A stretch of DNA of 64,000 bases from assembly GCA_006503475.1 (NCBI GenBank), contig RSEH01000075.1, positions 106,633-170,632 on the forward strand. Reading direction: 5' to 3'. A program made the translations under genes and the position numbers. Shown here piece by piece: positions 1 through 64,000 of this stretch; positions within the stretch are counted from its first letter, which is position 1; every line of letters begins with the position of its first letter. The notes below the pieces were generated by a model. That model searched no databases. It was not told where the DNA came from and saw only the letters and a program-made list of their open reading frames with translations. The stretch is from Stentor roeselii (taxonomy: Eukaryota > Ciliophora > Heterotrichea > Heterotrichida > Stentoridae).

Positions 1-922
1 TTTCATGAAACTTGATCTCTCTCTTCAGCAAAGCAAGAAGCTGGTCAAAAATAACATCGTCCTTCTTCTCAATTCCAATCGGGTCAAAGTACTTTGCACA
101 CTTAGTCCGGGTGTTAAGGATCAAGACCGTCCAATACCCTACAAAAATCGGAAAAACAATGTTGCTATTTAACCCTTACTCATATTCCAACATATTTTTC
201 TTATTCCTCACAGGTAAATTCGCATTTTTCTGTGATAAAAACTTGCAGAAGCGACTTCCAAGACAACAAACTCTAAATTTAGCTTTTCCTTTTTTAACAA
301 GTCTCATATTTTTGTACTTTATGCATTTTAGACAGGTATCAACAAGTATTTCATTCAGGTCTTTTTCTGGATACAAACAAGCCAAATTTCCTCGAGTCAA
401 TGAAAACTTACCGACAGTCAACAAGACCTCTTCGTCGCTTTGGGTCTTGTCGAAGACCAGTCGTAGGACGTCGTTATTAAAGGAGGCCTTGTTGCGAATG
501 TACTCCCCGTTGCTTCGGCTTGGCCGAAGGACTCGGCTTTCGTTTTGACTTTCGACTATGCCTGTTCTGCTCAATGATATCGACGACGTGTATTTCTTTA
601 TCTCGGACTCTTCTACTCGGATAAAGCCGGGAAGCATTATCAACTTTATTGAACGCTCGGAAGATATTCGCTTGTAAGCTGGCTTTAGAATGCTTGATGA
701 TTTTATTATGGAATTTGGACGGATGTAAAGGCTTCGGTTTGGAGAACAGACTCTTTGGGGAAGAGGAGATGATACTCGCATTTGACGAGGTGAGTTGCAT
801 CTTGGAGATAGAGCTCGGCTTGGAGATTGGAGACGTCTTGGAGAGATGTAGCATGATTTCTTGGACAGTGGGGTTATGTAGGTTGACTGGGTATTCATAT
901 TTAATTTGAAATTAGAATTCAA
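1..922 (-). CDS. Ulp1/SENP-like cysteine protease, partial (runs off left edge), one intron
   Basis: Starts at 922. Exon 1 is 180-922; a 15-nt intron (GTAAGGGTTAAATAG on the minus strand) lies at 165-179; exon 2 runs off the window. Without the intron the frame stops after MLEYE. With it the protein continues DNIVFPIFVGYWTVLILNTR and then KYFDPIG. The layout matches the C48 (Ulp1/SENP) family, which removes SUMO-type modifiers: a block like FSLTRGNLACL...LNEILVD corresponds to the family's L-x-x-x-D-L...WLND block, followed by the strand before the catalytic His and then the catalytic Asp (YFD). The residue where the family has His-Trp is Tyr-Trp here, so the catalytic His looks replaced. The Cys and Gln part is outside the window. 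The first ~130 residues are basic, Ser/Pro-rich and probably disordered. Family assignment is moderate; activity is doubtful. Confidence 0.6.
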
Positions 923-1260
923 CTAAGAATCTCCTGTAAAATATTTTGATATCAAGTAAGTCAAGAATGAAACCTATTTGAATCAAAAATATAAATTCTC
1001 GATTTTTCAATGTAACCAAGGATTTTCAGTAAGTAATTTATTTACTTATGCTAATTTGACTATGGAAAATATTCATTTTAGTCTCGAATCAAAATTAGAA
1101 ATTTTTAGTTTAAGTATTCGAAACTTACTCCAATTTAAGTGGTCTCAACAAACCTAGTCAAACAAAACCCAACCCAACATATTCCCTAAGATCCCTCAAC
1201 TCCCTAAAATCAAAACCCTTCTGTTAACACATAACTTAGCCTATCTATTAACCCCTTCTA
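923..1260. other. Intergenic, G-poor on the plus strand in its right half
   Basis: No coding potential seen. It lies between the start of the Ulp1-like gene and the end of the zinc-finger gene. From about 1140 to 1260 the plus strand is A/C/T-rich with very few G, the same strand bias seen in other gaps of this window. No RNA gene recognised. Confidence 0.5.
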
Positions 1261-1707
1261 TTATTCAAATATATTTGGTAGTGGACCAGACTGTAGGGTG
1301 CCAATGTAAGGTAGTGGGATTCCATGTATATTATCATGTTCAATAACAGACATAGGGAAATAATCTTTCATATCAGCTAAGAGACGAGTTATTAATTGGA
1401 CATCCAATCTTTTAGTGTCCACAGAATCCATCCCATTTAAAACTTTATGATCTCTCTTATGAGCAGAATATTGACTTCCATGTCTAAATCTCTTGCCACA
1501 TCCTTCAATCTTGCAGGTGAAAGGCATCTCCTGTGAGTGAATCAATTGATGCTCCTTCAGATTTTGATTCGAAGATAGTACCTTGAGGCAGTCTTTGCAC
1601 TGGTATTTTTTATTGTCTGAGTGAATTGCTTCTTTGTGCCTTTTCAGGTTGACTTTGGATTTGTAGGCTTTCATGCAGCCGGAGACGTCACAGCAATAAA
1701 GGTCCAT
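1261..1707 (-). CDS. C2H2 zinc-finger protein, three fingers
   Basis: Protein of 148 residues when started at the Met at 1707 (MDLYCCDVSGC); the frame stays open 22 codons further upstream, but that stretch resembles leader sequence and the chosen Met directly precedes finger 1. Three consecutive C2H2 fingers are visible: C-x4-C...H-x4-H, C-x2-C...H-x3-H and C-x4-C...H-x3-H, with TFIIIA-like spacing such as CKIEGCGKRFRHGSQYSAHK. The C-terminal ~55 residues have no known domain. Such proteins usually bind DNA or RNA in the nucleus; the target cannot be told from sequence. A small fungal/protist-type transcription factor or a TFIIIA-like protein are both possible. Confidence 0.75.
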   Translation of the reverse strand: MDLYCCDVSGCMKAYKSKVNLKRHKEAIHSDNKKYQCKDCLKVLSSNQNLKEHQLIHSQEMPFTCKIEGCGKRFRHGSQYSAHKRDHKVLNGMDSVDTKRLDVQLITRLLADMKDYFPMSVIEHDNIHGIPLPYIGTLQSGPLPNIFE

Positions 1708-2096
1708 GATCTTTAAATTATAATGGCTAATATTTGATGGAATTTTAATCAAGTAGTTAATTATCTGTAACAAGGAAAGTCCAGGTAGATAAATATACGA
1801 GTTATACTTGTTTCCATGGTTTCGGTAAGAATTTTTACCATTTTTTTTACTGGAAATTCTTAATAATCACTCAAATAACTCAAAAATCCTAGTAAACCCC
1901 TTTTCTTGGAAAAAAGTCAGTAATTAGCAATGATTGCAACCAAATCTATTAATTCCCATCAATTCACAACAAATCCCTAAAAATCTAAAAAAAATCATCA
2001 CCTTCCCTAAAACCCAAAACTTTCAAAAACCCTAAAAATTCCTAATATGCATTTAAATCAAATTTCAGAAATGACTCATCCGTATTAAAATTAAAG
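1708..2096. other. Intergenic gap
   Basis: No gene seen. 1980-2060 is again almost G-free on the plus strand. Likely holds the leader of the zinc-finger gene and the 3' end of the hydrolase gene. Confidence 0.5.
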
Positions 2097-2969
2097 TTAC
2101 GAGCTAAAATGCTTAAAAAATTTGTTCCAAGTTCCTTTATTCTTATTTTTCTCCAACTGTGGCGGTGTGAAAATCTGCGGCGGGAAGTTGATAAATGCAG
2201 TATGCATCGATTCAGGACTAACCGTGATTCCGCACTGCATTAAAAACGCGCTAAACGGAAGACTCAAGTCATCAAAAAAGTCGAATTCATTATGGTCCAT
2301 ATCTTTCGGCAAGATCAAGCTGCAAGGTCCTGAACAAGCTTCATGAAGTTGTTGAGAATTGATGAAAGGAATCAAATTATCAAGTTGACCATGAATGAAA
2401 AAGCTGGGACAAGTGACTCTTGGCATTAGTTCTAAGTTGTTGAACCGTTCTTTGACAAGGAAAGTAGCCCAAGACCCGGCTATTGTTTTGACGACTGATC
2501 GAATTGAGGTGTAAGCGGACATTAACAGCATTGCCCCGGGGTTCATGTTCGCTGCGAGCCAAGCCGCTGGTCCGGAGCCGATTGAACGGCCGAAGACTAA
2601 AACGTTTCTTGAACTTATCTTCATTTGGTCGACTAGGTAACGCATTATGTCTGAAGAGTCTTGAATCACTTGCTCGGCGTCTGACTCTCCTGTGTATAGA
2701 CCGTAACCTGGGTACTCTACGGCGATCACGTGGACTAGAAGAGTTGAACGGATATGGTCCATCAACTCGTATGCTAGGCCGATATCTTCAGCATTTCCAT
2801 GAAAGTACAACATCACCTTACTTGAACCTCGAGTGCACGACAGGTATAAACAAGGGATCGGCACCAATGTCGATCCTGCTGGCCTTGGAATCCAAATCAA
2901 CTCACCTGGGAAAGTCTCTTCGGAATAAGAAGGTTCAGGTGCAGGAAAGAGAAGATTATTTAGTTCCAT
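2097..2969 (-). CDS. Alpha/beta hydrolase, ABHD17/ABHD13-like serine hydrolase
   Basis: 290-residue single-domain hydrolase. It carries the oxyanion block YFHGNAED (about residues 55-62), the nucleophile elbow GRSIGSG with Ser129, an acid in HGQLDN (Asp197) and the catalytic His in DMDHNEF (His226), in the order of the ABHD17/FAM108 family. The opening P-x-P-S-Y-S is also typical of that family. Animal ABHD17 enzymes depalmitoylate membrane-anchored proteins and are themselves anchored by an N-terminal Cys cluster. No such cluster is present here, so location and substrate are open. Its ATG lies only 35 bp from the ATG of the divergent kinase gene. Confidence 0.85.
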   Translation of the reverse strand: MELNNLLFPAPEPSYSEETFPGELIWIPRPAGSTLVPIPCLYLSCTRGSSKVMLYFHGNAEDIGLAYELMDHIRSTLLVHVIAVEYPGYGLYTGESDAEQVIQDSSDIMRYLVDQMKISSRNVLVFGRSIGSGPAAWLAANMNPGAMLLMSAYTSIRSVVKTIAGSWATFLVKERFNNLELMPRVTCPSFFIHGQLDNLIPFINSQQLHEACSGPCSLILPKDMDHNEFDFFDDLSLPFSAFLMQCGITVSPESMHTAFINFPPQIFTPPQLEKNKNKGTWNKFFKHFSS

Positions 2970-3004
2970 TTAACTTTTATGAAAGATTATAAAGATTATA
3001 GACT

Positions 3005-4393
3005 ATGGGCGAAACCAAAATTGCACAGACTTTAAACTCAACAGTCTTCAAAATTTTTGACAATGAAAGAAAAATCTATATCGCTAGGAAGGTGTTAAGA
3101 ACCACAAATCAGGAAAAAATGAACAGATTTTTAAGAGAGTCTCACAATTTGCAGAAATTTACAGATGATGAACATTGCATCAGGTTCTTAGAAACCAAAA
3201 CTTACAGAGAAGACAGATTTTTTGTTTATGAGATCTACACTGAATACTGTGAAAGAGGAAATTTAAAGAATTACATCCAAGAACTTAAAGAAAAACAGAC
3301 ATCAATCGGTGTAAAGATTTATGACTATATCTCTATTTTTGTCAATTTCTTTGAAAATATGCAACGAAATGGGATCTCTCATCGCGATATCAAGCCTGAA
3401 AACATCTTCATCACTAAGGAAGGCAAAATGAAAATAGGAGACTTCGGGTGCTCTATTTCTACATTTGGAGTCGAAGACTTCACAATACAAGGCTCTCCTT
3501 ATTTCTTAAGTCCTGAGCTACGGCTTGGATATAATGATTACATCCAGAAGAAAAGTGGGTGCAAAATCAAGCATTGTCCTTATAAAAGTGATGTGTTTTC
3601 ATTGGGACTGGTTTTTCTTTGCATGGCTACGAATGAGAACTTAAATGATGAGTTTTCAGGAATTGAGAATTTGATTAAGGCGATTAACTCTCGTTACCAA
3701 GAATTGAAAGATCCTGTTATTCATCAGATTATAAGCAGAATGTTGCAAATCAACTCATCTGATCGACCTGATTTTTATGAATTGAAGAAAATAGTAGAAA
3801 GTACTTTTATATACCGATGCCAAGTCTGTCGATCAGGAATCACAACCAACGACCCTTTTTGCCAGCAATGTTCAATCTACTTCCACACTACTTGTTATCA
3901 TTCACGACTCTGCCCACAATGCCAAACCAGTTTACGAAACTCCTGCTATATCTGCAGAAGCACTTTCATAAAGCAATCACCCTGCAGCCACCTGATCTGC
4001 GGATTTTGCTGCAGAGAAAAACAAGGCTGCAACGACTGCAACATTTTCGGTTTCTTAGAAGAGTCTAAAACATTTCAAGTAGAATATCGTGAATCAATTC
4101 CATGTCCAATTGACAAAAACAACTGTCTTTTCTCAGAAAACTTTTACATCTGCAATACTTGCAACCGAAGCTTCTGCCTTTTATGCAAACAAAATTTGGA
4201 AAACCATGAAAACTGTTTAAAATCCTTGATTCTTAACATAACCTGCAAATGTAAATCAAAAATAAAGATAACTCAACTCGACTCCTTATTTTACTCTTGT
4301 TCAACCTGCGGGTTTCGTTGTCTGATCTGCATGAAATCGATAAATCATGAGCATTCAAGCTGCGCGCAAATGTTTAATAATTATTACTCCTAA
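3005..4393 (+). CDS. Protein kinase with C-terminal RING/RBR-like zinc-binding region
   Basis: 462 residues. Residues ~1-268 are a Ser/Thr-type kinase: lysine in IARKVL (Lys29), catalytic loop HRDIKPEN (126-133), DFG (146-148) and a SPE version of APE. The glycine-rich loop is poor (QTLNSTVF), though the catalytic residues are intact. From ~273 to the end the protein is Cys/His-rich: a first C-x2-C cluster, then a RING-like block (CYIC...CSHLICGFC...CNDC), an IBR-like block (CPID...CNTCNRSFCLLC...H...C) and a last C-x-C...C-x2-C...C-x2-C...H...C block. That order resembles RING1-IBR-RING2 ubiquitin ligases. The ligase reading is inference. The stop codon abuts the stop of the convergent disulfide isomerase gene with no base between. 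Confidence 0.75.
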   Translation: MGETKIAQTLNSTVFKIFDNERKIYIARKVLRTTNQEKMNRFLRESHNLQKFTDDEHCIRFLETKTYREDRFFVYEIYTEYCERGNLKNYIQELKEKQTSIGVKIYDYISIFVNFFENMQRNGISHRDIKPENIFITKEGKMKIGDFGCSISTFGVEDFTIQGSPYFLSPELRLGYNDYIQKKSGCKIKHCPYKSDVFSLGLVFLCMATNENLNDEFSGIENLIKAINSRYQELKDPVIHQIISRMLQINSSDRPDFYELKKIVESTFIYRCQVCRSGITTNDPFCQQCSIYFHTTCYHSRLCPQCQTSLRNSCYICRSTFIKQSPCSHLICGFCCREKQGCNDCNIFGFLEESKTFQVEYRESIPCPIDKNNCLFSENFYICNTCNRSFCLLCKQNLENHENCLKSLILNITCKCKSKIKITQLDSLFYSCSTCGFRCLICMKSINHEHSSCAQMFNNYYS

Positions 4394-5659
4394 CTAAAGA
4401 TCTTCATTGTGAACTTCCTGGACTTGGTCTTTGCCGTCCCAAGGGGTGACCTTGGGCATCTTTGGTAGTTGTTTGTATTCTTCTAGTGCAATGTTTCCAT
4501 TCAGAAGTTTCTTGACGAAGGACTCAACTTCTTCTTGCTTGAATGAACTTCTCATCAGCGCGTGCCGTGACTTGGCGAGACTGATGCCGCTCACTGCCGG
4601 GTACCCTGAACCCATTCCGAGAAGTTGCTCGAACTGGTAAAAATCGCCGCCTTGCACCCATAAAAATTTAACGGGTTTTCCTCGGTTCTTCTTCGCTACT
4701 TGTGATAAGGTGTCGATGTATTTGTTTCTTTCTTCTGATGAACTGTCGTAGATGTGGGGTAAAAAGGCTAAAATGCAGACTACTCGGTCACATGAGGACT
4801 TTAAATCTTCTTCGCTTAATAATTGAGACATTTTTGGACCTTTTCCGAGGGAGTCTAACTTGTCTAAAGCTGTTTTTACTATGGACTCAGTTGTTCGACC
4901 TCCGTTGTACTCTTCGGCTTCGGCATTTGGAGAGAAAATTTTTATTGTTGGGTAACCTTGAACTGCGTAACGACTGCCTAGAGACTTTTCGACTGTCGCG
5001 TCAACTTTGCCAAGTCGTACACTACCTTTCAGCTCGGTTGCAGCCTTGGCCCATTCTGGAGCTAGTTTCTTGCAGTGACCGCACCAGGGAGCGTAGAACT
5101 CGACTAGCCATAGGTCGTCACTTCCAATAACCAAACTCTCAAAATTAGCCTCAGTTAAAACCTCAACATCCGAGTCCTGAACTTCAGGCTCAGGTTCAGG
5201 TTTCTTATTTTCCTGACTTTTCGACTCCCCCTTATTTTCAGGTTTCAATCCAAGCCTCTTCTGAGCAACAGCTTCAGCTTGTTTAACAGAAAAAGCAATT
5301 AAATCCTTAGCAGTTCTTCCAGAGTCGTAATCAGTGGGAGCCTTTTTATTATCTCCGAAGAACTTTAAAGTGGGGTATCCCTGAATGTTATACTTGCTTC
5401 CAACAGTTCCATGAACAGTCATATCAACAGCTCCGAGTTTTACAAACCCTTTCAAGGCCTTTGCAGCTTTTTCGAACTCAGGAGCAAGATTTTTGCAGTG
5501 GCCGCACCATGGAGCGTAAAACTCGACTATCCACAAGTTGTTCGAGTTGAGAACTTCTGACTCGAAGTTATCTGCTGTCAACTGGACCACTGAGGATGTT
5601 GAAGAGTAAAGAGCTGATACTGAAGCAGATAGTAATAAAAACACGTGGAAATATGCCAT
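4394..5659 (-). CDS. Protein disulfide isomerase, P5/PDIA6 type
   Basis: 421 residues. An N-terminal signal peptide (hydrophobic ~4-17) is followed by two thioredoxin domains of the a type, each with the active site WCGHC (Cys52/Cys55 and Cys193/Cys196), joined by an acidic/basic linker (~138-165), then a third redox-inactive thioredoxin-like region, ending in HNEDL, a KDEL-like ER-retention signal. This order (a-a'-b) and length match PDIA6/P5, which forms and rearranges disulfides in the ER lumen. Cys-rich clients are plausible here, for instance the giant receptor in this window, but that link is inference. The terminal four residues NEDL differ from canonical KDEL. Confidence 0.93.
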   Translation of the reverse strand: MAYFHVFLLLSASVSALYSSTSSVVQLTADNFESEVLNSNNLWIVEFYAPWCGHCKNLAPEFEKAAKALKGFVKLGAVDMTVHGTVGSKYNIQGYPTLKFFGDNKKAPTDYDSGRTAKDLIAFSVKQAEAVAQKRLGLKPENKGESKSQENKKPEPEPEVQDSDVEVLTEANFESLVIGSDDLWLVEFYAPWCGHCKKLAPEWAKAATELKGSVRLGKVDATVEKSLGSRYAVQGYPTIKIFSPNAEAEEYNGGRTTESIVKTALDKLDSLGKGPKMSQLLSEEDLKSSCDRVVCILAFLPHIYDSSSEERNKYIDTLSQVAKKNRGKPVKFLWVQGGDFYQFEQLLGMGSGYPAVSGISLAKSRHALMRSSFKQEEVESFVKKLLNGNIALEEYKQLPKMPKVTPWDGKDQVQEVHNEDL

Positions 5660-6094
5660 TTTTTATCGTCGAAGACTTAAAATTTCGAGGTTTTTAGAGA
5701 AATATGACTGGATATGGTAGGGCTTGGGTGTTAGGGTGTTAGGGTGTTAAGGTGTTAGTTTTGTTATTTTTTAAATGATTTTTTTGGAGATTAAGATTTT
5801 TGATAAAGTTGAGTTATTGAATAAGGATTTTTTAAATTTTTCTAACTTTGTAAGCTTTCGAAGGCCCTACATAAATCTCATATTTTAAAAAATAAATGAC
5901 TTTAATTTCTTAGAATTTCAGAAAGTTTAAAGTTTTCTTCCTAGCTATTTAAACCCAAATAATTCAAAAAGCTCAAAATCCAAATCACATTAAAATCCAA
6001 ATATCCAAAAAAACTTTCCTCATCAAGATCCTCCTTTAAACCCAGCAACCAAGCCCTTAACCCAAATCATGAAAAAGTCGATTCTCAATAAACA
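5660..6094. other. Divergent promoter region with telomere-like repeat
   Basis: Shared upstream region of the minus-strand disulfide isomerase gene and the plus-strand PP2A gene. The left half is C-poor on plus and the right half G-poor on plus, so each gene's own leader is G-depleted on its sense strand. It contains the repeat at 5727-5758. Confidence 0.5.
5727..5758. repeat. Interstitial telomere-like tract (GGGTGTTA)x3 plus one variant unit
   Basis: Three perfect GGGTGTTA units (5727-5750) and a fourth with one change (AGGTGTTA, 5751-5758). The complement is a permutation of CCCTAACA, the repeat I recall as the heterotrich telomere unit. It sits inside a promoter region between two intact genes, so it is not a chromosome end here. 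Confidence 0.6.
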
Positions 6095-7675
6095 ATGGAA
6101 GTACTAAGCCATTTAAAAGAAAGCATTCGATACGAGTTGGCCTGTAAAAAGATATCAGATCATTTCATCCAATGGTTAAATCTTCCATCAAGTAAATCCC
6201 TTTTGCACAACTTAATCGAAGATGCGAAATCGCCTTACCCTTCAATGCATCCTCCATCAGCAATCTTCACGAACCGTCTAAGTACTCCAGCATCGCCGAA
6301 CACTTCCTCGCCAAAGCGCGCATCGCTGACCCCGCCACTTTCACCGCCGGCTTACGACAGGTTATCCCAGACCCATTCTCACTCATTACCCGCAGAAGGT
6401 CTAAACACAACAAAAGTCCTTCCATCCTTCCAAGCATCTCCAAAGATGACAGTCAACATTCCTCAGTTTTACTTCCCAAGAGGAAGACCTTTAGAACCTT
6501 CCTTGGCTGAAAAAAATTTGAAAATTATCTCAACTTGCTTCACAAGAGACTCAATAAAACAAGACGACTTTGAAAATATCGTCAGTCAACTTTGTGGACT
6601 TCCGAAGTTTTTGACTTCGAAAATCATTGCCTTGGCCGGGGGAGGTGAAAGTATCACGAAGACGAATTTTCTGAAAATATGGAAAAATGAACTGGAATCG
6701 AAAAGTCCTGTTGAAAGGTTTTTTTTTGTAGTGAAAAAAACGAGTAGAAATTATTTGGAAAGAGATGATTTTAAACCGATTATGAAGGTTTTAATGGATC
6801 ATCACCCTGGACTTGACTTTTTGAAAGCAACTCCTGAATTTCAAGACCGGTACTCGGATACTGTGATTGAAAGGATTTTTTTTACAGTTGATGTGAATGA
6901 TGATGGAAAAATCACTTTAAGGGAACTGAAGAGAAGTAATTTGTTTGATGTTTGTCTTTCTTTGGATGAAGAAGAAGATATCAATAAGATAAGGGATTAT
7001 TTCTCATATGAACATTTTTATGTCTTGTATTGCAGGTTCTGGGAAATCGACACTGATCATGATTTTATCATTGATAAAGACGACTTTTCCAGGTATGAAG
7101 GACATACTTTATCCAGAAAGGCAAATGACAGGATTTTTGAACAGGCTGGAAGAAAGTTCATTTCTGGAAACAGTGAAAAAATGGCATATGAGGATTTTAT
7201 TTGGTTCATGCTTTGTGAAGAGGATAAAACCAGTAAAAGGTCTCTTGAGTATTGGTTTAAAGTCGTTGATTTAGATGGTAACGGAATCATTACTGCTTAT
7301 GAAATGGAATATTTTTATGAGGAACAGCTTAGAAGACTTGAGTATCTTAATCAAGAAGCTGTTCCTTTTAAGGATGTCGTCTGTCAGATGTCTGATATGC
7401 TCTGCCCGAAAGTAGAGAACCTTTTTACTTTACAGGACTTTTTCAATAAGAAAGCTATTAGTGGAGTATTTTTCAATGCTATCCTTAATCTGAATAAATT
7501 CATTGCTTATGAGCAAAGAGATCCTTTCAGTGTTAAAAAAGAAATGACTGAAAATCCAGACTTTTCTGATTGGGACAGATTCGCTCTTTCAGAATATGTT
7601 CGACTTGCAATGGAGGAAGAAAATGCAGAAAGTACAGAAGCCTTAGATGAAGACTGGGATTCAGACCATGATTAA
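6095..7675 (+). CDS. PP2A regulatory subunit B'' (PR72/PPP2R3-like), EF-hand protein
   Basis: 526 residues. The N-terminal ~120 residues are Ser/Pro-rich and low complexity. From ~125 the protein follows the B'' family: PQFYFPRG, then FLKATPEFQDRY, an EF-hand loop DVNDDGKITLRE (~265), the family signature YFSYEHFYVLYCRFWEIDTD (~310), a second calcium loop, and a third loop DLDGNGIITAYE (~391). B'' subunits target the PP2A catalytic dimer and make it calcium-sensitive; plant and protist members act on cytoskeleton and centrosome or basal body. The loops keep the acidic residues needed for calcium. No intron is needed. Confidence 0.92.
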   Translation: MEVLSHLKESIRYELACKKISDHFIQWLNLPSSKSLLHNLIEDAKSPYPSMHPPSAIFTNRLSTPASPNTSSPKRASLTPPLSPPAYDRLSQTHSHSLPAEGLNTTKVLPSFQASPKMTVNIPQFYFPRGRPLEPSLAEKNLKIISTCFTRDSIKQDDFENIVSQLCGLPKFLTSKIIALAGGGESITKTNFLKIWKNELESKSPVERFFFVVKKTSRNYLERDDFKPIMKVLMDHHPGLDFLKATPEFQDRYSDTVIERIFFTVDVNDDGKITLRELKRSNLFDVCLSLDEEEDINKIRDYFSYEHFYVLYCRFWEIDTDHDFIIDKDDFSRYEGHTLSRKANDRIFEQAGRKFISGNSEKMAYEDFIWFMLCEEDKTSKRSLEYWFKVVDLDGNGIITAYEMEYFYEEQLRRLEYLNQEAVPFKDVVCQMSDMLCPKVENLFTLQDFFNKKAISGVFFNAILNLNKFIAYEQRDPFSVKKEMTENPDFSDWDRFALSEYVRLAMEEENAESTEALDEDWDSDHD

Positions 7676-8542
7676 TAATGCCAAATAGATCGTTAATAAG
7701 ATAGGGGATTAATTTCGAACCTGCCCAGTGATAAAAGTTCTTTTTTTGATACCTAAGCATATACATGGCGAAAACTCAAAATTATTAATGAAGAATTTTT
7801 TTCTTAAACATTCACGTCTCTTTATTGACTTTTTCAAAAGTAAATCTTTTGGCAATAAGCAAGTCTTAAGTCGGTAAAATGCTTAGCCAGAGTTTGATAT
7901 ACAAAAACGAGAAATTATCATAAACTGGTTAAATTCAATATCTGAGATTTTCGCTAAGGCTCCAGAGTGTGAATATCGAACTATCTTAATCAAATTCTTT
8001 ACAAGACTAGAGTAATTCAAATACTTGATCTTTGGAGCTAATGATCAAAGTATTTTTATGGTTGTTGTTGAGCTTAGTAGCAAGATTCTAATGCCAGTAT
8101 CTTAAATTTCAAAGTTATAGGCAGAGATTTCTTTATTTATAGATTCTAAACTACTCAGATATTATTTAAAACCATTGACTGGCACCTAGATCACCCGATA
8201 ACCTTGGAAATCTTTCAAATTATGATTTTTATACTTTGAAGTCAAGATTTTCGAATGACTTCCATAGATTTAAGCTTATTTTTTAGTTATTTCTGAAAAT
8301 TAGTGTTTAGAATTAATCCTCAATTTTCTTAATACCGCTGCCTTGATTTTCACTACAGGAAAAGTTAAAAGAATAAGTTTGAAGATGATGGCGAAAAAGA
8401 TTTATGAAATTTTCTAGGTTTGTAGAGATATGATTGTATTGATGATTAAATTAATTAGGCTGAAGATCGAAAATAAATATCTGATTAATAGTGTAATGCT
8501 TAACTTAAAAAAATAAATAGACTTTCTATCAATATTCTATTC
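7676..8542. other. Gene-free AT-rich gap
   Basis: About 870 bp with no credible reading frame and no similarity noticed to the neighbouring dehydrogenases. It lies between the convergent ends of the PP2A B'' gene and the dehydrogenase cluster, longer than most gaps in the left three quarters of the window. Confidence 0.5.
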
Positions 8543-9379
8543 CTATGTTAATCTAATTAAAGGCTTCGCACATTTTACTCCTAGTACCGCAAAAACATGC
8601 TTCCAGTGCCCACTCGTCACATTAACCACTCCAAGATTTTTCAAAGTAGCTTCACTACAGTCACTAGCACTAATAAGTAAAGGACGTGATGGTATTTTCT
8701 CAGTCAATGGTGTTTCTACCAACCCTGGCTGCAAAGCCACAGCATGAGAACCTTCACTGACAAGAACTTCTGTGAAATTCAAGTCAAAAGATTTACTTGA
8801 ACAGTAAATTATGAAACCTTTCAAATATCCTTCAGTAACAGCAGAGCTTAAGTTAATAATCCACGAGTTTTCCTTATTTCTAATATCTTTTTCATATAGT
8901 CGTGAAAGGAAAACCACCGGAAATATGTTCAAAGATAATTGATTCTCTATCTCAACAGTCGTTTGTTTAGCGAACTCCTTAATAATCGCTGTTCCTACGT
9001 TATTGACTAGAATTCGAACATCAAGACCTTTAGTCTGATCGTAAATATCTTGGAAGAAGTTAATTGGATCTAAATGGCAAAGAGAAAAATCTTTTACTAT
9101 ATTTTTCACTTCAATTCCATATTTCGCATTCATGTCTCTAGCACATTTCAATAGCTTTTCTGGATTTCTACCTACTTGAACGATATTCAAACCTCGTTTA
9201 GCAAGTGATTCAGCAAAGCCTTTTCCAATTCCATCAGTGCAAGCAGTCACAATTGCCCAGGTTCCAGGAATTAGTTTTGGTTCTTTGGCAAATATCAACG
9301 CTTTAAGATAATTACTGATAGTAAGAATAATTCCAAGAATCCAAGAAAAGCCTAAAATAAAAGCAAGTGATTCTATCAT
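8543..9379 (-). CDS. Short-chain dehydrogenase, HSD17B12-like, tandem copy 1
   Basis: 278 residues. An N-terminal membrane segment (IESLAFILGFSWILGI) is followed by an SDR Rossmann fold. The cofactor glycine motif is the unusual TACTDGIGKG in place of TGxxxGxG; NNVGT matches the NNAG position; the catalytic Ser is in INLSS and the Tyr-Lys pair in YCSSK. The layout matches the 17-beta-HSD12/KAR family (ER 3-ketoacyl-CoA or steroid reductases). Substrate unknown. First of four same-strand copies that share long identical stretches such as TDGIGKGFAESLAKRGLNIV. Confidence 0.85.
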   Translation of the reverse strand: MIESLAFILGFSWILGIILTISNYLKALIFAKEPKLIPGTWAIVTACTDGIGKGFAESLAKRGLNIVQVGRNPEKLLKCARDMNAKYGIEVKNIVKDFSLCHLDPINFFQDIYDQTKGLDVRILVNNVGTAIIKEFAKQTTVEIENQLSLNIFPVVFLSRLYEKDIRNKENSWIINLSSAVTEGYLKGFIIYCSSKSFDLNFTEVLVSEGSHAVALQPGLVETPLTEKIPSRPLLISASDCSEATLKNLGVVNVTSGHWKHVFAVLGVKCAKPLIRLT

Positions 9380-9430
9380 GGCTCAATATTTAATAAAAGA
9401 CATAATTTAATATAATTCTTCATAAAACTA

Positions 9431-10285
9431 TTAAAAGATCCTTAAAAAGTACATAAAACTTATCAGTGATGCTGATGATCTGATAAGAAGAATAGTAATC
9501 ACATGCTTCCAATGCCCGCTTGTCACTTGAACCACTCCTAAAGTCCTTAAAGCTGACTCAGAGCATTGGTTTGCAGTGATCAGCAAAGGTCGAGTCTTCC
9601 TGTGACGAGTCAAAGGGGTGTCTACATAAGCAGGTTGAAGAGCCATTACACGCTTTCCTTCACTTATCAACACTTCACTGAAAACCAAGTCAAAAGCCTT
9701 ACACGCTGAATAAATAGTTTGCGATTTTATTGAATAATGAGCAGCGACAGAACTTAAATTAATAATCCAAGAATTTTCTTTGTTTTTCAAATCATTTTCA
9801 TAAAGTCGTGTAAGGAAAACTATTGGGAATAGGTTTAATGATAACATGTTTAACAAGTTTTCATTTTTCAAATCAGATAAAGCTCCTGGACGAGAGGTTC
9901 CCACATTGTTAACAATTATTTCAATGTCAAGACCTTTGGTTTGGTTGTGAATGTCTTGGAAGAAGTCGATTGGATCTGAATGGCAAATTGAAAAGTCTTT
10001 CACAATGTTTTTCACTTCAACTCCGTATTTCTTTTTCAGGTCTTCTGAACATTCTGATAGTTTTACAGGATTTCTTCCTACTTGTACTATGTTTAAACCT
10101 CTTTTAGCAAGGGACTCTGCAAAGCCTTTCCCGATTCCATCAGTGCAAGCAGTGATGACTGCCCAGGTTCCAGGAGTTAACTTGGGTTCTTTTGACAGGA
10201 ATAAAGGTTTGATGTAGTTAGTTAGAGTCATCAGCAACTCAACAACTTGACATGCTCCAAAGATGAAAAAAATCAATTCAATCAT
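9431..10285 (-). CDS. Short-chain dehydrogenase, HSD17B12-like, tandem copy 2
   Basis: 284 residues from the Met aligned with the other copies (MIELIFFIFG); an in-frame Met lies three codons upstream. Same architecture as copy 1: membrane anchor, TACTDGIGKG, NNVGT, INLSS, and the active-site YSACK. The C-terminus carries a further hydrophobic stretch (ILLIRSSASLISFMYFL). Only 51 bp separate its stop from the start of copy 1, so the promoters are very short. It reads as an intact oxidoreductase of the ER-anchored SDR type; substrate unknown. Confidence 0.85.
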   Translation of the reverse strand: MIELIFFIFGACQVVELLMTLTNYIKPLFLSKEPKLTPGTWAVITACTDGIGKGFAESLAKRGLNIVQVGRNPVKLSECSEDLKKKYGVEVKNIVKDFSICHSDPIDFFQDIHNQTKGLDIEIIVNNVGTSRPGALSDLKNENLLNMLSLNLFPIVFLTRLYENDLKNKENSWIINLSSVAAHYSIKSQTIYSACKAFDLVFSEVLISEGKRVMALQPAYVDTPLTRHRKTRPLLITANQCSESALRTLGVVQVTSGHWKHVITILLIRSSASLISFMYFLRIF

Positions 10286-10380
10286 AAATATCAACCTGCA
10301 TTAAATTCACCAACATGAATAAATAAAAACAATTTATTAAAATCAAAATTTTCATAATCAACTAAAATTTCTTAAAAACT

Positions 10381-11214
10381 CTAAAAGATTCTAAAAAAAG
10401 TGACTGATGTAAAGATATACATCCAAATAACATGCTTCCAGTGCCCATAAGTCACATTAACGACTCCAAGATTTTTCACTGTAGATTCACAGCATTCTTC
10501 AACACTAACCAATAATGTACGATCAGGTACTTTTGCAGTTAAAGGAGTATCTACCCATCCAGGCTGTAAAACCATTGCATGCGAGTTCTCACTGATTAAA
10601 ACTTCTGTAAAATTTTTATCAAACATTTTCGTTGAATTATAACAAATTAGTCCTTTTAGCAAAGATTCAGCATATACTGAACTTAAGTTGATAATCCATG
10701 AATTTTCTTTTGTTCTTATGTCTCTTTCGTAAAGTCGTGTGAGGAAGACTATTGGAAACACGTTTAATGACATATGAATCTGAATGTCTTGATGAGGTTG
10801 TTTAATAAATTCAGAAAAAGTACCAGTCCCGACGTTGTTTACAAGAATTCGAATGTCTAATCCTTTGGTCTGGTCATAAATGTCTTGAAAGAAGTGAATT
10901 GGGTTTAAGTGACTGAGAGAAAAGTCTTTTACTATGCTTTTCACTTCGACTCCGTATTTGATGTTCAAGTCTTTTGCGCACTCGGCTAGTTTTGAAGAGT
11001 TTCGACCTACTTGAATTATGTTTAGACCTCTTTTTGCGAAGGATTCAGAAAAGCCTTTACCTATTCCTTCAGTGCATGCGGTTATGATTGCCCATGTGCC
11101 AGCAGTGAGTTTTGGTTCTTTTGCTAATAATAAAGGTTTGATATTATTGAAAAGAGTGAATAAAACCTTTAGAATTTCACATAGTCCTAAGGCAAAAAGA
11201 ACTATTTCAATCAT
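10381..11214 (-). CDS. Short-chain dehydrogenase, HSD17B12-like, tandem copy 3
   Basis: 277 residues from the Met at 11214 (MIEIVLFALG), which aligns with the starts of the other copies; the frame is open for 23 more codons upstream but that part has no counterpart. It has the anchor, the cofactor motif TACTEGIGKG, NNVGT, INLSS and the active-site YNSTK. The most diverged of the four around residues 150-160, where KQPHQDIQIHMSLN replaces the usual stretch. Likely an ER-anchored NAD(P)H reductase; the specific substrate cannot be told. Confidence 0.84.
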   Translation of the reverse strand: MIEIVLFALGLCEILKVLFTLFNNIKPLLLAKEPKLTAGTWAIITACTEGIGKGFSESFAKRGLNIIQVGRNSSKLAECAKDLNIKYGVEVKSIVKDFSLSHLNPIHFFQDIYDQTKGLDIRILVNNVGTGTFSEFIKQPHQDIQIHMSLNVFPIVFLTRLYERDIRTKENSWIINLSSVYAESLLKGLICYNSTKMFDKNFTEVLISENSHAMVLQPGWVDTPLTAKVPDRTLLVSVEECCESTVKNLGVVNVTYGHWKHVIWMYIFTSVTFFRIF

Positions 11215-11563
11215 ATTTATAACCATGAATTTAATCAAATGAAGAACACTTGATATTTTAATATCAATTTTTATATTACTCAAAGGTTTGATTAGTTTTT
11301 ATGATGATTTCAAGTTTAATGAAGTAAAGTTAACATACAACAAATTTAAAATATTTCAATGAATCTAGAATTTTGATTCAAAACAATTAAAATTGTTTTA
11401 TTTCTGTCAATTTATGTATACTTAGAGATTTTCAGTTTTTTCTTTATTACTTTGATACTTATAAGCAGACCGATTTCTTATTTATAATTTCTTCAAGGAA
11501 CCTTTCACATATTATCTAATTGATTATTGAAGATTTATATTTTTCATAATGTTTAAGTATAAT
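11215..11563. other. Intergenic gap in the dehydrogenase array
   Basis: AT-rich spacer of about 350 bp between copies 3 and 4. No gene or relic recognised. The other two spacers of the array are 51 and 95 bp. Confidence 0.5.
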
Positions 11564-12427
11564 TTATATTGATTTAACCAAACCAAGCATGCAAGCTAAT
11601 AAGATCAAAGGTCTAGATACTTTGATAACTAAAATCACAATAACATGTTTCCAATGACCACTTGTCGCTTGAGCACTTCCACATTTCTCCAAAACCGCTT
11701 CAGAGCACTGACCAGGACTAATCATCAAAGGACGAACTTTCCTAGAGCTAGTCAAAGGAGTATCAACAAAAGCAGGCTGTAGCGGAACAACATTTTTCCC
11801 TTCACTAATAAGTACTTCACTAAAAACCAAATCAAAAGCTTTAACAGCAGAATAAACAATTTTCCCTTTCAATAAAAATTCAGCAGCAACTGAACTTAAA
11901 TTAATAATCCACGAATCCTGTTTATTCATCAAGTCCTTCTCAAATACTTTCGTCAAAAAAACCACTGGAAACAAGTTTAAACTAAGTTGATTTCCCAATT
12001 CTTCATTCTTGAGTTCTGTTAAAGTTCCAAAATAATTAGTTCCAACATTATTCACTAAAACTCTTACGTCAAGGCCTGCTACCTGATCATAAATATCTTG
12101 AAAGAAGAAAATTGGATCTGAGTTGCAAAGAGAAAAATCTTTTACAATATTTTTCACCTCAACTCCGTATTTCAAATTTAAATCACGAGCACATTCTGAT
12201 AATTTGACTGGATTTCGACCGACTTGCACAATGTTCAGACCTCTTTTAGCAAGTGACTCAGCAAAGCCCTTCCCGATTCCATCAGTGCAAGCAGTGATGA
12301 CAGCCCATGTGCCTTGATGCACATTTAACTTCCTACCAAATATAACAGGTTTCAAGTAGTTCATAAAAGTGAGAAAGAACTCAACAATCCAAGTGATTCC
12401 TAAAATAAACCCAAAGATCTCAATCAT
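11564..12427 (-). CDS. Short-chain dehydrogenase, HSD17B12-like, tandem copy 4
   Basis: 287 residues. Anchor segment MIEIFGFILGITWIVEFF, cofactor motif TACTDGIGKG, NNVGT, INLSS and the active-site YSAVK. It keeps a longer hydrophobic C-terminus (LVIKVSRPLILLACMLGL) like copy 2. All four copies keep the Ser-Tyr-Lys triad, so none looks dead. Its start is 150 bp from the divergent RPA32 gene. Confidence 0.85.
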   Translation of the reverse strand: MIEIFGFILGITWIVEFFLTFMNYLKPVIFGRKLNVHQGTWAVITACTDGIGKGFAESLAKRGLNIVQVGRNPVKLSECARDLNLKYGVEVKNIVKDFSLCNSDPIFFFQDIYDQVAGLDVRVLVNNVGTNYFGTLTELKNEELGNQLSLNLFPVVFLTKVFEKDLMNKQDSWIINLSSVAAEFLLKGKIVYSAVKAFDLVFSEVLISEGKNVVPLQPAFVDTPLTSSRKVRPLMISPGQCSEAVLEKCGSAQATSGHWKHVIVILVIKVSRPLILLACMLGLVKSI

Positions 12428-12577
12428 TTATTCACCAGAAATTTTAATCATTATTCAAAAGAAAAAAAAATCAATCATAAAAATTTCCGCATTAAACTCT
12501 TTACAACCTAATCCTTTTTCATTCACATCTATCCGAAACCATTACAAATCCAAATCCGCACATCTAAAACAATATAA

Positions 12578-13234
12578 ATGGCATCACAATACTCGCGGGA
12601 ATCAGACCCTCCATCAAAATCCCAATACAACAACGCATTTGTGCCAGTATCAATCGGCATGCTAAACAAGCTTCAAAACTCTTCACCAAACGAGGCAATA
12701 ACAACAAGTTACGTGATCATGAGTCGAGTGGAAGAGTTCAACGAGCCAGATGTTTTATTTCAAGACGAAACCGGGTCAATAAGAGGAAAACTTTACAAAA
12801 ACGTGCACAAGTTAACGATGCACGCAGTACAAGCTTATGAATTCCGCAGAGGTGAATATGCCTGTTCAGTCGGGGTGTTAAAAACAATAGACAATCAACA
12901 TCTTTTCATCATTTCTCGAATTACTAATGTGGCTTCTTATCGGGAAGTCAATTTTCATCGTGCTCAGATTCTTTGGTCATTGCTTATTAAGAATAATGTG
13001 CTGAAGGTACCTGAATTGAAAAATGAAGGCAATGCCATGGAAACTGATGCGAATAGTGAACAGAGTTTAGTTATTAGCTTTATTAAGAACTTTTCAAGAA
13101 ATGAAACTCGAATTGATGATATCAAAAGAGGCGTCAGGCTTAATCCTGTTAAGATCGAAAGGATTCTTAGGGAATTGACTGACAATGGATATCTTATTGA
13201 ATCTGAAGGGTTTACTTTGTTTAAACTAGCTTAA
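12578..13234 (+). CDS. RPA2: Replication protein A 32-kDa subunit
   Basis: 218 residues. A short Ser-rich N-terminus is followed by an OB fold (about 25-140; FVPVSIGMLNKL to HRAQILWSLL, corresponding to the family's P-V-T-I-K-Q and final helix), a Glu/Asn linker, and a C-terminal winged helix (~160-218; RIDDIKRGVRLNPVKIERIL, then GYLIESEGFTLFKL). RPA32 is the middle subunit of the single-stranded-DNA-binding trimer used in replication and repair. Shorter than the ~270 residues of human RPA32, mainly in the N-terminal phosphorylation tail. It is near the DNA-PKcs-like gene, which in animals phosphorylates RPA32; whether the closeness means anything is open. Confidence 0.88.
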   Translation: MASQYSRESDPPSKSQYNNAFVPVSIGMLNKLQNSSPNEAITTSYVIMSRVEEFNEPDVLFQDETGSIRGKLYKNVHKLTMHAVQAYEFRRGEYACSVGVLKTIDNQHLFIISRITNVASYREVNFHRAQILWSLLIKNNVLKVPELKNEGNAMETDANSEQSLVISFIKNFSRNETRIDDIKRGVRLNPVKIERILRELTDNGYLIESEGFTLFKLA

Positions 13235-13275
13235 GTAATAATCTTAAGGTTCTTGATATTTATTGTAATAATTCT

Positions 13276-14625
13276 ATGGAAAAAAAAAATTCGTGCTTTG
13301 ATAGTCTAGCAAGTAGCAGGACTGTTCGTAGCTCTGGAGATTTCTCGATTGACTTTGGAGATGTACTTTTAATGCAGGGTCCGAGTCATCGAGACCACCT
13401 GCAAAGTATTCCATGTCAGTACTTTTTCGGACTAGAAATGAGAATTGAAGATTTTCGGTCACACTATATCGAAAGACCAGGTCTAGAACCCACAGACTGG
13501 AAATTATTAAAATTTCAGGAAGATCACCGCGAAAACCAAGACGAAACCTGTGAAATAGTAGGTCAAAAAGCTGAAATCGCTGAAAATTTTTCAGAATTTC
13601 AAGAAATAATCGATGCCCGATCCGATAACTTAAAAATAAAAGAACTTGAAAAAGTAATTGGTTACTTTTTTAATAGTTTCGATACAATTCAATACATGGA
13701 AACGCGATTCAAGGAAGAAATCGACTCAGACTACATATGCGGTAGGTACTTCGACCTCTTTAAAGAAATTTTTTGCAGTCACGAAACAAAAATCATCGAA
13801 AAATCCAAGCAAGATCTCGAAGATCTAAAAAAAGAACTCATCGAAAAGAAAGAAAAATTAAAAAAGATAAAAAAAGACTACGAAAAAAAGTACCAAGAAC
13901 TAACAAACATGATAAAATCCAGCAACGAACGAATTTTCCAAATAAAAAAAGACCAAGAATTCCTTTTCCTTCAAAAACTCGAACTCGAGCAAGCAATCCA
14001 AAAGTTCAACGAGGAAAAATCCGAGATCATCAAAAGAAAAAGCAGTTTAGACTCAGAAAACACGACCCCCAAGTCATGTTCAAGTGAAAAGTCTCCTCGT
14101 TTCACAGGCACAGAGACCTTCAAATCATTAATCGACGACATCAAAGAAGCTCTTGAATTTCAGTCAGCGCCAGAAGCAGCAGCGTCAATAATCGACAAGT
14201 TGAAGACTCAAGTGAAAGAAATCAATGAATTTAAAAAAACTGACAAAGTTGATCTTCTTTGCTTGAAAAATAATTTAGAAGCTCGAATTAGGACTTTTGA
14301 AAGATATGAAGTTATTAGAAAAAATGAACTTCTTCTCGCTCAACGCGCTCTTGACACTGAAATCGCGAAAGTAAAAAAATGTGTTGATGGAAGGAAAATG
14401 CTGAAGGAAATGGAAATGCTTTCTTATATCAGAGCAAAACAAAAGGACTTGAAATCGACTGAAGAAGAAGTAAAGTTGATTTTAAATACGATTTACTCTT
14501 TACAGTCAGAAATTCTCAATTCTATTGAAAATTTCAAAGGAGTTCTTGCAGAACTTTACAATCAGAATCGAGAAATGAATAAAAATATCAAACTACTGCG
14601 AATGTTCGCAGTTAATGTTAATTAA
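13276..14625 (+). CDS. Coiled-coil protein of unknown function
   Basis: 449 residues. I do not recognise a family. Residues ~1-170 are mixed; from ~172 to ~255 there is a strong Lys/Glu coiled coil (EDLKKELIEKKEKLKKIKKD), then a Ser-rich break (~258-275), then a second helical region with heptad pattern to near the C-terminus. It starts 41 bp after the RPA32 stop on the same strand and ends 4 bp from the stop of the convergent next gene. A structural or cytoskeletal role is possible but not shown. Confidence 0.7.
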   Translation: MEKKNSCFDSLASSRTVRSSGDFSIDFGDVLLMQGPSHRDHLQSIPCQYFFGLEMRIEDFRSHYIERPGLEPTDWKLLKFQEDHRENQDETCEIVGQKAEIAENFSEFQEIIDARSDNLKIKELEKVIGYFFNSFDTIQYMETRFKEEIDSDYICGRYFDLFKEIFCSHETKIIEKSKQDLEDLKKELIEKKEKLKKIKKDYEKKYQELTNMIKSSNERIFQIKKDQEFLFLQKLELEQAIQKFNEEKSEIIKRKSSLDSENTTPKSCSSEKSPRFTGTETFKSLIDDIKEALEFQSAPEAAASIIDKLKTQVKEINEFKKTDKVDLLCLKNNLEARIRTFERYEVIRKNELLLAQRALDTEIAKVKKCVDGRKMLKEMEMLSYIRAKQKDLKSTEEEVKLILNTIYSLQSEILNSIENFKGVLAELYNQNREMNKNIKLLRMFAVNVN

Positions 14626-14629
14626 TAAT

Positions 14630-15154
14630 TTAACTAGCTTCCCAACCTGATAGACTTCCATCATTTAAGATCAGTTCTTGAAGAGTTTGCAGTTTTTCTT
14701 TAGTTTTCACTTGAATTGTAGAGGTTTTGTTTAGAAATGACGGGCAGAAGTGCTTGTTTTGTTTTAAAGATAACTTGTTTTGAAGACGGTTCTCACTTTT
14801 AACGTAAGTATAGCTTTTATCAAGTTTTTTCTTGTACCCAGAGTGAAAATTATTCTGGTTTTTTATAAATCTTGGCAAGAGCATCACTTTTGACTCGTTT
14901 TGACCTTGAAAAGTTCTAATAACCATTCCAGATTTTGAAAATAGTTCAGAAGAGTTGGGGATTTGAGGAGGTTTCACATTGAGAACAGGAAGAATTTTCA
15001 AAAGTCTGACAGGCAAAGGAAAAATCTTCGATTTTCTTCTATCAGTTCTAACAGACTGTGCCCCAGGACGTTCCTTCGTGATTTCCTTATAAAGTTCTCT
15101 AATACAAAAAGTTTTCTTCGAGGATACTCCTCGACTTTCACTAAATTCACTCAT
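14630..15154 (-). CDS. Small basic hypothetical protein
   Basis: 174 residues, Lys/Ser-rich, no domain recognised, no membrane segment. The N-terminus (SESRGVSSKKTFCIRELYKE) and the long open frame with few rare codons suggest a real gene rather than a shadow, and it fills the space between two strong genes with only 4 bp to the convergent stop. Function unknown. Confidence 0.6.
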   Translation of the reverse strand: MSEFSESRGVSSKKTFCIRELYKEITKERPGAQSVRTDRRKSKIFPLPVRLLKILPVLNVKPPQIPNSSELFSKSGMVIRTFQGQNESKVMLLPRFIKNQNNFHSGYKKKLDKSYTYVKSENRLQNKLSLKQNKHFCPSFLNKTSTIQVKTKEKLQTLQELILNDGSLSGWEAS

Positions 15155-15178
15155 AACTAAACTATTGTTAAATTTTTT

Positions 15179-15463
15179 TTAATTTACACTTCTATCAAGA
15201 ACTCGCCATTTCGGTAAAGACTCGACATTCATCAAAATCCCTGAAAAATACTCGATTTTTTCAATGCAATCTCTTTCAAATCTATTTAAATCATGAGATT
15301 TTTTCAGTATTTCCGCGTTTTTCTGAATATTTTTAACTAGTCTTTGCTTGTTCTGGTTATTTTGCGACCTACTAACTGAAAATTTTACATTTTTAGCTTC
15401 TGAGATGATTTCCGCACGACTTCTTCTCATGGTGAGAGTGACTCGACAAGGGAAAGGTTCCAT
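15179..15463 (-). CDS. Small hypothetical protein divergent from the DNA-PKcs-like gene
   Basis: 94 residues from the Met at 15463 (MEPFPCRVTLTMRRSRAEII). The frame is open 18 codons further upstream, but that would overlap the first codons of the kinase gene on the other strand, so the downstream Met is preferred. Basic, helical, no domain recognised. Only 15 bp separate its ATG from that of the large kinase gene. It ends 24 bp before the start of the next minus-strand gene. Confidence 0.55.
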   Translation of the reverse strand: MEPFPCRVTLTMRRSRAEIISEAKNVKFSVSRSQNNQNKQRLVKNIQKNAEILKKSHDLNRFERDCIEKIEYFSGILMNVESLPKWRVLDRSVN

Positions 15464-15478
15464 TATAACAGTATTAAA

Positions 15479-18400
15479 ATGGAAAGACGAGTTGAAGAGT
15501 TGCTGAAGTTGCTTCATTCTCTGGCATTCACTGATTCAGACAGCATCGTGAATGAAATCCGTCAAATAGTCCTATCCCCAAGCATATCAATGCCTTCAAT
15601 GTCATTTTTTTCATCAAAACTATTGAATTCTGAGGTGTCACTTCTTCAGTTCATCTTAAAAAACAGGACTGAAAGCGACCGCCTCCTGTGGAAGACGATG
15701 TCTAACACCCTGACATTAGTCTCTGATTACATCCAAGAACGAGGCGCGCGTATTGCTGAATACGCCGTCGAAATCAAAGACACTTGCCTCCAACTGATGG
15801 CTTCAAGTACCAAGTCAAGCATGGTGAAAGAAGCGGCTTTAGGCCCACTTATCAGGTTGTTAGAAGTCTTTTCGCCAGGGAAGTTAAAAGAAATTCTCGA
15901 CCCTCGAGAGCTGTTCAAGATCCTTCTCGACCACAAGCTTCGATATGAAGAAAGAACTTTAGGGTCTAATCTTAAAGGAGCTATTTTTGAGATGCTCGGC
16001 CTGCTTGTTAATAGTTTTCCGGAAGAACTAGATGATAGGGTGTTAGAACTGCAGAAAATCATGCTGGTCCGCATCAAGGAACAGCTTTATAAAGGAAGTA
16101 AGACTGAAGAAAAAACAGTTGCTGGGATATTGAAAGGATTTGCTCATGCTTTAAAAGCTTTTAAATATGAAGAGCATGATATGAAAGAGATCTTTAATTA
16201 TATCAAAGCGCTTTTGACACCTATTCAATCCGGAAGGTACACTGTTTTAAAAGCGAGTCTAAAAGTGTTATGTGAAAACTCGAACTTGTTTAAAGAAATG
16301 ATTCATGCTTATAGCCAGGAAGTCCTTCGGGAACTTTTCAACCTGATCAAGTCGAACAACTCGAAAGTGAAGTACCTGGCTCAAGAGACCTCTGAAAACG
16401 TTCTGGCAGTCCTGGCTGAAGTCGTGGTTGACTTGCAGGACGTTACTTGTTTTGAATACACTTTGAAAATGCTTACCAGTCAAATCGCTTCAAAGTCTCC
16501 AGAAATCATTCAAAACACGATCAAACATATCGGAGTCTTCAGCAAGGCCATCGCAACTCTCAAGTCAGAGGATTACTTAAAAACCCTTCTTTCAACTATC
16601 ATCGACCTCAGTAAAGAATCGATTACTTCAGAAAGTGAACCAGAGGACTTCAAAGGAATGATTTTACGTCAAAAACGTTTGAATTCTTTACTTACAGCGT
16701 ATTCTGACATCGCTCGTAGTTTAAAAGCAGTGCCTGAGCCAGCTTTACTGCATTTTTCTGAAGTGGCTATTGAGATCTTTCATAAAAATGCCACGTGGCA
16801 TAAGAAGTACCGTCAAAAACTTTACAATTCTTTAGCGCAGCTTTTTGCATCACTTTACACTCACAGCGAGACCTTTACTCAGTGGATTCGCGTTTTTATT
16901 GTCAAGGCAATGAGACAGCTGCTTGTCTTTGATGACTCGACTTCGCGCATTGAAGCTGCTGGAAAGCTTTGGCTTGGTGTCTTGCAACAGGAATGTCTTA
17001 CTGAAAACGCTTTGGTCGTCTTGACTGATGAAATTTTAAGGTTTTTTTATCAGTTGTTATTGACTTTGGACCTCAATTATGCCACTTTTGAAGGGAATTT
17101 GCAACCGAGTAATCCTGATGATCAGCAGGTTTTGTTTCAGGCTTCGGAGTTTTTGGCTATTTTGTGGCCGCAGATTTGTAAAAGGACGGATTCTTGGATT
17201 ATGCTGTTTTTTACTGCTGTTAGTAGGAAAATTGGAGAACTTCCTTTGCTCCCTTCGCTTTATAACATGGCAAAAGTAGCCCTAAAAGTATGCGACTTAA
17301 ACTCATACTGTGACTCAGACCTCCAATGCAAGCAAACAATTCTAGAAATGATAAAAACCGTAATAAACTCCATGCAAAACTTCCAAGACGCCCTATTATC
17401 AAGTTGTATCGAGTTATGCCTTTCAGTTCCAATCAGTATAGTCTATTCCCCAAACTTCAACAACCTAAGCCTATTCCAGCCAGTAGTGATGCAAGCTTTA
17501 TCCTTAAGCCTGAGTTACCTTCCATTAGCCCACACAGTAATAAACACTTTGAACTCCTGGAGAAAAAAAATCCCAATGAGCTCTTTAAAATCAATTCTTC
17601 CAACAGTCCTTCCATCCCTAAGTCCATTTTTAACTCTCGACAAAATATCTCAAGAAATCGCAGGTCAAGAAGAACTAACAAAAACTCGTCAAAAAAAGCG
17701 AACCGTCGCTTTTCGTATCTTTAAATTCATCGGTTCCTTAGGAGGTGAGAGCCACCACATAATAGACGAGAAGACCTCTCACTGCTCATTCGTTGACTTC
17801 CAAAGTGACCTTCAAATGACGATGCGTCTGAACAAGCACAGCTTAGAAGTGAATTTCGACCAAGTCCTTCCAAGAGTTCTTCATCTAGCCGAGAAGTCAA
17901 ACGACTCAAGGACAAAAATCGCTTCATGTGAATTACTGCACGCTTTGATCCTTTTCACAATCGGAAAAAGAACTGAAAGTGAAGTTCAGTTTGACAAGAT
18001 CTACAGTCAAGTCTTTCCAGTGGTTTATCGACTTGCGACTGACCTGGACCCGGTTTCTCGTCAGTTGTTTGAGCCTCTCACGAAGCAGCTGGTCAGGTGG
18101 TTTGCGAAGAAGTTTCCTTTTGATAGTGTGGAAACACAGGCACTGCTCATAGCTTTAGAAGCAAGTGTCTGTTCACCGTCAAGCGCGCTGAGGAACTTGG
18201 GGTCAGACTGCATCGGCGAGTACTGCAAGTATTCAGTCATTAACACCCTGGACCCCCTCCCGCCATTTAAACAGATTTTGAAAAGGATTCAGTCATTTTC
18301 AACACATCCTCAAGTTGAAAAGCGTCGGGCGGCAGTTCAGTGTTTTTCTAAACTTTTACTTCCAATGAGTCAAAATGAAGTACTTTTAAGTCGGTTTTTA

Positions 18401-21400
18401 ATGGAATTTACGCATGAAATGTTTGTGGCTTGCAAACTGGCACATTATGATAATAATGAAGAAATATTGAAAACTTGTAAAGAGTGTCTTGGTGATTTGA
18501 AAATAATTATTCAGAGAAAAGTTAATTTGTTGATTGGGACTTGTGATGAAAGAACTTTTCATAAAAATATTTTTGAGTTTATTGAATGGCTCTGGGACTT
18601 TTGTAAGAGACCGGAAAGGATTGTTAGAGAAACTGCTCAAGAGTATTGGAAGGATTTGGTTATTGTTTCTAGATTTGATGTGAAAAAATGGAAAATTCGG
18701 AAGAATTTTATTAGGGAGGTCCAGGATGATGTATTGGATTGTGTTGTTCTTGAAGGTGTTATTGAGTTTTATCTGTGGGTTAGTGAATGTGGACTTTTTT
18801 CGTGGAAAGGTGATGAGTTGGCTGATGTGGTGAAGAAGTTTTTGAAAAGTGACAAAAAAAATGTGAGTTGTCAAGACTCAATAAGAACATTTCTGGCAGT
18901 TCTAAAGCACAACCAATACTTCCCCATGAAAGAAGTAGACCACCAGCTCCTACTCGAAATCTTAATATCCCCTCAAAACCTAGGTATATACTCAAACGTA
19001 GAAACAAAAGAAGTAAACTCACTATACTCAGAAGTCTGTTCAAAATCAATCGAAACTCTAAAAAACCTCGGAATAGACAGCGCAGCTGTTTTAAAATCAT
19101 GGGACTCAGTCGACTTAGAACACGAGAGAAACTTAAAACTCGCTTTACAAGGAATCCAATTACTAGTCAATTCTCAAGACTCTCTAAAAACCACTCTAAG
19201 CCCATTTTTTACCCAAGTTCTAGAAAAGTCGATGCTTGAGCATTTTTTAAAGCATTCAACCAGTCGCCGAGGAAAGGTCATTTTAGACTTTCTAATAAAA
19301 GTGCAGATCTCAAAAGACTGTTTACGAATTCTTTTAAAATCTTCTTCAGTCATGTCGCAACATTCCGAGCAGATCTTTGAGTTCATCCTTCATTCAATGT
19401 CCGAACATCTCGAAACCCTTTTCCTTGCCTTTGCCGACAAGCCAGCTCAATTATTGGTCTTTTTGGTGCCGATCCTAGAGAAGGGAAAGTTGCTTATCGA
19501 GCAGAAGTCAATCGATTTGCGGACTTTCATTAAAACCTTCCTGAAACAAGCTGTGCCACTTTTCGCTGCACTTGCATTGGTGCCTTCTTCAGAGATAAGT
19601 TTAGGAGTCATTCGGACTTACTGTATTTTTTTGGAGTACTCGAAGGACTTGTCGGTGTTTAATGAAGGTGTTCAAGAAATTGTTTCAACTAGTTTTTATC
19701 CTCATGTTTTGCAGATGCTTCAAAGGTTTTTAGCAACTGGACAGCATTTTTCAGTTCAAAAAGAAGCTCTTAGGCTTTTAGTCGCTGTTTGGGAGGTCTT
19801 CGGTGGGCAGGTTATGAAAGACTTGAGGATTGAATTACAGGAAATTCAAGTTTTTTATACTTTTCAGTCAAGTTCACCTGGTTCTGCTTCTAAGCAGGCG
19901 AGTGAGTCGGAAATGATGGTGAAGTCTTTTTTAGAGATGTTTTTAAGGGTTAGGACTTTTGAGTGTCTTGAACTGCTTTTTGCTTTGATTAGGGAGCAGA
20001 AGTCTTCTTTTGAGGCAGAACTGAAGCATGTTTTAAATGAATTTATAAAGTTTCAAGTGACTCAAGACGGAAAAGAGACTTTTTGCAAGGTGTTAAAGGT
20101 CTTTAATGATGCAGATAGTGATAAAGGAATGACTGATAACGTCAGATGGGGACTTGCTACAAGGGTCATTGTGCCTTTTATTGACTTCGTTGATGAGTAC
20201 CTGGCAGAAGACTTCATGATCCTCACTTGCAAAGAACTCATCTCCAGGTTAAACGATGTGAAATTCACACAAATCTTTGAAGCAAAGGACTATTTTCTGC
20301 TACTCCGAGAAAAAACATTTATTCTCATGATTGTTGAAAGGTTTTTAAATAAAGTCCCTGCTTCTCGTTTCAAGGAAAATGTTCATAAAGCCATCTTTGG
20401 ACCCTCTGCGCAAGGAAACGAGTTGACTAAACAAATCATAACTTTTTGTGATAAATACCGCAAGGATCGATTAGAAAATAGCGAAATTATTGAAAATCTT
20501 CCAAATTCTTCTGAATATATTCGTGAATTCTTGCAGAACTCTTTCGCTTGCTTGTTGACATGCATTCGAAAGACCCAGAGCCAGGAAAAGGTTTTTTTTA
20601 ACTTTCTTTTTAAAGACACTAACTGGAAAAATCTTATTGAGGACCGAGAAGATTTCAACTTTAAGCCACAGTCGAATTACTTTCAAAAAGACCTGGCCCC
20701 GGCGCCTTCAGAGAAAATTTCAACACTTTACATCTCGTCTTCTCTTTTTTCACAGGAACTTGCAATGCTTCGACCTGAAAAAAGAGACTTTTTCGACCAA
20801 AATGAGACTTTTTCTAGTCAAAGTTTGGACTTGGAACCTGATTTTCTTAATTCTTTGCCGATTATGAAACCTTTACTTGAAGTTATTGAAAAAATGGAAA
20901 ATTTGTACCAGTCAGTTGAAATGCCTCAGTGGATGCAGTGTCTTCACTCGTGTCTTTCAGATAATTGCTTTGTTTCTATCAAACTTTTTGTTATTAAAGT
21001 TGTACTTAATAGGCCGAAGTCTTTTGAAAGATGGGCTGGGCTTTGGCTTGCACCTATTTGTGCTGTCATGTCGGGAAAGAATGGTGGGAAAGGTTTTCAT
21101 TATTTTTTAAGAGATACTTGCACCCTGCTTCTTTATGACTGGCCCGACGTATCAATCAAGGGCAAAGAAAAAGAATGCAGTAAATTCCTCAACTACTTAA
21201 TAAAAGTCGTGGCAGACACCAACGAAAAAATCTTCAAATCAAACCTCCAACTAATTCAAGGCCTTCTAAAAAAATGGAAGACCCCAGTCGACCACAGTTA
21301 TCTAGAAGGAATGATGAAGAAAACAGTAAATGACGACGAAAACAAATCCTCAGTAATCTGGAAAATTTCAGGAGTTCTAATCTTCGGATACTGCATCGAA

Positions 21401-24400
21401 GAAAACGTGAAAGTTCTTCAAGACGGGAAAGAAAATTCAGAGTCTCTCGACGATTGGCTACTAAAATGTCTAGACGTGAACCGAAGAGCCGTAGTGACTG
21501 CTGCGGCTGAAGTAATCGGAAAGCGACTTCGACAATCCCCAGCCTTAGCGACAACTTTACTGGAAGTACTTAAAAAGAAAGAATCAAAAGACATCGGGGT
21601 CTATGTAAACATCTTAGAAAAAATCGCTTTAAGTTACCCTCAGATCTTAGACCATAAGCAAGTAAGTGGAAAGGTCAACTACTTGCTAGCTTCTTTAAGT
21701 GGAAACGTAAGAGCTAGTCTCTTACAAGCGATTTTTCACTACTGTCTTTACTTGACCAGCCAGAACTCACTGAACAGTCTTCCTGATATCTGCGAGTACC
21801 TCAACAGAGAAAAGGAAAGAATCGCGAATGACAACGAGGACAGTCATCGACTAGCTCTACTGAAACTCATTCAAAGTCTTCAAGATTTCATTGAAAATCC
21901 CAGCGTTAAACGTCTTCTTTCAGGGATTTTTCTTCAACTAGGGCCTTTCGCAGGGGCTTCAAGTGCTGAAATCCGAAAGGCACTTTACGAAGTAATGCAA
22001 CAAGCTTATCGTACTTCACTTTTCTTAGAAGACCCAGTTGCTATCAGGTCGAAATCTCGAGAAATCTTATTAAAAGGTCTAACTGATACAATTCATAGTG
22101 AATCTATTTTAGACTTTTGGAACTCACAAGAAAGACTTTCTCTTGACCCTCAAACAAGAATGTTTCAATGTTTAAGCGAACTTTACACTGCTGAATGTGA
22201 AGAACTATGGCTCGTTGTTTCCTCTCATTTAATCCTCAGGCTTTGTCGAATAAGCCCTGAATACGAAAAAATGCTTTTTGAGTTACCTTTAGACAACTGT
22301 GAATTTACCCAAATCAACTTCAACATCTCAGGAAAAAACAGTCTTCCGATGACTCCAATGTTTTCTCCTAGTTACTTCCAACAAGAAGGTATCAAAAGAA
22401 AAGAAAACGCTGCTTCTTCTCAGGGTGGCCAAAGCCGCCCTCAAAGAATTCGACATTTCGCTGAATATTCACAAGCTAGCTTTGAAGAAAGACGAGAAAA
22501 AGCTCTTAAAATACAGATGGAACGAGTTGAGCAGAAAATAAAAGAACAACGTGAAAGAAGAGGAAATATTTTAAGGACTTACAGAGCAGGAGAACTGCCA
22601 GACATCCAAATAAAATCTTCAGATATCCTCGGCCCTCTCAGCAACCTGGTCCTTCTCGACTGTGAAACCGCTTCGCACATCTGGGTATCTCTCTGCCCGA
22701 AGCTTTTCACACATCTCGAAGTGGAAAGTCGTAAAAAAATCATTCAAGCAATAAACCGAGTACTTGAAATAAGCCAAAACTGTAACCCAGACGTGATTTC
22801 TTGCATGCATCGCACTCTTCGAGAACTAGTCAGTCAAAACGGAGACTTTGCCAGGTCTTTAAACGCGAAGCATATTTATTCAAGTGGTGTGAAAAGTATG
22901 TGTTATCAAAGTGCAATAATGTTACTTCAAGAGTGTCTTTTAAAGTTCGACCCAGGTCCTTTTAATGCTCACAGCGGAAATGAAGAGTCTCGAGTCACTC
23001 ATGGAACTAGCGACTTCTGGATATACCTGGCGAAAGTCTATGAAAAAATGGGAGACCTGGACTCGGTGAAGGGACTTTGGGTGAAGATCTTCAGTGAGAC
23101 TGCTCCGAAGACCCTGGAAGACATTCGCAGTGCTTTTCAGAGTAAGTCGATGGGTGACTTGACTACCGCGAATGAGGTTTATTGCAAGGTGCTTCCAGTG
23201 GTGTCGAAAGAACTGAGAGGAATGATTAAAAGTGAATATGAGGACAGTCTTGCTCATTTAGGAAAGTGGAGCACTTTGAAAGAAGAAGTTGTCGGAACGA
23301 ATAGTATCAAGTTGAAGTCTTTGCTGAGATTAAACCAATTCGCTGAGTTGACTGAAGTGGTTCAAAGTTTGCCTTCTTCAAGTCTTTACACCCGCTTTCC
23401 ATATGAGATGAGTCTTTTGAACGTCACACAAGACGACACTGACCGAGCCAGGTACTACATGGACCAGGATTTTTCAAGATTTGTTGAAAAGTGGCAGGCG
23501 TTGAACCCACTGTCTTACCTTGCAAGACATAAACTGGTCCAAAAAGCTCAAAAAATTCATGATTTAGCTGAATTTCTATCAATCAAAGAACCAAAACGAG
23601 GAGAAAGCACAGAAGAGTACCTTGAAAGAGTTGCACATGTCGTAAAAGACTGGCAAAGTCGACTTCCTTCTTCTGCTCTTGATGATCTGGCAACTTGGGA
23701 AGAAGTCCTCTTTGCTCGAGTACTTTTCTTTGATAAGCTTAAAGCTTCTGTGGATTTTGAACCTTTCGGCCTTGACGAGTTTTCTTCTTTTCTTTATGCG
23801 AAATTTTCGGAATTTCCTTTGAAACTCGGATTGTTTCAAGTGGCTGAAGTGATGTTGAAAGAAGCTTTGAATAGAAGAACAGACCCAAGTCGAGTCGCTT
23901 TCACGATTTTAGCACCAGTTCTTAAATTAAGGGCAAAAACTCTTAGTTTCAATTCAGTTGAATCAGAAACATCGAGAATTGTCAACTATTTCAAAAGTCT
24001 CACTGATAGACTTCATGCGAATTCTGATTTAAACAATGAAAATGCGGTTTTACTTTATGCACAACTTCAGAATTACTTGATTAAAGCTCTTAGTGATCGT
24101 AGAGATTGTGGCGGTTATTTAAAGGAATCGACGAAACAAGCTTTTGAATATTTTGATAAGGTTAAAAAAGAGTTTCCTTTAAAATTTTGTCGCTTTTGTG
24201 ATGCGATTTTAAGAAAATTTGAAGAAAATCAAGAAGCGCTTGGATTTAAGCTGGGGGATATCGGCTTGGCTCCTGAAAATCTTGCCCAGGGTGTTATTTT
24301 GAATTGCTTTTCTGCGATGAAGTTGAATAGTCAGAGGGCTCATGATATGTTTCCTAGGCTTATATCGTTGCTTAGGTATCAGAATACTGAAAAGGTTTTT

Positions 24401-26311
24401 GAAGAACAACTTAAAACCTTACCGGAATGGATGCTTATTCGATGGATTAGTCAGATTTTGTCGATTTTTGATCAGCCTAAGTGTGATGTGTTTTTAGAGA
24501 TTATTGGAAGATTGATTAGGAGCTACCCTCAAGTCTTTTTCTATTATTTCAAGACTTTCACATCAGTAGATTCATTCCAGTCCTACTGCAAGATCTTCAA
24601 AGGTTTCAAGTCCAAGACCTGGCAAATGGCTGAAGAGATGATATCAAGTCTTGCTTACCTTCAAGACTTTGTAGACGCTCTCGATCAACTAGTGAACCCG
24701 GAGCAACGCCTTCGTTATTACTTGGACCTGATCAATGAAGGAGCCACGTCAGGGGCTTCATCAGAGTTTTTCAGGTTTTTGGCTTCAGAGATGCAGGAAA
24801 ATTTGCTGAAAAGTCGATGTCCTGGGACTTATAATAAAAAATTCGCCTCTGAGTGGGAAAAAATCTTTACAACTGTTTTAGGTGGGCCACTTTCTAACCT
24901 GGCTGGAAAGAATACTCAGGAGCTGGCGTTATTTGTTGAAAATTGTAAGGGAAAAATCAAGGAAAATCCTATTGATAAACCTATGACTCTGATAAGCGTG
25001 TTTTCTGAGTGGCTTTCAGACTACTCACTTGATCCTTATACACAAGAGTTGATTGACCTGCCATGGACCAACACAGGTTTCTGTCAACCAATGCAAGAAA
25101 AGCAGGTTCGAGTAGTATCCTTCGACCAAAACGTATTAATCCTAAGATCAATCCGAAAGCCAAAGCGAATCGGAATCCACGGTTCCGACGAAAAGCTTTA
25201 CCACGTAATGATCAAAGGTGGTGAAGACCTGCGGTTAGACCAGCGCATTCAGCAAGTTTTCACAGTAATGAACCGAATTTTTCAGTCAAGTCCCGAATGT
25301 GCGAGGTCAAATTTGTCACTAAAGACTTTTGAAATCGTTCCAATCACGAAACGCTTGGGTCTTTTAGAATGGGTAAGCAACACTGAACCTCTTCGAAGCA
25401 TCATTGACTTTGAACTTGACAAGCACTACAAAATCAAAGGAATCGGACAGACTCATGCGAATCATCTGAGAAAAACTTGGCTTAGGTCTTTAGCTGCTGC
25501 TTCTGATGATAATTATGTGCAGCATCATATGATTGCACTTACTAAAGACTTTACTAGTGTTGTGAATAACTTTAAGACACATGAAAAGTCGATTCCTTGG
25601 GATTTGATCAGGCAAAGTTTACTTAATATGGGCCGTACTCCTGAAAGTTTTCTCTACTTTCGAAAGAAATTCATAGACTCTCTAGCAACTCTAAGCATCG
25701 CAGGGTACATAATCGGTTTAGGCGACCGTCATCTAGACAATTTTCTCTTAGACAGATCAGACGGTAGCTTAGTTCTAATCGATTTCGGAGTATCCTTCGG
25801 ACAAGGCATCAGTTTAGGAATTCCCGAATTGATGCCATTTCGACTAACCCGTCAATTCCAAAGTGTTTTTTCTCCAGAAGGTCTAGAAGGCCAGTTCCGT
25901 CACTCAATGCTAAACAGTCTGAAGTCTCTTCAAAAGAACCAAAATACATTATTAGACTGTTGCGAAGTCTTCATAAACGAGCCTCTTCAAGACTGGATGC
26001 GAGGATCTTCCATCGACAAGAACATTCCATTAAAAAAGTTAAGAATTTTAAAACAAAAGTTAAACGGTTCAAACTCCGGGCATATAATGACTCAAGAGTT
26101 GCAAGATAGCAAACATTTGAACATGGTAAGAAATAGTTAGAACTACTTTTCTAGTCTTTTACAAGTCGTTCTTGGAAGTGAAGGGTCTTTGAGAAGGACT
26201 CTTCCTGATTCAGGTTTAAGTCCTGAACAGCAGGTCGATGTTTTGATTGAACATGCGACAGACCCGAATATTTTAGGAAGGACTTGGATCGGATGGTCTC
26301 CAATGGTTTAA
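15479..26311 (+). CDS. PRKDC: DNA-PKcs-type PIKK kinase with FATC tail in a second exon
   Basis: About 3605 residues. Exon 1 is 15479-26125; a 15-nt intron (GTAAGAAATAGTTAG) is at 26126-26140; exon 2 is 26141-26311. Without the intron the protein ends at a TAG and loses the FATC domain; with it the end reads LSPEQQVDVLIEHATDPNIL then GRTWIGWSPMV, a full FATC. The first ~2300 residues are HEAT-like helical repeats, then FAT, then a PI3K-like kinase domain: catalytic loop GDRHLDNFLLD (~3415), metal site IDFG (~3435), and the DNA-PKcs signature PELMPFRLTRQ. That signature and a FATC close to the DNA-PKcs form separate it from ATM, ATR, TOR and TRRAP. DNA-PKcs binds Ku at double-strand breaks and drives end joining. 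A role in developmental genome rearrangement is possible by analogy only. The kinase residues are intact. Confidence 0.92.
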
Positions 26312-27126
26312 TTAAGAGAATCTATAAAAGAATGAAGCTTGTTTAAGGTTTGCTCGTATGTTGCTTGATTGCCTTTCAACTTTTTCTTGTCGTTTAAATC
26401 GCCTCTTGACTGTCCAAAGGGCAGGTTGTTGATTGTGAAGTACTTTTTCTGCACTGATGAGCGAGTGAAGGGCAAACTGTCATGTTTTACATCGAGTTTC
26501 GAACCTGCGAAGGTGTAAATCGCGATTATCTTGCTGTTAAAGGACTCAAAAGATGGGCGGAATTCTGATAGAGTCAATTTTAGACTTGTGTCAAATGAGG
26601 TCTGGCTTGATCGGTGCATGTAAAGCACTGTGTCGAGACGTGGAAGGGTTGATATGAAGGAGTTTATTAAAGTGGTTGTGCAAGTGTCAGGAATTTCTTC
26701 GCTTCTTGTGAAACCTGGAGTGTCGATGAACAAAAAGGTTTTAGAATTTTTTGGGTTTTTTAAGGGGATTAGAAGGATTTCTTTTGTGAAGGATGTTGAG
26801 GTGCTTAGATGGAAACCTGATCGGATTAGTGATGATTGGGCTTGAGATGTAGGTTCACATTTTTCGGTTGAGGTTAACACTTGGATTGAGTCTAGAGTTC
26901 GATTTTCTGAGAGGAAATTGTGAGTTAGGTTTAGGAAACTGGACTTTCCACTACCTGAGTCTCCTATTAGGAGAATGATTTTATCGAAGGATGAATAGTC
27001 AAATTCAACCAACTCTAAACCACCCTCACCAAGTGGAAGAGAGTTTTCTAATGTCTCATCAATTTCTGCTATTTTTTCTCCTACTTTCTCATCACCTTCT
27101 TGCAGAACTTTCAACTCTTCTTTCAT
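26308..27126 (-). CDS. P-loop GTPase, AIG1/septin-like
   Basis: 272 residues from the Met at 27126. The frame is open for 41 more codons (to 27249) but without an ATG; still further up an in-frame ATG at 27363 would give MGCQLCASKQ, interrupted by one in-frame TAA (27295-27297). Visible G motifs: P-loop GDSGSGKSS, then DTPG with the preceding hydrophobic strand (KTFLFIDTPGF), and a later strand ending YTFAGSKLD that may be the base-recognition region. The pattern resembles AIG1/GIMAP and TRAFAC GTPases. The N-terminus is acidic and coiled-coil-like. Its stop codon overlaps the stop of the DNA-PKcs-like gene by two bases on the opposite strand. Confidence 0.65.
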   Translation of the reverse strand: MKEELKVLQEGDEKVGEKIAEIDETLENSLPLGEGGLELVEFDYSSFDKIILLIGDSGSGKSSFLNLTHNFLSENRTLDSIQVLTSTEKCEPTSQAQSSLIRSGFHLSTSTSFTKEILLIPLKNPKNSKTFLFIDTPGFTRSEEIPDTCTTTLINSFISTLPRLDTVLYMHRSSQTSFDTSLKLTLSEFRPSFESFNSKIIAIYTFAGSKLDVKHDSLPFTRSSVQKKYFTINNLPFGQSRGDLNDKKKLKGNQATYEQTLNKLHSFIDSLN

Positions 27127-27750
27127 TTCTTCTGAATGAATCACTAGCTCTTCAAATTTTTCTTGTTCTTTGGACTGTAAAGTCTCGACTTTTCCAGTTG
27201 TAGGGAATATCGCTTCATGTCTCGAGTCTTGCTGTTCAGGATTAATCAATTCTTCATGATTTTTTTTGGAATTTGAGTCTTTTTCATGAGATTTTTAATT
27301 ATTTTTTAAGTCTTTATTGACTACCTGAACAGTTTGCTTCGAGGCGCAAAGCTGACAGCCCATATTTATAAGATTTTACCACCATTTACACCTAATAAAC
27401 AACTGACATTTGAAATATTTTAAGATTTTTAAGTACTTTTTCATATTTTATTACTCAGAATATCACTGCTTATTGAGAGCCTAAGGAATGCGATTAATTT
27501 GATTCTGATGAAGGAAATAACTGAAAACAAAACATAGGATTTAAAAATTTTCTTCTATCTCATGAAAGAGTGAATAAGATCCCAATCAATATAATTAAAC
27601 TCTTTATCTTAAAATTTATTATTTCTACACATTTCCATATTTCTCTAAAGTTCCTCGAATTCCCATGAAAACTTCAAATATTTAAAAGAAATGCTAAAAA
27701 GCCTAAACTTCCATCTTTAATGATCAAATCAAACAACTTAATACTCTAAG
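27127..27750. other. Upstream region of the GTPase and gap to the aminotransferase
   Basis: 27127-27363 may contain the true N-terminus of the GTPase (see the MGCQLC reading). 27364-27750 is AT-rich with no gene seen. Confidence 0.4.
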
Positions 27751-28986
27751 TTAACCAATAAGAATTTTTTCAGTCTTTTCATATTCAGGATAATCTTTGC
27801 AAAGTGCGAAACGTACAAGATCTGCTCCAAGATGTTGATTTTCCGAAGAGAAAAACACTGAGCAAGGAATGCAAGTCACTTTAAAGGTCTCAGTAATCCA
27901 CCGACTGAAGGCAAAGTCAAGAGTAGCGTTTTCTCTGTATTTAGAAGGGATGAACGACCCTGAATCTAAAATTTTACCACAAAGGAAAAATCCTCCTTCT
28001 GAAAGCAATGGCTGGACATTGATTACTTTGCTGTTCGAAAGAATTCTTTTCATTATTTCACGTTTGTTGAAGTATTGGTGCTGTAGCCATTTGTAGTAGT
28101 TTTCAAAGCCTTTGTACTCTCGATCTGCTATTTGAAGTCCTCGAGCTATGGCTCCTGAACAAACTGTGTTGGAGCAGAAACTAGTCCAAATTTTAGCAGT
28201 GACCATTTTCCTTATCACTTCCTGCCCACCAACAGCCCATCCAGTTTTCCACCCAGTAATTGAAAAAATCTTCCCAGCAGACGACAAAGTAACAGTCCTT
28301 TCCCACAAGTTTCCAAAATCACAAAGACTAAGATGTTTCCTTCCATCAAAAGTGATATGTTCATAAACCTCATCAGCAACAATAGCAACATTAGGCCACT
28401 TATTCAATAACTCAGCAAGTCTTTGCAATTCCTCTTCAGTAAATACTTTCCCAATAGGATTATTTGGAGTATTATAGTAAAAGACCCTCGTTTTACTATT
28501 AAAAGCCTGTTCAAGTCTTTCAAAATCGATTTTCCAAGGCGAAAGATGATCATCAGAAGGTAAAAGCGAGACTCTTTTGGCGATGCCTCCCATCATTTCA
28601 ATCTGCGGAACATAAATATCATAAGCCGGGTCAATCACGACAACTTCATCACCAGGGTTAATCATCGAAGCGACTGCAACAAGTAATCCTTCACTAGCCC
28701 CCATTGTGACAGAAACTTCCGTTGCCGGGTTGATATTCCTCTGATGTCTTTTACTATAAACCCTTGCAATTTCTTCAGTTAACAAAGGAAACCCAGCAGG
28801 TTTGCAGTACTGGTTCTCATTGTTATTAACAGCTTCTGCCAATGAAGTTTTGATGAACTCTGGGCATTCAAAACTAGGAAAGCCTTGACCTAAGTTAATA
28901 GCCTGATGCTTTAAAGCCAGCGGGGTGAACTCAGTCCAGACTGAGGACTGGTAAGGTTCGAACTTGTGAGAAATTTGTTTCCACAT
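27751..28986 (-). CDS. Class I PLP aminotransferase, kynurenine/glutamine transaminase-like
   Basis: 411 residues, the usual length for the family. PLP-binding features are all present: YNTPNNPIGK (Asn175), ADEVYEH (Asp205, Tyr208) and the Schiff-base lysine in SSAGKIFSITGWKTGW (Lys239), with the substrate arginine in LVRFALCKD near the end. The N-terminus AINLGQGFPSFECPEF is typical of kynurenine-oxoglutarate/cysteine-S-conjugate transaminases (KAT). It transfers amino groups between aromatic or sulfur amino acids and 2-oxo acids, in cytosol or mitochondria; there is no clear targeting peptide. Exact substrate not determinable. Confidence 0.9.
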   Translation of the reverse strand: MWKQISHKFEPYQSSVWTEFTPLALKHQAINLGQGFPSFECPEFIKTSLAEAVNNNENQYCKPAGFPLLTEEIARVYSKRHQRNINPATEVSVTMGASEGLLVAVASMINPGDEVVVIDPAYDIYVPQIEMMGGIAKRVSLLPSDDHLSPWKIDFERLEQAFNSKTRVFYYNTPNNPIGKVFTEEELQRLAELLNKWPNVAIVADEVYEHITFDGRKHLSLCDFGNLWERTVTLSSAGKIFSITGWKTGWAVGGQEVIRKMVTAKIWTSFCSNTVCSGAIARGLQIADREYKGFENYYKWLQHQYFNKREIMKRILSNSKVINVQPLLSEGGFFLCGKILDSGSFIPSKYRENATLDFAFSRWITETFKVTCIPCSVFFSSENQHLGADLVRFALCKDYPEYEKTEKILIG

Positions 28987-29044
28987 ATTTTAATTAAGGG
29001 GATTGCAGTTAATTAGGTGATTTTATCGAAAATCTTCAGTTAAA

Positions 29045-30406
29045 TTAACTTTGATGAGTTCTGAATGGCTTGTAACACTTTTCTTTCAGGTCTAGCTTTG
29101 GAAGAGAGGTGACTGTAAAACCTTCTAGAACTTTAAATTCTCTTCGCATTTGAGGTTGAGGGAAGAACTTGTCGGATTTTGCTAGTTTTTCGATGATGTT
29201 TCTGCAGTTTTTCATACTGGCTGACACGGTCTTGCTGGAAAAATGTAATTTTCTATTTGAATAACGATTTTTACTTGACTCGTGACTGTTACAGGTGTTT
29301 CCAAGACTAGTTTCAGAAGAGATCGAGCAATAAACTCTGATTTTTTGACTTAAGTCTTTTTCAAGGTCTTCACAAATGGAGGTTTTTTTTCTTTTATTTC
29401 TGAGATCATTAGGAATATTTTCAACGAATCTTCTCATTTCAGTTCTTTTGTTGAAATCCCTGATTTTATCCTTCATTCTTTTCAAAACAATTTCAATTAA
29501 ATCCTGATGTTGTTTCAATTGTTTAAAGAAATCCTGCCTGTTTTTTACATTTTTTCCAATCACCATCAAAACCGACTTATCCTGAACACACAAGCAAGAA
29601 TTATTTCGAGGTTTATTCTGCAAAGTATCTTCTTCTCCAAACATCTCTCCCAGTCCATAACTGGCGATTTTGAAGTTTTTTTGCTTGTTTTTCGTCTTTT
29701 TCTTAAGATTTCCACTATTTTCTGCTGAAATTTGCTTGTAAAACTCGAATTCCCCTTTTTTTATCAAAAAAATCTCTTGTGCCGGTTGGCCTTCTAGATA
29801 AACAACCTGTCCTTTATTGAAGACTTTCTCTGAAAGTGCATAAGTGAGCTTTGTGAGCATTCCTCGGGTGCAAGTTGCTAGTGCTGGAAGTTTTTGAAGG
29901 AAATTTACGTTGTTTTCTCTTCGTCTTTGAATCAACTTGGATATCAAAGCGACGTAATCTTGCTTTTCCAGGTAAATAAAGTGACTGTCTTCTTTGCATT
30001 TAATTGAAGCTGATCTCGGCTTGTCACTTTCTAATGCAAGTTCTCCGAAAGCACTCCCGGGACCAAGTTCAACGATTTCTTCGAATTCTTCTTCGCCTTT
30101 TGATGACTTTCGAAGCACCTCCACTGCGACTTTTCCTTGAATTATGATGAAAAAACGAGAACCTGGATCTCCCATGCGGAAAACGTAAGAGTCTTTTAAA
30201 AAAAATTGATGGTGGAGGTATTTACAGCAGATTATGTGGGATGTGATTCCGTTTTCTTCTATGATTGTCTTGAAAACTTTACAGTTTTTGGTTAGATCGA
30301 ATAGGATGTCGATGTCTGATGGGGTTCGTTCACTGGGACGTTTCTGACAGATAGAAATTACTTTTTCAATGAGTGAGTCATTCATTATTAAATATTCACA
30401 ATTCAT
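29045..30406 (-). CDS. Cyclic-nucleotide-binding-domain protein
   Basis: 453 residues (a second Met seven codons in is also possible). Two CNB domains: the first (~55-165) has a nearly perfect phosphate-binding cassette FGELALESDKPRSASI with the Arg that contacts the cyclic phosphate; the second (~170-300) is degenerate (MFGEEDTLQNKPRNNS) with a Lys/Asn-rich insert. There is no kinase or channel domain; the C-terminal ~130 residues are basic and low complexity. It could be a free-standing cAMP/cGMP sensor or a PKA-regulatory-like protein lacking the docking part. Its start lies 9 bp after the stop of the upstream coiled-coil gene on the same strand. Confidence 0.8.
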   Translation of the reverse strand: MNCEYLIMNDSLIEKVISICQKRPSERTPSDIDILFDLTKNCKVFKTIIEENGITSHIICCKYLHHQFFLKDSYVFRMGDPGSRFFIIIQGKVAVEVLRKSSKGEEEFEEIVELGPGSAFGELALESDKPRSASIKCKEDSHFIYLEKQDYVALISKLIQRRRENNVNFLQKLPALATCTRGMLTKLTYALSEKVFNKGQVVYLEGQPAQEIFLIKKGEFEFYKQISAENSGNLKKKTKNKQKNFKIASYGLGEMFGEEDTLQNKPRNNSCLCVQDKSVLMVIGKNVKNRQDFFKQLKQHQDLIEIVLKRMKDKIRDFNKRTEMRRFVENIPNDLRNKRKKTSICEDLEKDLSQKIRVYCSISSETSLGNTCNSHESSKNRYSNRKLHFSSKTVSASMKNCRNIIEKLAKSDKFFPQPQMRREFKVLEGFTVTSLPKLDLKEKCYKPFRTHQS

Positions 30407-30415
30407 TTATGTTAA

Positions 30416-31054
30416 TCAGAAAAAAAGTGAGCTACGAGCAGATCGATACGAAACTCTAGAAGAACTATGATCACTGACCAATGACGAGTTATGTCCTTGC
30501 GGGGTATACTGAACAAACGATGAATTCCCAGAAGCCGTACTATGACTGTTACTCGAATTGTGTTTTTTGATAGTAGTTTCAATAGCAGTCCTATACTCCA
30601 AGTATCTAGTTTTATCATTTTTCAATTTCATGATAATCTGTTCTTTTTTCTTCATTTCATTCTTATAATGATCAAGCAAGTCCTGCAAGCCATCAAGTTT
30701 CTGCATCTGTTCATTTTTCATCTCTTTAAACTTAACGATAAGTACCTCTAAGTTTTTAATCTCTTCATTCACAGGCGATTCAAGTAAAACATTAGGACTA
30801 TTCAAGAACTGAATTCTTTCCTTTTCAACAATTTGCAATTCTTTCTCAGTTTCAAGTTTTTTCCTCTTCATTGCCTTATAAATCGCTGACAAGTCACCAT
30901 ACTTTCCATCCAATTGTTTTTTAAGCAAATTCGTTAATTGAATCCCGTCCAAAATGATATCTCTGCATATTTCTTACGGATGACTCTCTCTGGTAAGTTC
31001 AGAAAGACTTTCATTCAGTGACCTCCTCATAGCATGTTCAAGTCCTTCCTCCAT
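30416..31054 (-). CDS. Coiled-coil protein, two exons
   Basis: 207 residues. Exon 1 is 30978-31054, starting MEEGLEHAMRRSLNESLSEL; a 15-nt intron (GTAAGAAATATGCAG) is at 30963-30977; exon 2 is 30416-30962. The join gives SHPDIILDGIQLTNLL in frame. Exon 2 alone has no ATG near its start, which supports the upstream exon. The middle is a coiled coil (KMKRKK to LKNDKTRYLE region), the tail is Ser/His-rich. Function unknown. Its ATG is 13 bp from the ATG of the divergent DHHC gene. Confidence 0.75.
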
Positions 31055-31067
31055 TAGTAGATTATTT

Positions 31068-32534
31068 ATGGAAGCCCTTTTGACGCATATCGGAAAAAAT
31101 GACTTGTCAAACTTCAGCCAAGTCCTTGAACATCAAACCTCAGTAGTCACTTTTAAACTCTCTGACAACAGCAGCCTTCTTCACTGCATTTGTCGAGAAG
31201 CTGATGTGGAGATGTTGTCAGTCCTTTTAAATCACGTGAGTTTTAATCAGGAATCAAAGTTTTCTTCTCAGGAAAACCTGCAAGACTGGCTTAATCTCGC
31301 AAATGACGACGGAAATACTGCTGCTTTGTTCGCGGCTTACGTTGGAAGTGCAGACATGTTGAAAATATTGGCGAAGTTCGGAAGTGACTTGAACTTTTCA
31401 AATAAACTCGGAAAAACACCTGCTCATATCGCTGCTGAAAAAGATTTTCCTCAAATTCTTGCGATTTTAGCTGGTTATGGAACGAGATTTGATGTTTTTA
31501 CTTGTCGATTTGAGACACCTCTGCATTTAGCTGTTTTAATGAATTCTTTTAAATGTACTGCTTTGCTTTTAGCTTTGGGGGTTAAGGGGAATAAAAAGGA
31601 TTTTAATGGGCAAACTGCCTTGCATCTTGCTGCTTTGAATAATAATGGAAGAATTGCAAGGATTTTAATGTTTAAGGGATGTGAAAAGATGGTCACTGAT
31701 CGGCAGGGATTTACTGCTGCTCAACTTGCGAGTGATAAGAAAGTGAAGGAGTTGTTTGAGGATCTGGGAATTTTGCAGATTTTTGGATATAGGCCGATGG
31801 TTAAAGAAGGAGGGAAAAAAAATTATGTTCCTTCTATGACTCTTTGTTTTTTGATTGTTAATTTTTTGATTGTTGATTCTGTGTTTGTTGTCAATTGTGA
31901 GGAGTAAATAGATTCAAATTTTTCGGGATATGCTTTTGCTTTTTTTGCTTTGGTCGATTTGGGTATTTTGGGTTATTTGTTTTTTAGCAACCCAGGGTAT
32001 TTAGAAAAGGGAAAAGGAGAATATGAGGTACTATTTATGCAGGCTTTATATGAAAACCCGAACGATGAGGTCTGTGCTGAATGCAAATTAGTTCGAACTA
32101 ACAGATCACGCCATTGTTTTTACTGCGGTAGGTGCGTCGAGAAATACGACCATCACTGTCAATGGGTGAATAACTGTATAGGAGCAAGGTGAGTTCTAAT
32201 TAGGAACCTTGGCAGTTTCATGCTATTTTTATTAAGTTTATTCCTCACTTGTTCTATGATGCTTTTTCAATGCATCTTTATTTTCGCCCATCCTGATATT
32301 CAAGAAGGAGTCGGCAACTATTCCTTTAATCAAATTGTAGTTTTGGCTAGTCTTTCTTTAATTGTTGCACTCTTAGGAATCATTTCAGTTGGAAGACTAG
32401 TCAAGGTACATATAGTAAACTTTTTAACAGGCAAGACTTCAAGTGAAAGGTTTTCCAGGTCTTCAATGATGGGTTCAAGACTTACCAGGTACTCTTTTCG
32501 AAACTGTCTATCAATGTGTTGCAATATAAACTGA
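31068..32534 (+). CDS. Ankyrin-repeat DHHC palmitoyltransferase, three exons
   Basis: 478 residues after removing two 15-nt introns: 31897-31911 (GTGAGGAGTAAATAG) and 32189-32203 (GTGAGTTCTAATTAG). About six ankyrin repeats (~30-235; for instance GKTPAHIAAEKDFPQIL, GQTALHLAALNNNGRIA) are followed by membrane segments (~258-312), the Cys-rich DHHC domain (CAECKLVRTNRSRHCFYCGR then KYDHHCQWVNNCIGARN) and two more membrane segments. This is the architecture of HIP14/ZDHHC17 and yeast Akr1, Golgi-type S-acyltransferases that recruit clients with the ankyrin part. The second intron falls inside the NCIGARN motif, so splicing is needed to restore it. The C-terminal TTxE-like position reads TSSE. 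Confidence 0.9.
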
Positions 32535-32680
32535 TTCCTAAACTCATTATTAAATTTGATACTTTCTTCTCAATTTCCTCTAATCTTTGAAATCCAACCC
32601 TTCCCAATGAATCAACGAAAAAATCATTAAAAATCTTTCTTATTCTATTTCTTCTTTATTCTTAATTATTTCTTATCTAA

Positions 32681-33145
32681 CTAAATCAGTCTCGTTTCAA
32701 GTTCTTTGCTTCTTCCCAGTCCAACCCACACCCGATGGGCAAAAACGATTCCAAGCCCCAAGTAAAAAAAGACAACTACTTGATAAGTAAGAACCCAGAG
32801 ATAAACAAAAGCAGAAATCGGTTCAACTCCCCAGACAGCAAACAAACTCAAGGCATTACTGATAAAAGTAAAATATTCCAAGAATAGTGTCAAAACAATG
32901 CAAAGTCCAATGGCAAACATCTGAATTAAAGCAAGTACTTGATTCCTGGCACATCCTTGAACAGCTCCTAAGGACCCAGCAACTAATCCAAGGAAGGTAG
33001 AAAAAGATCGCCATCTTCTATCATATAATCCCTGAGTATTATCAAAGCTATCACTGAAGAAAGACATTCCACCGAAGATCATCAGTGACACTGAGTAATA
33101 AATAAGACAAGACACATCAGCGTCAAGTAATCTTTTTCCAATCAT
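32681..33145 (-). CDS. Small four-pass membrane protein, unknown
   Basis: 154 residues with about four hydrophobic segments (~12-30, 50-70, 75-105, 115-140). No family recognised. It lies between the convergent DHHC gene and, on the same strand, the end of the giant receptor gene 125 bp upstream. I checked whether it could be a further exon of the receptor, but found no intron with the local GT...A10...AG pattern joining them. Function unknown. Confidence 0.6.
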   Translation of the reverse strand: MIGKRLLDADVSCLIYYSVSLMIFGGMSFFSDSFDNTQGLYDRRWRSFSTFLGLVAGSLGAVQGCARNQVLALIQMFAIGLCIVLTLFLEYFTFISNALSLFAVWGVEPISAFVYLWVLTYQVVVFFYLGLGIVFAHRVWVGLGRSKELETRLI

Positions 33146-33270
33146 TTATAATCAAATAATTTCAATAATCCTAATGGCCTTGATTATCAAATTTTTAAAA
33201 TTTCATCAGAAAGTCTATTTTTCTCCTAATCATTAGAAAGTTTTAATTTGATGATGAAATAATTACCCTA

Positions 33271-36200
33271 CTAAAGTTCTGTTGGAAGCATGCAAGGAAC
33301 ATGAAGAAGAACTTGCAATGCAAAGTTAGTCCAAAAGCCATTATCACTTTCACCCTCTTCCTTCTTATAAGACCCTGCCATCCAAACAAGCCAAGCCTTA
33401 GTAAGTGTTGAAATAAGTTCTCCAATAAGTAAACTCCAAACCAAACTCGCCATATAACAATACAAAAACTCTTCAGCAGTGGAAACATCGAAAGGGTCCT
33501 TGACCGAGATGACAAGAACACCAATGACACAGACTAAGATCACTACAAAGCTGAGTAAAGTCCCAACGATTTCTCTACAAAGTTTATTCTGTTGTGCCTG
33601 GACTCTAAATAAAATTTACTTAAAAGAAAACTCTCCATTTTCCTCAATAAGATTCCTGGCAAATAAGTACTTGCAAGTGTAAAATAAAGGCCAGGGTAAA
33701 ATTGCGCAGATTACCCCAGCAAGCATTTGTGACTCGTAATTACATCCCCAAACACAGAGACCTGACTGGTTGTAGTCCTTGTCCCACTTCCAGTTGATAT
33801 AAGCGATGAACACCTGGCAAAATAATAACTGTTGGTACCAAAAGACACTTGCTAGAACAAGCATCTGTTTCTTGGTATATTCAACATGAAGATTAAAAAG
33901 TAACGACAGATATTTATGCTCTTTTCTTACAAAAAGCCAAAATAATGACCAATAAGGCAGTTTTAGACTTCCATGAAGTCTTTTCGCGTCTTCAATGATC
34001 TTTTCAGCTGTTTATCTCTTACAATACTTTCCTCCTGTGAGTTTATTCGAGTCAGCAGCGACTTCTCCATTCTTATAAACAGTAAGAGCCCTGAAGTTGT
34101 CCATTCTAAATCCAAGAGCACTTAAATCACTGACTTTCAGTTGTTTTTTATCAAGTTTCAGTTTCATTCTAAGCACTGGTGGTAATTTTTCAGAGTCATC
34201 AAATTTATCAAGAAACATATCGACTGGAGTTTTGCTTTGGGTGTTAGTTTCCAAATGATTTAGGTAAAGTTTTAACTGTGCTTTCGTATTTTCCATGTCT
34301 TTTTTAGAGTTCCCTCGACCTTGAGGCTCTTTTACCAATGTCGGGATGAATCGAGGGTCATTCAAACCTCTGGTCAAGTAATGCTTTGTTCTACTATGAA
34401 TGCTTTCATCGTCAGAGTCATTGTTTAAAACGATTTCAACTGGATGAGGCAAAGATTTTTTTCGATGTATTTCTTTTTCTTCTTTTTTTTCTCTGTTATT
34501 TCTATGAATTAATTTATTAACAAGACCTGAGTTCAAGATTTGCGCGACTGAAGCTACTGTGTCTTGTTTTTCACCTTTTCTAGACTCGCTGAGTTGGTTG
34601 ATGAAGTCTTTTTGAAGTTCTGTTAAAACTGTTTCTACCCGGTTCGGGTCCCAGAAGTGGAAAGTTTTTTCTGTTTCTATTGAAGATGTCGATAGGCCTG
34701 GGTTGTAGTTGTCCCAGTAATAAGCCAGGCTTAGAGTGACGATGAATGTGACAAGACCTGAGATTAAAATGAAAAATACCACTGAACACTCCCATCGATC
34801 TGTTTCAAATGACTCAGAATCGTCGTCTTTTATTATGAATGATGTTGTCGCCACTTGTTGAGTTGAATAAAAATTTACTGAAAACTGAGACAAATGATTA
34901 CAAGAACAAACAATTGAGAAAGTCTCAGGAATACTTTGGTAGTCGAAATAAGAATAAATCTCTCCTATGTTTGATAAACTGCACCCGTCGTAACTCCAAC
35001 TTAAACCAGTCCAGAAAGAACACTCAGGCATTAGTTTTGCTGAATTGAACTTGGAAACTGCATGGGCTCTTACTTGCTCCAGGGTGTTTCTTGAAACGTT
35101 AAAGGTTAGTATGAAGGGTTTGGAAAGTCCTGAAACTTTTAGAGTTTCTCCGGTTTGGATGTTTCGTAGTTCAACTCGCATGTATTGGTCTAGTAAAGTA
35201 ACTGAATTGTCGGAAAATGGATTTGAATCGACTACTGCAGTGAAAAGGTTGACCTGAGTAGTATTCAAAAATTTAGAAATTCCAGTCGGTATCTTAACAG
35301 AAGATCCTTCTTTAATTTCAATAGTCTTATCCTCCAGATTCCCAAGCAAGTCTTTAGTTGAAAAATAAGCCAAAGTCTCCGTTTTTAAAATTTTTGCCTG
35401 TTCAGTGATAACAGTTCCAGTAGCAAAAACAGTAGCAAGTCTATCAACAATCGAAAACACCAGACTAACATCAACATCTCCCTCAACCCAAGACGCAAGG
35501 TTAACAATTTCAGCTAAAGCAAGTGAAACTTCATTAATTTCCTCTCTTCTAAGCAATCCCTGAGGACTAGTGACTGAAACTGAAGAGTTCTTGCCAGGGT
35601 AAATAACAGGATTCGCATCTAACCTATCAAAATCAATCGAATTAACAAGTTCCAGCACGGAATTCACCAATTCACTATCAACAGGATACAAAACAAAATC
35701 CTTACTAACAGCGCTAATAGCCACATACATATAAATCGCATCAGAACTTTCATCTCTCGCATAAAGGTTATCAGCAACTACTTTACATTGCTTAACCATT
35801 GCAAAAAGCAATTTTTTCTCTTTAATCACTACAGAAAGGTCTTGAAACGAGTAATTCAATTCTTTCACAAAAGCCTGAACTCCAGAAAGTACTTGAAAAA
35901 CACTTGTTTCATCCACAGCAGAGCTAAGACTATCAAGTTCTTCTAAAATTTTCTGAATATTTCTTAAAGAACTAACTGAAAGTGTCACATTTGAACTACT
36001 TCGAGATCCTAAAGCGTCATAACAAAAACCTGCAAGTTTTAAAGATCCTCCTGCGAAGTAACCTGACCAGACTGAAGAGCTTTCAAGTCCTGTCAAGAAG
36101 TACCCGGATGAAGAGTAGTTGGCGAAAAGCATGAAAGAGTAGGAAAGGGGAAGGTCTTCATCGAGCCAGCCAATCATCTGCACTGTGAACGAGTCGAGAA

Positions 36201-39200
36201 GAGAAGTGCCTGAAGACTTGTCGATACTTAAACTTCCTGAATGAGGAGGGGAGTTGGTTTGGATTGAAACGACTGACGAACTTTTTGTGTTCATGTCTGA
36301 ATAGGTTATTGCGAAGGTGTATTCTGAATTTGGAGAGAGGGAATTGGAAGCTATTGATAATACCCATGAGTCTAAATCGGTTAGGTAGGATGGAAGGGTG
36401 CCTGATGATTGGCAGGACCATTTGTAGATTGAGTTTTCAGTGGTTTGAGCGTCTTTCACGAATAGTTGGAGGTCTTTGTCTGTGTTTATTTTGTATGTTG
36501 GCGGGTTGGATAGAGAAACTGGGTTGAAACTGGAGGGAACTACTCGGATGAATATGTCTCGGGTTCTTGTACGGGTGCCCTGGTCACTTAAAGTGAATGT
36601 AAACCTATAAACCTTATCACTTTCATTCAAATCAGAAACAGTAACCAAGTACCCGGCAGGTGGATTAATATAATTCCAAAATCCACAATTAGTCTGAGTC
36701 GGATCACTAATCGAAACCGAGCTAATAAAATCAATCCAAGAGCTTCCAGAAGTCCTACTATACTGCGTATAAGGCACTGAGAAGTCAAAGCAAGTCCAAT
36801 TCATAACCAGAAAGCTTTCAATATAATCCGCACTAGGATCATAGCTACGACTGGCATCAAGCCGAAGTGCCTCTCCTTTCCTAACTTCCATTCCACGAGT
36901 GCCGCTATTAATAACAACGACAAGACCTTCAAGCACATAAGGTTTTACATAAAATCTCCAATTTCCCCTCGGAATAATCAAATTACTTCCAGCAGAAGAA
37001 CTAACAGCATTTCCGCTGTACTCAACACTATACTCAGTTCCATAACTAAACAAAGAAGAAGAGACACTAGTCGCCAGGGAGTTTCCAAGTGAGACAGTAC
37101 TTCCAAAAGCGATGTAAAAAGTTTTAACAGGCGTATAAGTTTCATTTGAAATAGAAAAAATCGTGAAATTTCCTGCACCTTTCACAATATTCACAGGATA
37201 CGTGATTTGAATTAATGAGATTGATCCCAAGTCGATATTGCCTGTGGGTAAAAGTGAAGAGAATGATGTGCAGGAAGATCCAAGGTAATTCACAAGGTCG
37301 CCTGGAAGACAACTTTCACTGCAGGTTCTGTTGTTTTGGAAGAAAAGACCTTTTTTACATGTGATGCAAGAATCACCTGAAATGCATGTTTTGCATGTGC
37401 TTTGGCAAGGCTTGCAGATACTTGATGAGAGATATGTGCCTTCTGGGCAAAATAAACGGCATTCTCCTGCACCTTGATCGTTTATGTAAACGAACTTTCC
37501 ACCTGTGCATAGGGTGCAGGTACTTAGGCTGCTGTTTGAACATTGCAAGCATTGAGGGTCGCATCTTCGGCACACCATTGTTGAGTTGTCGGGGTAGAAA
37601 TTTGTATTGGGACAACTTGATACGCAGCTGTTTTCGATAAAGTAATGGCTTGATTTGCAGGTCTGGCATAAACTTGGAGAGGTGCAGTCTAGACAGCCAG
37701 TAGGACAAGCATTACATTTTTTCGGGTTTTCAGTAGGGTAATACCCCCTTATACATACTCCAATGCAAGTTTTATTCAAAGTATAAGTTGTGCTATTACA
37801 AGAAGCATTACAAGTTCCAATACTCAAATCAGTAAAAAGTTTAGGATCACTACAAGCAACACAAAAAGTCTTCTTAGAACAAGTACTACAAATTTCATCA
37901 CAAGGTTCACATTTTCCATCTTCTTCATAAAATCCATCAGGACATGAAGGCAAGCAGGTGTTATTATAAAGCGCAAAGCCAATAGGACAAGAAGTGCATT
38001 TTTTAGCGTTTGACTCACAGACAGAACAATTCGCGTCACAAGCTTCGCAGAAAGTATTGTTCGTGAAATAACCCTTTGGACATTGAGAGTAACAAGTCTT
38101 GTATAACTCTAATGTATATGTCGGGTCTGGACATTTAGAGAAACAGTTAAAGTTGAAGAAATATGGAAGACTGGTACTGCAACTTGTGCAGTTTTCACTT
38201 GATTCGGAACAGGTTAAACATGTCTCGTTGCAGATCACGCAGGTGGATGAGTTGTCGTAAGTGTTTGATGGACATTCTGCTAGACACGTATTATTAAAAA
38301 ATTTGTTTGGGCATTTGGTGCAGTTTGATGATGAAGGACCATTGCATTCTAAACAAGTCTCATTACAGACATCGCACCTTTTATCTGCAGTTGGGTATGT
38401 CTTCACCGGGCAGGCATCCAGGCACTTTTTACTGGTTTGGTTGAAGTAAAGAGGGCACTTTTGATAGCAAATTCCTACAACATCAGTGTACATATAGTCT
38501 GATTTACATTTTGTGCAAAGGCTTCCAGCTTGATTGCAAGTTTCACAGCTCTCATGACAATCAAAGCATTGAGACCCAACTGAATATCGACTTCCTGTGC
38601 AATTAGTTGAACATGTTGAACGATAAAGATAAGATCCAGAAGTACAGCTAGTACACTGTTTACTCAAGTTAAAACAATTGAGACAGTTCGAATCACAGTC
38701 ATCACAGTTATAATTTTTGCTCGGATTAGCAAATTTTCCTGATCCACAGGCTAGAACACAGTTTTCACTCGATTTATCTGAGATAAAAACATATCCTTCA
38801 ATGCAAGAAGTGCAATAACTAGAATTACTGCAGTTTAAACAAGAACTAGGACATGCTGAACATATGAAAGAATTGTTGTAATAACCTGGATTACATTCGG
38901 TTAGGCAATCTGATCCTTGAGTCACGTATCCAGCAGGACAGGCCTTATAACAGTTTGACTTACCTGGAATAACAAAAGACCCACTTGGGCAGACTGTGCA
39001 GCTATCCGCTGAAGACCCATTGCAAGAAAGACAAGATGTGTCACAAACTCTACATTCTCCAATATTCGTATCAAAGAACTGTCTTGATGGGCACCAAAAG
39101 TTGCAGATGGAATTAGTGCAGTCTTGTTTTTCTACAATAGAAGACAATGTCGTTAAAGTCAAACTGCTAGCTCGACAGTCAATTTTCGAAGCAGTGTCGT

Positions 39201-40491
39201 TTAAAGGACAATAAACTGGCATATCACTTGGTTTTGTAGTGTAATTGGTAGACATGTAACCTTTGATGTCATTGGCAGTCTTCCGAGTTGTCCACATTCG
39301 AAGGTCTGCAACGTAACCGTTGAATCTAGTTGAAGAGTTGCTTCCGATGTAAAAGTTAGTGTCTACGCTTTTTCCTGTTGCCCACATCACATTCTTACTT
39401 GAAAAGTTGACGTAAAGGTCTGCCCGGCTATTTGGTTGAGACACCCATGCGATATGCACCCAACGCTCAGGAGTTGCTGTGAAATTAAATTGTTCATTGT
39501 TGTTACCGTCGTAAAAACTGAGGATTTGTTCTATTCCCCGTTGCTTCACTTTTATCAGGCCGCCTACTGAGAACACTTCTAAACCTGTGTTCCAGGAGAA
39601 TGGGTAGAGCCAGAACTCGATTGTTAAGATTCCAGTCGGATAAGCGAATTTCAAAGAAGTCGTATCAGCAAGTTTTTTCAAATTAATAAAACTTCTCGAA
39701 GTAGCATAACAACTCGAACTACTAACTCCCTTGCAGAAGCTACAAGAAGTAGGACAAGACACACAGTCCGAGCTGACAGTATAAGCCCCGGGCTGACAAA
39801 GTACAAGCGATGCATTAGTCTCTGTAACCCAAATATTCTTAAAATAAAAACTGCTGATGGACACAGTGGCCGATGTCACATATTCCTTGAAAGTTGAAGC
39901 TGAGTTCTCATAAATCATCCTGTAATATCGCTTCAAATTCGAGTGATAAGGTGCGACTAAGTAGTTAGAAAAATTTCTCCTGATTTCATGTTGAGTTGGA
40001 CAATACTCAGTCCAGACCCGCAGGTCGAAATAGTTTCCTTCATACGTCCCCCCTATTCGAACCACATCCGGTGGCTTCGAAACAGTAGGTGCTGAGACCA
40101 TCTGACCATCCAAAGTTGCATTTTTATAGCATTTGAAGACCCGCCCATCTTTTGGATCAAAGGTGAAAGCCAGATGTGTCCAGTAGTTTAAAGGCACCGA
40201 GGTGAGTTTGCAGTACTGAGCCGAACTTTGAGAAACGACTTCAACCGACTTCTCATCCTTCAGATATTTGGCAGTCCAGTCATTTGTGATGGCAACAATG
40301 GGAAATGACCCTGAGTCAGGAGTTGAAGAAAAAGGGCGGAACCAGAGTTCGATCCCGTAAGAAACGTCAACCGTGGATGATGAGACTGACATGTTTACCT
40401 GACGATTCGTCGGGTTTGTGGTAGGGGAAAAACTGAGATATTTCACCTCAACACTAGTTGTCAGAAGTGGCATAAAAATGAACCAAAACAT
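33271..40491 (-). CDS. Giant Cys-rich REJ/GPS multi-pass receptor, polycystin-1-like, three exons
   Basis: 2396 residues. Exon 1 34023-40491; intron 34008-34022 (GTAAGAGATAAACAG); exon 2 33620-34007; intron 33605-33619 (GTAAATTTTATTTAG); exon 3 33271-33604. Domains: signal peptide; two LamG/concanavalin-like domains (~20-200, ~270-420); about a dozen furin/GFR-like Cys-rich repeats (~460-1070); a REJ/PKD-like region (e.g. LDASRSYDPSADYIESF, ~1190); a GAIN/GPS motif (~1840-1895; CSFWTGLSWSYDGC...CSCNHLSQF); first membrane segment (~1900-1925); a ~250-residue basic cytoplasmic loop; then several more membrane segments encoded mostly by exons 2 and 3. REJ + GPS + many membrane segments resembles polycystin-1/PKDREJ, but I see no PLAT domain. 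It is probably self-cleaved at the GPS and located in the plasma or ciliary membrane. Ligand unknown. Confidence 0.85.
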
Positions 40492-40620
40492 TTATAAACA
40501 AAAATCGAGAAATTCAAGATTCTTGATGAATTTTAATGAAAAGGAACATTTTTATATTTTCAGGATTTGAATCAATTACTTTTTCTAATGATTAAAGAAT
40601 AATATGCGTAAATATAAACT

Positions 40621-41427
40621 ATGGGACAATGTTGTTGCTATAAAAGAGAATCAGTCTCGATGGTCCCTGTTGAGGACTTGATAGTTAAAGCAGAATTCAT
40701 GCTTAACCTTCATCTTTTAGAATCCTATTCAATTGACCGGGCTTTTTACAGGTTCAGCTCAAAAAAATACCTGACAAAAAAACAGTTTATCCTTGCCTGT
40801 AAAAATCTAAAAATCGATTTAAAAAACAACTCAACTAAAAGTTTTTTCATTCAATTTTTTGACCCGGTTTTAAAACTTTTTTCAGTTCGACTATTATCAA
40901 CATTAGGAATTTTGCTAGGAAAAGGTGAAAGTTTCGAAAAAGTGAATCTTTTGTTTCATAATTACGACAATGATACAAATTTAAAGCTCAGTCGTGATGA
41001 ACTTAGTCAACTTTTCGAAGATATCAGCATGATTTCTTTTAAATACCTTCCGACTTATGCCATGCAATTCGCAGATGTGGAAGCGAAGAGCTCGATGGAG
41101 AAGTACATTCAAGACTTGATGAATATGAAGACAAGTGTTGTAAAATATTATGTTAGTACTGTTTTTGAGGATTTAGAAAAAGATGAAATTGAAATGAGCG
41201 CATTTTTGAAAATATTGAAAGGGACAAAAGTCGCGTCGATGTTGACTCCTGCATTGTTTAGGAAGTACACACTGGAGATCTGGAAAAATATTGAAAAGGC
41301 TGTCAGGGCTGTTAATTTTATATTGGATGAAACTAATGCTGACTCTAGTCATGTGTTTGAAAAAATTCAAATTGTGGATATTGATCAGAGTGTTCGTTTA
41401 AAAATAAAGAAATTTCATAGTAGTTAA
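40621..41427 (+). CDS. MGxCCC-type lipid-anchored EF-hand-like protein, paralogue 1
   Basis: 268 residues. The start MGQCCC is a typical N-myristoylation plus palmitoylation signal. One EF-hand-like loop (YDNDTNLKLSRDELSQLF, ~115-132) keeps several acidic residues; the rest is helical with no clear domain. It is paralogous to the next gene (shared order ID.(D)R..YRFS, .STLGILL.G....KV..LF..YD, LTP.LFRK.T). This suggests a calcium-binding membrane-attached adaptor, similar in layout to recoverin or calcineurin-B-like proteins but too diverged to call. Its ATG lies 129 bp from the divergent giant receptor gene. Confidence 0.65.
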   Translation: MGQCCCYKRESVSMVPVEDLIVKAEFMLNLHLLESYSIDRAFYRFSSKKYLTKKQFILACKNLKIDLKNNSTKSFFIQFFDPVLKLFSVRLLSTLGILLGKGESFEKVNLLFHNYDNDTNLKLSRDELSQLFEDISMISFKYLPTYAMQFADVEAKSSMEKYIQDLMNMKTSVVKYYVSTVFEDLEKDEIEMSAFLKILKGTKVASMLTPALFRKYTLEIWKNIEKAVRAVNFILDETNADSSHVFEKIQIVDIDQSVRLKIKKFHSS

Positions 41428-41599
41428 GTTAGGGATTTGAGTTTAAGGGTAGAAGATGAATAAAATTTAGGATTTAGGTTTTGGAATTTAACTTGGGGAA
41501 TATTCATAATATTTATATGATTGTATTAATTATCAATATAATACATTATCAAAATGATTAAACCATCATATTATAATAAACCTATGAAAATAAATATAA

Positions 41600-42400
41600 A
41601 TGGGCTGTTGCGCATTTCGTAATTCATCAGATATCGACTCTTTAGAAGCCTTCATCTGTGAATCAGAAATCAACTTAAAACTCAACTCAATAAAATCCAT
41701 CGATTTCGACAGATCTCTATACCGATTCAGCCAACATTCTAAAATGAGTGAGCCACAATTCATCCAGTTCTGTAAAACACTAAAAATAGACTACGAAAAT
41801 CGTTTAATCTTCAATTTTTTCAACAATTTCTTGAATTATCAAGAATTAAAATACGAAGTCAAAACGCTTTCAACCCTTGGAGTATTACTTTGCCAGGGCA
41901 CATTAACAGAGAAAGTAAAAATTTTATTCCAGACATATGACGAAAACTTAAACATGATTTTAAGCTTAGAAGAAGCGCAGAAGATGTTTGACGACATAAG
42001 TTATATTTCCTTAGAATGTCTGCCAGCCTTCGCTGGCAGATTCGAGCAAAGCAGTGAATTTAAACTTTTACTTTACGACTACCAACAAAAGTTGAAAAAC
42101 ATGGGAAAAGTGATTAGAAACTACTACATTTCTCTTATATTTGAATACTCCAGCAACAAGGAAATGCATATAGACCAGTTTTTAAGAGTATTCAGCAATA
42201 AAATAATTAAAAGACTTTTAACCCCGAGTCTTTTCCGGAAAAATACTTTTAAGGTCTTTAAATTGATATCAAAAGCGACGAATGCGACACAAATAGTCCT
42301 GGAAGATTCAAACCAAAACTCGAATAATCTACTTGAAGAGATCAAATCAATCACGTCTACAGAAAGAACATCAAAAAGTAACTCCTCTAACTATAAGTAG
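41600..42400 (+). CDS. MGCC-type lipid-anchored EF-hand-like protein, paralogue 2
   Basis: 266 residues, tandem duplicate of the preceding gene. It starts MGCCAF, again a dual lipidation signal. The EF-hand-like segment is more degenerate (YDENLNMILSLEEAQKMF): fewer of the calcium-liganding positions are acidic, so calcium binding may be lost. Shared blocks with paralogue 1 include STLGVLLCQGTLTEKVKILF and LLTPSLFRKNTFKV. Stop at 42400 is followed 13 bp later by the next same-strand gene. Confidence 0.65.
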   Translation: MGCCAFRNSSDIDSLEAFICESEINLKLNSIKSIDFDRSLYRFSQHSKMSEPQFIQFCKTLKIDYENRLIFNFFNNFLNYQELKYEVKTLSTLGVLLCQGTLTEKVKILFQTYDENLNMILSLEEAQKMFDDISYISLECLPAFAGRFEQSSEFKLLLYDYQQKLKNMGKVIRNYYISLIFEYSSNKEMHIDQFLRVFSNKIIKRLLTPSLFRKNTFKVFKLISKATNATQIVLEDSNQNSNNLLEEIKSITSTERTSKSNSSNYK

Positions 42401-42413
42401 ACTTTTTAGATAA

Positions 42414-43631
42414 ATGAAAGCTAACAGATCCATCTCAGTTGAATGCAAAAAAAAATTCAACAATAAACTGCCGATACTCAGTCCTTTGGCAAGGGTCAGC
42501 CCTGAGCAACTTGCAAGCATCGCACTTCCTAAGTGGCTACTTAAAAGAAGCGACTTCAAACAAACATTGCAGGAAAAACTTCTAATCAAAAATTTCGACT
42601 TTTCTCAGGATTTCGACCCTCAAGCTCTTGATAGAAGAATTATTAAAAATTACCTCAAAAAATTCTTGTTTTTTAAAAATCTTCAAAAATCGAAAGGTTT
42701 GGAAATTTTAGAAAAAATTTCAGTGAAAATGATGAAGAAAGGGGAAATTTTACCTTTTGGATTTGTTTTTTTAGTTATTAAAGGAAACCTGTTGGTGCTT
42801 TCTGAACTGCGCATAGGCCCATTAAACGTATTAAACGATTATCAATACCCAGGCCAGTCCATAATCGAAAACGACGCAAGTCTCTTCACAATCCCTTCAG
42901 AATTTTACGAGAACTTAACTTACCACTCAAGACATTCAGAACTAAAAGAAATAATCGAAATCCTAGAAACTTTAGAACTTTTTAACAACCTGAAAAGCAT
43001 TCAATCTTCAATGATCGCTCAAAAATCTTTCCTTTTAGACTACCCAAAAGACTTCTACATTTACGAAATCGGCGAAAATAGTCAATTTTTTTATATTTTA
43101 ATTGAAGGCGAATGTGAGTTGTCTTCTTTAATCACTTTAAGAGCATCAAATTTCATTCCTTCTTCCAAAACTTTAAGAGAAGAAGTTAAATTCGAGACAA
43201 GGTTCACCAAATTCAAAGAAAAAATCACAGCTGGGCAAGTCTTCGGCTTGAGAGACGCCCTTTCTTCGAAAAAAAGAGAATCGCATGTAAGGGTCGTTTC
43301 AAATCAGGCTAAAGTAATCGCTCTTCACTGGAAAGATGTTGAAAGTTTGTTGAAGAACTCGCAGGTTGAAAGGATAAAACAATTGATTAACTTTGAAAAT
43401 AGTCAAGAATTTGGAAGAAGTGTTGCGAAAAAATTAAAAGTATTCAAAAAAAAATTTAATGCATTGTTACAGGCTTCTGATATCAAGAAACGGCCTTTGG
43501 GAAGAGATGTTTTTGATGATTTGAAGAAGAGGAAGAAGTTGTATATTGAAGCTTTGGAAAATAGCCATAGAGTGAATTTAAGGGAAATTAATTTTAATCT
43601 TCCTGGAAGAAATGTCAGCAGTTTTTATTGA
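42414..43631 (+). CDS. Degenerate cyclic-nucleotide-binding-like protein
   Basis: 405 residues. Two beta-barrel-like segments have the CNB pattern: ~95-125 (MKKGEILPFGFVFLVIKGNL) and ~210-305 (YIYEIGENSQFFYILIEGEC, later AGQVFGLRDALSSKKRESHV). The phosphate-binding cassette FGELxLxxxxPRxA is reduced to VFGLRDALSSKKRES, lacking the conserved Glu and the phosphate-binding Arg position, so cyclic nucleotide binding is doubtful. The C-terminus is basic and helical. It may be part of a co-oriented trio with the two MGCC paralogues. Confidence 0.6.
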   Translation: MKANRSISVECKKKFNNKLPILSPLARVSPEQLASIALPKWLLKRSDFKQTLQEKLLIKNFDFSQDFDPQALDRRIIKNYLKKFLFFKNLQKSKGLEILEKISVKMMKKGEILPFGFVFLVIKGNLLVLSELRIGPLNVLNDYQYPGQSIIENDASLFTIPSEFYENLTYHSRHSELKEIIEILETLELFNNLKSIQSSMIAQKSFLLDYPKDFYIYEIGENSQFFYILIEGECELSSLITLRASNFIPSSKTLREEVKFETRFTKFKEKITAGQVFGLRDALSSKKRESHVRVVSNQAKVIALHWKDVESLLKNSQVERIKQLINFENSQEFGRSVAKKLKVFKKKFNALLQASDIKKRPLGRDVFDDLKKRKKLYIEALENSHRVNLREINFNLPGRNVSSFY

Positions 43632-43740
43632 GATTAAGTTACATATTGAGTTGATTAGGTAGTTATGAGAGTATGGTTCAATACAAAAATCTTATTACTT
43701 AAATCCTTAAATAATCTCCTCTTACAAAAATGAAACCTTC

Positions 43741-45909
43741 TCAATTCTTATGAAAAATCAAGAAATAAGAAGCCAATTTTCCAAACTCATGTGTTTTGCG
43801 ATTTAAATGTGGGAAAAACTCAATTAAATTCTGCATAATATCAGTAAAAAAGTGTGTCATTCCAATAACCTGTTTCTCAAAAACCATAATTTTCTCAAGT
43901 AAATCAAAAATCTTCTGGGCAGGCCATTTTTCCGGTTTATCCTTAACCAAATAAAAAATCTTCAACAAGTGCCAATGAAAGTCATCAAGAATTTCTATCT
44001 TCGCATGAATCTTCGGAAGTATCTGATCCTCAAGCCTTCCAAGTCTTTTAAAATTATCAGGATGAGTTAAACCAAGTAGCAAAGAACTCATCCTAACAAT
44101 TCCAAACCTTCCATAATAAATTGACTGAGTCGCTTTATCACCAGGAAGTGCATTACTAAAAGAAACCTTCCTATGAGCAAGTTTTCCAATCCCTTCTGAA
44201 GACTTATAATACCCTTTAAACTTCTGCAGTTCTTTTTTCACTTCAACAAGTAAAACCTTCCTCGAATCAAACAAAAAACTTTTTTGTTTCAAGGCCTGGT
44301 CTTGTTTAAGAACTTTTAAAAATTTTCGAGGTGCGATGATTTTTTCCACTTCAAATTCAGGAAAATTTTTAACTTCATGAATTTTGTACTGTTTTTTAGA
44401 GATCAATGAAATAATATGCATGAATCTCTTCAAATTGTTATCATCTGTGCGGTCTTCCCTTAGAAACTCTCCAAAAGTACTACATTGGATAAAAGAGTTC
44501 CAAAAAGTTTCCATTGTGCATTCAGAGCAGGTGTTAATCGCTGCCAGAAATTCCTGTGAAACGAATTCCATCTTCTGTGTAAGTGAATCATATCGAAAGA
44601 TCTGTTTAAAGTGTTGAAAATTCGAAGTGAAAAAAGAAAGAAAAACATGTCGGACCAGGTCAACGAAGACTTTTTCTTTTGCATGACTTTGAAGAACTTG
44701 CATACTTTTCAAAGTTTTCAAGAAGTCCTCATCGTCGATGTCACTTTCCAGGGTGTTCATTCTGTAGCTTCTGAATCTTTCATAGTCGACGTAATAATAA
44801 GCCTTTAGAAGTTGAAGACGCTTGCTGAGAAGACTTTTTGAACATGAACAGAGAAGAGAAGAGTGACTTGAATGAAGGATGTTTGAGTCTATGTCGATGA
44901 TGCAGGCTTTGCTGTCTTGGGCCTGGGCTTCTTCGATGGAGATCTGGGTGCTGTTGAAGCCGATTAAGACGGGAACTGGCACTGCAAGATAGTCTTTTAG
45001 TCCTGGGCCGAGAACTGGAATTATGTAAAAAGGCCACTTGAAGGGAAAGATCAGCTGCTTGAAGGCCTCGATCACCAGGTAGAGGATGTACTCGTCACAA
45101 CTTGTGAAAAATACTGTCTTGCAAAGCAAAATACTTTCCCATACTTCTAAAATGTTACGGATGTCTAGAAGGTCTAGAAGAACTGCTACTGCCTTTTCAC
45201 TGTGACCGATACCTGACTTGTTGCAACTTGGGAAACTGGTCACTTTTCCACCTATCTTTACTTTGTAGGATAAACCGTCGGGTGGACAGATCACGTCATT
45301 CAACAACATACAAACAGTCCTCATAAACTCCATAGAAAGCACAAGCTGACAATTAAAAATCTTATCAGAAAGTGCAATTTCAATCAAAAACGAGTAAAAA
45401 CTCTCTAAAATCTCTCTAAAAACATCAACAAAATCCGAGCAAGTCGCCACACAAAGTGCAACAGGAACATAGCAGCAGTATTCTTCACATTCCTCAGAAT
45501 CATTTTTCTGAAACATCTGAAAACACTTCAAAGAACTTGGTCTATCTTTCGACTCCTGAACAATAGAAGGACTGATTTTTTCATAAGTAATCAAACAATG
45601 CAAATGTGTAAAATTTTTAAATTCATTCGTGATTGTCGTCGAGATAAATCTTGGAGCTTTTGGACAATTCTCTAAAACTATTTGTCCATGAGTGAAGATC
45701 ATCTAAATTAAAAGTACTTCTGCATGAGCTGATTGAAGATGGTCTGAATTCGGCGGAAGGCTGCAGATTAATTCACCTGCTGATGACGTCGAATTCGTCA
45801 GGAAAAGTGCTGATTTTCTGTTACTGCGAAGAGTGCTCAAGGAAAGGCCGAAAATACTGATTGACTTTATTAGCTCTGTTGAAATTGGAGAGGTTTTCGG
45901 AGTTTCCAT
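43741..45909 (-). CDS. DENN-domain protein, two exons
   Basis: 717 residues. Exon 1 45718-45909 (METPKTSPIS...); a 15-nt intron (GTACTTTTAATTTAG) at 45703-45717; exon 2 43741-45702. The join gives SAHAEMIFTHGQIVLENCPK in frame and restores the u-DENN part. The cDENN core is clear: VWESILLCKTVFFTS...YLVIEAFKQLIFPFKWPFYI then IPVLGPGLKDYLAVPVPVLIGFN, followed by dDENN-like helices. DENN proteins are exchange factors for Rab GTPases in membrane traffic. Which Rab is unknown. Exon 2 alone would start MIFTHGQ and lose the first part of the domain. Confidence 0.85.
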
Positions 45910-45941
45910 TTATTCAGATGATTGGTTAGAAGGACTTAAGT

Positions 45942-47252
45942 CTAACAATTGCTGATGTTTTGAACCTTTTCCATTAGTTTCTGAAGGTCTCCAGGGGTCT
46001 GTGCTTTGGAAATCATGAATTTTAGGGCTTGAGATTTTTCTTTTTCTATTGTGAATTTCATGGCCTTTTGCCTGATGGTTTTGTTTTCGCTTTCCAGTTT
46101 ATCGAAAAGCTCTTTTTTTTTCCTTTCAATTTGGAAATGTTTTTCCAGGATTTTTTCCTTTCTATCGATTTCTAGTTTTTTCATCTTTTGCATGTTTTGA
46201 ATGACTCCAGCTTCCATCGCTTTAGTTTTTTCACTTTTTTTTTCATTTAAGTCTTTTTTTTTCTTTTTAAGTCCTTCGATGATTTCTTCACATCTTTCTT
46301 CATTTTCTTCTAAACTTTTACCTTGCATGATGTTTTTTTCGTTTTCAAGTTTAAAGATTTTTTTGACTTTTTCATGAATTTCTTGAAATTTTGCTTCTTT
46401 TTCATTTACTTTTTCGTTGAACTCTTCACGTATTTTTTTCCTTCTGGTGAAAGCCTGGTCGTATTTTGTGGTGATGGTCATTAACTTCTGGTCATAGTAA
46501 AGCGAGTTATTAAAAGAATTCCTTCTTTTTCTATGATTTTTCGCAGTTTCTGCCTTATCCTGTAGATTTTTGTGATATTTTTCTGCAGATTTATTGATTT
46601 TTTCATGAAACTGCTGTAATTTGTAATCGATTTCTTTTTCTTCTAAGGTAAGAGAAAAGACTTTATTTCTTCTCTGCCTCGGCGAGGTCTGAATGACTCT
46701 AGGAGTGACTGGAAGTTTATTAAGTCTTTCAATAGTGAGTTCTTCCTGCATTTTCCTTGCAAGGTCAATAGTTTTCAGATTTTCCTTATGTTTTAAGATA
46801 ACCTCTTCTTTTTTCTTCCTGCTGCTTTCTTTTTCTTCAGTTTTTTTTTCAAGATTTCTCGTTTTTGCCAGTTGTTGATTCATTTTTTCTTCTTGAATTC
46901 TGCTCGTTTTTTCACTTTCTAGAAACTGGGCGATTCTTTGGTTGTAGATTTTTTTGATTTTGTCAATTGTTAAATGCTTTGTTGGAGATTTTTTCAGTTT
47001 TTTTAGTTCTTCTTCTTCTGCCTGTTGACGTAGATACTCTTCGATTCGCCTTTTCGCGTTTTCTGACTTGAATAGATGATGGTTGTATCTGATTTCTTGG
47101 ATTTCTGCTGAAATGTCTTCACCTGCGAAGAATTCCAGTGGTCTGGATGGAGGTTACTTGACTTTCAGCTCGTCTTCTTTTATGTTTAGAGCTGACATCG
47201 CGTTTCGGATGGGCTCATCTGTTATGTCGACGTAAAATTGGTGAAAATCCAT
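45942..47252 (-). CDS. Long coiled-coil protein, two exons
   Basis: 431 residues. Exon 1 47158-47252 (MDFHQFYVDITDEPIRNAMS), a 15-nt intron (GTAACCTCCATCCAG) at 47143-47157, exon 2 45942-47142. The join gives ELKVKPLEFFAGEDISAEIQ. From ~75 to the end it is almost one continuous Lys/Glu-rich helix with heptad pattern. No named family recognised; axonemal or cortical cytoskeletal proteins of ciliates often look like this, but that is inference. It ends 32 bp from the start of the DENN gene on the same strand. Confidence 0.75.
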
Positions 47253-47892
47253 TAATCGGAGATAGTTGATAAGGAAATTGTTTGGAATAAGTTTTAGGAG
47301 TTTGAAATGGTTTTTTGAGAATGGAGTTTTAGTGGTTTTCTTGGAGAAGGGATTTAATGGATTTTTATTGTGGGATAGGAATTTAGGGTTTAATGATGGT
47401 GTTTTAAAGAAAATTTATGGATTTATCTGGAGTATTTTGGTAGATTTGAAATAGCTGCAATTGAAAGGTGTGAAAATTTGAAAGATTTGACTTATACCGT
47501 GTGGAGAGTTAATTTTATTTTAGTATTAGCGAAAGGATTGATTTAAACTTTAGATTATCTTATATGGTATAGTCATCTTCAATCAAAAGGTTGAGAAATT
47601 TGAAACTTATCTTAACTTATTGAAAATACAGATTATCTCTAATATTGGTTTATAAAATTGAGTGATGAAATAGATGAAGTTTTGATTGAAATAAATATTT
47701 CAGCTTAAAAGATTCGATGAAATCTGTTATTCTCGTTTTTAATCAAAACAGTTCATTGGTTAAATAATTAAATGGAAATCATATGCAAAATTCTTAGATT
47801 AATTTTATAAGAATTATTCAAGATGCAGTTATCCAGATTGACATGAAGATTATCGGGGAATCATATAAAACTTAAACTAATTGAAACATTAA
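47253..47892. other. Gene-free gap with C-poor plus strand
   Basis: Upstream of the coiled-coil gene (minus strand). The first ~200 bases are C-poor on plus, so G-poor on the sense strand of that gene. A 62-codon open frame on plus at 47266-47454 looks like a product of this bias, not a gene. Confidence 0.5.
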
Positions 47893-48957
47893 TCAGTTAA
47901 AATTCAAGAAGTAAGTTCTCTTAAGTTCTGTAAACTCAGAAGATGAAAGATATAAATTCGAAATCCTGGTCAACAAATCTTTTATAGTTTCTTCAATTAT
48001 TTCTAGGTTTAATAAAGTAATACTACTATTAAGACTTGTGAATTCATCATTCAATAGAAAATCATTCATGATTTTCGCACTAACATCTTTATTTCTCGAG
48101 ACTTGGTTGACTTTTATTCTAAAAAACATATCAAACGCTGATTTTTCCATAGAATTTCCAAACCTTTCCACATAATCTTTAAAATTTTCATAAATTTCTT
48201 TGATTTCAAACAAGTTCTCAAATTCAACAATAAACGGAAGTTGAGGCCTAATGATCTGATTATGTTTATCAAGAGAAAGATAAGAAACAAGTAGTAAAAG
48301 TGTATTTCTCAATGGAATAATAAACAAACTTTTCGTGAAGCCACCAGGAGAAATCCCAGAAGCCCAGATTAAACTATAAAAAATATACTCAAGGCTGATA
48401 CTTGGATGTCTTGCTTTAGTGAAGACGTGATACGAAGAAAAGAGCAGAATAAGACTTTCCAAGGCGTAAGTAATTCTGATGATGTACATGTCCATTATAA
48501 AATCACCTAGAAAAACATCGAGAGTAAAGAAAACAGATGTCATGAGAAGTCCGTAAATAAAGCATAGTAGGAAATTTGATTTCCATTTGAAAAGGAAAAT
48601 TTTTTTTAAAATCTTTCCTTCTAATCGAGCATTGTAAAGGGAAGAGATTCTAGCTACTCTTAAACCCATTGAAAATGCATATATGCGAGTGAAGAAGGTA
48701 GATATGATGAAAGATACTGCCCAAGAGTTGTCTTCGGCTTTGTTTATCATTGTCAACATCGCAAATAACAAGTTGATTAAAGTTTCGATGAAATTTGAGA
48801 TGTTGGCCAAAATCATTAAAGAGTTTGACCTCTCGAATAATGACTCATGGCATGATAATTTCTTTGTTTTTCTTAAACTGGAAAAGGAATGCAAAGAAAA
48901 TGCAGTTATTCCAGAGAAAACTAGAATATAGTTGACTAAAATGTATTTCCATAGCAT
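47893..48957 (-). CDS. Multi-pass membrane protein with C-terminal RGS-like domain
   Basis: 354 residues. About seven hydrophobic segments between ~5 and ~235, then a soluble helical region ~240-350 (FENLFEIKEIYENFKDYVER...DMFFRIKVNQ...IMNDFLLNDE). The order of helices, with an aromatic/acidic start and an N-D-F-L-L stretch, fits an RGS fold, which speeds GTP hydrolysis by G-alpha subunits. 7TM-RGS fusions are known in plants and protists. The RGS call is tentative, from pattern only. It marks the right end of the dense gene region. Confidence 0.5.
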   Translation of the reverse strand: MLWKYILVNYILVFSGITAFSLHSFSSLRKTKKLSCHESLFERSNSLMILANISNFIETLINLLFAMLTMINKAEDNSWAVSFIISTFFTRIYAFSMGLRVARISSLYNARLEGKILKKIFLFKWKSNFLLCFIYGLLMTSVFFTLDVFLGDFIMDMYIIRITYALESLILLFSSYHVFTKARHPSISLEYIFYSLIWASGISPGGFTKSLFIIPLRNTLLLLVSYLSLDKHNQIIRPQLPFIVEFENLFEIKEIYENFKDYVERFGNSMEKSAFDMFFRIKVNQVSRNKDVSAKIMNDFLLNDEFTSLNSSITLLNLEIIEETIKDLLTRISNLYLSSSEFTELKRTYFLNFN

Positions 48958-50491
48958 ATTTTATTATAAACTTTTGATTAGGATATTTGTTTTAATAATT
49001 TAATAATCTACTTTTAGAATTCACGAAAGAAACCTGATGCTAATTTTACTTTTCATTTATTAAAGTCTATTTTTGAGTAATTAATAAAATCACTACACAA
49101 CAAAATTTATAGATTTATTGATTTTAAATTATAGCTTCAAATGGTATATTTACTCAAACATTAAATAGTAAAATCAATATTATTTAGTTTTTCTAGAGAT
49201 AATTACTAGATTATATTCTTTTAAGTTGATAATATCTGATGAGATATGATATGAAAAATGATTTATTAGAATTAATATTTCTCAATAGCTGATAGAATAA
49301 ATTATAAATTCCCTCAAAAACGAGAAAATTATTAAAAAATAGGTTTTTACTCAGTTTTTCTTCTTGAAACGATTTCAGGGAACGACTTAATTAGTTTTTA
49401 TCAAAATTCCAAAATGTTACTGGTTGCGATTTCACTAGGTCTTTTTTTCATATTACGATTTTGTAATCAAGATTTATTGATAAAGCTGGAGAAAATTTTA
49501 GGTTAATGTGATTAGAACTATTTAATCAAGTTAAGTTTGTTGAATTCAAGTTTATAGGCATAGGGTTAAAACTCAAATAAAACTATATTAATCAGTCCTT
49601 TATTTAATTTAGTTTTGCTTCGTGCCTGAAATTTCACAAATTTGCTATAATATAAAAATAATTAAATTTTTTGACTTTATAGATTTTTTATTTCACCTAC
49701 TCTTCAAGTTTGATAAGTAATTCCTTTAAAAAAATATTTCTGGCCAGAATAAACAGCATAAGTCAATCGATTTATGTATAAATACTTCTACAGTTTTGAT
49801 GGTTACTAGATGAGAAAAGGTTCATCGAATATAAATTAATGTGCTATAATATTTTATATTAAAAATCTTAATCATTAATTTTTTATTTATAAAAAGATTT
49901 ATAAACTGGTAGTTTTTGAAAATAAGGCTATTTAGAAAAAAATCCAACAAATTTTGTTAAGTAATGATATCCCATATTGTGCGAAATCAATTCTTACTAG
50001 TAAATTCATGAACTCAACATACTGTATTAAGTTCTTAAGTTTCCCGATTTTAAAGGTAGTGAAGGCTTGAAAAAGTGGTAATTGTGTATATTGGCAGATC
50101 CCCAAATTTTCCCTCAACTCATTATTAATCCTAATAGCCGCACATACTAAAACTTATATTCTTTATTCAGCTAAATATAAGTCTAAATATATCAATCATT
50201 CACATCATATCTGCATTTACATCATTTGTGTTGAGAAATTTCATAGAAACTATTGTAATCCTATCTTGAACCTATAACATTATTCCTAGCATTAATCATC
50301 TTGAAAATAATTTTAACTTGATTAAATAAGAAGAGAATGATCGAATAGGTTCCTCTTCGAAGATTCATTTCCTGAAAATAGTTGAAGCGACTATAAGATT
50401 GATTACTAGAAAAAATATATAAAGACTACGATGAATCAAGAAGGAAAATGATTTCATCATAATACTATTAATAAATCTACTTAATTACTAA
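48958..50491. other. Long AT-rich gene-free stretch
   Basis: About 1.5 kb. No credible reading frame, RNA gene or relic recognised on either strand. First of the long gaps that characterise the right quarter of the window. Confidence 0.5.
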
Positions 50492-51526
50492 CTAATATCC
50501 CCATGCTTGAAAGATGCACTCAGGGTAACGATTTTTCATTCTTCTTGCAAACTTTCCTTTATAGAACCAGTCTCCCTCATCTCCTTGAAGAGGTTCAGCA
50601 ATTTTCAAGTTCAAGTCCCAAACATCCACTATTTAAATGAAACATGCTTTGATATCTCTTACCTAAATTTATTTTACCTCCTTCGTTCTAAGTTACGATC
50701 TTAAATGAAGTTCACAATCTTCTATTTAGGTTACCATCTTCCTTGTAAGTTACCATCTTGATTGTAGTTTACCATCTTTGTTTGAGTTACTGCCTTTGAT
50801 GCAGATTACTCCCTCGATTAATGTTACAATCTTTTAGAAATTACAATAAAAACAATATTTTCCATCATTGGAAAATAGTAGTTCTCGATAGTTATTCCGA
50901 ATAGCTTCTTCATTACAACCATAAGTGTCATAAATTTCTCCGAAATTTTCCAAGAAAAATTTTATCTTTTCTTCCTTACCCAAGGATTGAAGTTCTAAAT
51001 AAGCATAACCTTTTACTCTTTCTAAGTCTTGCAAGGTTCGTTGAAGGCTGCCAATGTCTGTGAGGATCTTCTCTTTTTCATCAAGTTTTTGTTTTAAATC
51101 ACTTAATTCAGCATTCAAATTGATTTTTATGTCTTTTGATATCTGTCCTACCTCTTCTACTAAAAAAGTGATTCTTTCCTTTGAAAATTGAAACAATGCT
51201 AGCTCTATATCAAGTTCAAACTCAGAGATGTTCTTCATATTTTTCGCTGTTTCTTTCAAGGTTTTTATTGCGTCACTTGAGGCCTTTTTTAAAGCTGTGA
51301 TTACTTTTTCAGTATCTTTTACCATTTCGATAATGTAATTTTCGATTGTTGATTTTAGTGTAGTTGGAGATACTACAGTGAATTTCTCTTTATTTATGCA
51401 GGTAAGTTTGTGATCTGTTTCATTTTCGTGAGTTTTACTGTGAATATCGCACCAATATGTAATTCTGCAGCAATCTCTACAAGAATTTTTTATTTCCATG
51501 GAACAACCGTCGTATGTGCAGGACAT
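50492..51526 (-). CDS. B-box/coiled-coil/WD-like protein with microexon array, paralogue A
   Basis: 282 residues after removal of twelve introns. Exon 1 is 50845-51526 (start MSCTYDGC, chosen because paralogue B has MSCYIEGC at the same place); ten 3-nt exons lie between 50644 and 50830; last exon 50492-50628. N-terminus: B-box-like zinc site (C-x4-C...C-x2-C-x5-C-x2-H-x3-H-x5-H, ~2-40); coiled coil ~55-180; then a single WD-like blade SNDGKYCFYYW...LDVWDL whose middle is encoded by the microexons (YWSNDDDYRAL); tail ARRMKNRYPECIFQAWGY. If no intron were removed the protein would stop at CNF. The total spliced length is divisible by 3 and the join is in frame. Function unknown; B-box plus coiled coil suggests a scaffold. 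Only one blade is seen, far short of a WD propeller. Confidence 0.7.
50629..50844 (-). repeat. Array of 12 tiny introns separated by single-codon exons (gene A)
   Basis: Minus-strand order. Introns: 50831-50844 (14 nt), 50813-50827 (15), 50794-50809 (16), 50776-50790 (15), 50757-50772 (16), 50738-50753 (16), 50719-50734 (16), 50700-50715 (16), 50681-50696 (16), 50663-50677 (15), 50647-50662 (16), 50629-50643 (15). Triplets between them: ATT GGA GCA ATG ATG ATG ATT ATC GAG, none between introns 10 and 11, then CAT. Every element begins GT, ends AG and has A at position 10. All splits fall after the first base of a codon. On the plus strand it looks like an 18-19 nt imperfect tandem repeat starting TTAC. 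Confidence 0.75.
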
Positions 51527-53997
51527 ATTTATAGCTATGATAAAATTTGAAATCAATACTCATAGAATTTAAGATTTATAGTCCTATCGCATAAATAATG
51601 ATTTTTTATGTGATAAATTTGAATTAATCTATTTAATTATTATATTTTAGTGATTAACTCAATACTTTCAATATCTTAAGTCTTAAGGATTTCTGATTTG
51701 AATTTAAAAAAAGATTTCTGAATCCCTTGAGCATCATTTTGGGGACTTAACTTTAGAATTGATTATGTATTGAGCTGAGTAGACGAATATGACATATTTA
51801 GATTTCTATATGTGCTAAAGCCAGAAAGGAATAAGGAGTCTTGATTATACTTAAAACAAAGGCAGAGGTGAATCAGGGCTAATAGACTGATTTAGAACCT
51901 TCTAAATCATGAAGATCTTGTAAGCTGACAATACAAAAAGGTATTCATAAATGAATTCATGATCCAATAATATTGAAACTTTCTAGATCACCGAATAAAT
52001 CTCAGGGTGATACAAAAATTCAATCCTATATGGCTTAGGTTTTCAAGCAAAACAAAAAAACTCTTTGCTATTATCAGCCTAAGTCATTAAATATGTGAAT
52101 CCTCAGCTGAAAAATGCAAATTTCCCAGAACTGATACTCGAATATGAACGGCCTCTCAGTGATTAGAATATTGTAGACTCCAATGAAAGGAATGAAAATT
52201 CACTTGTCTTAGCCAAAATTTAAATGTAACATTTTGTGTGCTTATATCCAACCAGCTAGTTGATATCATTCAAGATTAAGCATTTAAAGAAATCTTATTG
52301 AAAGAAATACTTTATTAACTTCTCTTCGAATGTTCTCAATGTTTAAATTCATAAAAGCCAATAAATTAACTCCTTAGAAAAGAATTAGTCAAGAAAGATA
52401 AAACAATCTTTTGTTGAAATTATATACGCTAAATAAATTTGATTACGAAAGTTGCACTCACAGCATCAGTCGAGAACGAAACTAGAACCGATTTACCTCA
52501 CCCAGTGAAATTATTATGCAATGCTTCTACTCTGAGGTCTTAAAAAAATCAACTAGAAGTTGATTCTACAAGCTTATGCATATTTTTTTATCATAATTCC
52601 TAAAATATAATTATTCTAAATAATCCTTAGATTCTTTTTTGAAGAATCATTCAAAACTTGAGAAAAAAGAAACCATCTTATTAATTATGAAGAAATTGAT
52701 TCTCTGATATTTTGTTTAAATTAATTAATTTTGCAAATCAATAATTCTTGCTAATAGTTATAAGAAGATATGAATTCTTTTTGTTGTCCTGATCTATTGA
52801 GAACGAAGAAATTATTAGTAAATTATTTGAAATAATTTTCACTGAAGAAAGGTAATTTAGAGTTCTGATTTCAGTTTCAAAATCAAAAAATTACTTTGAA
52901 TTTATGAATTACGGATTTTACTTATTCTAGAATTACTGATTCTGGTTTTTAAGGTTAATCTGAGCAGTGTTCATTTTTACCTGCTCTCTTGAAAATTATT
53001 CCTGATTTTTAAACAGGGTCTTAAGAAATGAAATGTGATTAATCAGGAATCCAATTATTACTACACAAAGTTACTTGTATTCTGTTGGAACTTCTATTGA
53101 TCCAGCAAAACAGAGTATTGAATATCGAAATTTGAATAATCTAATTTTTATTTATGATAATGCCTGTGAAGTAATTTGGTCTTGTAAAGAACCATCTGAA
53201 ATTTTAAAAATTTCGCTAATGATCACTTTAGGAACTAATTATGTCACATATAATATTTTTTTTGAGGCTTTTAAAGACTATCAATTTATAAGTAATATGA
53301 AAAGATCGATTATCAATAAATTTGAAAACATAATTTTCAAAATATTATCTTAATTAATTCGTTATTTATAATTATAAAACTTTCAAGATTAAGTTAATTT
53401 TGTGTTTCTGATTACCCTTTCTAGCAATATTAATATGCCTTATTTAATTTAGATTTAAAAGCCTTCTATTAGGTTTAAAAACAGAGTTCCTTATAAAAGA
53501 GATCTGCTGGTATTTCAGCTAGTTAAATCTCGATATACCTTTTCTTTTATCATCACATGACCCAAGCATTTGATCAAGGTATAAGAATGTAAATGAAGAT
53601 TATCGATTTACTTTGTCATAGTTTTTAGCTGCAAAACTATAACTTTTCTTACCATCTAAGAACTGATCTAATATATATGTTTCTATTCCTTAATTTGCCT
53701 CAAGCATAAGAATAATATTCAACTCACTGATCCAGCAATCTATGAATCAACATAGTGTTAAGAATAGATAAATGTTAATCTCTGTTCTGAATGAAGTATG
53801 ATGCATGCTTAAGTAAATATTTCTTAAAAAATTTCTTTCATTTCATCTGGCCAAGTAAATATTTTAATTTTACTCCAATAGTTTCACAAGCTACGAAATT
53901 CTTAATTAATTCATCTCTTTATGCATGCTTCAAATAATATTAAAATTTATCATCATCATAAGACTTCATTAATAATAATAATCTAGATATTTACTAA
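51527..53997. other. Long AT-rich stretch, one weak open frame
   Basis: About 2.5 kb between the two B-box paralogues. Apart from the doubtful frame at 53075-53353 nothing coding is seen. I looked for a third B-box/WD copy or a further intron array here and did not find one that keeps the pattern. Confidence 0.45.
53075..53353 (+). pseudogene. Doubtful open frame, possible gene fragment
   Basis: Ninety-odd codons open without an ATG at the start; the frame runs back to a TGA at 53036-53038. Contains NACEVIWSCKEPSEILKISL and ends FKILS. Composition is protein-like but no family is recognised, and no upstream exon joined by a GT...A10...AG intron was found. It may be a fragment of a decayed gene, like others in this region, or chance. 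Confidence 0.2.
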
Positions 53998-54994
53998 CTA
54001 GCGATCCCATTTTTCATATATGCACTCAGGATATAAATCCTTCCATCTTCTTGCATAAACTTCATCGTTTCGATAATTTTGCTCATTAGCTTTGCATTCC
54101 TCGGATTTTTTTGACTCCAAGTTCCAAACATGTACTATATAGATGATACAGTCTACTATATCGATTACCTAAATGTAGATAACAGTCTTTATGGAGGTTA
54201 CTGCCTTTGATATATTTTACAGTCTTCGATGTGGATTACTATCTCAGTTGTAGGTTACTGTCTTTGATGTAGATTACAGGCTTTGATTCAGGTTACTCCC
54301 TTCAATTTAGTTCACAATCTTAATCTTTCGTACCTTTATGATGATTACAATGAAATAAGTATTTTTCATCACTTGATATGAAAAATTCTGTTGAATATGA
54401 ATATATCTTAACGAATCTCCAATTTTTTCTCACATAATTACATTTTTCTTTAAACTTCATTTGGTTGAAACCTAAATAGATATAACCTGGCGAGATTCCC
54501 ATTTCCTTTTGCTCTTCTTTTTCTTCTAATCCTGCCAAAATATTTAAGGATCTGCTTCTTTCAAGTATTTTTTGTTGTAATTCACTTATTTGACTTGGAA
54601 AATTGATTTTTATGACTTCAGAAATAATTCCAGTTTGAGTAATTAGACAATTAATAATTTCTGTATGAAAATCAGGCACTTTAAGATTAGAAATACTTTG
54701 AATATTTCGATTTTCAATTTTAAGATTTTGGATTATTTTTTTGCAAGTCTTCTCCAAAGAATGAATTATTTCTTGAGTAAATTTTTGAATCTGTCCGATA
54801 TATCTATGTATTAGAATTTTCGCTTCTTTGAATTCAATTGAATCATTTTCTCCTTTTTTCAAAATCCTTGGATAATGATCTGTTTCTTCTGAGTGCTTAT
54901 ATACTGGATGATATTCACAAAAATATATCTTTGGATTACAATCATCGCAAACAAAGCAAAGTTCATTCCTACAGCCTTCAATATAGCAAGACAT
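53998..54994 (-). CDS. B-box/coiled-coil/WD-like protein with microexon array, paralogue B
   Basis: 269 residues after removal of twelve introns. Exon 1 54349-54994 (MSCYIEGC), nine 3-nt exons between 54150 and 54318, last exon 53998-54134 (137 nt, exactly as in paralogue A). N-terminus: B-box-like Cys/His site (FCEYHPVYKHSEETDH); helical middle; WD-like blade SSDEKYLFHYW...LHVWNL with microexon-encoded part YWTYNNCNYL; tail ARRWKDLYPECIYEKWDR, clearly homologous to the tail of A. Unspliced, the frame runs to KGTKD and stops inside the second intron. Similarity to A continues on both sides of the array, which argues that both flanks are translated as one protein. Function unknown. Confidence 0.7.
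54135..54348 (-). repeat. Array of 12 tiny introns separated by single-codon exons (gene B)
   Basis: Minus-strand order. Introns: 54334-54348 (15), 54319-54333 (15), 54300-54315 (16), 54281-54296 (16), 54262-54277 (16), 54243-54258 (16), 54224-54239 (16), 54205-54220 (16), 54187-54201 (15), 54169-54183 (15), 54153-54168 (16), 54135-54149 (15). The first two touch, and the ninth and eleventh-from-end pair at 54169/54168 also touch; elsewhere a triplet lies between: ATT GGA CCT ACA ATA ACT GCA ACT, then ACT. All elements start GT, end AG and have A at position 10. Typical 16-mer: GTAATCTACATCAAAG. Confidence 0.75.
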
Positions 54995-56677
54995 ATTTTT
55001 AGTCAAGATTTTGGATTGCTGAGGGTTTAAGTATAGTTGATTAAACTATTAGATGTGAGATTTTATTTTTTGATTGAAGTATCAAAACTTAGAAGAATTA
55101 TTTTTTTATACTTAAAGTAACTAAATTGTGTTTCAAAGTTAATCAAGCCTGTATAACTGAAAATCCAAAGGGCTAGTGATTAGATTATTATTCCAATTAT
55201 GGTTTTATAATTTAATTTTGATTGTTTTTTATTTCTTGTAGATTTCAAAACTCTTTTCGAATCATAGGTTTATATTAAGGAATATTGATTTTTTGGTTTA
55301 TTGGTAATTGACTTATTTCATCATTTTTAGTTTCCAGATATCTTTGCCGTAGGAATTATTGATGCTATTATTTTAGAATTGAATATTATTTTTTTTATAT
55401 TTGATCTACTCCTTTTTTTTATTTGGAGCCTCTATCACAATGATCTCATCTAGGAATTCCAATACTTTAAACTTATCTCTGTATTTATTAAAAAATTCTT
55501 TAAAACATTAATTATAATGCATATTAATGAAAAATCATTTCACTATTGGGATATCTTTTATGTCCAGATTAAAAAAAAGGAGGTGCTCAGTTAATCCAAA
55601 TGAAAATCATTAGAATTGTAAAGTTTAGACTCTGTTTAAAAAATCTACGCATTTCATTTAGTTGCTTACTTTACAAGGAAGTCAAATTTTACAGTGTCTA
55701 CTGTATTATGGAAGCCTCAATCTTTCAAAAAACTGTTAATTCAAATTTTTTAACTAAAAAAAACAAATAAGTTATTCACTCATAATTTAGTAAGCTTGCA
55801 AGATATAGGAAATTTATCATAAATGATCTTGCGAAAGTAATTAATGGCTAACTTACTAAATATTAAAAAATCTACTCAACCCTTAGGGTATTTGCTAGCT
55901 TTTCCTAATGAAACTGCTACTTTTGATTATTTAAATGGATAAAAATATTTTTCGCAAAGATTATCTTGTCCAAAATACTGATAAAATACACTTCGGCTAA
56001 CACCTAATAGTCTAAGCAACATATGCAATAAACGCAATTCTCAAAAATAAGTATCGATTGAGAAAAGAGCATTTTTCTTTAACAGAGATTTAAAAATAAC
56101 TGAAATACTATTTCTGGCCTTTTATGGCTTAGGAAAATTTGAATAATTAAGGAAATATTATTTTCTGTGAATAGTACTGACACAGTCGTGGATTATTAAA
56201 ATGGATTTTTTATCAATATTTGTTTAACTTTAACTATCACAGATACAAGAAATAGTGGTAATGGGTTAGCAATAAAGATTGATGTGTGCAAATGGGCTAA
56301 ATGAAATATTATAGCGGTCATAGAGTAAAAGGTGTGTGGATTTTAGTGGAGTTGAGTTAAGAGATGAAAAAAAGTTTTTTGGAAATTCCTGATAGATCAA
56401 TGACTACTGCTAACACCAAAAAGAATCTAGATATTATCATTTGGCGTAGAATTCACAAGAAAAATTTATGGATAAGTTTTATTGATTGATAATGGGGATA
56501 AAGTTTCCTAGATTATTAATTATTATACTAACATATTTATCTGTTAAAAAATCAATTTCATAAGAAATTTTTTAATGATTTATTCCTATCTTTTCAAGAT
56601 AAATAAAATTATGACTGAATTGACTCATTTGGAGATCGAACGCCTTTCCAAAATTATCTAAAAATCATAAAATTAAA
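54995..56677. other. Long AT-rich gene-free stretch
   Basis: About 1.7 kb, no credible coding frame or RNA gene. The part next to 56678 may contain decayed remains of the C-terminal half of the adjacent pseudogene, but nothing can be aligned with confidence. Confidence 0.45.
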
Positions 56678-58463
56678 CTAGATAAGAAATAAATCTTTAT
56701 TATATTGAAATTTTTTCAGCAAACTGATATCTAGACAAGAATTCCAGTGACTCATTCTTGAAGTTATCAAATACTTAATATTCATTGATTCAGTGTAATA
56801 TTCTTCTATTTCATCCCATGAGTTAAAGCTATCAAAAAATAGTAAGATTTTTTCTTTTATTTTTCCAGTATTAAGTCTTGTTTTAATTAATTTATCTGCA
56901 TTTTCATTTTCAGGGACTTCGATAAGATTACCTAATCTTAAAATATCCAATTTCATATTAGCTGAGCCTATTTGAATTATAATATCATATACCTCTGTAT
57001 ATTTTTTGCAGTATTGGAGTGCTAGGCATGTTTTTCCCATCCCAGCGACCCCACTATACTGATAATATTCTTTTCTTTAAATATTTTATGTATATTTTCA
57101 CATTCTGTATCTCTATATATCTGTTGTTTAATTAGCTTATCAAAATATTTTATGTTGTTGCTACTTATTATTTCATTATTTTCTGCATTTCTATCTTCTA
57201 TAATAATTTTTACTCTTTTATCTTTTTCATTTAATCTTCTAATCTCATAAATTTCTTTTGCTCTTTCACTAACTATTGTATCCTTATTATTTTTAAGTAC
57301 CTTTAAAACTGCACACATTTTTTCTCTGATTTCCCAGTTTTGATAATCACTTAACTTGAAAACTTCTTCAACAATATCAACCACATATTCTTATGAAATT
57401 CTTTTCTCAATAACACAGTCCTGAGCATAGTCCAATAAAATATATTTTCCTTTCCAATCCAATATATTTATTTCCTTGAATTCTTCTTGCAACAGTTCCT
57501 TTCTTTTTTGCTGAATATCACTTGAATTATCCTGAATCATTTCAAAAATTTCGAATTTGAGCATATAGTATGAAGTTTGCTGTAAAATTATTTCGTATTT
57601 TCACTGATAACCTTGAAATTCCATTCAAAAAAGGAGCAGGGTCGAAGTTCTTCAAGGACTTGCAGATACCCCATATTTCCGAAGATTCATTTATAATTGT
57701 TTTCCAGTACTGTTGCAAATTCTTAGCCTTCGCGATGAGTCTCCTAACGACTTTCAACTCCAAGACGACTGATATCTCTGGTAACTCTCTTTCTCTTTTT
57801 TTAACTATCAGGATTATTTCACTTAAATCCTTAAGTATCTTTTCCTTCTGTTCTTTCAGAAAAAGAGGACCTTCTCCATTCTTCATAATATGCACCATAA
57901 CGAAATTTTCTTATTCTTTTGGTTAATTTCTGACGATTGTAAGTGAAAGAACAGCTTTTCCATATATTTGGGTTCATTATTTTTTCGAAGAGGTTCTGAA
58001 CGATCATCATAGGAAGGCCACATTCATAAGGTCTGAACCTGGATAGTTCATTTATTATTTCTTGTTCAAAATACCCATTCATCATGTCCATCGTGATTTT
58101 AGAGGTTATCTCTGCTGCTTTTTTCTGGTTATTGTTAAGAAGCTGTTGGTCTAAGTTGCCAAATCTCACTAAAAGATTTTTTCTGTCTTTCTCAATCTGA
58201 ATTTGACGAGCCGTAATGCTAGCTCGAAAAAGTCCTTGGTAAGTTTGTACCTCTAAAGTTTTCTGGTTGATATAAAGACGGCCTTTGAATAGCGATGGAT
58301 GATTTGCAATCCATAGTAAATCCTTAAAGCTAAAGCCTTTCAAGACTCCTTCCCATTCTCTTTTAGAGTCTTTATGTTGAACTTTAGCCTTGATTTGCTC
58401 ATTTTCAGCACTTATGCTCACTTGATATCCTGCTTTGAGCTCAAGTCTCTGAAACAAATACAT
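56678..58463 (-). pseudogene. Broken STAND/NB-ARC-like ATPase gene
   Basis: Read from 58463 downwards, four frames join into one protein-like sequence with breaks. Part 1 (58463 to ~57895): start MYLFQRLELKAGYQVSISAE, unknown domain. Frameshift near 57890. Part 2 (~57898-57546): helical (EILEVIL-like; NLQQYWKTIINESSEIWGIC). Frameshift in a T run near 57542. Part 3: QIRNFEMIQDNSSDIQ to CVIEKRIS, in-frame TAA at 57391-57393, then YVVDIVEEVFKLSDYQNWE to IISIVGS. Frameshift near 57045, exactly in the P-loop, then GMGKTCLALQYCKKY, a Walker B-like ILLFFDSFNSWDE and LITSRMS as in NB-ARC sensor 1. It ends at a stop at 56678 before any repeat domain. Intact homologues would be NLR-like signalling ATPases. 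None of the breaks is explained by a tiny intron. Confidence 0.65.
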
Positions 58464-60418
58464 TATAAGATTGTCTTCATTTTCGCTTTAAATAGTGTTT
58501 AGAATATTGTAGAACTTGTCTTGAAAGGAATTTGTCTTATAATCGATTCTTTACAGGTCAAGCCTTGGAGCCGAATGATAAGATAAGAAAATTGATTCAT
58601 TTGATGTGACCTGGCTTATAGAAAGATTAGATTTGAAGAGGTTATAAGAGATTAAAGAAAATAGTTAATGTGTGTGCAGCTATTTTGCAAAAATTATTTA
58701 AAGTAGTTAAGATACTTTAGGATATGATTATTTTTACAATTTATCATCAGTTTAGATGAAATCCTTAGGCTAAAGAGTTTAGATTAAGTTAAAATTTCAA
58801 AATTTTGTATTTCTAGATGCACATTACCTAATCGTTCGTTGAGATGAATTCTCTAGTGGTTATTCATTTAATTATTATCAAATGATTCTTGATATAATTT
58901 CTTTATTTTTCATTCTAATTTTGAAGTCCTTTGTTTTTTGAAGATTATCACAAAAATCCCTAGTTTTCAGAATTTAAGTGTAATCAAACTCGCAGAATTA
59001 TCTCTTCAATTAGGAGATATTTATCAGCTTAGGTTTTGTGCAAAAATTAAAGTTTTTTATTTGAGATTTATAAAGTTTTATTCTGAAAATTATTATCTTT
59101 TGGATTGGTTAAATTATCTGTACATCAAGCTTTCTGATCTATATAAGCTATTTTCAATTAAATCTGACTGTTTCTTTAAGTCTGAAGTAATTTAAGGTTG
59201 TATTTGATGTGGATAAAAGGCTTCGTGTGATTCATAGTCATCTCGATTCGATTCAGGCCTTCTTCAAGCAAGAGTTCATAGTTTGCTTGTATTTTGCAGG
59301 GTTTTCCTTTTTCAAGCTTAATAGAAAAAATTTATTTTTACTAACATGAAATAAGGCCTCTTGGTTCTTTTCCAAATCTTTATTATTGATTTAGGTTTAC
59401 TCGATAAATCTCTTGCTTTCTGATTCCTTTTTATATTTCTTTGATAAGTTCTAGATCCCTTTCGTAGATCTATTGTTTCTAGAAAATAATTGTTTCATTT
59501 ATCACTTATTCACTCTGTATTTGTTTTTTGCTACTTCAATATATTTAGGGTTTCCTGGCCAGACTGTTCATGCAGATCTGATTTCTATTTCTAATGCCTT
59601 GAACTTAGTAATATTGCAAGAGTGGCATTTTTACCTAAACTTCAGTTGTTGTCTTAAGCCTCAGTTTCGTTATTTTCAGCATTTCTAGAGACTCAAGCTA
59701 TTATCAATTGCAAGATTGAAAGTTTAGAATTCTTTCAATATTTTGGGGATTTCTCTAGAGTATATTGATTGCTATTAAAATGTATGAAATTAATATCGCA
59801 TATTTCCTCATTTTCAATGCATTTATGCTATCCTTTATTTCTCTTCGAACAGATTAAGTTCATGTCAGGTTTCTGGAGTTAAATCTCGATGATTCTGAGT
59901 AAATTGATGAGTTGAATTAAATTTTCTTAAATTTGCTCAGGTGGCTTTTAGCTTCATCATCAGAAGATTGTATTTTCAAGGGATCACCATAATTTTGTGA
60001 TCTAAGTGCATATTCTCCTTTCTTTCTTGGTTTTGAACAAATTCTAAGCGCAGTAAAGTTTTAAACAAGAAAATCGTGTCATTTTCGTTGAAGTCTGTGC
60101 ATTAAATCTTCTTTGATTATATTATAGTGTTTATATAAGAATAATGGTTTAATACACCGATTCGGTACAAAGAGAATCTAAATCTTATGAGCTATTTGTT
60201 GTGAAATTCTATTTTAAAAAAAATTGTTTGCTTATATTTACAAAAAAAAAACTAAAATCTTTACCATACAGGTCAAAATAAATCAAAACTCCTTCATTCT
60301 CCCTAAAATTTCCAAATTCCCTTATTTTCCATCTGTTCTTTACCACCCCAGATTCAATGACCCAAAAAATCCACTCTTAAAATTCCAAAGCATTTCTGTA
60401 CTCGCAAGAAGAATATAA
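58464..60418. other. Long AT-rich stretch upstream of the aldehyde dehydrogenase pseudogene
   Basis: About 2 kb. Two open frames (58938-59195 and 59473-59688, plus) lack domains and look like chance. The last ~190 bases (60231-60418) are strongly G-poor on plus, the leader-type bias seen upstream of real plus-strand genes here, so this is probably the old promoter of the pseudogene. Confidence 0.45.
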
Positions 60419-61871
60419 ATGTTCCTCAGACACTCTCTGAAAGCATCATCCAAGACTCAGGTCCAAATCAACAACAACTGGGTGAATTCATCAGCCAACA
60501 GAACCTTCAAGACACTAAACCCAACAACCGAATTGTTGATCGCCAACATTCAGTTTATCCGCCGAAGACATCGACTCAGCCGTCACGCTGCTTGTGAAGC
60601 TTTCGAAGTGCCCTGGAGAAGAACGAGTGCCGTTCAAAGAGCGAATTTCTTTACAAACTTGCCGATTTGATAGAAAAAAATAGAAGAACTGGCACAGCTG
60701 GAGTCTTTAGACAATGGAAAGCCTGTCTTAGAGGCGAGGTTCGAAGACCTGCAGCTGACAATTCAATGTTTCAGATTCTACGTGGATTACGCAGATAAAG
60801 TCTTCGGAAAGACCATCGGTATAATGTCCTTTCTTCGCTTATACTCGTCTTGAACTCAAAGAAGTCGCTGCTCAAATCATTCCTTGGAACTTCCCAATAA
60901 TGATGCAAGCCTTGAAACTTGCTTCTGCTCTCGATGCTGGATGGACAAGTGTCTTGAAACCTGCTGAATAGACTCCTTTAACTGAATTGAGAGTTGGAGA
61001 ACTTAGTGTTGAAGCTGGATTCCCTCCTGGTGTCGTCAATATTGTACCTGGCGAAGGAGATACTGGCCCTGATCTTGCTGCTTCCAGGAATTGATAAAGT
61101 TGCTTTCACAGGTCGACTGAAGTTGGACTTGAAATATTGAGGAAGGCAGGAGTTTATTGATTGAAAAGAGTGACTTTAGAACTGGGAGGGAAAAGTCATT
61201 ATATTATCATGGAAGATGCTCAACTTGACTTGGTAATTGCTCAGTTACAAGCTGGAGTTTTTTTAATTGAGGAAAATGATTGATTACTGGGTCTTGGGTT
61301 TTTGTTAACGGATTTATGATGAATTTGTGAGAAAAACGGTTTTGTGCTGCGGAAGAAAACATGGGAATCCTCTTGATGAGACTACGATGCAGAGTACTCA
61401 GGTTGATGAGCTATAGATGAAGAGAGGTCTTAGGTATATTGAGAAAGGAAACTAGAAGGAGCTAGACTCTTCACTGGAGGGAAGGATTTGGGAATAAAGG
61501 GTTATTTGTTGAAACTACTGTCTTTCTGATATCACTGATGATATGAACATTGGCAGGGAAGAAATCTTTGGACCTGTCTTCTTGATTTTGAAGTTTAAGG
61601 ATGTGGATGAGGTTATTGCAAGAGCTAATAATACCAACTATGGACTGGGAGCTGGATTTGTGACAAAAAACATTGAAACAGCCTTGAAATTTGTTAATGG
61701 AATTAAAGCTGGAAATGGTTTTGCCAATTCTTATTATGTTTACAGTGAAAATTTGCCATTTGGAGGATACAAAGATGCTGGAATCGGAAGAGAAACGGGA
61801 GAAGACGGAATTTAAACTATCTTGAACAGAAATCAGTTGTTATCAAGACTTCTAATGACCCTTTGCCTTAG
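60419..61871 (+). pseudogene. Aldehyde dehydrogenase (ALDH2-like) pseudogene
   Basis: Starts MFLRHSLKASSKTQVQINNN and is recognisable through the whole ALDH2 length: [76 protein letters not shown][15 protein letters not shown] (TAG at 60969-60971 where relatives have Gln), [85 protein letters not shown], final TAG 61869-61871. There are at least six frameshifts, a TGA at 61158-61160, and the catalytic block N-Q-G-Q-C-C reads N-stop-G-K-stop-L. It was a mitochondrial or cytosolic aldehyde oxidase and is now dead. None of the breaks fits a 15-nt intron. Confidence 0.88.
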
Positions 61872-62349
61872 TTGAGTTAGATTTTGAATAAATTGGTAGA
61901 TTTAAGCGATATTATTCATCTATAGATTTTTATATTTTTATTGATAGGTTCATTGAAGCTGCGAAATATTTAAAAAATTTACTGCCTTGAACATGTTTCA
62001 AAGTATTTTTTTATAAGAATTTTTTAAAGTTTAAAATTTAGTCTTAATGTTTTACGCTAAGACTCTAAAAATTTCCTATTTTAATGTTCAGGTTTTTTAT
62101 TTTTTAGAGTTATTACAAATGGAGATCTTGTATTTTTAAACAAGTTCTCATCACAAATCAAACTTTGAACATTCATCCAGGAAAATGCTTATAAAAATAC
62201 CTAAAGATCTTTAAATGGAAAATTCAACTAGTGATTATTCCTCATATTCACATCTGAATGCCTCTAGAAAAAAAATCTATTCCTAAATAATTCAAGTAGT
62301 TTATTTTCCTATACAATCTTCTAATTAACTACTAAATAATCAAATAATT
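61872..62349. other. Spacer between two aldehyde dehydrogenase remnants
   Basis: AT-rich, no feature recognised. Confidence 0.45.
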
Positions 62350-62640
62350 CTACTCATACGGAAGGACTTCAAGACTATAAACCCATAAACTGAAGATAAA
62401 ATTTGAAAATTGAAGTGGGGTCTACTCAATAAATCAATTTGGCTGTAAGCGCAGGGCTGAAAAAGACTAATACTTTAAAAGAGTGACCTCGCTTTACAAA
62501 TTGACTGAACTGATTGAAAAACCCAAAAGGTTGGCTCAGTTGGAGTCTTAAACAATTTTAAACTATTTCATGTTTCCGAATCAGAGTATTCCCATTATTC
62601 TTCTATGAATGGGTTGAAGATATAATTGGTAAATTAATAT
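62350..62640 (+). pseudogene. Second, more decayed aldehyde dehydrogenase relic
   Basis: 62361-62385 resembles the RTFKTLNP region of the first pseudogene (shared TTCAAGAC...TAAACCCA). 62487-62552 resembles its YKLADLIEKN...LAQLESL region: CTTTACAAA at 62493, then a TTGAAAAA and GCTCAGTTGGAGTCTTA version of the same codons. Only the first ~150 codons of the gene are traceable; stops and gaps are frequent. It lies about 480 bp downstream in the same orientation, so it is probably a tandem duplicate that decayed further. Confidence 0.6.
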
Positions 62641-63467
62641 AAGATGTATGCAGTATTTACTATTAAATTGAATCAAAATTTTTTAAATGGCAACCTCTTT
62701 TTTGAAAACAGCTGAATAGTTTAATTCTTCTTCAATATCTTGAAGTTTCTTTTGAATGTTTAGATCATCAACTTTTTAATTTCCTTCATGAACCTCTTTA
62801 ACATAAATAACATTTTCAATTTGTTCCATTAATAACAGTCTCTTGAATTAATCTCATTTTATTTTGTATCCAGGTTTTGGCTAATATTTTTCTCTCAATA
62901 CTATTGGTTGTTTACTTTTATAATATTTATATCCAATCCAGCATATTTAAGCCAAAGTTTTAGCTCCCAATATAGTCGATTATTTGAGAGCAAATTCTTT
63001 TCCAAAGATCTTTGTTTAAGAGGCTCTATTCACTAATTGATTGAATAGTATTCTGCAATGTAAAAAAAAAGGACTGAAAGGGTCTATTAAATTATAATAA
63101 AGAAATTAAATTCTGCATAGCTTAGTAGACCAAAACTGAAAACTTAAAACTCTGGGTTTTAGAGCTATTGGTATGTTGATCACAGCGAAGAGCTTCTTCA
63201 GCCTGATCTGCATCTTATATTATAATAAGATATTTGAAGGGTTCCTGAAGGAATATTATTTTTGGACAAATCGATTGTCTTTTAATGAAATAATTTTATT
63301 GAGAAATTTTTGCAGTTTATATTTTGAGAATTAAGTGTTTGAGTTTATGTGCTAGTATTAATATTTAAGAAGGAAATAAATGACTTAATAAAATAATCAA
63401 ATGGAATCTTAGAATTTTTAAATTATGAAAATAGATAATAAGTCTATGATTAAGATGATGAAACTAG
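62641..63467. other. AT-rich gene-free stretch
   Basis: No coding frame, RNA gene or further dehydrogenase fragment that I can align with confidence. Confidence 0.45.
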
Positions 63468-63998
63468 CTAATTTAATTGAATTCCAGACCAAAGAGATGA
63501 TAAAATCAAATCGCTCCTTTTCATCAAAAACTCTCTTTTGTTTACTTTCTTCACTACTTCTTTCAAACTTTTTAATCTTTCAAACGTTTCAGCCTCTTTT
63601 AAATTTATCAAAATAACATTCGAACTTATTTCTTTAATCATAACATAATTCTCACATTTGAAAAAATATAATTGATATCCATAACTCATAAGTATTATTT
63701 TCTTGCATATTTCAAAATTTTTAACAATATAAAAATAAAAATCAAAATCTATGAACACAAAACTCGATAATGTAAACTTCCCACTCAAAATTCTATTATT
63801 ATGACTCACTAAACTTTTCATCGATTTCAAATCAACAAAACTTGTTTTATTTGAACTTGAATAAACCAGAACATTCAAATCACTTGATGGCCGAATAAAA
63901 TAAATTTCCAATCTTTCAAATAAATACCTCCTTTTTACCCTCAGAGAACGACAATCTAAATACAAAATATCGCCTCTTTCTAATCCACATACAATCAT
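63468..63998 (-). CDS. Beta-propeller-like protein fragment at right edge
   Basis: 176 residues, ending at 63468; the frame opens at the window edge, so the Met at 63998 may be internal and the gene is probably cut. The sequence alternates short hydrophobic strands with polar turns (GDILYLDCRSLRVKRRYLFE, LNVLVYSSSNKTSFVDLKSM, QLYFFKCENYVMIKEI), as in WD40/beta-propeller proteins. Phe/Tyr-rich, no catalytic motif. Given the many broken genes nearby it could also be a remnant. Function unknown. Confidence 0.4.
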   Translation of the reverse strand: MIVCGLERGDILYLDCRSLRVKRRYLFERLEIYFIRPSSDLNVLVYSSSNKTSFVDLKSMKSLVSHNNRILSGKFTLSSFVFIDFDFYFYIVKNFEICKKIILMSYGYQLYFFKCENYVMIKEISSNVILINLKEAETFERLKSLKEVVKKVNKREFLMKRSDLILSSLWSGIQLN

Positions 63999-64000
63999 CG

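Follow-up and report, generated by a model that had tools for sequence, protein, structure and literature searches.

Predicted arrays of one-codon exons and 14-16-nt introns in a gene family of Stentor roeselii

A tiny-intron array in gene A

The minus strand of the window (the whole 64,000-nt stretch analysed, positions 106,633 to 170,632 of Stentor roeselii contig RSEH01000075.1, assembly GCA_006503475.1) carries a gene, here gene A, in which twelve consecutive GT...AG elements of 14-16 nt occupy positions 50844-50629 (Table 1). These are very probably genuine tiny spliceosomal introns of the heterotrich type, which would be excised one by one, with each intervening triplet read as a single codon in phase 1. 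The coordinates and counts given in the original prediction were re-derived exactly, while its ten 3-nt exons, the placement of every splice after the first base of a codon, the in-frame joining of the flanking exons and a spliced coding sequence of 849 nt (682-nt exon 1, ten triplets and 137-nt last exon) were confirmed. The spliced product comprises 282 codons plus a stop, giving a 282-residue protein, and the introns removed sum to 186 nt. The tally of twelve introns and ten exons stands, but left unmentioned that introns 10 and 11 abut at an AG|GT junction (50663/50662), with a zero-length exon between them. Any retained 16-mer would shift the frame, as had been claimed; retention of 15-mers can preserve it, with 147 of the 452 introns parsed across the family being 15-mers that lack an in-frame stop. 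The array had been placed in one gene, and is indeed present in gene A, but characterises a whole family, including a second copy in the window (paralogue B).

Table 1. Predicted features of gene A and paralogue B in the window
Feature	Position	Length (nt)	Strand	Remarks
Gene A exon 1	50845..51526	682	-	Cys/His-rich (B-box-like) N-terminus, coiled-coil-like middle, end ...DGKYCFY + codon base 1
Gene A candidate 13th intron	50995..51009	15	-	gttatgcttatttag; inside exon 1
Gene A intron 1	50831..50844	14	-	
Gene A exon	50828..50830	3	-	ATT
Gene A intron 2	50813..50827	15	-	
Gene A exon	50810..50812	3	-	GGA
Gene A intron 3	50794..50809	16	-	
Gene A exon	50791..50793	3	-	GCA
Gene A intron 4	50776..50790	15	-	
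Gene A exon	50773..50775	3	-	ATG
Gene A intron 5	50757..50772	16	-	
Gene A exon	50754..50756	3	-	ATG
Gene A intron 6	50738..50753	16	-	
Gene A exon	50735..50737	3	-	ATG
Gene A intron 7	50719..50734	16	-	
Gene A exon	50716..50718	3	-	ATT
Gene A intron 8	50700..50715	16	-	
Gene A exon	50697..50699	3	-	ATC
Gene A intron 9	50681..50696	16	-	
Gene A exon	50678..50680	3	-	GAG
Gene A intron 10	50663..50677	15	-	abutting intron 11
Gene A intron 11	50647..50662	16	-	
Gene A exon	50644..50646	3	-	CAT
Gene A intron 12	50629..50643	15	-	
Gene A last exon	50492..50628	137	-	..DVWDLNLK...KNRYPECIFQAWGY stop, family-conserved
Paralogue B exon 1	54349..54994		-	
Paralogue B array	54135..54348		-	12 introns of 15-16 nt, nine 3-nt exons, two zero-length junctions (54334/54333, 54169/54168)
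Paralogue B last exon	53998..54134		-	HVWNLESKK...KDLYPECIYEKWDR stop

The reading as spliced tiny introns and one-codon exons is strongly supported by 43 parsed arrays of the family, by restoration of the frame, by avoidance of stop codons and by an A at position 10 (A10) that the arrays have in common with introns of protein kinase genes. Architecture, frame, stop avoidance in the main set of arrays, the position-10 A, the family, the variability of its triplets and the turnover of its units can all be read from the sequence itself. Chains of at least four introns (14-16 nt, with exons of 0 or 3 nt), sought on both strands of the whole window, were restricted to the gene A array and positions 54348-54135. 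A chance origin of the gene A array was rejected, the longest chain in 5000 dinucleotide-preserving shuffles of its 216 nt comprising three introns, compared with the twelve observed. At the place of positions 51009-50995 in gene A, many paralogues have a 15-nt GT..AG segment with an A at position 10 that contains an in-frame stop, and for this reason exon 1 of gene A may contain a thirteenth intron there, in which case its coding sequence would measure 834 nt.

Elsewhere in the window, an unbroken ORF of 3553 codons (15479-26140, plus strand) has DNA-PKcs and PI3/PI4-kinase domains in Pfam. Two overlapping ORFs at 56678-57384 on the minus strand (..VSIVGSLGWEKHA / MGKTCLALQY..), which may be a single gene interrupted by a tiny intron, together resemble what we take to be a P-loop NTPase; a Pfam search gave no P-loop NTPase match. 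A tandem cluster of four similar ORFs at 8543-12427 (minus strand) presumably encodes short-chain dehydrogenases. ORFs of up to 3553 codons exist with TGA read as a stop, and TGA is therefore taken as one; three of twenty inspected ORFs end in TGA. The count of zero in-frame TGA codons is no test of this, because the ORFs counted were themselves terminated at TGA. There is no hint that TGA encodes an amino acid.

A family of arrays across the assembly

The search space was the assembly of 44.4 Mb in 522 contigs. Gene A exon 1 gave 145 matches there at E <= 10, many of which were weak, and a 37-residue last-exon peptide gave 112, 84 with E < 0.001. Chains of at least five introns occurred in 25 of the first 30 loci, and 40 further stretches were taken before parsing. 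A first parse with a strict penalty for the absence of A10 missed introns with the A at position 11, and this penalty was relaxed for a parse of 44 arrays in which exon length was free. Multiples of three accounted for 416 of the 423 internal exons in this parse (301 of 3 nt, 69 of zero length, 26 of 6 nt, six of 9 nt and the remainder longer). Four of the seven exceptions reflect missed introns (L016, L058, L038 and L046), two lie in L051 and one is a 2-nt exon of L048.

A second parse was made with no branch-point term and with exons held to multiples of three, its start and end points coming from the free-exon-length parse, and provided the main set of 43 arrays. Left out were L036 (a coding repeat), L062, L065, L066 and L070 (33-bp arrays), the first of two arrays in L041 and loci lacking an array, while the irregular L051, counted among the 44 arrays, was dropped from the 43-array parse onward. 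The main set contains 452 introns, of which 428 are 15-16 nt long (224 of 16 nt, 204 of 15 nt and 24 of 14 nt), and two, one each in L016 and L067, are GC-AG introns. Each array holds between five and twenty introns (median ten), and 21 of the 43 have at least five consecutive 3-nt exons, with a longest run of thirteen. Zero-length AG|GT junctions number 72, with at least one in 41 of the 43 arrays. Splicing leads into the conserved C-terminus in 41 of 43 by a motif test; L038 reads through to a variant C-terminal motif and L048 meets a stop.

The ends of the arrays are stereotyped. Forty of 43 arrays open with two abutting introns, the next exon starting with ATT in 35, and 31 of 43 have a zero-length junction near the 3' end; gene A opens with a single 14-nt intron instead of the abutting pair. 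The closing signature GTAAGGGATATAGAAG NNN GTATCATCTACATAG has 19 genomic matches with at most three mismatches (control 0), and the middle of the array in closer paralogues consists of 16-nt introns close to GTAACCTACATYGAAG. Among viral contigs, a collection from which records of the window's own genome may be excluded, the array pattern was unmatched.

Several relatives depart from this organisation. L048 (C469:7220-10499, minus strand) has approximately 20 nearly identical units, one 2-nt exon and a phase-1 stop, and may be classed as a pseudogene or an assembly error. In L065 (C516:1-2903), L062 and L066 (at the ends of C127) and L070 (C354:1-1268), the family N-terminus is followed by a 33-bp repeat whose unit corresponds to a 15-mer, an abutting 15-mer and 3 nt; spliced in phase 1, the L065 array gives seven stops in 33 codons. 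At approximately 853-1500 on the minus strand of L036, an 18-nt repeat (GGTCCTCCTGCTTTA..) imitates a GT..AG chain and, by eye, forms an open collagen-like coding frame; such a chain on its own can therefore mislead intron-chain finders. A similar Cys/His N-terminus, with no array found, occurs in L018, L021, L024, L034, L043, L047, L049, L050 and L052, the C-termini of which are presumably ubiquitin-like, zinc-finger or RING-like.

Splice signals and introns of kinase genes

In the parse made with no branch-point term, A occupies position 10 in 93 % of the 204 15-mers and 88 % of the 224 16-mers; in the 15-mers it is found at position 9 in 20 % and at position 11 in 25 %. The distance from GT to A is thus common to both length classes, which differ in the tail, and the position of this A marks it as the putative branch point.

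An independent sample of introns was drawn from protein kinases, used in place of a de novo background search by open-frame joining that gave too few candidates (12 clusters, seven with a single candidate). The kinase search of the assembly scored 135 matches among 1346 candidates. In-frame stops were present in 12 of the 135 scored domains, each of which was opened by removing one 15-nt GTA...AG segment, although trial lengths were 14-17 nt only and the sample is biased towards in-frame introns because it was selected by in-frame stops. By reading, all twelve kinase introns have A10. Natural variants of the arrays also agree with the proposed splice signals: a unit of L053 in which CT apparently replaces GT is read through within an open exon of 27 nt, and L012 has an 18-nt open exon at a site where others have abutting introns, while the deviating introns of L016 and L067 begin with GC.

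Stop codons at consecutive and skipped junctions

Since nearly all exons are multiples of three, loss of the whole array would also keep the frame, and stop avoidance is therefore the discriminating test of whether the triplets are translated. Without splicing, every one of the 43 arrays is closed in the continuing frame, and in 42 all three frames contain stops. When consecutive exons of the main set are joined, a stop arises at one of 380 junctions, in L048, the sole truncated protein. When one, two, three, four or five exons are skipped, stops arise at 16/337, 23/294, 18/251, 18/209 and 19/168 junctions, respectively (5-11 %). Shuffling the order of exons within arrays yielded 21.8 stops (SD 3.2), with a minimum of ten in 10,000 shuffles, against one observed in 483 codons. 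From the free-exon-length parse, 38 of the 44 arrays were read in each of the three phases, with four stops in 428 for phase 1, all within 21-42-nt exons holding missed introns, versus 14 and 41 of 390 for the other phases. The rarity of stops at consecutive junctions of the main set and their frequency at skipped ones therefore suggest that every codon is kept and translated, and consecutive joining in phase 1 seems to be what selection protects there.

A second set, intended as an out-of-sample test, comprised 20 last-exon matches outside the first. Eighteen of these have a GT..AG element ending 5 nt upstream of the conserved V codon, but only six of the 20 could be linked to exon 1 by a chain inside the retrieved piece, and numerous gaps departed from multiples of three when exon length was left unconstrained. 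Two members are particularly long when exons are held to multiples of three: L090 (G000:C493:800-1520), with 29 introns and in-frame read-through from exon 1 to the last exon, and L086 (C244:9473-10186), with at least 31 introns, both having mostly 0-, 3- and 6-nt exons and doubled abutting introns. Stop depletion was not reproduced in the second set, where 2/155 consecutive junctions gave stops compared with 2/137, 3/120, 4/103, 1/88 and 2/73 when one to five exons were skipped; by reading, both consecutive stops are ACT|AAG, in L093 and L100. The second set thus reproduces the architecture, not the stop contrast, and the stop test accordingly rests on the first set.

Alternative splicing, by which units would be skipped or retained to give many loop variants per gene, seems unlikely. 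The frame would survive skipping, nearly all exons being multiples of three in one phase, the introns that lack both a frameshift and a stop could be retained, and few stops occur at the skipped junctions of the second set. However, the stop frequencies at skipped junctions of the main set bear no sign of selection for such isoforms. The array might also be excised as one intron of approximately 216 nt, from the first GT to the last AG, leaving the triplets as untranslated relics, an outcome that the original prediction had set against its own reading. Direct joining of the flanking exons, both in phase 1, is in frame, and the second set has no stop contrast that would speak against it. The stop test in the main set nonetheless disfavours this possibility, each unit retains its own GT, A10 and AG, and the twelve independent kinase introns are all 15 nt long, within the bias and trial lengths given above; we regard excision as one intron as very improbable. 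Equally improbable is an unspliced 19-bp minisatellite downstream of the end of the gene, with the GT..AG pattern a by-product of the repeat unit. The units are similar and in tandem, and the coding repeat of L036 demonstrates that the pattern can be imitated, but unit length (18 or 19 bp) follows that of the intron, exons remaining multiples of three, at least 41 of 43 arrays lead in frame into a conserved downstream exon, stops are avoided across units, and A10 agrees with the kinase introns.

Variability of triplets and turnover of units

The triplets appear to change faster than the introns around them. Members with at least 78 % identity over the upstream 600 nt formed 25 pairs from 13 members, and in the 24 pairs used, which are not independent of one another, non-signal intron positions were 76 % identical (536 sites) compared with 37 % for the following triplets (135 sites). 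Loop length differs between close pairs by 3.7 codons on average and is equal in two of the 24. Within arrays, adjacent units have related introns (kappa 0.23, 0.09-0.37), indicating shared ancestry, whereas kappa for their triplets is 0.04 (-0.03 to 0.12; bootstrap P = 0.02 for the contrast). Among 113 adjacent unit pairs, 23 have introns identical at 15 or more of 16 positions, five of these 23 having the triplet in common. The string GTAACCTACATYGAAG NNN GTAACCTACA has 26 exact matches in the genome, seven of them from the L048 array, with 16 different triplets (reversed-pattern control 0). Diversified codons among like introns point to selection for a variable, perhaps ligand-recognising, loop. 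Diversifying selection on the triplets is what we infer here, and the likeness of the introns could partly reflect constraint or conversion.

Encoded proteins and genome location

Across twelve aligned spliced proteins, C3, C16, C19, C26, H29, H33 and H39 are invariant and the C-terminus is conserved. One of the twelve weakly matches an ANCHR-like B-box in Pfam (E = 0.0078, below the cut-off). The WD-like blade ascribed to the spliced C-terminal region could not be upheld, with no WD40 in the Pfam matches at E <= 1 for six spliced proteins, nor among the 25 families listed, of 61 in all, for the twelve. A profile aligns with RACK1 over positions 202-244 (E = 0.57), three unrelated chains scoring better. 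Variability and copy number would be consistent with a role of the family in recognition.

The arrays crowd near contig ends, with 24 of 30 on contigs of at least 60 kb lying within 15 kb of an end, against an expectation of 7.0 (SD 2.2; at most 17 in 20,000 draws), where contig positions were hand-entered and rounded and neighbours on the same contig are not independent. Heterotrichs use a (CCCTAACA)n telomere repeat, and contig C516 begins with such a repeat, which together with the tiny introns suits a Stentor-like heterotrich; it is the only one of seven inspected ends with telomere-like repeats, so that the crowding may partly come from assembly breaks at a repeated family. Removal from DNA during macronuclear development, as internal eliminated sequences, instead of from RNA, is extremely improbable: the source is a ciliate and DNA excision exists in ciliates (PMC9942856), but the GT..AG ends and A10 are as in the kinase introns, and the contig that starts with telomere-like repeats, at one of the seven ends inspected, is as macronuclear DNA would be.

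Comparison with known introns and microexons

In Stentor coeruleus, 92.8 % of the 8806 annotated introns are 15 nt long, most intron-bearing genes have a single intron, and most 15-mers have the branch-point A at position 10, most 16-mers at position 11; genes with more than eight introns are noted there, and the authors doubt that all of these are spliced (PMC9505925). The introns described here resemble those of S. coeruleus and Blepharisma stoltei (PMC9942806) as 15-16-nt GT-AG introns, and those of S. coeruleus (PMC9505925) in the fixed position of the A. They differ from S. coeruleus in occurring in arrays of five to twenty (as many as 31 in the second set), in being 16 nt long in about half of cases, and in that the 16-mers have mostly A10, unlike the mostly A11 16-mers reported (PMC9505925). 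Blepharisma reads UGA as tryptophan (PMC9942806), of which there is no sign here.

The micro-exon genes of Schistosoma have 10-20 serial short exons, mostly of 15 bp and multiples of three, with introns of 0.1-5 kb (PMC10526429). The present arrays are similar in their serial multiple-of-three exons and their diversified family, but most exons are one codon or of zero length and the introns are 14-16 nt, in contrast to the long introns of micro-exon genes. Recursive splicing at zero-nucleotide exons divides long introns (PMC13149111; also PMC8605326). The AG|GT juxtaposition is the same here, and a first splicing step would restore the donor (PMC13149111), although, unlike the cases described there, it is two introns of approximately 15 nt that abut. 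Exons as short as 1 nt in Arabidopsis APC11 (PMC4674806), two adjacent microexons in one rice gene (PMC8831610) and two 3-nt exons in the fungal lipS gene (PMC5639578) are reported as one or two per gene, unlike the serial arrays described here; the fungal and rice genes were the nearest serial cases met. Tandem duplication carrying splice signals can create a new intron (PMC4974935); compared with that single event, repeated duplication of a whole intron-plus-codon unit is envisaged here. Tiny introns, microexons, micro-exon genes and zero-nucleotide exons are thus each already known (PMC9505925, PMC10526429, PMC4674806, PMC13149111). No report of serial one-codon exons appeared among the papers listed by literature searches, judged by titles and the openings of abstracts, and the S. 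coeruleus genome paper may mention such genes. The arrangement may represent a new principle by which a protein loop is varied.

A model for splicing and diversification

Two conserved segments of the protein, ...DGKYCFFY and VWNLE..., would be separated by the residues that the one-codon exons encode. We propose that the spliceosome measures GT, an A at position 10 and AG within 14-16 nt, that is, pure intron definition by a fixed ruler; with definition by the intron only, exon size would be irrelevant, and even zero-length exons (AG|GT) would be tolerated. A spliceosome is far larger than a unit of 18-19 nt, so neighbouring introns would hardly be engaged together, and removal is probably sequential along the transcript, one intron at a time. 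Zero-length exons would fit stepwise removal as in recursive splicing, with joint excision as one 30-31-nt intron as the alternative. Splicing itself and the order of removal are, like the biological role, deduced from genomic DNA. Array length would change as 18-19-bp units of intron plus codon are duplicated or lost, and each such event would change one residue with no break in frame because the intron is spliced away.

A wider proposal, to which we give an even chance, is that this is a diversity-generating architecture, a minisatellite of spliceable tiny intron plus one codon in which the introns serve as disposable spacers and the codons make up a hypervariable loop, the family comprising some 80 or more genes that crowd near contig ends. 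If this is true, slippage would add or remove whole residues with no risk to the frame, the spliceosome would need almost no exon sequence, and the family would represent fast-evolving recognition proteins in a single-celled eukaryote.

Such genes are probably missed by standard annotation. The arrays bear on the limit of exon size in series, with introns of 14-16 nt set apart by a single codon or by none, five to twenty times per main-set gene and approximately 30 times in the longest parsed. If they are transcribed as proposed, splicing would be definable almost wholly by the intron, the arrays would offer a natural substrate for tests of splicing order and fidelity, and duplication of the unit would be a concrete route of rapid intron multiplication. 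It would also suggest a new evolutionary way in which a protein may be varied residue by residue.
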